From IMG/VR virus record IMGVR_UViG_3300018013_000023, positions 1 through 29,466 of that record: a stretch of 29,466 nt of DNA, one strand, 5' to 3'. Within the stretch, counting starts at the first letter, position 1, and every line of letters starts with the position of its first letter. Positions 1 to 29,466 of this stretch are shown here, piece by piece. The notes under the pieces were generated by a model. The model ran no database searches. It was not told where the DNA came from and saw only the letters and a list, made by a program, of their open reading frames with translations. A program made the position numbers and the translations under genes. Source of the DNA: a virus.

Positions 1-228
1 AATCCGGCGATGCGGGAAGAAGAGTCTCGCGCGCGGGCCAATGCAGTTCGTTTTAGGGGCGAATAGCGCGCAATAGCGCGTCTGGCAGGCACTTACGAGG
101 GGGAGCGGGCTGGAATAGCGGTCTGATACAGTTTTGGTGGGACGTCCGGCCGTTCGCAGAGGATCGACACAGTTTCAGGGGCTTTGCAGGGCAAATTCCG
201 AGCGTCTGAAAGTGTATTGAAACGAGGT
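1..228. other. Non-coding left flank, possible phage end
   Basis: No convincing gene lies here. The stretch follows the last gene of the leftward operon. It contains three similar short sites with a CAGTT core at about 43, 128 and 168 (ATGCAGTT, ATACAGTT, ACACAGTT). It also has AATAGCG copies at 62, 72 and 114, and TGTATTGA at 213-220, which matches my memory of the outermost bases of the phage Mu left end. Such a region could hold the phage terminus and transposase-binding sites. I cannot place the phage-host junction from this sequence alone. Confidence 0.35.
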
Positions 229-753
229 TCATAGGCCAAAGAGGGGAAGCTGTTTCTGGGGTGAACGGGCGGCGGGCTGTTGCCCCTTGCGGCGCTTGGC
301 GGTGAGGACCTGGTGGGCCAGGGCGAGGGCCTCGACGGTTTGGTCTTCGCGTGGAACGGGCTTACAGCGGAGCAGGAGGGCCTCGACCTTGGCGCGCATA
401 CTCTTGGCCTCGCCATAGTATTCTTCCCAGTGGTGGTGCCAGTGTTCCTGGACACAATGCGTGAGGTAGCCGGGCCAGTATTTCACGGTGGCCGTATTCC
501 CCTTGCGGACCACGTCCATTAGGACCTCGAGCATGATGGCCTGGTAGCGCGCGGCAGGGAGGGTGAAACCATGGCTGTTGATGAAGCGGGCCGGCCAGAG
601 AATCACGTAGCGGCGGATGAAGTTGGAATCCTGGGCCCACTTCTTTGCCGTCGCATCGCCGTAGAAGTGGTGGCGGACAAAGTCGAGGAGGCGGTTGACC
701 AGGTCCTCGGGTGTGTCCTGGCGCGGGCGGTCAGTTGGCTGGTCTGGTTTCAT
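229..753 (-). CDS. Hypothetical early protein with C-terminal clamp-binding-like peptide
   Basis: This 174-residue protein is the last gene of the leftward operon. I do not recognise a family. It is rich in Trp, His and Arg in the middle (a WHHHWEEYYG stretch at about residue 105) and looks soluble and mostly helical. The C-terminus reads KQLPLFGL; QLPLF fits the known bacterial sliding-clamp (DnaN) binding pentapeptide (QLxLF type), and the extreme C-terminus is a usual place for it. Recruitment of the host clamp is therefore inferred. The ATG at 753 lies inside the preceding small gene (23-nt overlap), suggesting coupled translation. No other function can be assigned. Confidence 0.75.
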   Translation of the reverse strand: MKPDQPTDRPRQDTPEDLVNRLLDFVRHHFYGDATAKKWAQDSNFIRRYVILWPARFINSHGFTLPAARYQAIMLEVLMDVVRKGNTATVKYWPGYLTHCVQEHWHHHWEEYYGEAKSMRAKVEALLLRCKPVPREDQTVEALALAHQVLTAKRRKGQQPAARSPQKQLPLFGL

Positions 754-874
754 CGGCAGGCGGGTCTTCTACCTCGGGCGAGGGTGGCGGGTTCGGTGGC
801 TCATCGGGCAAGGGCAAGGGCTTGGCCTCCCAGCAGGAGCCATCGGCGGCGATGAAGTCGGGCATAAAGGTCAT
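731..874 (-). CDS. Small proline-rich early protein
   Basis: This 47-codon reading frame starts at an ATG that overlaps the stop of the upstream gene (ATGA at 871-874). It ends inside the start of the downstream gene. It begins MTFMPDFIAADGSCWEAK and becomes very Pro/Glu/Asp-rich (PPNPPPSPEVEDPPADE). The overlaps on both sides match the spacing of the rest of the operon, which is the main argument that it is translated. No family is recognised. The alternative is a 117-nt gap between two genes, which would be unusual for this operon. Confidence 0.5.
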   Translation of the reverse strand: MTFMPDFIAADGSCWEAKPLPLPDEPPNPPPSPEVEDPPADETRPAN

Positions 875-1191
875 TTGATGAGCGCGTGGAGGCGGCGACC
901 GAGTGCGAGGGCGTAACGGATCATGCGCTTACCCTGGCTAAGCGCGGCGTCACGGGCCTGGGTGGCGGCCGGGAGGTCATCGCGCGTGAGTGTGTCGGTT
1001 AGGTGGTAGCCGGCTTGGCCGCGAACGACGTCGGCGCCGAGGGATTCGGCGATAAGCCGGACTTTGCGTTCCGACCAATTGAGTCCGGAGGTCAGTTCGT
1101 GGCGCGTCTGCCAGCCATGTCGCGCGAGCCAGGCGCGCAGGGCGGCCTGGTCATCTAGGTCGAGGGTGAATTGGAGTTCGGGCTGGTTCAC
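871..1191 (-). CDS. Small winged-helix-like early protein
   Basis: This is a 106-residue protein with a GTG start 2 nt after the upstream stop. The N-terminus is acidic (ELQFTLDLDDQ). Residues about 15-65 look like a winged-helix or HTH fold: helix, helix, recognition-like helix with SERKVRLIAESLG, then a hairpin with GQAGYHLT. The C-terminus is basic and helical. The pattern resembles small phage DNA-binding proteins that test for parity of two helices and a beta wing, but I cannot name a family. It is embedded in the early operon and probably acts on DNA or regulation; this is an inference from the fold guess only. Confidence 0.65.
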   Translation of the reverse strand: MNQPELQFTLDLDDQAALRAWLARHGWQTRHELTSGLNWSERKVRLIAESLGADVVRGQAGYHLTDTLTRDDLPAATQARDAALSQGKRMIRYALALGRRLHALIK

Positions 1192-1193
1192 CG

Positions 1194-2549
1194 TTAGTTG
1201 CCGAGTCTGGCCTTGAGGGCGCCCAGGATCTTGATCTGCGCCGCGCTCATGTGTTTCCTGGGGATGTGGACGCTGAGGACGGCCTCGCCGGTCCGGTGGA
1301 TGAACTGGCCGGTCGCACAGGGCGGAAAGCCGTAAGAGAGCGCAAGGCTAACGAACGCGGTGCGGGGCCAGGCGACATCTGGGTCGGTGCCCTTACCGGC
1401 TAGAATGACTCGGCTGATACGGAATTGCTGTTCCACGGCGGCCATGATGCGATCGAGGGTTGGCCGCGGCGGTTGTTCTTGCTCTGCCGGCTGTTTAACC
1501 GGACGGACGGGTTTGTCCTCCAGCAGACTGAATATGGCCGCAACCTGCCGGACACGGTCCGCTTGCAATGACCGGAAGTGAAGAACGCCGTCCTGGCCAA
1601 GCTCGAGCTTATGCACCTTTACGTGGTTCAGTTCCAACCAGAGAGCTTGCAGGGTCAACTCGGCAAGACCACGGTCGAGAGACCTGGTGAACAGCTTGGC
1701 TTCTTCGGAAGTCACGAAGTCGCGAAGCTGGCGGGCCGCCGAGCCAGGCTCGATCCCTTCACCCGTCATGATCTTGGCGCAGAGATCCGACAGGGCAGTA
1801 TGGCTTTCCCAAAAGTCAGCACCGGTTCCGGGTTTGCTCTCGGTCATCAAGGCGAAGGCGAAGGCGCTATGGATGCCGACCGTCCGCAGGCCAATGGTTC
1901 GCGGCCGGTGAAGAACGGCGTAGTCCACCGCTGGCTCGAAGGCCCTATAGACCTCGAGCGTCTGGCCAACCGAGAGCCGCCGCGTGCGCTGAGGGCAACA
2001 GAGATTGGCCACGCCCATGCAGAGCGAGGCAATGACACTGCCGCGCTTCAGTCCGTGCTGGATGGTCAACTGATCCCCAACCGACCTGGTCGCGCCACGA
2101 TCCACGCAATCCATCGTGGTCATTTCCCGGCCATCGATGGCGCTCGGCAGACCGAAGGTCACCATCATGCGGACGGTGCGCCCACTGAGGATTATGGCCA
2201 AGAGGCGGTGCTGGCCGTCGATCAGTTCGTCACGGTCATCAAAGGCAATGCCCTGGTGCGTGGCCGTCCACTGGTCGCGGAGCATGTCGCGGGCATAAGC
2301 CTTCACGACGTCTTCGCGGACCCGGCGGTTGTGGAAGTTATTCTTGATCCAACGCCTGGCCAGGTCTGGCGTGATGTCCATCCAGATGGACTGGACCTTG
2401 CCGAGCGAGGCGGCGGTGACGCCGTTCCTGGCCACAGGAAGGGGCTCGCCTGGTCCATAGATCCCAAGCCGGTGGCGCTCGGCCGCGTCAATGGCGAGGA
2501 GCGGGCTGAGTCCGGGTGCGAAGGGAGTCGATTGCGTTGCGGTTGTCAT
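1194..2549 (-). CDS. ParB-like domain protein with C-terminal DnaA-domain-IV-like module
   Basis: The protein has 451 residues. Residues about 60-135 resemble a ParB/Srx-type domain: a helical lead-in (RRVREDVVKAYARDML) followed by the DGQHR motif at 111-115, typical of ParB-like nuclease/CTPase folds. The middle (140-330) is helical and unassigned. A Pro/Gln-rich linker around 345-365 leads to a C-terminal module (about 370-449) laid out like DnaA domain IV: AWPR at 393-396, then a helix ending near SYGFPP and a final helical pair. The DnaA DHTTVLHA signature is not preserved. Chosen start ATG 2549 overlaps the upstream gene by 62 nt and has a poor ribosome site, so translation may begin further in. 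A DNA-binding role is inferred; whether it cuts, hydrolyses CTP or only binds is unknown. Confidence 0.7.
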   Translation of the reverse strand: MTTATQSTPFAPGLSPLLAIDAAERHRLGIYGPGEPLPVARNGVTAASLGKVQSIWMDITPDLARRWIKNNFHNRRVREDVVKAYARDMLRDQWTATHQGIAFDDRDELIDGQHRLLAIILSGRTVRMMVTFGLPSAIDGREMTTMDCVDRGATRSVGDQLTIQHGLKRGSVIASLCMGVANLCCPQRTRRLSVGQTLEVYRAFEPAVDYAVLHRPRTIGLRTVGIHSAFAFALMTESKPGTGADFWESHTALSDLCAKIMTGEGIEPGSAARQLRDFVTSEEAKLFTRSLDRGLAELTLQALWLELNHVKVHKLELGQDGVLHFRSLQADRVRQVAAIFSLLEDKPVRPVKQPAEQEQPPRPTLDRIMAAVEQQFRISRVILAGKGTDPDVAWPRTAFVSLALSYGFPPCATGQFIHRTGEAVLSVHIPRKHMSAAQIKILGALKARLGN

Positions 2550-3339
2550 GATTACCGTTTTGTTGATTTAACAGGAGGGCCGAGATGGCGCGACGCGATT
2601 TGGCCGCGCGATAGCGCATGGCGTTTTGGCGCGCGCAATCGGCCCTGGACCGCAAGCCGAGGTTGCGCGGGGACAGGTTGTTTTTATTCCCGTCCACGCA
2701 GATCACGGTGTAGCCGGCCGGGACCGGGCGGCCATTGTGCTGCACCCAGATGGTGTGATGGAGCGCGGGGCGGCCGGTGCCGGGCTTGAAAGGTCCAGGG
2801 TAGTAGCCGTCCCCCTTTGGGGACCAAAAGAAAAGCCGACGGTGCCAGATCACTCCCCGGCTGGCCAACTTGAGTTTGACTGGGGCGCTCCCAGAGTCGT
2901 GGCCGGCATTGGCCGCGCGGGCGATGTCCCAGGCACGGGGCGTCGTATAGTCGAACGGCTCGACGTTGCTGGAGAACGGCTCCTGCGGGCGCTCCTTCCC
3001 GCGCTTCAGCTTGCGCCGTGCGCGGGCAATGAACTCGGCCCGCTTGTTCATCGGCCAATGCCGCCACTCAACCTTGAGCTGAGGCGGTATCATGATCCGC
3101 GTTAGGCCGGCAATCATGACATCGATTTGGGCCGGCGTAGCCGGAGTGTGGGGGGCCCAACAGCCGTTTGGCAGATGGCGATTTGGAGGGAGGGGCGGCC
3201 GGACGGCGAGGCCGCGGCGCTGGAAGACCTTCCGGAGTGATCCGCGGTCGTGTCCATAGGCGCGGGCCAGACCGGCCAGCGAACAACCACGCTGGTAGTC
3301 GGCATACATCGTGGAGACGAGATCGGAGGGGAGGGTCAT
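2488..3339 (-). CDS. HNH-like endonuclease with N-terminal HTH
   Basis: The protein has 283 residues. Residues about 17-47 form an HTH-like segment (SLAGLARAYGHDRGSLRKVF). Residues about 165-240 match the HNH_3-type layout seen in phage homing-like nucleases: a HHTIWVQHNG strand-helix start, a PVPAGYTVICVDGN hairpin, and NNLSPRNL, giving the final Asn. The His usually found before the DGN turn is Cys here (ICVDGN), so catalysis is uncertain. ATG 3339 overlaps the upstream stop (ATGA). Its position inside an operon rather than in an intron argues for a phage accessory or packaging-support nuclease, or a decayed homing enzyme. Confidence 0.65.
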   Translation of the reverse strand: MTLPSDLVSTMYADYQRGCSLAGLARAYGHDRGSLRKVFQRRGLAVRPPLPPNRHLPNGCWAPHTPATPAQIDVMIAGLTRIMIPPQLKVEWRHWPMNKRAEFIARARRKLKRGKERPQEPFSSNVEPFDYTTPRAWDIARAANAGHDSGSAPVKLKLASRGVIWHRRLFFWSPKGDGYYPGPFKPGTGRPALHHTIWVQHNGRPVPAGYTVICVDGNKNNLSPRNLGLRSRADCARQNAMRYRAAKSRRAISALLLNQQNGNHDNRNAIDSLRTRTQPAPRH

Positions 3340-3719
3340 GGGTCAACGGCCTCCTCTGGCGGGGAAAGGCCAATCATGTGGTAACCGCAGGCGGGGCAGT
3401 AGAGCTGTTTGATGTGGGCCCGTCCGCAGATGTCTGCTTCTCGGACGAATGATCCAAAGTCGAACTGGTAAGCGCAGTGCTGGCACTTGGGAGGCCCGTG
3501 ATGATTGATGCAACCCTCTACTCTCACGACGTCGCCGGTCATGGCGCTGGCCTCGTAAAAGGCATTCCATCGACGGCGCCGTAAAGACTTGGCGGCGCGG
3601 ACCTGTAGCACAAGCAGGCGCTTCTCCATCCTCCTGGCGGCCCGCTTGATCTCGACCGTATCGGGCGCGAATGTCTTAACCGCGTCCAACAGGGTAACAG
3701 TTGCGTCCAGAAGATTCAC
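3336..3719 (-). CDS. Zinc-ribbon early protein
   Basis: This 127-residue protein uses a GTG start, with AAGGGA just upstream and the previous stop 3 nt away. The N-terminal 60 residues are helical and very basic (KRLLVLQVRAAKSLRRRRW). The C-terminal half has a zinc-ribbon pattern: CQHC, then C (ICGRAH), then CPACGYHMIG. A metal-stabilised nucleic-acid or protein-binding role is inferred. It belongs to a set of small Cys-rich genes in this operon. No specific family is recognised. Confidence 0.65.
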   Translation of the reverse strand: MNLLDATVTLLDAVKTFAPDTVEIKRAARRMEKRLLVLQVRAAKSLRRRRWNAFYEASAMTGDVVRVEGCINHHGPPKCQHCAYQFDFGSFVREADICGRAHIKQLYCPACGYHMIGLSPPEEAVDP

Positions 3720-3722
3720 CGG

Positions 3723-4121
3723 TCATTCCCTTGTGGCGGCGCGCAGTTGCTCCGTCAGTCTGTTGAGTTCGATTTCGTTGGCAGAACGCACACGCTCGAA
3801 GTATCGCAGGATCAAGGTGCGGTGGTTGTTGATCCAGTCCTCATACTTCCGGACTGAGTTGCAGGGACAGCCCCAGACGAATCGGCGCCCATCAATGTAA
3901 CCGAAGGAGATGGCATCGCTGGTGTTGTTCTCCTGGTATTTTTCGGGCTCCGCTTTGGCCGCCTGCTGCAGACATTCAAGCTCACCCTCATCCATGTAAT
4001 GACCGGAGCCGACGTAATGGGTAACCCCGCAGAATTCACACTCGGCAGCCGGTGTGCCGCCGTCGCAGAGGACATCAGCGAATTCTTCACTGGGGGGATC
4101 GAGCTTGGGTTTCTTGCTCAT
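3723..4121 (-). CDS. Cys-rich early protein, putative zinc binder
   Basis: This is a 132-residue acidic protein. CEFCG with a following His (THYVGSGHYM) in the first third, and WGCPCNSVRKYEDW near residue 85, suggest one zinc site built from two Cys pairs. A long C-terminal helix follows (about 95-130). It starts at ATG 4121, 4 nt after the upstream stop. I have no family name for it. The CEFCG...CPC layout looks like a structured metal-binding protein rather than a disordered accessory peptide. Confidence 0.65.
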   Translation of the reverse strand: MSKKPKLDPPSEEFADVLCDGGTPAAECEFCGVTHYVGSGHYMDEGELECLQQAAKAEPEKYQENNTSDAISFGYIDGRRFVWGCPCNSVRKYEDWINNHRTLILRYFERVRSANEIELNRLTEQLRAATRE

Positions 4122-4125
4122 GCGC

Positions 4126-4677
4126 TCAGAAGGGTTGATTCTCGCTGACCGCGGCCAAGTCGGGCGCCGGTTCCGTGGGTTTGGCGGCCCTGGCGCGGCG
4201 GCGCACGTTCAGCGTCATCATGAGCTGGTGCAGACTCTCGGTGGGAAGATCGTCCAGAGCGCTGAGCCCGGCGCAAATATGGGCGCACTGGGGAAGGGCG
4301 AGGACATAGGCATCGCCGCCGAGCGGCTCAGCGTGTTTGCGGATGCGCCAGAGGAGGCGGCGCCGGAAGCCTGGAGTGTCCGCGGTAAGGATCCGGTTAG
4401 GCCGCCGTTGATGGTCGCGGCCGGCCGTGACAGTGATCAGCTCGGCTGGGAGCGTCTCGACCGTAAGGGCCACCTTGTCGGCGAACATGCCCAGGTGGGC
4501 ATAGACGTGGTCGATGTCGCCGGTGTTGTCCAGGTCGTTCATGCTGAGGACCTGACGGCCAACGGCCTGGCTGATGACCTGGAGGCGGCGGTCGCGGTCC
4601 TGGGGATCCCAACCCTGGGCTCGGCAGGCGCGGGGCCAGCGGTCCAGGAGGATTGACATGCGTTGTTTGGCGGTCAT
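4126..4677 (-). CDS. Early regulatory protein, possibly GemA/gp16-like
   Basis: The protein has 183 residues. The N-terminal half (RLQVISQAVGRQVLSMNDL followed by DIDHVYAHLGMF) has the general layout of Mu GemA/gp16 (DUF1018) proteins: a short helix with a VTGK-like turn, then a helix ending in a 'hxxhLxxxG' pattern. The match is weak and the rest is unlike GemA as I remember it. GemA homologues modulate host gene expression or gyrase in Mu-type phages, so such a role would fit this operon. Treat the name as a hypothesis. It starts at ATG 4677, 4 nt after the preceding stop. Confidence 0.55.
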   Translation of the reverse strand: MTAKQRMSILLDRWPRACRAQGWDPQDRDRRLQVISQAVGRQVLSMNDLDNTGDIDHVYAHLGMFADKVALTVETLPAELITVTAGRDHQRRPNRILTADTPGFRRRLLWRIRKHAEPLGGDAYVLALPQCAHICAGLSALDDLPTESLHQLMMTLNVRRRARAAKPTEPAPDLAAVSENQPF

Positions 4678-4681
4678 GGGC

Positions 4682-5212
4682 TTAATGCTTGATCTGTCTC
4701 AGCCCGGTTAGCATGGCGAAGCGGTCAGCCAGCCGTTCCACGGTCGCCCTGGTCTGGCCGCAGACCTCAGCACGCTCTTTCAGGGCGCGCAGGCCATGCA
4801 ACACGTTTCCATGATCCATTAGGCGATCCCCCAACCGGAAGCGGCGACCGATTTGATCGAGAGAGAGAGGTGTGAAGTCCCTGGCGACTCGCATGGCGTG
4901 GAACCGCGGCCACACGATGTGCTCAGCCTTCGATCGCAACGCCAAATCATCCCGCGAGAGCCGAAAATATTCGCGGACAAGTCCCTTCGCGCACTCTACT
5001 ACCGTGTCCCAGTTGGCTGACTCCTTGCGCCAGGGTTTTACCAACTCCTCGAGCATTTCTCGCAGTTGCAAGATCTCCGAAGTACCTTTCGCCATCCAGG
5101 CCTCCAAGATCTCCAACCTCGCGACGACAGCGGCTCGCTCGGGATCAACCGCGCCTAGGTGACACACTTGTGTTGCCGGGTCAGTAAGCGAGTTCGAAGT
5201 TCGCGTCCTCAT
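4682..5212 (-). CDS. DnaA-domain-IV-like DNA-binding protein
   Basis: The protein has 176 residues from the ATG at 5212, chosen because it forms an ATGA overlap with the upstream stop; a TTG two codons earlier is the alternative. Residues 25-70 look like a coiled coil. Residues about 76-165 match DnaA domain IV closely: VREYFRLSRDDL, a basic loop, VWPRFHAMRVARDFTPLSL, DQIGRRFR and DHGNVLHGLRAL. E. coli DnaA has YYKI...ADLL, ARPRQMAMALAKELTNHSL, PEIGDAFG and DHTTVLHA at the same points. There is no AAA+ domain. It probably binds DnaA-box-like DNA; replication or regulatory use by the phage is inferred. Confidence 0.8.
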   Translation of the reverse strand: MRTRTSNSLTDPATQVCHLGAVDPERAAVVARLEILEAWMAKGTSEILQLREMLEELVKPWRKESANWDTVVECAKGLVREYFRLSRDDLALRSKAEHIVWPRFHAMRVARDFTPLSLDQIGRRFRLGDRLMDHGNVLHGLRALKERAEVCGQTRATVERLADRFAMLTGLRQIKH

Positions 5213-5580
5213 TGGCAAAGCTCCATTAGGGCGGCGTAGTAGTCATCGTCCGGCTCTTCATCCCAGGCCTCGTCCGCTCGAACCTGGTCATAGCAGTGGT
5301 CACAAAGGCCCGGATGGCCAAAATCGAAGCTCTCAATGCCAGCCCAAAAATCACCGCAGGAACGGCAGTAGCCGGCCTCCTGGGCGTGCTTGCGGCAAAG
5401 CACCTCATCTGGCGCGCGCTCGCGGGCCTTGGCCCGTTCAGATCCTCTGCCGTGGCTCCAGATCAGCCGCGGCGGCTCGGGCAGGAAGCAGGCGATTGCG
5501 TGGGGGCCTCCGCATTTCTGACAGACTTGGCGCCGCACATAATAGCGGAGCCGGCGCTTGGCTTTGTAGCGGACGCTCAT
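5209..5580 (-). CDS. Multi-zinc-ribbon early protein
   Basis: The protein has 123 residues from ATG 5580. Three Cys pairs are visible: CQKCGGPHAIAC near residue 20, CRKH...YCRSCGDFW in the middle, and CDHCYDQV near residue 100. The N-terminus is strongly basic (YKAKRRLRYYVRRQ) and the C-terminus strongly acidic (EAWDEEPDDDYY). This suggests one or two zinc ribbons with a nucleic-acid-facing N-terminus and an acidic tail that could touch a partner. No family is recognised. It overlaps the next gene by ATGA. Confidence 0.65.
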   Translation of the reverse strand: MSVRYKAKRRLRYYVRRQVCQKCGGPHAIACFLPEPPRLIWSHGRGSERAKARERAPDEVLCRKHAQEAGYCRSCGDFWAGIESFDFGHPGLCDHCYDQVRADEAWDEEPDDDYYAALMELCQ

Positions 5581-5584
5581 AGGC

Positions 5585-5992
5585 TCAGAAGGGTTTGTCA
5601 TCGCCGCCCAGCCCGTCCTCGAAAGCACGGAACGCGCAATCGAGGGCGACCATTTCCCGGCCGAGGGCGCAACTGGCCTGGACGTCCTCTTCAAGCTTGG
5701 CCAGCCAGGCGGCGATGGTGCGGGCTCTGAAGTTGAACAGGATGCCAATGGTTTTGAGATCGTAGCTCGTGTAGCGGCGCACAAGCCAGGCCGCGACCGA
5801 TTGAGCGAACCGGACGGACCGGGTCGTGCCGTACTTTTCGAGCTGCTCCGATGTCACCGCGAACTTACGGCAGGCAAACCGGACCACGCGGGCGGCCATG
5901 TCAAAATCGGCAACGGAGCCGCCGAGGCGAGCCGCGCGCCGATGTTGCCTCTGACTCGGGGGCGTTTGGCTGTCGAACTTGGTCGGGTTCAT
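5585..5992 (-). CDS. DnaA-domain-IV-like DNA-binding protein
   Basis: This is a 135-residue protein. After a basic N-terminal 25 residues, residues about 32-125 follow DnaA domain IV: VRFACRKFAVTSEQL, then RSVRFAQSVAAWLVRRYT, SYDLKTIGILFNF, and RTIAAWLAKLEEDV. The WPR and DHTTVLHA signatures are degenerate (RFAQ, RARTIAAW), so box recognition has probably shifted. It is the second stand-alone module of this type in the operon, two genes before the better-conserved copy. The ATG at 5992 overlaps the upstream stop (ATGA). A DNA-binding role is inferred from the fold. Confidence 0.75.
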   Translation of the reverse strand: MNPTKFDSQTPPSQRQHRRAARLGGSVADFDMAARVVRFACRKFAVTSEQLEKYGTTRSVRFAQSVAAWLVRRYTSYDLKTIGILFNFRARTIAAWLAKLEEDVQASCALGREMVALDCAFRAFEDGLGGDDKPF

Positions 5993-6231
5993 GGGAAATT
6001 AACCCGCACACAGCGGGGTTTCAGCATCGGGGTCCGTTTCGCCTGCTCGTTGGCCCAGGCCTGTGGAGCCAGCACCTCGGCGAGCGCCCAGCGGCCGGCG
6101 AGAGCCGGATGGCGGAAGCTCTCGGCGGGCAATAGCGAATAAAGGATGTCGCGCTGTTGCGGGGTGAGCGCCTGGGGGCAGAGCGCGGCAACGGGCCAGT
6201 TGCCGTCAGTCACGAGGTCGATGGGGATCAT
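5989..6231 (-). CDS. Hypothetical early protein
   Basis: This is an 80-residue protein without recognised family. It begins MIPIDLVTDGNWPVAALC and contains a helical middle (TPQQRDILYSLL, then GRWALAEVLAPQAWANEQ). It starts at ATG 6231 and ends in an ATGA overlap with the following DnaA-domain-IV-like gene, so the two are probably translated together. A preceding short spacer (6232-6259) carries a TTGAGGGTTGAGG tract like the one before the B gene. Confidence 0.6.
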   Translation of the reverse strand: MIPIDLVTDGNWPVAALCPQALTPQQRDILYSLLPAESFRHPALAGRWALAEVLAPQAWANEQAKRTPMLKPRCVRVNFP

Positions 6232-6259
6232 TGGGATTGAGGGTTGAGGATTGGACGGG

Positions 6260-6478
6260 TTAACGCAGGCCGCGAAACAGCGCCCAGGCGAACCACATCA
6301 AGATCGCGATGAGCAGAATTAGCCTGGCCAGGTCACAGCAGGCCGCCAGGCACCCGATGCCGGCGCCGAAGAGCAACGTGCCGGCACACAGACCGCAAAT
6401 GGCAAATCCGCGACGGAGCAAGAACCGCCTTGGCGCCCGGCGACTCGGCAATAAGGGATAGCGAATCAGCGGCATCAT
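6260..6478 (-). CDS. Small membrane protein
   Basis: This 72-residue protein starts at ATG 6478, chosen because it forms an ATGA overlap with the upstream stop; starts further upstream would overlap more. The first 25 residues are basic and Pro/Arg-rich. Two hydrophobic helices follow: about 26-50 (FAICGLCAGTLLFGAGIGCL) and about 53-70 (ARLILLIAILMWFAWALF). It therefore probably sits in the inner membrane with a cytoplasmic basic tail. Its place among early genes points away from late lysis and towards superinfection exclusion or another membrane function, but that is speculation. Confidence 0.6.
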   Translation of the reverse strand: MMPLIRYPLLPSRRAPRRFLLRRGFAICGLCAGTLLFGAGIGCLAACCDLARLILLIAILMWFAWALFRGLR

Positions 6479-6825
6479 GTTGCCTCCTTTTCCCGCCACT
6501 TATTTGCCAGGATTTCTTTGACCCGGCAGCCGGTTATATCGTTGAACGGCACGGTCGCCAGGTAAGCGTCGATTTCATGGATGAGTTCCGTGGCGGCTCG
6601 CTCGACACTCCGGGGAGCCAGTTTGTGGCGGACCTGGTCGACCGGCTCGCCCCACAACGCGGCGGCTGCCTCAGTGAGCAGGGCGAAGGACTGCGTTCCG
6701 AGTCCGAGGTGGTAGCCGACTTCGTGGTTCTCATTCATGATGCGAAGCACGTGTTCGATCGCCCTTTTGGCCTTGTCCTCGTTTGACAGGCCGTCCATTT
6801 GCGTGTCGCTGAACATGTCGCTCAT
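6475..6825 (-). CDS. Hypothetical early protein after gam
   Basis: This is a 116-residue, mainly helical, mildly acidic protein beginning MSDMFSDTQMDGLSNEDKAK. No family is recognised and no membrane or metal motifs are seen. ATG 6825 overlaps the stop of the gam-like gene (ATGA), and its own stop overlaps the small membrane gene. The tight coupling to gam suggests joint expression early in infection or induction. Confidence 0.65.
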   Translation of the reverse strand: MSDMFSDTQMDGLSNEDKAKRAIEHVLRIMNENHEVGYHLGLGTQSFALLTEAAAALWGEPVDQVRHKLAPRSVERAATELIHEIDAYLATVPFNDITGCRVKEILANKWREKEAT

Positions 6826-7346
6826 GCGCCCTCCTGCAGTTTGGCGGTTTCAGGTTTGGGCCGGATGAAGAACTGCTCGTCTTGGCAGAACTGGATCCCG
6901 GCCGCCATGCACTGTTCGGGGGAGAGCTTTTCCCGGTCCGCCAACAGCGCCTGCTTGTCCACCTGGGCTTCGGGCTCCCGGATATAGGCTTTGCCCCATG
7001 CCAACCGAAGCAGTCTGGCCAGCACGTCCTTCCACCGGACCTTCTTGCTCGATGTCTCCACGCGCGGCGGCGTGATCTCAAACCCGAACTCGGCCAACGT
7101 AGTCTCTCGGCTCTTCTTGTCCGGGAAAAGCTCTGCCCGGTGGGCGAGGCAATAGTCCTGGATGGCCGTCTCCAGGCGCCCAATGTCTTCGAGGACCGGC
7201 GCAATCTTTTTTTGGAACGCCTGCTCGATGAGAGCGACGTCCCCGTCCTTGCCGGCGGTCAATTCGGTGTGCTCGATGCGTTTGCGCACGACGTCCGCCA
7301 CGGCGGCATCCACGGCCTCGGGCGAGGCAATGGTCAGTGTTTTCAT
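6822..7346 (-). CDS. gam: Mu Gam-like host-nuclease inhibitor
   Basis: This 174-residue protein has about the length of Mu Gam. Gam proteins dimerise on DNA double-strand ends, like Ku, and protect linear phage DNA from host exonucleases. The first half is a long helix pair typical of the family (VRKRIEHTEL, IEQAFQKKIAPVLEDIGRLE, AIQDYCLAHRAELFP), followed by KKSRETTLAEFGFEITPPRV, which fits the Gam 'T..G.i.fR..p.v' core strand. A C-terminal part with helices follows. A good ribosome site (AAGGA) lies before ATG 7346. Position two genes after B is consistent with a transposition/early module. Confidence 0.85.
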   Translation of the reverse strand: MKTLTIASPEAVDAAVADVVRKRIEHTELTAGKDGDVALIEQAFQKKIAPVLEDIGRLETAIQDYCLAHRAELFPDKKSRETTLAEFGFEITPPRVETSSKKVRWKDVLARLLRLAWGKAYIREPEAQVDKQALLADREKLSPEQCMAAGIQFCQDEQFFIRPKPETAKLQEGA

Positions 7347-7363
7347 GTCTGTTTTTTCCTTGG

Positions 7364-8104
7364 TTACAGTTTTGGAAGCCGGCCCATCAGTCGGGCCGAC
7401 ATGGTCGTGAGGCGAGCGTTGATGCTTTCGCGGACGTGCGCGGGCTCGGCCGCGCAGAATTTCTGGATCTTGGCCACGGTGTCCATGGTGGCCTCGACGA
7501 GGATACCGCGGAGGAAGGCGCGGGCGTGCTCAAGCTGATGGTCCAGAGAGTCGGCTATGTCCACCGGCAGGAAGAAGGAGGCCTTCTGCGCCGAAAATGC
7601 GTGTGAGACCGAGAAGCAATTGCCGCCAGGCCTCACCATGACCGAGAGATCGTAACTGACGAGGATTGCGGCCAGCATCGGGATTTCGAACCGGCCAGGG
7701 TGGGGCAGCCTGATTTGTTGGTCATTGCTGAGCTCAACCTGGCCGATGAAGCGGCGGTAATCCCGCCAGTGCTGCGGGGTCAGGAGTTCGGACGCCGTCA
7801 GTTCCGCGAACGCGACCAGGTCTTTCGGGGCCGAGAGCGAGACGGAGTCCCAGGCGGACAGGGGGATCGCGGCTGACCCAACAGCGGCGTCCACGACGCA
7901 AGGCCGGGCCATGTCGAGGTCTGGGGCGGCCTTGAAGTCCTGGCGCGCCACGATCGCGGCGCACGCCTGGCAATCAACCTCGCCGATGGCGTAGTTCCAG
8001 CCGGCGGAAGCGCCGCCGGCGCCGCCGCCACAGATCGGGCGGCCGTTCGGGCCGGCAAGATGGATCCGGCCGCCCTCGGCTCTGATTAGAAGTTTGGGAG
8101 CCAT
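7364..8104 (-). CDS. Hypothetical early protein between B and gam
   Basis: The protein has 246 residues from ATG 8104, 14 nt after the upstream stop; a longer frame running to 8437 would overlap the whole preceding gene and is disfavoured. The N-terminal 60 residues contain a Gly/Ala-rich loop (PICGGGAGGASAGW) and a CQAC pair that may, with an upstream Cys, hold a metal. The middle looks like an alpha/beta domain. The C-terminal 60 residues are helical. Mu-type phages usually carry accessory genes at this point, but I see no named family. No clear ribosome site is visible, which may mean coupling to the upstream gene. Confidence 0.6.
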   Translation of the reverse strand: MAPKLLIRAEGGRIHLAGPNGRPICGGGAGGASAGWNYAIGEVDCQACAAIVARQDFKAAPDLDMARPCVVDAAVGSAAIPLSAWDSVSLSAPKDLVAFAELTASELLTPQHWRDYRRFIGQVELSNDQQIRLPHPGRFEIPMLAAILVSYDLSVMVRPGGNCFSVSHAFSAQKASFFLPVDIADSLDHQLEHARAFLRGILVEATMDTVAKIQKFCAAEPAHVRESINARLTTMSARLMGRLPKL

Positions 8105-8118
8105 AGGAGAGATGCGAT

Positions 8119-8589
8119 TCAGTCGATTGGGATTTTGAGGGCCGCCAGCGTGGCGAGGAAGTGCGACTGCACTTTCTTGACCAGGTCGGCGCAGATCTGG
8201 TCGAAGCCGGTGAGGACGATTTCCTTCGGCTCGACGAAGCTCAACGCCTCGCTGGCGACGGTCGTGGTGACGGTGTCGGGCGTGTTGTCTATGAACCACC
8301 CTTCGAGCTTGAAGCTGATGTGTTCGTAATCGTCCTCGGTCTTGCCGCGGCCCCAAGGAGCGTTTCGGAGGGATTGGACGAAGGCAGTTTGTGCAATGCA
8401 GATGGCGCGCTCCGAGTCTGCCAGGCTGACGTCGCACCGGCCGGTGATTTTGTATTTGTGGTCAACGTCGAGAGAAAAGGCGACGATGATTTCGGATTCG
8501 CAGAATCGAGCCGGCCGCTCGGAGGCCGGCTTCGTGTGGGCTTTCGTGTCGCTGAGGAGTGTGGTTTCTACTGGAGGGTTTGTTTTCAT
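8119..8589 (-). CDS. Hypothetical early protein downstream of B
   Basis: The protein has 156 residues. After a Thr/Pro-rich N-terminus, residues about 30-110 look beta-rich (EIIVAFSLDVDHKYKITG, then HISFKLEGWFI and TVTTTVASEALSF), followed by a C-terminal amphipathic helix (DQICADLVKKVQSHFLATLA). The pattern fits a small beta-sandwich or OB-like fold, but no family is recognised. It lies between the B ATPase and gam, with a 29-nt gap upstream. Confidence 0.6.
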   Translation of the reverse strand: MKTNPPVETTLLSDTKAHTKPASERPARFCESEIIVAFSLDVDHKYKITGRCDVSLADSERAICIAQTAFVQSLRNAPWGRGKTEDDYEHISFKLEGWFIDNTPDTVTTTVASEALSFVEPKEIVLTGFDQICADLVKKVQSHFLATLAALKIPID

Positions 8590-8618
8590 TGTTTTTTTTG
8601 GGGGACTCAGACAGGGGG

Positions 8619-9695
8619 TTACGGCGCCGGGGTTCGGTTCATTTGGGCCAAGGCTGAGCGGATGGCTTCCTTGACCTCCTTGACGTCGGCGCGCTCGTGG
8701 CGGCCCAACTTGGCGGCCACGCGGCGGATAAGGCTGTAGTGGCCGAAGTGGCTGGCGGCCTCGGAGATGGCCCGCACGGCCGGCTCAGTCTCCGCGAACT
8801 GATTTGCGGGAAAGAACTTGGCGGCGTCGGCCGGCGCGATGGTGGTGAGCTGAATGACGGCGTGGGTGCGGCGGTCCAGTTGCTCGGCCTCGACCGGATA
8901 CCAATAGTTCCACCGGTCGTGGGCCGCGCGGATGGCGCACAAGACGAGGACCAGGCCGGTCCGATTGAGCAAAAGCTTGAGCCCGTTCAACGCCTGCAAT
9001 CCGAAGAACTCGGCCTCGTCAATGGCCAGGATTGTCTTCTGCTTGCTCAGCCCTTTGATCAGCAGGTTCTCGAGGAGGATGGGGCTGGTCTCGCCGTTGG
9101 TCCTGAAGCTGAGCGCGCTGGCGATGTCCCGGAGGGCGGTGGAATAGGAGCGGCGCCGCTCGGTGGCGCACGCCGCCCGCCAGGATTCGCGGGCCTCTAC
9201 AGGCTTGGCCCCGCAGGTCTTGGCCAAATAGTTGCATAACATTGTTTTGCCGCCCCCGGTCGGCGCCAGATATTTCACGAGGCGCTCGGGGGATTCCTTG
9301 GCGCGGCACTCTTCCACGGCGACGCGCACGGCCCGGAACTGGGAGAGCTCGATGATGACCTGGCTGTTGAGGCGCTCTTGGAGTTCACGCTGGCGCGGCA
9401 GGTCCTCCAGGATGCCGGCGATCCGTTCCATCTCGGCCCGCCAGGTCTCGGCGGAGACTTGCTGGAGATAGTTGTCCTTGGGGTCCGGCTCGATGGCGTT
9501 GAGCATCTTGCTGAGCTTGCTCTGTCCAAACGGCAGGTAGAGGCGGGCGAACTCGGCGGCGCTCGCTTCTTTTTCAATTTCGGCTTTGAGCCTCAACAGG
9601 ATGGCGCGGTCCGAATCGGACAGCGCCCATTTTCCGGGCGGGCTATTGGCTGGCATAGTTGGTTCAGGTGGGTTGGCGTTGGGTGGAGGGGTCAT
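8619..9695 (-). CDS. B: Mu B-like transposition ATPase (AAA)
   Basis: The protein has 358 residues from ATG 9695; MPANS at 9656 is an alternative start. The N-terminus is Pro-rich. Residues about 45-70 form a small HTH-like region (SAAEFARLYLPFGQSKLSKM), as in Mu B. An AAA ATPase core follows with Walker A APTGGGKT at 144-151, Walker B TILAIDEAE at 221-229 and a sensor-1-like strand (LVLVLCAIRA) at about 248. Mu B binds DNA as an ATP-dependent filament, delivers target DNA to transposase A and gives target immunity. It follows A after a short spacer that holds a TTGAGGGTT tract. Assignment as B is by motif and position. Confidence 0.88.
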   Translation of the reverse strand: MTPPPNANPPEPTMPANSPPGKWALSDSDRAILLRLKAEIEKEASAAEFARLYLPFGQSKLSKMLNAIEPDPKDNYLQQVSAETWRAEMERIAGILEDLPRQRELQERLNSQVIIELSQFRAVRVAVEECRAKESPERLVKYLAPTGGGKTMLCNYLAKTCGAKPVEARESWRAACATERRRSYSTALRDIASALSFRTNGETSPILLENLLIKGLSKQKTILAIDEAEFFGLQALNGLKLLLNRTGLVLVLCAIRAAHDRWNYWYPVEAEQLDRRTHAVIQLTTIAPADAAKFFPANQFAETEPAVRAISEAASHFGHYSLIRRVAAKLGRHERADVKEVKEAIRSALAQMNRTPAP

Positions 9696-9730
9696 ATCGG
9701 GTTGAGGGTTTAGAGGTGAGGATTGAGGGA

Positions 9731-11986
9731 CTACCAGGTTTCGTCGGAGGGTTTGAGCGCCGTTTCCCGCTCGAGGAGTTCCTGAGTGCAATCGGGGCCG
9801 GGAGCGGCCGTGGCCGGGTCGGCTTTTGTTCCACGTGGATCACTGAGCAGGGCGCGGTTGTTTTCGAGCATGTCCTTTTTCTCGGCGGCCTGTTCGGGGT
9901 GGCGGAGGTTCATCCTCGTCCTGGCGGCGGCCTGGAAGGCGCTCTGGTCGCCCAGAAGGCGCTCGATGGTGTGCGGCTCGGTCCTGTTGCCAAGGTCGTA
10001 GCGCGGGCATACGGCGGCCACTTTGATCTTGCCCTCCTGGACGGTGACGGCGACCAGGCGCGACGGCGCATAAGGGTTTACCCAGCAGACGTATTTCTCG
10101 CCGTTGGGGAGGAACTGACCGGCGCTGGACTTTTCATCCCGCGCGTAAAAGTGGATGCGGTCGGGAGCGATCTCCGCGCACTCGAATGACAGCAGGCCCT
10201 TTTCGACGGTGATGGGCTTGCCGCCATTGACGGCGTTCTCTAGGCCGACCATGGCCGGGACCATTTCCCAGGGGAGCTTGGTCAAGAAGTGGCGATTGGC
10301 CTCGAAGACCTCGTGTCGGCTCAGCCGGATGCTGCTCAGCAGGGCCGGGTTGGAGTCGAGCAGCGCCTGCACCATGGCGGCCTTGGCCGGGTCCTTTTCC
10401 TGGAGCGCCAGGAACTGGGTATGACGGAGCCAGCGCGAGGCGGGGTCGGTCTCCGGATCGCCATCGGCCAGCCGCCAGATTGGCTGCACGTAACCGCACT
10501 TGTCCCAGCCCTGGATGCTGTGGCGGCGCGTGGTGTTGATCCGGTGGACGGCATCGAGCGCCCATTGTTGCCACTGCTGGTAAGGAGGGAATGGGAACTT
10601 GAGCATTTCGATCTGCTCCGGGCTCAAGGGCGTGCCGGCCTTCTCGAGGGCTTCGACCTGGCGGAAAACGGCGGCGGTGTATTTCTCCGCTCCGTAAAGT
10701 TGCTCCGGGGCGTGCTCGCGGTCCCGGCCCATCTGGCCAGGCAGGGACGCCATCTGGCCATCGATGATGGCCCAGATGCCTTCGACAATGGCCTTGGTCC
10801 GGAAGTTGCCTCGAGGCTGGCCCCGGAACTGGCCGGCGTGCGCGGGCTTGCCGTGCCGGCCGCCGACGTAGATGGTGACCTTGCCGGCAGTCGCGTCGTA
10901 AATGCGTTTCTCCAGGTCGGTCCGCGACGCGTCGGTTATCGGACGGCCTTTGCGGTCGCCGGCTATGCGGGAGGTGCCGCGCTCGCAAATCGCAATCGTG
11001 CCGATGTCCGCGCGGTAGCCGACATCGGTGAGCCAACTCACGAAGAACCACATGAACTCACGCTCGGTGAGGATGCGTTTGACCTCCTCTTCGTAATCCC
11101 ACAAAGTGGGTTTCATCCCGAAGGCGCAGATGTCATCGGTGAGGACTTCCGCCGCACCGAAGGCCAAGGGGCGCATCGGCTTTTTCTGGAACATGGTCTT
11201 GCCGTTAAACTGCTTGTCATCGAACTCGACGTATTTGCTGAACGGCAGGCCCACGCGGCTGGTCAGCACGGGGACGCAGTGCTCCGTCGCCTTGCCCTGG
11301 CCGATGCGTTCCGCGGTCTGGTCGTAGATATCGGAAACGAAACGCATCAGGTTGGCGTAAGACCAACCATAGGGATGATGGAAGGCGGGGTCCTCTTTGG
11401 GCCACTCGGGGTAGCCAGGGATCGAAGTGTATTTGACGGTGCCGGCGTCGCGGGCGAAGCCGTAGCCAGTGCGCCAAATCTGCAAAAGTTCGTCATAAGC
11501 CGCCGACCAGTCCTGTTGATTTTGCCCACCGAGCTTGCGCCAGAGTTCGATGAAAGCCTTGCGGCGGCCTATCGGGGTGTCGGCGTCGGTGGAGAACGTG
11601 CCGCGGTCGATCCGGGCCTTGGCCTTGTTCAACGCGATGCGCCAGTCGCCTTTCTTATAGCCGCGCATGGTGTCGCCGGTCCTGGTGAACTGGTAATACT
11701 TGGCGCGGATGTGCTCCGGTGACCAGCGGCCTTGCAACTCCGCTGAAAGGCGCTTGCAGGCCGGCAGAATCTTTTTGGATTGATGCACTTTATCGAGCGC
11801 GGCCAGCAGGCGGCGGCATTCCACCAGCTCCTTGTCGCTGACGGTGCCGGCGTACGCGCGCGCCTGGTCTGGCGGGATAAAGAACAGGAAGGACTCGCGA
11901 TCCGATTTAACAGAAGGCAACGAAGAAAACGAAGGCCCCTTCGTTCCCTCCGTTTGCTTCTTTTCAATGGCTGGATTAGCGTTCAT
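9731..11986 (-). CDS. A: Mu A-like DDE transposase
   Basis: The protein has 751 residues. An N-terminal DNA-binding region (about 45-210) precedes an RNase-H-like core. Candidate catalytic residues are D256 (VEFDD), D327 (YRADIGT) and E402 (KAIVEGIW); the spacings of 71 and 75 compare with 67 and 56 in Mu A. The segment around D327 lacks the usual DNG motif. A basic strand (GNFRTKA) precedes the Glu helix. A Mu-transposase C-terminal beta domain follows (about 590-680, KYVCWVNPY...VAAVCPRYD), and then a helical tail that would meet B. It cuts and joins phage ends during replicative transposition. The start ATG 11986 sits in a 10-bp tandem repeat; no earlier in-frame start is possible. Confidence 0.9.
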   Translation of the reverse strand: MNANPAIEKKQTEGTKGPSFSSLPSVKSDRESFLFFIPPDQARAYAGTVSDKELVECRRLLAALDKVHQSKKILPACKRLSAELQGRWSPEHIRAKYYQFTRTGDTMRGYKKGDWRIALNKAKARIDRGTFSTDADTPIGRRKAFIELWRKLGGQNQQDWSAAYDELLQIWRTGYGFARDAGTVKYTSIPGYPEWPKEDPAFHHPYGWSYANLMRFVSDIYDQTAERIGQGKATEHCVPVLTSRVGLPFSKYVEFDDKQFNGKTMFQKKPMRPLAFGAAEVLTDDICAFGMKPTLWDYEEEVKRILTEREFMWFFVSWLTDVGYRADIGTIAICERGTSRIAGDRKGRPITDASRTDLEKRIYDATAGKVTIYVGGRHGKPAHAGQFRGQPRGNFRTKAIVEGIWAIIDGQMASLPGQMGRDREHAPEQLYGAEKYTAAVFRQVEALEKAGTPLSPEQIEMLKFPFPPYQQWQQWALDAVHRINTTRRHSIQGWDKCGYVQPIWRLADGDPETDPASRWLRHTQFLALQEKDPAKAAMVQALLDSNPALLSSIRLSRHEVFEANRHFLTKLPWEMVPAMVGLENAVNGGKPITVEKGLLSFECAEIAPDRIHFYARDEKSSAGQFLPNGEKYVCWVNPYAPSRLVAVTVQEGKIKVAAVCPRYDLGNRTEPHTIERLLGDQSAFQAAARTRMNLRHPEQAAEKKDMLENNRALLSDPRGTKADPATAAPGPDCTQELLERETALKPSDETW

Positions 11987-12001
11987 TAGCGTCCATTAGC
12001 G
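11972..12001 (-). repeat. Three 10-bp tandem repeats spanning the A start
   Basis: On the minus strand the unit CGCTAATGRA occurs three times in a row, the last copy imperfect (CGCTAATCCA). The array contains the stop of the upstream gene (TAA), an ATG that is followed by a stop after five codons, and the true A start at 11986. It may have arisen by slippage and may modulate initiation of the transposase. Confidence 0.6.
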
Positions 12002-13039
12002 GTTGCCCTCTGCCTTTTGAATTGCCTTGATCTGCTGCTTCTTCTCGGCGACGGTCAATTTGCGCTTCGTGAGGGGGACGATAAGCTTGGTGAGCCGCCG
12101 CAACGTGCGGAGGGTTTCCTTCCACTCGCTCGTTTCCGTCAGCGTGATCATGTCGCCCTCGCCATCCGTGGCCGTGATTTTGCCGATCATGAGGTTGACG
12201 TCCGCCCGCAGGTCCTTGTGGACCTGGAACACCGCCTTTTTCCGATCCTCCAGTTCTTCGTCTGTTGTCCGCGGCTTCGGGTTGTGATGTTCCTGCGGTT
12301 GCTTCTCCCGGATGGCGCCGATGTTCCGGAGGAACTGCGTGACCGTCTTGCCCTCCGCGAATTCATGCCAGGCCGCCTGCACTTTCTCTTCAACGGGCTT
12401 CGGCAGAGAGCCGTCCGCCAACAACTGGATATTACCTACTGTGGGCAATGTGGCATGGCCTTTGCTGTTCAAATTGGAAGCGGCTTCCAATTTGGCGGAG
12501 GCGTCCATAAACCAGGTGATGGAGCGGTGCAGGATGCCGGGGAAATGCGCGGCGGTGAACTTCATCCATTGGCCGTGGTCCCCTGCCGTGGATGCTTTCA
12601 GCGCCCGTAGTTCCAGCCCAAAAAGGAAACCATACACGCCCATTTTCCCTGCGGTGGTCTTCATCCCGGCGTAATACGACTTCGCCCGGTCCACCCGCGC
12701 GGCCTGGTCCGCGCTCAGCACGGAGACATCACCATCCGCCGTAGCGGCGTCTCGGGAGAGCGCCGCAGTCCTCGCATCGCGCGCCGCCCACCGGGCGGCC
12801 ACTTCCGGCGTCATCTCGCTCCTGGGAAGCAAATCCTCACCGCCCTTTTTCGCGTCGAACCAAGCGGGACAACCCTCTTCGGGCCGGTTGTTTCTTCTGG
12901 GCAGGTCCGCGCACCCTGGCACCGTCAGGTAACGGCACGTCGGACATCTTCCGATCGCCGCTATCGCGGGTTGCAGACTGTCCCGATGCGGCATCGGGAT
13001 GTCGCTCCGCTCCATGGCCTTGGTATGGACTGTGTTCAT
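11996..13039 (-). CDS. Zinc-finger and DUF3102-like early protein upstream of A
   Basis: The protein has 347 residues. An N-terminal Cys cluster (C32, C35, C43, C57) looks like a zinc site, beginning RCPTCRYLTV. Residues about 115-190 resemble DUF3102-type phage proteins, with the characteristic GDHGQWMKF turn and a following HFPGILHRSITWFM helix; such domains are small helical DNA-associated modules in phages. The rest is helical, and the C-terminus is Lys-rich (TKRKLTVAEKKQQIK). Residues about 91-101 are encoded by a GTAGCGGCGTCTCGG palindrome inserted in frame. It lies directly before transposase A. A role in transposition control is an inference from position. No good ribosome site; starts at codons 9 or 16 are possible. 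Confidence 0.65.
   Translation of the reverse strand: MNTVHTKAMERSDIPMPHRDSLQPAIAAIGRCPTCRYLTVPGCADLPRRNNRPEEGCPAWFDAKKGGEDLLPRSEMTPEVAARWAARDARTAALSRDAATADGDVSVLSADQAARVDRAKSYYAGMKTTAGKMGVYGFLFGLELRALKASTAGDHGQWMKFTAAHFPGILHRSITWFMDASAKLEAASNLNSKGHATLPTVGNIQLLADGSLPKPVEEKVQAAWHEFAEGKTVTQFLRNIGAIREKQPQEHHNPKPRTTDEELEDRKKAVFQVHKDLRADVNLMIGKITATDGEGDMITLTETSEWKETLRTLRRLTKLIVPLTKRKLTVAEKKQQIKAIQKAEGNR
12736..12768. repeat. Palindromic REP-like element inside a gene
   Basis: A copy of the dispersed motif GTAGCGGCGTCTCGGGAG AGCGCCGC (read on the plus strand) sits in frame inside the zinc-finger/DUF3102-like gene. CGGCG and CGCCG arms can pair. Close copies occur at 17191, 20966 and 26701. Confidence 0.75.
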
Positions 13040-13043
13040 GCGG

Positions 13044-13253
13044 CTAGACTTCCAAGGCTGGCGCCAGCGCGGCCGGCGTCGACGCCACGGCTTCGAGCGC
13101 CTCGATCTGGTTGAGCTTCTCGACTGCGTCGGCCAACTCCAGCCGCGCCATGTGCAGGTTCCCGATCTTGGCCATGGCCAGCGCCAGGCCCAGCGTGTCC
13201 TCGAGCATCCGCATCAAAAGCGCCCGTTCGAGTGATTCCATTTCTTCGTTCAT
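13044..13253 (-). CDS. Small helical early protein
   Basis: This 69-residue protein from ATG 13253 begins MNEEMESLERALLMRMLEDT. It is almost wholly predicted helix, with heptad-like Leu/Ala/Met spacing and an acidic start, so it probably forms a coiled coil. A longer frame to 13481 exists, but its upstream part would overlap the preceding zinc gene and has poor protein character. No family is recognised. It lies 4 nt before the next gene. Confidence 0.6.
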   Translation of the reverse strand: MNEEMESLERALLMRMLEDTLGLALAMAKIGNLHMARLELADAVEKLNQIEALEAVASTPAALAPALEV

Positions 13254-13267
13254 TGTGTTCTTTGCGG

Positions 13268-13501
13268 TTAGATCCTTGCGGCAACTGGCAGGCCAGTTCG
13301 TTTCCACAGCCAGGCCCGCCGCAGGACGCGGCGCGCGGCGGCCCGCCACTCGGCGGCCGAGTGGCCGGGCAACATGATTGCGGCCCGGTCCTGATGGGGA
13401 ACGCGCTGCCAAATCCAGGAGCAGACCAGCCGCCGTTGTCCGTTGTAAGGGCGGAGTATCTCGCCGCACCCGCAGGGGCATGGTCTGCTGTTCGTGGTCA
13501 T
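13268..13501 (-). CDS. Small Cys-rich basic early protein
   Basis: This 77-residue protein starts at ATG 13501, overlapping the upstream stop (ATGA). The N-terminus reads TTNSRPCPCGCGEILRPY, a CPCGCG knuckle that, with C27 (LVCSWIW), may bind zinc. The rest is basic and Trp/Arg-rich (EWRAAARRVLRRAWLWKR), suggesting nucleic-acid binding. It is a member of the small Cys-rich set in this operon. No family name is known to me. Confidence 0.6.
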   Translation of the reverse strand: MTTNSRPCPCGCGEILRPYNGQRRLVCSWIWQRVPHQDRAAIMLPGHSAAEWRAAARRVLRRAWLWKRTGLPVAARI

Positions 13502-13971
13502 GTGAGCCTCCGGGTTTTTAGGAAGTCCAGGGCGCTTGACCAGGTGATGCACGGCGTCCGGCCGCGCCCCCGGCTGTAATCGGTCTTGGGAACAAGCGCG
13601 AGCACCTTGTCCTCAATGAGGTTGATGGTGTGCCCCGAATCGCAGTTCCAGCAGCGGCAAAACCAAGAGCCGTAGAGGAAGGCCGGCCGCTCGCCTGGCT
13701 TGACCCCATAGACGAGCTTGACGATCTCGGGCTCATCGAAGGTCCGGGCCTCGCGCCAGGCTCTGACCGAGGCGGCCAGGAAACGGTATTCGCGCCGACC
13801 AGTGCCAGAGCGGGAAATATCCCAGGCGATGAGGGCGCCGAGCTCGGTCTGCTCTTTGATGAGGTTTTCGTGCAGGCCCAAGAGTGACCGCGCCCCAGTC
13901 ATCGACAACGTTGGCAGCCTCAGCTCAACCTTGAGCGGCAACCATGCTTGGATTGGAGCGGCAGTGGTCAT
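13498..13971 (-). CDS. Excisionase/MerR-like HTH early protein
   Basis: The protein has 157 residues from ATG 13971; the frame extends upstream but would run through the regulatory spacer. Residues about 20-80 fit an HTH_17-type winged helix: LSMTGARSLLGLHENLIKEQ, a loop, then GRREYRFLAASVRAWREA, like excisionase and phage Alp-type DNA binders. A C-terminal Cys motif (CRCWNCDSGH) may bind a metal. It is the second gene of the leftward operon, behind a 119-nt spacer that carries a perfect AGAATG/CATTCT inverted repeat. An early regulator or DNA-architectural role is inferred. Confidence 0.65.
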   Translation of the reverse strand: MTTAAPIQAWLPLKVELRLPTLSMTGARSLLGLHENLIKEQTELGALIAWDISRSGTGRREYRFLAASVRAWREARTFDEPEIVKLVYGVKPGERPAFLYGSWFCRCWNCDSGHTINLIEDKVLALVPKTDYSRGRGRTPCITWSSALDFLKTRRLT

Positions 13972-14040
13972 GAGGCAATCACCAGCGTGGCGCGGCTGCT
14001 GGAAGTAAGTGCGGAGCGGATCTCCGTTTTCTGGCCTGCG

Positions 14041-14057
14041 AGAATGCCGGCCATTCT
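14041..14057. promoter_or_regulatory. Operator-like inverted repeat
   Basis: AGAATG and CATTCT form perfect 6-bp arms with a CCGGC centre, in the spacer between the first two leftward early genes. The arms and length fit a dimer-binding operator; no T-run follows, so it is not a terminator. Which protein binds it is unknown. Confidence 0.35.
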
Positions 14058-14090
14058 GGACGCGAGAGCGTCGCCACAATGGAGAGTGAC

Positions 14091-14297
14091 TTACTCGGGG
14101 GTGGCATAGGCGAAAGTCTTCAGGTGTTTTGCGATTCTGGTGGCTACGATGCCCTTCCTAGAGCCCTTGGCTGCGCAATAGACGGTCGGGACCGAGTAAC
14201 CGTGCTGGAGGGCGAATGACCGGAGCGTGTAACCTCGGCGGATCAACCTAACGCGGAGATCCAGATAGCCTGAGTTTTTGCTTGTGTTCGCGGGCAT
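14091..14297 (-). CDS. Small HTH regulator, Ner/Cro-like
   Basis: This 68-residue basic protein is the first gene of the leftward operon, divergent from the XRE repressor. Residues about 12-62 look like a lambda-repressor-type HTH: LRVRLIRRGYTLRSFALQHG, then a recognition helix VPTVYCAAKGSRKG and a supporting helix. In Mu the equivalent place holds Ner, a small Cro-like protein that represses early and repressor promoters. I infer that role from size, fold and place. The start ATG 14297 lies just downstream of a TATATA box. Confidence 0.75.
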   Translation of the reverse strand: MPANTSKNSGYLDLRVRLIRRGYTLRSFALQHGYSVPTVYCAAKGSRKGIVATRIAKHLKTFAYATPE

Positions 14298-14364
14298 GGC
14301 CGTATATAACTACTGCAACTTTATGCGCTCGTTGATTGGTGGTCAACAACAAAAGTCCAAAAAT
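14298..14364. promoter_or_regulatory. Divergent early/repressor control region
   Basis: This 67-bp AT-richer gap separates the leftward early operon from the rightward repressor. It contains TATATA at 14303-14308, usable as a -10 for either strand, and an operator-like inverted repeat GTTGA-N7-TCAAC at 14331-14347, 18 nt before the repressor ATG. No good -35 boxes stand out. It is the natural lysis-lysogeny switch of this phage; exact start sites cannot be set by eye. Confidence 0.55.
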
Positions 14365-15015
14365 ATGGAATTTTCTGAGCGGCTGTTTTTGAGGCGTAAA
14401 CGGCTGAAACTCACACAGGATGGGTTGGCCGCGAGATCCGGCGTGTCGAAACGGGCTATCGTTGAATACGAGAAGGGGGCAAAACCGACCGGCTCAATCT
14501 TGGAGAAGCTCGCCTCGGCGCTCGACGTGAGCCCGGCATGGCTCCTAGGCGGTGAGGGGCCGCCCCACGGCATGGATGCCATTCCGGGCGAGGCCAGTCG
14601 GGTTTACTCGATCATGGCGACCGACACACTGGCGCGTCATCTCGCTGACCTGGCCAAAAGACTGATCACGACAGAAGCGGACCATTGGCCGCGTCTGGTG
14701 CCCGATCTTCAAGCCATCGTCAAGGAACTGGCGCTCCGGGCGCGCGGAATTGCGCCCAATGCCCCCGAGGCCCCCGGCGATGCGGAAACAGAGCAAGGGG
14801 CCCTCAGGCCGCCTTTGCTCGACAACTCTGGCCATCCAGTCAGTTCAGATCTGGCCGCCGGCATCGCGGAGGCCGGACGCCGTGCAGGCGAGCTTGCCTC
14901 TCGCGAGCCGCAAGGGCATCGAGAATCTTCGCCTTCACGCGCAACTGGTGAAGCCACCGGGCATAGATCCTCGCGGCGGCCCGGCATTGTGAAGCCGTCC
15001 ACTGGCCCGCAATGA
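14365..15015 (+). CDS. XRE-family repressor (phage C1-like)
   Basis: The protein has 216 residues from ATG 14365, chosen because the conserved HTH begins there; an upstream in-frame ATG at 14278 would reach into the divergent gene. Residues about 5-60 are a classic Cro/C1 HTH: FLRRKRLKLTQDGLAARSGV, SKRAIVEYEKG, and a final helix ending SPAWLLGG. Residues 75-135 are helical and may dimerise. No S24 LexA-type catalytic Ser/Lys domain is visible, so RecA-type self-cleavage is not supported. The last 60-80 residues are low complexity and overlap an antisense small gene, so the true C-terminus may be poorly constrained. It probably holds the early operon silent in the lysogen. Confidence 0.85.
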   Translation: MEFSERLFLRRKRLKLTQDGLAARSGVSKRAIVEYEKGAKPTGSILEKLASALDVSPAWLLGGEGPPHGMDAIPGEASRVYSIMATDTLARHLADLAKRLITTEADHWPRLVPDLQAIVKELALRARGIAPNAPEAPGDAETEQGALRPPLLDNSGHPVSSDLAAGIAEAGRRAGELASREPQGHRESSPSRATGEATGHRSSRRPGIVKPSTGPQ

Positions 15016-15058
15016 GCTCAAGATCTGGCTCCAACGTAATGATCGGTCGTTTCTTCAT
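14840..15058 (-). CDS. Possible small antisense gene
   Basis: This 72-residue frame begins MKKRPIITLEPDLELIAGQ with an AGGA ribosome site 8 nt before ATG 15058. It is convergent with, and overlaps by 176 nt, the low-complexity end of the repressor gene. Its composition (TASQCRAAARIYARWLHQLR, amphipathic helix with WxxQLR) looks more protein-like than the overlapped repressor tail. It may be a genuine short helical protein. It may equally be chance; comparison between relatives would settle it. Confidence 0.35.
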   Translation of the reverse strand: MKKRPIITLEPDLELIAGQWTASQCRAAARIYARWLHQLRVKAKILDALAARERQARLHGVRPPRCRRPDLN

Positions 15059-15129
15059 GGCGATGATCCTGCCGTCCAGTGGTGGGACAAAGGCTGTCCA
15101 ACCCTGCCAAAAAAAATCAGGAAGGAAGT

Positions 15130-15585
15130 ATGAGCAGTTATTACTTAATGGTCGGTGAGAAGCGCGAAGGCCCTTTTGACTTCGAGGCGCTCGACGAGAT
15201 GGTCAAGTCGGGCCGATTTGGGCCGGACATCCTCTTCGCCGAGGAAGGCGGGGCTCAGTGGCTGCCCGTAACGCAGTGGCCCACGTTGCTGCAGGACGCC
15301 GCCGAGCCGGTCCAGGCATCCGGCCCTTCGGCGAGGGATGGGGCGTCATCTGCTGAGGCCGAACCCCTTGCCTCGAAGGGCGACGGGTTCGTGTCCATCG
15401 CCAAGGTAGCCTGGGCGATAGGCGCGCTCTGCTTCGTGTTCGGTCTCTTCACGACGATCGAGAACGACCACAATTCGGGCGGGGCCGGCTACCCGGCTGC
15501 CGGCGCATTTCTGGCGCTCGGGATGTGGCTCTATTTGACCGGCCAAGTGATCCTTGCGCGGGCGGCAATCGAGCGCCAGCGTTGA
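15130..15585 (+). CDS. GYF_2-domain membrane protein, likely moron
   Basis: The protein has 151 residues from ATG 15130 behind GGAAGGAAGT. Residues 1-50 are a GYF_2 (DUF4339) domain: YYLMVGEKREGPFDFEALDE, then GRFGPDILFAEEGGAQWLPV. These domains are common in bacterial membrane proteins and are thought to bind peptides. An Ala/Pro/Ser-rich linker follows, then two membrane helices (about 93-112, KVAWAIGALCFVFGLF, and about 124-145, AAGAFLALGMWLYLTGQVIL). The gene is rightward, next to the repressor, and ends before a strong terminator and host-type repeats. It is not part of any Mu core function, so a lysogeny-expressed moron is inferred. Confidence 0.8.
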   Translation: MSSYYLMVGEKREGPFDFEALDEMVKSGRFGPDILFAEEGGAQWLPVTQWPTLLQDAAEPVQASGPSARDGASSAEAEPLASKGDGFVSIAKVAWAIGALCFVFGLFTTIENDHNSGGAGYPAAGAFLALGMWLYLTGQVILARAAIERQR

Positions 15586-15588
15586 AGG

Positions 15589-15655
15589 TTGAGTGTTGAA
15601 CGTTGAACGTTGAGCGTTGAACGTTTAACTTTCAACTTCCAACTTCCAACTCTTG
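15589..15655. repeat. GTTGAAC-type short tandem repeat
   Basis: A run of GTTGAAGG, GTTGAGT, GTTGAACG units passes into complementary CAACTTC units, so the RNA could fold (GTTGAAC...TTTCAAC). Runs of this kind are frequent between genes in verrucomicrobial genomes as I know them. Its function is unknown; it separates the GYF_2 gene from its terminator. Confidence 0.75.
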
Positions 15656-15687
15656 ACAGCCGCGCGGCGGTCTGCCAGGATATCCGC

Positions 15688-15717
15688 ACCTCAACCCCCC
15701 AGGGCTGAGGTTTTTTT
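15688..15717 (+). terminator. Rho-independent terminator
   Basis: ACCTCAACCC and GGGCTGAGGT form a near-perfect stem with one mismatch around a CCCA loop, followed at once by seven T residues. It ends the repressor/GYF_2 transcript and insulates the late operon. Confidence 0.85.
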
Positions 15718-15718
15718 G

Positions 15719-15804
15719 TGGAGTGCGGTGGCAAGCGGAGCGTGACACCGCTTTGGTTCGCCCCGAAAAGCGCCGTCGCGGCTCCGGTCTGCCGGTGCAC
15801 TCCA
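15719..15804. repeat. 86-bp imperfect inverted-repeat element (REP/MITE-like)
   Basis: The element has perfect 8-bp ends, TGGAGTGC and GCACTCCA, and imperfectly complementary arms of about 34 bp (GCAAGCGGAGCG...GACACCGC against GCGCCGTCGCGGCTCCGG). It lies directly after the terminator. I associate this form with dispersed non-coding elements in Verrucomicrobia. It carries no gene. Confidence 0.7.
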
Positions 15805-15845
15805 AGATTCTTCCAGGAAAAAGCGAGATAAGCCTACCGTCCGTT

Positions 15846-15873
15846 TTGTACCCCGGATGAGGCGTGATTTAAT
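15846..15873 (+). promoter_or_regulatory. Weak candidate late promoter
   Basis: TTGTAC and TTTAAT are 16 nt apart and 25 nt before the first late gene. The -10 matches consensus at five of six positions, the -35 at three. In Mu-type phages late promoters often lack a -35 and need an activator, so a weak -35 would be acceptable. The remainder of 15805-15898 holds nothing else that I can name. Confidence 0.3.
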
Positions 15874-15898
15874 CGCACCGTCAGTGAACCAAAATACT

Positions 15899-16612
15899 AT
15901 GAACGCATTCATCCAAGCCTTCCAGGGCAAGAAAACCCACCTGACGAGTTGGCTCGTCATCCTCCTCCTCCTCGGCCAGTGGCAACACTGGTGGACGATT
16001 CCCAACGAAATCTACCTAGCCCTTTGCGCGCTGGCGCTGACGTTCCTGCGCGCGGGCGTGGCCCGCGACATCGGCGATGCCTCGCTCGGAGCGCCGGCTT
16101 CAGCCGGCTTATCCGCCCCGACCACCGCCCAGGCCGCGCCGAACACTGGCCAGCCCCCCAGCGTCGTGGACGCCCGGCCGGGCGGCCTCGGCGCGGCGAT
16201 GCTCTGGACCTTCGTCCAGGGAACCATTGCCATCCTGGCCGGCAGTGGCGTCTGCCTCTGGCTCGTGCTGCTCTCGCCAGGCTGTGCGACGCAACTCGCC
16301 CCTGGCGGCGTCTATTCCGGCGATCCATTCCTCTACTGGGCCGATCAGACGGTCGTTACAACTACGACTGCGCTGGATGACTTCGAGGCCTGGGAATTGG
16401 TGAACTACAGCTACCTCACTGCCAACGCGCCCGGCGTGGTCGAGACCGCGGAAATCATCCGGACCAACGCCCCGGCCTGCTACAACGACTACCTGAGCGC
16501 CCGGTCGGCATACAAACTCCTCTTCTCGGCCGCTTCGAGCAACGGCCTCCTGTCGGCCGTCATGACCTACACCAACCTGCAATCGGGCGCGGTGACCAAC
16601 GCTATTCCGTAG
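15899..16612 (+). CDS. Membrane protein with internal lipobox, lysis-region candidate
   Basis: The protein has 237 residues from ATG 15899. Two membrane helices lie at about 16-28 (TSWLVILLLLGQW) and 38-51 (IYLALCALALTFL), followed by an Ala/Pro/Gly linker that includes a translated GCCGGCTTCAGC repeat (APASAGLSAP, 65-74). Residue M101 then begins a typical lipoprotein signal: hydrophobic 108-125 ending LLSPGC with Cys129. The C-terminal 100 residues are polar and helical. This looks like a holin- or antiholin-like membrane protein joined to a phage lipoprotein, or two products with an internal start. It is the first late gene, where Mu-type phages place lysis genes. No direct family hit is claimed. 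Confidence 0.6.
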   Translation: MNAFIQAFQGKKTHLTSWLVILLLLGQWQHWWTIPNEIYLALCALALTFLRAGVARDIGDASLGAPASAGLSAPTTAQAAPNTGQPPSVVDARPGGLGAAMLWTFVQGTIAILAGSGVCLWLVLLSPGCATQLAPGGVYSGDPFLYWADQTVVTTTTALDDFEAWELVNYSYLTANAPGVVETAEIIRTNAPACYNDYLSARSAYKLLFSAASSNGLLSAVMTYTNLQSGAVTNAIP

Positions 16613-16655
16613 CCAGTCCGGCTCATCAATCCAACCATCCACCAATCCAGTTCTT

Positions 16656-16961
16656 ATGACCACGTTTCAAACTGTCGAAATCGTCGCCGAAGACGCCCTG
16701 AACGTCATCAACACCGTCCTGCCATTCGTGGAGAAGGCCATGCCTGTGGTTGCGGCCGCGGGCGGCCCCATCGGCCTGGGCGTCTCCGCGGCGGCCGCGT
16801 TGCTCCCCTTGCTCCAGCAGATCCCGACCGGGACCGTCATCACGGTCGCCCAGCAATCCGCCCTGGCCGCCCGCATTGCGGCGTTGCCGGGGATGTTCAC
16901 CGGCCCCGAGTGGAAGCCGCGCCCCGCGCTCCCCGCGCCCGCACCGGCCCCGGCGAAGTAA
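16656..16961 (+). CDS. Small hydrophobic late protein
   Basis: This is a 101-residue protein. Residues 10-55 are Ala/Val/Leu-rich with amphipathic or weakly membrane-type stretches (VVAAAGGPIGLGVSAAAALL). The C-terminus is a Pro/Ala tail (PRPALPAPAPAPAK). It lies between two probable lysis-region genes. A membrane-associated role is possible, but no family is recognised. Confidence 0.6.
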   Translation: MTTFQTVEIVAEDALNVINTVLPFVEKAMPVVAAAGGPIGLGVSAAAALLPLLQQIPTGTVITVAQQSALAARIAALPGMFTGPEWKPRPALPAPAPAPAK

Positions 16962-16972
16962 CCGCAGAGAAC

Positions 16973-17278
16973 ATGAAACCGCACATCGAACAGACGGTGA
17001 GCGACCTGCGCGAGCAGGTCGCCTGCGTCCAGCGCGTCATCGATCTCCTCGAGCGCCTGGTCGCCCTCAAGTATGAACTGCGCGCAACCCTGCTTCCCGA
17101 GAGGGACGCGCCGGTCCGCAACGGCGCGCCCACGCTTGCCGGCCCCCATCCCACCCGCGTCCAGGAATGTGGCGCACGCCCTTCCAAACGCCGCGTAGCG
17201 GCGTCTCGGCAGGGCGCCGCCATAAAGCCAAGCCGGCCCGCGGACGCCGATCTCTCGCCGCGCCAGAAGCTTCTCTAG
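16973..17278 (+). CDS. Small late protein ending at an in-frame amber codon
   Basis: This 101-residue protein starts at ATG 16973, 11 nt after the previous stop. Residues 1-45 form a coiled-coil-like helix (QTVSDLREQVACVQRVIDLL). Residues 73-83 (RRVAASRQGAA) are a translated palindromic repeat. It stops at TAG 17276-17278, but the same frame continues for 36 further codons (LEEALAVRDSHRAAGREK...QADQ-like helix) to TAA 17387-17389, still with coiled-coil character. The gene may therefore be truncated by a CAG-to-TAG change, or read through at low level. Other genes here use TAG as a normal stop, so a changed code is unlikely. Function is unknown. Confidence 0.55.
   Translation: MKPHIEQTVSDLREQVACVQRVIDLLERLVALKYELRATLLPERDAPVRNGAPTLAGPHPTRVQECGARPSKRRVAASRQGAAIKPSRPADADLSPRQKLL
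17191..17221. repeat. Palindromic REP-like element inside a gene
   Basis: CCGCGTAGCGGCGTCTCGGC followed by AGGGCGCCGCC; almost identical to the copies at 20966 and 26701. It is translated in frame in the small late gene. Confidence 0.75.
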
Positions 17279-17389
17279 CTCGAAGAGGCCCTTGCCGTCC
17301 GCGATTCCCATCGCGCGGCCGGCAGGGAGAAGATGGCCAAAGCGTATCAGCAAAAGGCCGACCAGCTCCAAGCCGCGCTCGACAAGTAA

Positions 17390-17410
17390 CACTCGACACT
17401 CGACACTCGG
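17390..17410. repeat. CACTCGA tandem repeat
   Basis: Three 7-bp units (CACTCGA, CACTCGA, CACTCGG) directly follow the TAA at 17387-17389 and precede the next late gene. The same CACTCGACAC string recurs at about 18829. No function is evident. Confidence 0.6.
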
Positions 17411-17419
17411 CCCTCTCCC

Positions 17420-17860
17420 ATGCTCGCCCAACTCGACTCCGTTCCTGCTTCCATCGCCGCCTGGCTCGCCTGCCTGTTCTTCCTGGTGGCCCTGCTGAAC
17501 AGCCTTATCAAGTTCAAGCGCAACGTCTGGCCGGAGGATAAGCCCGAGGGACGAGCCATCAGCCCTCAGCCGCTTGGAGTCAGGATCGAGCACGGCCTGG
17601 TGACCGACGCGGCCTGCAAAGCGCGACACCAGACCATCGAGGGCGAGCTCGGCAGCCTGCGCACCATCCGCGAAGAGGACACCAAGGCGGCCGGGTTGAG
17701 CCGCAAGGCAATCTACGAAAAAATCGAGGAGAAGGACGAAGCCATGCGCCGGCACATCGAGAGCGTCCGCGTAGAGCTCTCCGAGAAGATCGACGGCACA
17801 CCCGACCGCATCATCGCCATCCTTCGCAATTTTGGAGTGATCGGGAAGGCGAGCCGCTAA
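17420..17860 (+). CDS. Membrane-anchored coiled-coil protein (gp25/DUF2730- or spanin-like)
   Basis: This is a 146-residue protein. One N-terminal membrane helix (about 11-30, SIAAWLACLFFLVALLNSL) is followed by basic residues, then a Pro-containing loop, then a long charged coiled coil (about 55-125, LGSLRTIREEDTKAAG...KIEEKDEAMRRHIE). The layout matches both Mu gp25/DUF2730 proteins, which sit just before the terminase genes, and i-spanins of the Rz type. Position between lysis-type and packaging genes fits either. No endolysin is visible next to it. Confidence 0.65.
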   Translation: MLAQLDSVPASIAAWLACLFFLVALLNSLIKFKRNVWPEDKPEGRAISPQPLGVRIEHGLVTDAACKARHQTIEGELGSLRTIREEDTKAAGLSRKAIYEKIEEKDEAMRRHIESVRVELSEKIDGTPDRIIAILRNFGVIGKASR

Positions 17861-17869
17861 TCCACGCTG

Positions 17870-18142
17870 ATGAACTTGACGCCGGAACTACGAGAGCAGG
17901 TGCGCTTGAGCCTGTTGCGCTACGGCCTGGGCACTTTCACCGTAGGCCTGGCGCGGCAATACCTCGCCTCCGAGGGCTTCCGCGGCCTGAGCCGGGAGGA
18001 TGTCCAGGCGGAGATCGATTACCTGGCCGATGCGGGCAAGGGCCTGCTGGCCCACGAGAGCAAGCCGGTCTCCCCCGAAGTGCGGAAGTACAAAACCACG
18101 GCGGCCGGCCGGGACTACCTGGCCGAACAGGGAGTTGCCTGA
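17870..18142 (+). CDS. Small winged-helix-like late protein (gp26 position)
   Basis: This is a 90-residue protein. Helices at about 3-30 (PELREQVRLSLLRYGLGTFT) and about 40-56 (SREDVQAEIDYLADAG), followed by a wing-like strand pair (LLAHESKPVSPEVRKYKTTA), suggest a winged helix. It lies where Mu has gp26, between the membrane protein and the small terminase. Its stop overlaps the ATG of a repeat-derived small frame (TGATG). Role in packaging is inferred by position. Confidence 0.65.
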   Translation: MNLTPELREQVRLSLLRYGLGTFTVGLARQYLASEGFRGLSREDVQAEIDYLADAGKGLLAHESKPVSPEVRKYKTTAAGRDYLAEQGVA

Positions 18143-18276
18143 TGAACCGCAAAGAACGCAGAGAACACAGAGACGGCGGTCTTTCGGCTGGCGACGCTCC
18201 GACTGACGCTCTTTGCGTTCTTTGCGTTCTTTGCGGCCATTCCGCACTCCGCATTCCTCACTCCGCACTCGAATGA
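18142..18276 (+). CDS. Repeat-derived mini-ORF bridging two late genes
   Basis: This 44-codon frame begins at an ATG overlapping the previous stop (TGATG) and ends overlapping the next start (ATGA). It is almost wholly made of the AACCGCAAAGAACGC host-type inverted repeat, giving MNRKERREHRD and CVLCVLCGH. Translation would couple the two neighbours, but a functional protein is doubtful. Confidence 0.25.
   Translation: MNRKERREHRDGGLSAGDAPTDALCVLCVLCGHSALRIPHSALE
18145..18236. repeat. AACCGCAAAGAACGC inverted repeat
   Basis: The left arm (18145-18172) and right arm (18209-18236) are complementary over about 28 bases with a few mismatches, around a 36-nt loop, so the late mRNA could form a long hairpin here. 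The same unit appears singly at 22220 and at 26227. I associate it with verrucomicrobial intergenic regions. Confidence 0.8.
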
Positions 18277-18818
18277 GAAAGCCCCGCTCAGACGCCATCC
18301 TGTTGAACCTGCCGGAAGACCAGCAGGCGAAGCTCGCTGACTGGTTGCTCTCGGGCGTGCCCTACCATGAGGCCCGCCTTCTGACCGAGAAAGAGTTCGG
18401 CGTCACCCTGCGCTCGCTCGATCCCTTCAAGCGGTTCTGGCAGGACGTTTGCACCCCGCACCTGCTCGAGCGCCGGCGCCGCGCGGTCACCACCGCCGAT
18501 GAACGCGCCGAAGACGCGAAGGCGCACCCGGCCCAGTTCGACGCCGCCACGCTCGACGCTATCAAACAGAAGGCCTACGAGATCTCCGAGTCGCCCCAGG
18601 CAAAACCCCAGGAGGTCAAGACTATCCTTGCCTTGCTCCTCAAGGTCCGCGACCAGGACCTTCAAGAGCGCCGCCTGGGCTTCGACCAGACCCGCTTCAG
18701 CGAGGCCTCCCGCACAAAACAGCAGGCCGGCCTCGAGTGGGTTGCGGACGCCTTCAAGGACAACCCCGCCGCCCTGGCCAAATACCAGGAAGCCCGCGCC
18801 ATGATCGAACCAGCATGA
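18273..18818 (+). CDS. Mu gp27-like small terminase candidate (DUF3486-like)
   Basis: This is a 181-residue basic, helical protein from ATG 18273. The N-terminus (LPEDQQAKLADWLLSGVPYH followed by EKEFGVT) has an HTH-like arrangement typical of gp27/DUF3486 proteins that select phage DNA for packaging. The centre holds a basic block (LERRRRAVTTADERAED). The C-terminal half is a long helical region (TLDAIKQKAYEISES, then KVRDQDLQERRLGFDQTRF) often seen in this family. In Mu gp27 precedes the large terminase gp28; here three small genes intervene. Assignment rests on layout and position. Confidence 0.7.
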   Translation: MRKPRSDAILLNLPEDQQAKLADWLLSGVPYHEARLLTEKEFGVTLRSLDPFKRFWQDVCTPHLLERRRRAVTTADERAEDAKAHPAQFDAATLDAIKQKAYEISESPQAKPQEVKTILALLLKVRDQDLQERRLGFDQTRFSEASRTKQQAGLEWVADAFKDNPAALAKYQEARAMIEPA

Positions 18819-19033
18819 ACCTTCCCCACTCGACACCCGATTCTCAGCCCTCGGCCCTTTTGTCCCAGGATGCGCCGGAAGACCGCCCAGGTAAGAAAGT
18901 GGCGGCTCGCGTCTGGAGCCACCTATTCAAGGCGCCTGCGCATTCTTCAAGGCGGTTTAGAGCCAGTGGCAGGATCGCGACCCGGCTCCGTAAACCCGCT
19001 TTTGGCCCTCTGGCCGGAGGGGCGCCATGCTGA
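18815..19033 (+). CDS. Small basic hypothetical ORF
   Basis: This 72-residue frame begins with an ATGA overlap and ends overlapping the next start (ATGCTGA). The sequence is Ser/Pro-rich then basic (SSRRFRASGRIATRLRK). The overlaps support translation, but the composition is not clearly protein-like. Part of the DNA (CACTCGACACCCGATTCTCA) resembles local repeats. It could be untranslated spacer. Confidence 0.35.
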   Translation: MNLPHSTPDSQPSALLSQDAPEDRPGKKVAARVWSHLFKAPAHSSRRFRASGRIATRLRKPAFGPLAGGAPC

Positions 19034-19440
19034 CACCCACGCGCCTCTTGATCGGCGTGGCGGCCCTGCGCGCGGTCACGCGCCAATTCGGCGTGGGCAC
19101 AATCGCCATGGACCTCCCCGTCTGCCCGCAGATATTCTATTGGCCGCGCGTTGCGGCGATGACCCTCTGTCTCGAAGGCGGCCTGAATGCCGACGAGACC
19201 AGCCGGCTTTTCAATTGCAGCCCCAAAATGGTTGCGACCGTCTCCGAAGCCAACGCGTTCCGCTTGAAGATCGATCCGCACTGGCGCCGGGCCATGTCCG
19301 ACGCCCTGGACAATTTCAACGAACTGCTGGCCGCATACGCTGAAACCGTCTCGTTTCCCGAGCCCGAAAAGGCTGAGACCGAGGAAGAAGAAAAGGGCCG
19401 CCTCAAACGCCTCGAGAGCCTGGCAAGTTTCTCCACATGA
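19027..19440 (+). CDS. Late protein with DnaA-domain-IV-like module
   Basis: The protein has 137 residues. Residues about 8-95 follow DnaA domain IV: a lead helix (LIGVAALRAVTRQFGV), FYWPRVAAMTLCLEGGLNAD, ETSRLFNCS, then a recognition-helix-like KMVATVSEANAF. The WPR is shared with the ParB-like and the best stand-alone early copies. The DHTTVLHA part is replaced. The C-terminus is a Glu/Lys-rich helix. It lies just before an excisionase-like HTH gene and the terminase, so a packaging or regulatory DNA-binding role is inferred. Confidence 0.7.
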   Translation: MLTPTRLLIGVAALRAVTRQFGVGTIAMDLPVCPQIFYWPRVAAMTLCLEGGLNADETSRLFNCSPKMVATVSEANAFRLKIDPHWRRAMSDALDNFNELLAAYAETVSFPEPEKAETEEEEKGRLKRLESLASFST

Positions 19441-19775
19441 AAACCAAACCATTGCCGCAACGCATGCCAGCGGCGCCCCCTCTCAATGGAGCCGCCCGGC
19501 GCCGGTCCTCGGGCGCGAAGTTCAATTTCACCAAGCCCCCCGTCGCCATGGTTATGCCCGCCCTCCCTCGCCAGGCAGGGCCGTTCCCCGAGCCCCCCTT
19601 GCTCACCGTCTCCCAAGTCGCACGGCGCCTAAACGTCAGCCGCTGCCACGTCAGCCAGCTTATTGAGGCGCGCTCCTTGCCCGCCATCAATGTCGGGACC
19701 GGGGCCTACAAGTTCTGGCGCATCCCCGTCGCCGCCTTTGAGGCCTTCCTCAAAGCGCGAGTGCTGAGCCAATGA
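19437..19775 (+). CDS. Excisionase-family HTH protein
   Basis: This is a 112-residue protein with an ATGA overlap at its start. The first 50 residues are basic and Pro/Ala-rich. Residues about 55-108 are a typical HTH_17 (excisionase/MerR-like) domain: LLTVSQVARRLNVSRCHVSQ, LIEARSLPAINVG, then WRIPVAAFEAFLKAR. Such proteins bind DNA as winged helices. Immediately before the large terminase it could act as the DNA-recognition partner in packaging, or as a late regulator; the sequence does not decide. Confidence 0.8.
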   Translation: MKTKPLPQRMPAAPPLNGAARRRSSGAKFNFTKPPVAMVMPALPRQAGPFPEPPLLTVSQVARRLNVSRCHVSQLIEARSLPAINVGTGAYKFWRIPVAAFEAFLKARVLSQ

Positions 19776-19791
19776 ACCCGAGCAAGCCACA

Positions 19792-22215
19792 GTGAAACGG
19801 AATTCCACATACGATGCGGGCGGCCTCTCCTCGGCCAATAACCGGCGCCAGCCGGTGAAGGAAAAGTGCGCCAGTGACGCCGCCCGCGAGCTTCTTGACC
19901 ATGGGCCCAAGCGACCCGCGCGCGCAAGCGCAGCGACCGAGCCCGGCCGGCCGGCGAGCCCGGCAGGTAGCGCGAGCGCGGCGGCGAGGCCAGACGATAA
20001 GCCGGGGGGCGCGGGAGGTTGTTGGCCCGCGCCCCAGGCCGTCCGACCCGTAGCGGCGCCTCGCCTGCCCGTCGTAACCCCAGCGAAGGCGGGGCAGAGC
20101 GGCGCCGATCTCCTGGACGCCCAACTGTCCCGATCGAAGAAAATCGGCAATGCCCCGCCTTGCGCCTCCTTTGCAGACTTCCTTCGCAATCATGCACGGG
20201 TCTTGCAACGCGACGGCACGGGCGGTGCATTCTCGATGCAGGGCCGCGCGCCCCTCGAGCTCATCGTTGACTGGTTGGACAAAATCACCCGCAACACACT
20301 GGACGCCCAGCCGGTGGACATCGACGGTGTGCGGTTCAGTCCCCACCAGCTTAAGGGCGCTACCGTCGCCGTGGGCGGCGGGGCCCAGTTCGGCAAGACG
20401 GTGCTCGAGCTGAACCTCATGGCCTACATCACGGCCATCCGTTTCCAGAGCGTCGGCAATTACCTTCCGGACCGGCTCAAGGTCGAGGAGATCGTGGGCC
20501 AGAAATTCCGGCCCAACGTGGTGGACCTTTATCCGTGGATGGCGGAAATGATCCAACTGGGCAAGGTCGAGAACGCCAGCGGCAAGACCATCGACCGCAA
20601 GGAAAGCTTCACCGTCACAGACGGTGAAAGAAAGGCCTTCGGCAATTTCTGCGGCATGCACCGCGTGCCGACCTCGCTGACGCTGGACCTGGCGTTGCTG
20701 GACGAGGTGGATGACATCGATGACCGCAACATCGGCTACGTCGATGCGCGCATGACCAACTCGCCCCTGCATTTGACCTGCTTCATCGGCACTCAACGCA
20801 TTGCCGGCGCCGGCCAGAATGCCCGGCTCAAGGCCTCGAGCTTCCACGTCAAGATGGTGCCCTGCCCGAAGTGCGGCCGTGAATGGTGCCTCGAGGAAGA
20901 ATTCCCCCGTTGTATCCGCATACGCAGGCCCGATGGTCACTCAGCCACCTGGCGCGCCGCCATAGCCGTAGCGGCGTCTCGGCAGAGCGCCGCCGATCCC
21001 ATCGTCTCGCCCGAAATCGGCCACGACCGCCTCGCCCATTACTACATCGCCTGTCCTGAGTGCGGGACCGAGCTGGACCGGGATGCCGGCCACTATGTGG
21101 CAAAGCACCCGGAGCGAATTGCCCAGGCCCGCCTGGGCGTCCGCGTCTCTCAGCTCAACATCAGCGCCATCAGCATGCAGGAAATCATTGGCGCCTGGTA
21201 TGCCGCCTTTGAGGACCCGTCCGGCTCCGCAATGCAGGCATTCTACTGCGATCGGGTGGCCATTCCCAACGCCGGCGCCGCCCAGCCCATCACCCAGGCG
21301 GTACTGGACGATTGCCGCAAGCTCGGCCTGGCCGAGAAGCCCGAGGCCGCCGAGCCATACGGCATGAGCCTGTTTCGACCTCCGCCCGCAACGGTCCGCG
21401 TCGCCGGCATGGACATGGGGCCTCGCTGCTGGTTCTGGTGTGACGAAATCCGCGGGCCGCTGGTCAGCGCCTGTGTCTGGGCTGAGCTGATAGCCAGCGG
21501 GACCGCGCCGGCGCGAGTGCCAATACTGATGAGCGCGCTCGGCATTGGCTGTCTGTTTTTGGACGCGGGCGGCGAGCCCGACTTGACCAAGCGCCTCGTT
21601 CTGGCGCTCAACGGGCTGGAGAATTATCAGCCGCCGATAGCGCCGAAAAGCGAGTTGCTCAAGATGACCCTCTCCAATCTGGGCGCGGGACTGTCTTGGG
21701 ATGGCCAGCGGGCGCGGTGGCGCGGTATCCGCGCAGCGGCTGTGCTTTTTGTCGCGGGCGAGGCGCGCGGGATCGAGCAGACGATCGGGTTCACTCAAGA
21801 GGGCCGAATCTATCCGCTCATCAAAACCAACCGCAGTGAAAGCATCCAGACTGCGGTGAACGATTTCCTGGGTCCCAAGGACGGTGTCATTGAGATGGTC
21901 GGCGGCGACGGCGGCAAGGCGGTCCGGATCTTGCGCCGGGCGCGCCTGCCCCAAACCTACATCGGACCTGGTGTGAGCCAGGCCGTGCTTGACGGCCATC
22001 TGCTGAATGTCCGCAAAGAGCGCGACGTCGGCACTGGCCAGGAAGATTGGATCGAGGGGATCGAAAACCATCTGGGCCTGGCCAAGTGCTATGCGCGCCT
22101 GGCGGCCACGATTTGCTCGGCTGGCGAGGGACCGCCCCCTCTGATGCCAATGGCCTTCAGCGGCAAGCGGGCAAAGATCCTGGCCGAGAGGCGCGATAGG
22201 AGCGTGCTGGCGTGA
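19792..22215 (+). CDS. terL: Large terminase, GpA-type
   Basis: The protein has 807 residues from GTG 19792. The ATPase core starts near residue 125 (SFADFLRNHARV), with Walker A GGGAQFGKT at 195-203, a SGKTIDRKESF element near 263-273 and Walker B LALLDEVDDID at about 300-310. A zinc site follows (CPKCG at 358, CPECG at 421). A nuclease-type RNase H fold starts near residue 535 (VAGMDMG). Family members cut and pump DNA into the procapsid. Residues about 392-402 between the zinc halves come from an in-frame palindromic repeat. The first 120 residues are Ala/Pro/Arg-rich, repeat-like and outside the conserved family length, so a later start is possible. Confidence 0.85.
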   Translation: MKRNSTYDAGGLSSANNRRQPVKEKCASDAARELLDHGPKRPARASAATEPGRPASPAGSASAAARPDDKPGGAGGCWPAPQAVRPVAAPRLPVVTPAKAGQSGADLLDAQLSRSKKIGNAPPCASFADFLRNHARVLQRDGTGGAFSMQGRAPLELIVDWLDKITRNTLDAQPVDIDGVRFSPHQLKGATVAVGGGAQFGKTVLELNLMAYITAIRFQSVGNYLPDRLKVEEIVGQKFRPNVVDLYPWMAEMIQLGKVENASGKTIDRKESFTVTDGERKAFGNFCGMHRVPTSLTLDLALLDEVDDIDDRNIGYVDARMTNSPLHLTCFIGTQRIAGAGQNARLKASSFHVKMVPCPKCGREWCLEEEFPRCIRIRRPDGHSATWRAAIAVAASRQSAADPIVSPEIGHDRLAHYYIACPECGTELDRDAGHYVAKHPERIAQARLGVRVSQLNISAISMQEIIGAWYAAFEDPSGSAMQAFYCDRVAIPNAGAAQPITQAVLDDCRKLGLAEKPEAAEPYGMSLFRPPPATVRVAGMDMGPRCWFWCDEIRGPLVSACVWAELIASGTAPARVPILMSALGIGCLFLDAGGEPDLTKRLVLALNGLENYQPPIAPKSELLKMTLSNLGAGLSWDGQRARWRGIRAAAVLFVAGEARGIEQTIGFTQEGRIYPLIKTNRSESIQTAVNDFLGPKDGVIEMVGGDGGKAVRILRRARLPQTYIGPGVSQAVLDGHLLNVRKERDVGTGQEDWIEGIENHLGLAKCYARLAATICSAGEGPPPLMPMAFSGKRAKILAERRDRSVLA
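20047..20095. repeat. Degenerate palindromic repeats in the terminase N-terminal extension
   Basis: CCGTAGCGGCGCCTCGCC at 20048 resembles the GTAGCGGCGTCTCGG element, and CCCCAGCGAAGGCGGGG at about 20078 is a palindrome of the type that often inserts in genes (translated as TPAKAG). Both lie in the non-conserved first 120 codons. Confidence 0.5.
20966..20994. repeat. Palindromic REP-like element inside the terminase gene
   Basis: CCGTAGCGGCGTCTCGGCAG AGCGCCGCC is nearly identical to the copies at 12736, 17191 and 26701. It is in frame and adds IAVAASRQSAADP between the two halves of the zinc site. Confidence 0.8.
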
Positions 22216-24944
22216 AAACAACCGCAAAGAACGCGAAGACAGCGCCGGTGAAGGCCAGAGCCGAAGAGAATCCGGAGGCGACCCCCACGCTCAGCACGGC
22301 GCCTGGCGGCGTCGAGAGGGTCGCGGATATAATCCAGCAACCCATGGTCGCCCCGGCTCCAAAGGCCGGTGACAAGTTAACGCGCGGTGGCACTGCTTCC
22401 GGCCGGCCGGGACAGATCGTTACCGCCGCCAACCGCTGGCGCGAAAACTACAACCCGCTCCGCGGCCTCACCATGCGCCGCGTGGTCGAGCTCCTCGAGC
22501 TTTCCCAGCGCGGCGACACTGCCTATTGCCAATGGACCTACCGCAAGATCGAGCGCGCCTACTACCTGCTCAGCGCCCTTATCACCCGCTGTGAGGCGCC
22601 GCTATTGGGCTTCGATTGGGAAATCAAAACCAAAGAAGACCTCCCGGACGGTGCTACGCCGGAAATGGCCGACGCCCAGGCCAAGGCCCTCAAAGAAGCC
22701 TACAACCGCATCGATAACCTCAAGGCGGCCGTCGCTCACCTGCACCTTGCCCACTTCCGCGGCTACGCCCATCTGCAAAAGCACCGCGATGCGGACGGCC
22801 AGGTCTATCACCTCGAACCCCTCCATCAATGGTGCGTCTGCCGCGACGGCCTGGATGGCAACTGGTTCTGGAACCCGGACAGTCGCTCGAGTTCCGCGCC
22901 GCTCATGTTCCTTGGCGCCAACTTCTGCATCGGCCGCGAGAACCTGCCACTCGAGGACTTCATCATCGTCGAAGAGCCCCGCCCCATTGACGAAATCGCA
23001 CTGGTGAATTTCGTCCGCGCCAACCTGGCGGAAAAAGACTGGGACGGCTTTGTCGAAATTTACGCCATTCCGGGCGGCGTCGTAACCATGCCTCCCAACG
23101 TCCCGCAGGGCAAGGAACACGATTATGAGGAGGCCGCGCAGAGAGTCGCCGAGGGTGGAAGCGGCGCCATCCCGAACGGCAGTTCCTATAAGGCCAACGA
23201 TCATCCGCGCGGCGTTGATCCCTTCACGCCCCGCCTCAACCGATTGGATATGGAGTTGGTGCTGGCGGCCACCGGCGGCAAGCTCACCATGCTCGCCGAA
23301 AGCGGCTCTGGCACCCTCGCCGGCGGCGCCCACCAGGATACCTTCGATGAAATCGCCGGAGGCCGCGCCGCAACCATCTCCGAGGAATTCCAGCGCCAGT
23401 TCGATGCCGAGATCTTGGCCGCCCAATTCCCAGGCCAGCCTGCGCTCGCCTACTGGCAACTTTCCGCCAAAGCCGAGGTCAACATCGATGGACTCGTCAA
23501 GAATGTGGTCGCCCTCAGCACGGCGGGAAAGAAGGCCGAGACGGCATGGCTTGAGGAAAAGACCGGCTACCAGCTCGAGGACGAACCCACGCCAGCCCAC
23601 GGCGCTCCTAATCCTAATCGTAATCCTAATCCCGGCGAGGGTCCGGGACCAGACGGATCCCCGGCCCACGAAGCGGCCGAGAGTCCCCAGACTGAGGCCG
23701 CCGAACAAGCCCAGCCTGGCGGGGACGATGATCCGATAGATAACCGGGACGCAGAGATGCGGCGGTTGATTCTGAATGGGGCCGGCAATCCGAACCATGA
23801 CGAGAAAGGCCAATTTGCCAGCGGTCCCGAGCTGGCCGCCTTTCATGACCGGGCCATTGCCTCGACGGATCCGTCGCATCGGGTAATGAGTTACCGGCCG
23901 GTGGATGAAGATGAGGCCGGGCGGATCAAGACCGCAACCGGCCTCGAGGTCTCGGGCCACGTCCATGCGGTGGACAATTACGCGTTGCGCCATATCCACA
24001 AAGAGCACGGCGATAAAGAGCGGGAGGAACCGCGTGGCCAGGTGGCGGTAACTCGGGAGGATATTGCGGCGTTGCCGGAGACGATTGGCAAGGCGGACAC
24101 CATCGAGCATGCCGGCCGGACTAAACTGGGAAGGGACGGCATCCGCTATACGCGGAAAACGGCGGCCACCACCGTTGTAGTGGAAGAGGTCCGGACGAAG
24201 GCCAGGCAATTAGTCCCGGTGTCAGTGGTGAAGTTTAAGAACCGGGCGACGATTGATGCTGGCGAGCCAACCCCAATCTCTACGGCCGAACCGCTTCGCC
24301 CGAACCAAACGATAATCCGCAACTCGGCGCGCGTCAACGACAATTCGGCGCCGGGGTTTGTGGCGGCTGTGGGCGAGGACCTCGGCCATGTGCTGGAGCG
24401 GCTCGGGAAAATCCTCGAGATCCAAGATGACGCGATCTTCTCCCATAAACTCAAAGTGTTCCTGGCGGATTTTCCACAGCTCCAAAAGGACGTCCTTGCG
24501 GATCCAGCCGCCGCGCGGGCGCTCCAACCAGTCATCGAACAGGCGTTCCTCGAGGGCCTCAAGTCCAAGCCCATGGTCGCCAATCGCGGCGGCTTCGATG
24601 AATCCCTCCATCCCCGTGATGAGAGCGGCAAATTCTCCGAGTCCGACCAAGGCCCGTCCTGGAAAGCTTCCGCCCATGCCGGCGACGCCACTGAGAAGGC
24701 CCAGGGCACCGACCTCCCCGAGGATCATGAAGCGGCTCATGAGGCACACCGCCGCGCTGAATCAGCCCACGCGGCGGCGGCTGTCCATGCCCGCGATAAA
24801 GGCGACGAAGAAAACGGCCGTCTCCATGAAAACCAGCGCAGACACCATCACAGCATGGCCATCTGGCACGGCGCCCGCGCCCAGATGACCGGCCAGGCCC
24901 GCGCCGAAAAAACTGCTGACCAGCGGGAAGGCCGGCAACAATGA
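22212..24944 (+). CDS. DUF935 (Mu gp29) portal fused to a PBECR-like nuclease domain
   Basis: The protein has 910 residues from GTG 22212, overlapping the terminase stop. Residues about 75-480 are a Mu gp29/DUF935 portal: RWRENYNPLRGLTMRRVVEL, then DTAYCQWTYRKIER and FDWEIKT. The portal is the dodecameric DNA gate of the head. After a Pro/Gly-rich linker comes the motif DEKGQFASG (530-538). Residues about 577-676 resemble PBECR-type (barnase-EndoU-colicin-RelE-like) phage nucleases: GHVHAVDNYALRHIHKEHGD with His583, 585, 594, 596 and 599, then RGQVAVTREDIAALP, GIRYTRK and VVEEVRTKARQLVPV. A second DESGKFSES motif (803-811) and a His/Ala-rich helical tail follow. The first 15 codons come from the AACCGCAAAGAACGC repeat. 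Portal confidence is high; the toxin-type domain is a strong inference. Confidence 0.82.
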   Translation: MKTTAKNAKTAPVKARAEENPEATPTLSTAPGGVERVADIIQQPMVAPAPKAGDKLTRGGTASGRPGQIVTAANRWRENYNPLRGLTMRRVVELLELSQRGDTAYCQWTYRKIERAYYLLSALITRCEAPLLGFDWEIKTKEDLPDGATPEMADAQAKALKEAYNRIDNLKAAVAHLHLAHFRGYAHLQKHRDADGQVYHLEPLHQWCVCRDGLDGNWFWNPDSRSSSAPLMFLGANFCIGRENLPLEDFIIVEEPRPIDEIALVNFVRANLAEKDWDGFVEIYAIPGGVVTMPPNVPQGKEHDYEEAAQRVAEGGSGAIPNGSSYKANDHPRGVDPFTPRLNRLDMELVLAATGGKLTMLAESGSGTLAGGAHQDTFDEIAGGRAATISEEFQRQFDAEILAAQFPGQPALAYWQLSAKAEVNIDGLVKNVVALSTAGKKAETAWLEEKTGYQLEDEPTPAHGAPNPNRNPNPGEGPGPDGSPAHEAAESPQTEAAEQAQPGGDDDPIDNRDAEMRRLILNGAGNPNHDEKGQFASGPELAAFHDRAIASTDPSHRVMSYRPVDEDEAGRIKTATGLEVSGHVHAVDNYALRHIHKEHGDKEREEPRGQVAVTREDIAALPETIGKADTIEHAGRTKLGRDGIRYTRKTAATTVVVEEVRTKARQLVPVSVVKFKNRATIDAGEPTPISTAEPLRPNQTIIRNSARVNDNSAPGFVAAVGEDLGHVLERLGKILEIQDDAIFSHKLKVFLADFPQLQKDVLADPAAARALQPVIEQAFLEGLKSKPMVANRGGFDESLHPRDESGKFSESDQGPSWKASAHAGDATEKAQGTDLPEDHEAAHEAHRRAESAHAAAAVHARDKGDEENGRLHENQRRHHHSMAIWHGARAQMTGQARAEKTADQREGRQQ

Positions 24945-24975
24945 CGCCATAATTCCCATCAATCCCATACCTCTC

Positions 24976-26217
24976 ATGAGCAAACCCAAATGTGAACACA
25001 TGAACGAAGACGGGACCTTCAAAGGCGGCTTTGACGGTTGTGTCTTGCACATGACCACCTGCGAGGGCCACTCCGAGGAAAGCGCCAAAAAGATTTGCGG
25101 CAAGATCGCGCAGAACGTCTCCAACCGCGACCTTGGCGACCCTCTGAACCGCCCCATTCTCAATCGCAATTTCCAGCACCCTGCGGATGGTTGGTATCAG
25201 CTCGAGGCCAAAGGCGAGCACCCGGCCCGCGACCGGGGCATCATCCAGGTCATCGATGACACAGCCATCCAATCCATCGTCAATCGGTTCAATGCGGACG
25301 CTGATGCCGGCCGGCTCTCCCACGGCGCCGAAATGCTCATCGATCACGAGCACTTCAAGCACGACCTCGACAAGGAATCCACCGCTTACGGCTGGCTGAA
25401 CCGGCTCCAGGGCCGCGCTGATGGTTATTATGGGCGCATCCGGTGGACTGCGACGGGCAAGCCGGCCGTGGATGGCGGAGACTACCGGTTCTTCTCCACC
25501 GAGTATGACGCGCGAGACCTCAAGGTCCTGAACTCTGAGGGCAAGCTCAAGCGCATGCGGCCGACTCGGCTGGACGGGCTTTCGCTTACCAACAGCCCCA
25601 ATAATAAGGGCGGGAAACCGATCACCAACCGGGACCAATTTCGCGGCGCTTCCGCGCCGGCGGATAACACACAAACTCCTAACCAAAGGAAACCAATGCA
25701 GACCGTAGCAACCCGGCTTGGTTTGTCCGCCGACGCGTCCGAAGAGGCCGTCCTGGCGGAAGTGGTCAAGCTGATGAACCGAGCCACCCAGGCCGAGGCC
25801 CAGGTGGAACCGCTCAAGGTCCAAGTGAAAGACCTTGGGGACCAAAACCAAACGCTCCTGGGCGAGCAGTGCGATGCGCTGATGGATGGCCATGGCATCA
25901 AAAAAGACGATAAGATCCGGAACCGGCTCCGCCCGATCCTCGTCACCCTCAAAAACCGTGAGGAGCGGGTGACCGCGCTCAGCGAGTTCGGCTTCAAGCC
26001 CGTCGAGGCCGCGCCCGCCCGAGAGCAGACCAAGCTCTTCAATCGCCAGACCAAGCCGCCAGGCGGAAAGGTGGGGGAGGAAACGCCGAGCCGGGACGAA
26101 ACGCTCAAGGCGAACAAGATCATGAACCGGGCGGCGGAGTTGAGAAAGGAAACACCGATCCTGGGCCTCGCGACCTCCGTCGTCATGGCGCAAAAGGAGA
26201 TCGAGAACGCGGGTTAA
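24976..26217 (+). CDS. Mu I-like head maturation protease with scaffold domain
   Basis: This is a 413-residue protein. Residues 1-55 hold a Cys-rich segment (GTFKGGFDGCVLHMTTCEGH). Residues about 55-215 match Mu I-type prophage proteases: HGAEMLIDHEHFKHD, STAYGWLNRLQGRADG and DYRFFSTEYDAR. This enzyme trims scaffold and capsid proteins during head assembly. The C-terminal 170 residues are charged and coiled-coil-like, as expected of the scaffold. Residue 241 is an internal Met with its own ribosome site (see 25696). The order portal, protease, cement, capsid is as in Mu. Confidence 0.85.
   Translation: MSKPKCEHMNEDGTFKGGFDGCVLHMTTCEGHSEESAKKICGKIAQNVSNRDLGDPLNRPILNRNFQHPADGWYQLEAKGEHPARDRGIIQVIDDTAIQSIVNRFNADADAGRLSHGAEMLIDHEHFKHDLDKESTAYGWLNRLQGRADGYYGRIRWTATGKPAVDGGDYRFFSTEYDARDLKVLNSEGKLKRMRPTRLDGLSLTNSPNNKGGKPITNRDQFRGASAPADNTQTPNQRKPMQTVATRLGLSADASEEAVLAEVVKLMNRATQAEAQVEPLKVQVKDLGDQNQTLLGEQCDALMDGHGIKKDDKIRNRLRPILVTLKNREERVTALSEFGFKPVEAAPAREQTKLFNRQTKPPGGKVGEETPSRDETLKANKIMNRAAELRKETPILGLATSVVMAQKEIENAG
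25696..26217 (+). CDS. Internal in-frame scaffold product (Mu Z-like)
   Basis: ATG 25696 is in frame with the protease gene and lies 5 nt after AAAGGA, a better ribosome site than that of the full gene. It would give a 173-residue scaffold beginning MQTVATRLGLSADASEEAVL with a long coiled coil (TQAEAQVEPLKVQVKDLGDQ). Mu produces its scaffold Z in the same way from within gene I. That this start is used is inferred. Confidence 0.65.
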   Translation: MQTVATRLGLSADASEEAVLAEVVKLMNRATQAEAQVEPLKVQVKDLGDQNQTLLGEQCDALMDGHGIKKDDKIRNRLRPILVTLKNREERVTALSEFGFKPVEAAPAREQTKLFNRQTKPPGGKVGEETPSRDETLKANKIMNRAAELRKETPILGLATSVVMAQKEIENAG

Positions 26218-26226
26218 TCGGCCCTT

Positions 26227-26257
26227 AACCGCAAAGAACGCAAAGAACACAAAAACC
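26227..26257. repeat. AACCGCAAAGAACGC repeat between protease and cement genes
   Basis: AACCGCAAAGAACGCAAAGA followed by ACACAAAAACC lies in the 57-nt gap before the next gene. It is another copy of the host-type unit seen at 18145 and 22220. Confidence 0.8.
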
Positions 26258-26274
26258 GAAAAACGAACCAAAAT

Positions 26275-26700
26275 ATGAACGTTATTCTCAATCCCAGCCA
26301 GGGCGACACCAAGCGGGGCGACATCACGTTGCCCGCTAACTCGAACCTGACCGACAAGGAAAATCTCCTTTGGAAAATCGTCAACCGCAACGGCTCCCCG
26401 GCTTTCGACCTGCCTGGCGCCGTAACCGACATCGCCTGCTTCGTTGGCGCCAGCGGCGATGTCCAGGGCAACCAGGTTGCCGCCGAGGCTCCCAGCATGG
26501 ACCAAAACTGCCGCATCCTCCTGGACCTGACCTGCAACCCCGGCGACAAGCTCGCCCTCAGCCCCAACATCTGGGGCCGCGTCTATGCGCCGCAAACCGG
26601 GGCAGGCGCAACCCTTGTGGAGTTCGTTGCCGAGGAAGCCGGCATCGCCGGCCAGCTCCTCCTCTGCCGGAGAATCCCCGCGCGTCTGGTGACCTTCTAA
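26275..26700 (+). CDS. Capsid cement-like protein
   Basis: This is a 141-residue beta-rich protein (ENLLWKIVNRNGSPAFDLP, DNCRILLDL-like strands, then GATLVEFVAEEAG). Small beta proteins between the protease and the capsid gene in Mu-type phages are often DUF2190-like head stabilisation (cement) proteins; the strand pattern and position fit. No sequence signature secures it. Its stop is fused to the palindromic repeat at 26701. Confidence 0.65.
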   Translation: MNVILNPSQGDTKRGDITLPANSNLTDKENLLWKIVNRNGSPAFDLPGAVTDIACFVGASGDVQGNQVAAEAPSMDQNCRILLDLTCNPGDKLALSPNIWGRVYAPQTGAGATLVEFVAEEAGIAGQLLLCRRIPARLVTF

Positions 26701-26730
26701 CCGCGTAGCGGCGTCTCGGCAGACCGCCGC
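26701..26730. repeat. Palindromic REP-like element before the capsid gene
   Basis: CCGCGTAGCGGCGTCTCGGC followed by AGACCGCCGC. This is the only intergenic copy of the 12736/17191/20966 family in the window. It starts at the first base after the preceding stop. Confidence 0.8.
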
Positions 26731-26761
26731 AAATAAACTCAACCAATAAAGGAAATCGATT

Positions 26762-27709
26762 ATGACAAGACTTCAACAGCTCGCTACGAGTCCGCTCCTG
26801 ACGAACTTCGCCATCACGGCCAGCCAAAAGGCTATCCGGCCCGTGGGCCAGTTCATCAGCCCAATCTGCGAGGTCCCCGACCTCACGTTCCGGTATAAGG
26901 TCTATACCGAAAACAACCGTTACCGCGTCCCGCACACCAAACGCCAGCCCGGCAGTCCGGCGACCATGCTCGGGTTCTCGGCGACCGATGCAAGCCAGAC
27001 CCTCGAGCCGAACGCCCTGGACTTCCCGGTCCCGAATGCCGAAGAGCTGAGCGATGAAGGCCTCCAATTCTCCATCATGGAAGCGCAGAGCACGCTGGCC
27101 GATGCCTCTGGCCTCTCCCTCGAAAACGAGATCGTTTCGATGGCCCAGACCGCCGCCCTGGCCTCCAGCCTTACCGCCCATGCTGACTTCACCGATGCCG
27201 GCGTGGACCCGGTCGCCCTCCTGGACAATCTCATCCTCCAGGTCATGCTCGCCGCCAAAAACGGCGCGCCGGTCAAGGTCCTGTTTGGGACCACGAAATT
27301 CAAGCAGTTCAAGAATAACCCCAACGTCCGCGCCCGCTTCATCGTCTCGGCTGACCGCGGGGCCGGTGGCTCGGACAGCATCGGCACGGTCTCCCCGACC
27401 ATTGGCGACGTGAAACGCCTGCTCATGACCAACCCGGACTGCGAGCTCTCGCTCATGGTCATCGATAACTCCGCCCCAGGCGAAGCCAGCAACATCCAGT
27501 TCCTGCTGGACACCTGCGTCATCGTCTTCGCCAGCAACAGCACTCCCAACCGCATGGACCCGTCCTTCATGAAGACGTTCGCGCGCATGGGCGGCTTCTT
27601 CCGCGCCGGCTCCTACATGACCGTCGACCAACGCGACCAGGTCCTCAAAATGGACTGGACCACACTGCCGTGCGTTACCAACTCGGCGGCCGTGGGCGCG
27701 ATCGACTGA
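26762..27709 (+). CDS. Major capsid protein
   Basis: This 315-residue protein has a strong ribosome site (AAAGGAA). Its N-terminus (LTNFAITASQKAIRPVGQFI followed by SPICEVPDLTFRYKVYTENN) is typical of Mu T-type and other HK97-fold capsid proteins with a short N-arm. A long central helix (about 92-130) includes LSLENEIVSMAQTAAL. The C-terminal domain includes VKVLFGTTKFKQF, VGGDS-like loops and a strand (SNIQFLLDTCVIVFAS) with RMGGFFRAGSYMTVDQRDQV near the end. Position after the protease and cement genes, the high expression-type start and the length all fit. It forms the icosahedral head. Confidence 0.85.
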   Translation: MTRLQQLATSPLLTNFAITASQKAIRPVGQFISPICEVPDLTFRYKVYTENNRYRVPHTKRQPGSPATMLGFSATDASQTLEPNALDFPVPNAEELSDEGLQFSIMEAQSTLADASGLSLENEIVSMAQTAALASSLTAHADFTDAGVDPVALLDNLILQVMLAAKNGAPVKVLFGTTKFKQFKNNPNVRARFIVSADRGAGGSDSIGTVSPTIGDVKRLLMTNPDCELSLMVIDNSAPGEASNIQFLLDTCVIVFASNSTPNRMDPSFMKTFARMGGFFRAGSYMTVDQRDQVLKMDWTTLPCVTNSAAVGAID

Positions 27710-27755
27710 ACCCGAAACGCAAATAACCGCTGACAAACGTTAAAAGGAAAAAGCT

Positions 27756-28463
27756 ATGCAAAACGTCATACAAAACATCAAGGCCGCCATCGACGGCCTG
27801 ACAAAGGTAGCCAAGACGCGCCTAACAGCCCGCGTCAAACAATGCCTGGAGAACGCTGAGAGCTACGCCAAAGCGCACCTCAAAGAGGAAGCGCCAGGCC
27901 TGGCGGCGGCGGCCAAGCCACCCGCCTCCGGAACGCCGGCTTCAGCAGGCAGCACTAAAGCCGGCGCGGCCGCCAAGACCGCCCTGGCCGTCATCGGCCT
28001 CGGCCTGCTCAGCCTGCTGTGGCCCCAAGTCCACGCGGCCGATTCGCAGGGCTATCCGACCACGTTCACCGGCCCGACAAACATGCCGGGCTACATCACG
28101 GCCACCAATCCCACGCCAGCAAGCCAGACGATGGCCTACGTGCCTCTACGGCAGGGAAAAGGGGTAGCGGCGCAATGGCAATTCAAGGCCTCCGCCACGT
28201 TGTCGAACGCCAGCGGCTCGGCGAATCCGATCACCATGTATATCGCCCCAAGCGTGGACGGCACGAATCCGGTCACCGCCTCAGCGTGGAGCTGGACTCC
28301 ACCCCTGCTCCTGCTCGGCACCGGCACCCAGCTCGCCGCCACCAATTGGTCCCGCGGCTCCCTCGACGGCTACATGGCCCTGTTCGTCACCGGCATCTCG
28401 AACTCGGGCACCAACGGCAGCCTGACCAATTTGATGCTGCTCTTCAACGTGCCAAACAACTGA
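27756..28463 (+). CDS. Helical N-domain, signal-like segment and Ser/Thr-rich beta domain
   Basis: The protein has 235 residues with a good ribosome site (AAAAGGAAA). Residues 1-48 are helical and amphipathic. A Pro/Ala linker includes a translated GCCGGCTTCAGC repeat (TPASAG, 60-65). Residues 75-92 are hydrophobic (TALAVIGLGLLSLLWP), and a signal-peptidase-like site VHA-AD follows. The rest (95-235) is Ser/Thr/Gly/Asn-rich and beta-like (GYPTTFTGPTNMPGYITATN). Mu has gp35 here. The beta part could decorate the head or tail. The internal signal-like segment is odd for a virion protein; two fused proteins are possible. Confidence 0.6.
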   Translation: MQNVIQNIKAAIDGLTKVAKTRLTARVKQCLENAESYAKAHLKEEAPGLAAAAKPPASGTPASAGSTKAGAAAKTALAVIGLGLLSLLWPQVHAADSQGYPTTFTGPTNMPGYITATNPTPASQTMAYVPLRQGKGVAAQWQFKASATLSNASGSANPITMYIAPSVDGTNPVTASAWSWTPPLLLLGTGTQLAATNWSRGSLDGYMALFVTGISNSGTNGSLTNLMLLFNVPNN

Positions 28464-28477
28464 CTTGCGGACCGCAC

Positions 28478-28515
28478 GGGCGCCCTGGGGACTGGAGGGG
28501 TTACCTGGGGCGCCC
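28478..28515. repeat. GGGCGCCC pair before the gp36-like gene
   Basis: Two copies of the self-complementary octamer GGGCGCCC (28478-28485 and 28508-28515) are separated by 22 bases. They could pair into a hairpin ending 13 nt before the next start and might tune its translation. No T-run follows. Confidence 0.5.
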
Positions 28516-28528
28516 AAAACTACTGCCT

Positions 28529-28972
28529 ATGGCCTGGATTACCATCACGAGCGATGACGTCATGGACGAACTGACGCCGCTCGAGCGCGCCTCACTGTCG
28601 GCCATCCAAGGGTCCCAGGAGAGGCTGACGTCGGTGCTTGTGCGGGTGGTCAAATCCGTCCGCGGCAAGATCGTCGCCGGCGATGCGCCCCTCGGCCCGG
28701 ACGGAACGGTTCCGGAGCAGTTGATGAATGAGGTCATCGATGTGGCCCGCTGGCGGTGGCTGATAAGCTTTCCGCAATTGGTAAAGATGCAGACCAGGGA
28801 GCGGAAGGACGCGAACGACAAGGCGCTTGAGGAATTGGGCCGTGTCCAAAGCGGCGACGTCAAGATCGAGGACCCGAACAGCCAAGCGGCCGATCCCCAA
28901 GCCTGGACTATACTGCCCAAGGTGAGGCATCGACCCAGAAGCACGGGGCCCGGACGCGAGGACGGCGTATAG
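28529..28972 (+). CDS. Mu gp36/DUF1320-like head-tail protein
   Basis: The protein has 147 residues from ATG 28529; the frame extends far upstream, but through the previous gene. The pattern of DUF1320 proteins is seen: an N-terminal 'I.SDDVMDELTPLE' start, a helix, a VRGKIVAGDAPLGPDG loop, a helix with VIDVARWRWLISF and a final RKDANDKALEELGRVQSGDV. In Mu gp36 lies downstream of capsid gene T and is thought to belong to the head-tail connector. The C-terminal 30 residues are basic and Pro-rich. It ends at TAG. Confidence 0.7.
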   Translation: MAWITITSDDVMDELTPLERASLSAIQGSQERLTSVLVRVVKSVRGKIVAGDAPLGPDGTVPEQLMNEVIDVARWRWLISFPQLVKMQTRERKDANDKALEELGRVQSGDVKIEDPNSQAADPQAWTILPKVRHRPRSTGPGREDGV

Positions 28973-28987
28973 GAAGGCGGAGGCTCC

Positions 28988-29466
28988 ATGCTGTTCGATC
29001 CGACAAAATCTTTCGCCGAGGAACTGGCCAAATTGCAAGCGGCCGGGAAGATCTCGACGCAACTGACGGCGGCCCAGAGGGCCGCCATTGAAGCCTCCGT
29101 CCGCAAATACGCCGCGGCGGCGGCACAGAGCACAATCAAGACGGTCTCGGAAGAGATCCAGAAGACCATCTTGGACCTGGTCAACCCCCAGCAGGTCGAG
29201 CGAGAAGGGAAAGCGCAGACCGTAACAGAGGGCTTCAACCCGGCCACAGCGCGGGAGCATCTGACAGGATTCCTCAAGGATTTTGAGACTGGGGCCTTGG
29301 CCGATCGCCTTGAGTTTGCCCTCGATGTCGGCACCAAGGTTGCCAACGGCGCCGCCCGATTCGTCCAGCAAAACGCGGACCCTTTGGTCGTGGACGCTTA
29401 CCCGGCCCTCGAGCTCGAGCGCCTCTTCGACCGCGACGTGCCCCGCGGCTTTAAGCGCATCGCCGG
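28988..29466 (+). CDS. Late structural-region protein, cut by window end
   Basis: The frame is open from ATG 28988 to the last base, 159 codons without a stop, so the gene is incomplete at its 3' end. The start MLFDPTKSFAEELAKLQAAG is helical. The N-terminal 70 residues are Ala/Lys/Glu-rich coiled coil. The later part (EFALDVGTKVANGAARFVQQ, then YPALELERLFDRDVPRGFKR) looks like a conserved phage core region with an Asp/Arg-rich end. It lies where Mu has gp37, so a connector or tail-terminator role is possible. I cannot name a family. Confidence 0.65.
   Translation, partial: MLFDPTKSFAEELAKLQAAGKISTQLTAAQRAAIEASVRKYAAAAAQSTIKTVSEEIQKTILDLVNPQQVEREGKAQTVTEGFNPATAREHLTGFLKDFETGALADRLEFALDVGTKVANGAARFVQQNADPLVVDAYPALELERLFDRDVPRGFKRIA

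Follow-up and report, generated by a model that had tools for sequence, protein, structure and literature searches.

A PBECR3 nuclease-like domain inserted in the portal protein of a Mu-like phage, and a motif shared with the scaffold that may mark its release

Toxin-like domains fused to phage head proteins have already been catalogued, which raises the question of how such a domain gets free of a structural protein when the particle itself remains outside the cell. Among polyvalent proteins, PBECR domains, some of them fused to MuF or to the portal, were described by Iyer and colleagues as having a His and Ser/Thr active site and as being expected to be packaged and injected, with the PBECR domain of Mu's own MuF (gp30) treated as inactive, while RegB and other BECR enzymes target mRNA during infection (Iyer et al., 2017, PMC5512222). 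The MuF polymorphic toxins of temperate phages likewise place a swap-in toxin-like domain on a head-module protein, alongside a Mu-type transposition module (PMC5576092). In phage T4 the prohead protease (gp21) matures the head and internal proteins of the head are ejected, and the proteases of giant phages process the portal and some ejection proteins; in these systems the head protease acts at a short motif with E at P1 (PMC9026906, PMC5694885). In Mu itself, the last 124 residues of the portal protein gp29 are missing in virions, a loss that the authors of the cryo-EM study attribute to protease I, citing Grimaud 1996 (PMC11915804).

The window analysed here, the whole 29,466-nucleotide stretch of viral DNA, carries Mu-type genes in its left part (Gam, an AAA ATPase and an HNH protein) and, further on, a head module in the order terminase–portal–protease–major head protein:

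19792..22215, + strand: terminase large subunit (GpA-type ATPase; PF05876, E 1.7e-7; phrog_675, E 1.9e-31), overlapping the portal start
22212..24944, + strand: portal protein with inserted PBECR3, 910 aa (ORF and Pfam)
22434..23576, + strand: portal core, residues 75-455 (PF06074; remote PDB matches; ordered in the AF2 model)
24976..26217, + strand: Mu I-like head maturation protease/scaffold protein (PF10123, E 9.1e-20; phrog_328, E 1.8e-24)
26762..27709, + strand: major head protein (phrog_1005, E 1.7e-19)

The portal gene begins with a GTG that overlaps the terminase stop, runs for 910 codons without interruption and ends 31 nt before the protease start, and the effector domain is thus encoded among virion components. 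A first-pass annotation had read a DUF935 portal from the letters alone, and this identity is borne out both by a Portal_Mu match (PF06074) over residues 109-452 (E 2e-28) and by the position of the gene after the terminase; the core also has remote matches to the JBD30 and Mu portal chains in the PDB. A whole-protein search of genome contigs gave no confirmed match. A search with the portal alignment recovered 43 loci, nearly all in Verrucomicrobiota and related PVC bacteria, so the phage host is most likely a member of the Verrucomicrobiota.

The contig is metagenomic and the exact arrangement is found in few relatives, as might be expected of a chimera, a sequencing artefact or a decaying, functionless fusion. 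We nevertheless give artefact or decay next to no probability. The frame is open throughout, with the quoted sequence blocks where the first-pass annotation placed them, and third-codon-position GC is high right across the portal/PBECR3 junction. An assembly join of two genes is excluded because the same fusion, sought in other phages as had been suggested, occurs in L023, an independent relative from a separate metagenome, and in a second contig that is 99.98% identical over 12,255 nt and possibly the same virus. The window and L023 are 67% identical overall, about 69–70% in the portal core, 74% across motif plus PBECR3 and 80% in PBECR3, so that PBECR3 has diverged less than the core; dN/dS between them is about 0.08 for PBECR3 and 0.13 for the portal core, values that are only rough as dS is near saturation.

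The region beyond the portal core comprises the following domains and predicted active-site residues:

23913..24224, + strand: PBECR3 nuclease-like domain, residues 568-671 (PF18812; AF2 pLDDT 89.7)
24006..24008, + strand: His599, predicted catalytic (invariant in alignments of 18 relatives; role after Iyer 2017)
24222..24224, + strand: Ser671, predicted catalytic, at the Ser/Thr position of the last strand (alignment; role after Iyer 2017)
24345..24563, + strand: C-terminal helical domain of the portal, residues 712-784 (alignment, AF2)
24729..24938, + strand: C-terminal His-rich helical module, residues 840-909 (without family match; L023 lacks it)

The PBECR-type domain that had been proposed for this region is recovered by profile search as PBECR3 (E 8.7e-14, 51.9 bits against a curated cut-off of 30). 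Besides His599, which stands for the family's N-terminal-helix His, Thr614 and Asp617 are invariant among the 18 aligned relatives, and the Ser671 position is Ser or Thr in those whose aligned slice reached that far. Modelled alone, the fragment forms helices followed by four strands, where a BECR fold has a helix and then four to five strands, and the structural check was divided in its outcome: Foldseek matched this model to predicted models of viral ‘nuclease’ polyvalent proteins and of a MuF C-terminal domain (E 7.6e-11 to 1e-3), but among solved structures in the PDB, those with barnase, EndoU, colicin and RelE folds included, it found no significant homologue (best E 0.25). A PDB sequence search, using the domain with one extra residue at its start, gave no match either, and our literature search found no experimentally tested PBECR3 member. 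By analogy with its family, the domain is presumably RNase-like (Iyer et al., 2017, PMC5512222).

PBECR3 does not simply prolong the portal. Although portal and PBECR domain do share one frame, as first described, alignment places PBECR3 as an insertion between the portal core and the C-terminal helical domain (about 712-784), and in L024, L025 and L026, which lack PBECR3, the core leads through a linker directly to that helical domain. The full-length AF2 model has low overall confidence (pLDDT 59.9); its core and helical bundle are ordered, while its low-confidence, probably disordered stretches include 460-527, 660-711 and 786-842. The attachment of PBECR to the portal instead of MuF is real, but as such it is not new since it was already stated by Iyer and colleagues (2017, PMC5512222). 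What differs from the polyvalent proteins described there is the insertion between core and helical domain in place of a simple terminal fusion, the putative protease sites that bracket the domain (see below) and the presence of the fusion in a host group that appears to lack MuF.

The post-core region is a variable cargo site in the MuF-less Mu-like phages of Verrucomicrobiota. PBECR3 precedes the helical domain in the window and L023 and follows it in L042 (E 7.9e-22); the portal tail of L038 has a weaker PBECR3 match (E 1e-4) and that of L100 a PBECR2 domain (E 5.7e-8), while a Mu-type portal is fused to topoisomerase IB in L120:4434-7100 (Topoisom_I, PF01028, E 8.6e-17) and, in frame, to a Mu I-like protease in L063:5001-6971 (PF10123, E 1.2e-14). 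Pfam recognizes nothing in the inserts of L037, L096 and L103, and in that of L097 only a weak PBECR2-like match (E 0.12). Most relatives lack PBECR3, so the portal does not need it. Unlike in the MuF polymorphic toxins (PMC5576092), the carrier here is the portal, the 31-nt gap before the protease leaves no small immunity ORF directly downstream, and MuF (PF04233) was not detected in the portal protein, the window or six related records, some of which are possibly fragments.

The linkers between these domains carry a short motif, [ILVTF]xNR, at residues 511 (PIDNR), 677 (FKNR) and 791 (VANR), that is, at every inter-domain junction, bracketing PBECR3 and the second module:

23742..23747, + strand: predicted protease site 1, PID-NR at residues 511-512 (motif statistics; disordered linker 460-527)
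24240..24245, + strand: predicted protease site 2, FKNR at residues 677-678 (immediately past the final strand of PBECR3; same KFKNRA in L023)
24582..24587, + strand: predicted protease site 3, VANR at residues 791-792 (motif; disorder 786-842)

The portal thus carries the motif that is repeated in its cognate scaffold, as the window's protease/scaffold protein has 11 NR dipeptides, nine of them [ILVTF]xNR (for example PITNR, PILNR and KLMNR); the Phe at −2 of site 2 is a minor variant. Beyond this one phage, NR exceeds its expected count more than any other dipeptide does, both across 79 protease/scaffold proteins (570 observed, 113.8 expected) and across 57 portal tails (90 observed, 22.6 expected). 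Portal cores (63 and 69.6) and terminases (37 and 29.7) show no such excess, and major head proteins (72 and 46.7) show a slight one. The full motif occurs 206 times in scaffold C-terminal halves against 8.6 expected (24-fold; maximum of 500 shuffles 19) and 57 times in 50 strictly dereplicated portal tails against 4.9 (11.5-fold; shuffle maximum 12), counts that are not fully independent because the compared proteins share ancestry. NR without the preceding hydrophobic residue stays at background (scaffold 15 vs 13.9; portal tails 30 vs 24.9). Forty of the 50 dereplicated tails contain the motif (shuffled mean 4.7), with the first NR mostly 13–40 residues past the portal core. A relaxed rule, [IL]xN[GDSN], is 3.1-fold enriched in portal tails and not enriched in scaffolds. 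We suggest that [ILVTF]xNR is the predicted cleavage specificity of Mu I-like proteases in Verrucomicrobiota phages. In the window's own protease, positions 24976-25125 encode an additional N-terminal module that contains Cys and a DGTF stretch, ends at a VSNR site and is absent from L023, and the protease protein of L026:6560-7504 has an inserted or appended repeat-rich basic stretch following KNYGTSEGAKKGWDTRGRG.

As the xNR motif was first noticed while reading the same portal tails on which it was counted, controls and a second, independent phage set were used. Where Mu-like phages infect other hosts, another motif is repeated in the protease/scaffold protein, and that motif recurs in the linker of the portal. 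In an unsupervised comparison across 12 Mu-like phages, pairs of portal linker and own scaffold scored 7.15 on average (permutation P 5e-5), against 1.5 +/- 1.0 for control pieces from the portal core. Recovered portal/scaffold pairs include AALSA/AALSA in Mu, VGLSD/VALSD in SuMu, IAINR/IALNR in MuM16 (a Shewanella phage) and LKAGA/LKAGA in Mushu; in some phages, for example Ps56, POA1180 and RhkS_P1, the best match is no convincing motif. A universal xNR motif for Mu I was rejected, since Mu, SuMu, RS1 and others repeat different motifs; among Mu-like phages outside this group, ALSA, LKAG and ALNR are such repeats. In the Mu portal, AALSA lies at residues 427-431 of 512, about 80 residues from the end and within the stretch missing from virions. 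Mu gp29 and the window portal belong to the same portal and protease families and share with their scaffolds a linker motif, but Mu's lost segment holds no enzyme and has AALSA in place of xNR (PMC11915804).

The first-pass annotation also noted that two similar DExGxF motifs flank the nuclease-like domain, and both are present at residues 530-535 (NPNHDEKGQF) and 803-808 (HPRDESGKF):

23787..23825, + strand: first DExGxF module signature, NPNHDEKGQFASG, residues 526-538
24609..24635, + strand: second DExGxF motif, HPRDESGKF, residues 800-808

The suggestion that cleavage occurs near them is not favoured: they are probably not cleavage sites, as xNR sites precede them and as they are part of an NPNHDExGRF signature found in many phage proteins. 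In viral contigs, 57 stretches (loci L129-L185) match NPNHDExGxF, often several to an operon (as in L003), and the domains of the proteins concerned include ADP-ribosyltransferase, MuF, portal, prohead protease and the anti-CBASS domain Acb1; the longer form NPNHDExGRFxSG stands ahead of many such mutually unrelated domains, in some cases four times within a single protein. It resembles a signature with which many modules of head-borne cargo begin, and for which a role as packaging or delivery tag is one possibility; literature searches found no description of it.

Our preferred reading, to which we give a little better than an even chance, is that the head protease frees an RNase-like domain of ~18 kDa inside the capsid for injection with the DNA. 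Twelve portal-core copies would form the ring at the head vertex, and their tails inside the procapsid would serve as a cargo bay holding PBECR3. The neighbouring Mu I-like protease would recognize [I/L/V/T/F]-x-N-R, cut its own scaffold half and also cut the disordered portal linkers at about 511/512, 677/678 and 791/792, so that a normal portal core would remain in the virion. Loss of the portal C-terminus has a precedent in Mu, where it is attributed to protease I, and release by the adjacent protease, already entertained by the earlier reader, is the best-supported reading on account of this loss and the xNR sites. Calculated products of cutting at all three sites are a 56 kDa portal and pieces of 18.3, 12.3 and 13.0 kDa, the first of which (residues ~513-678, basic, pI 8.2) would comprise the NPNHDEKGQFASG signature plus PBECR3. 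In JBD30 the portal's crown and wing are on the inner side of the capsid, whose capsomer pores measure 6–7 Å in radius (PMC11445458), so a folded 18 kDa domain should stay inside and exit through the portal with the DNA. Up to 12 copies could thus be retained in the head and ejected like the T4 internal proteins; in the new host, PBECR3 may then attack host or defence RNA as an RNase that needs no metal and relies on His599 and Ser671. Such an effector would resemble T4 internal proteins, Alt and giant-phage ejection proteins in travelling inside the head and leaving it together with the DNA, but those are separate proteins and are not cut from the portal (PMC9026906, PMC5694885).

Counting against an active RNase cargo is the absence of an adjacent immunity gene, which leaves tolerance in the producer cell without explanation. 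This absence would suit a domain that acts late in the producing cell, prior to assembly or in the course of it, and that degrades, within the fusion or as a cleaved fragment, the RNA of the host or of rival phages, with its placement in the virion being incidental; all portal is, after all, synthesized in that cell, and mRNA is a target of RegB and other BECR enzymes in the course of infection (Iyer et al., 2017, PMC5512222). For such a task, however, a separate gene would suffice, whereas the domain belongs to a head protein present in 12 copies, lies in the tail that the protease is predicted to process, is bracketed by the motif both here and in L023, and shares its place with unrelated cargo (TopoIB, PBECR2) in relatives. 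We therefore regard late action in the producing cell as unlikely, if the least unlikely of the alternatives.

The motif and the domain could also each have a purely structural meaning. The xNR motif could serve a different purpose, for instance in binding to capsid or scaffold: repeated short motifs in the scaffold could bind capsid subunits, and the copies in portal tails could recruit scaffold, so that xNR docks scaffold to portal or capsid and PBECR3 is released, if at all, by another route. We consider this improbable, as the Mu portal loses its C-terminus from virions and its linker carries the scaffold motif AALSA. In placing a hydrophobic residue two positions ahead of the Asn, xNR also recalls the short motifs that related prohead proteases use. 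Slightly more improbable, in our judgement, is that PBECR3 stays attached to the portal and, as a structural part close to where the DNA leaves, binds nucleic acid without ever becoming a free effector, a role proposed for the PBECR of Mu gp30. The portal crown does face the packaged DNA, and that PBECR is considered catalytically inactive (Iyer et al., 2017, PMC5512222), but here the predicted catalytic His599 is kept in 18 relatives together with Ser/Thr at the Ser671 position, the portal, which lacks PBECR3 in most relatives, does not need it, and protease-like sites flank it.

Returning to release by the head protease, we give about even odds to its extension to the MuF-less Mu-like phages of Verrucomicrobiota as a group: the portal tail would be an interchangeable cargo bay, and a protease acting at [ILVTF]xNR would both mature the portal and liberate the inserted enzyme (PBECR3, PBECR2, topoisomerase IB or others) in the capsid for injection, with Mu I-type cleavage specificity readable from the motifs that scaffold and portal linker share. 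The portal is in any case a second carrier of swappable cargo beside MuF. If the reading holds, the cleavage sites of Mu I-type proteases could be read from sequence, and the question of release would have a testable answer for the portal, namely that the protease which clears the scaffold also cuts the cargo free. As far as the literature was searched, the insertion architecture, the variable cargo site and the putative protease motif that would tie cargo release to head maturation are new.

PBECR3-like domains also occur elsewhere in these and other phages. In L107:6680-7906 one lies at the C-terminus of another protein of the same module (E 1.3e-9 with a home-made profile); this protein resembles the product of the window gene starting at 28988, which has no PBECR3-like domain. 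In Rhizobium phage RHph_N28_2 (L006:4974-5333) a solo PBECR3-like gene of 120 aa lies directly downstream of the portal gene. Finally, L021:2425-4824 encodes a MuF–PBECR3 protein with an apparent intein (Hint-like) insertion, judged by eye only, at the MuF cysteine cluster.
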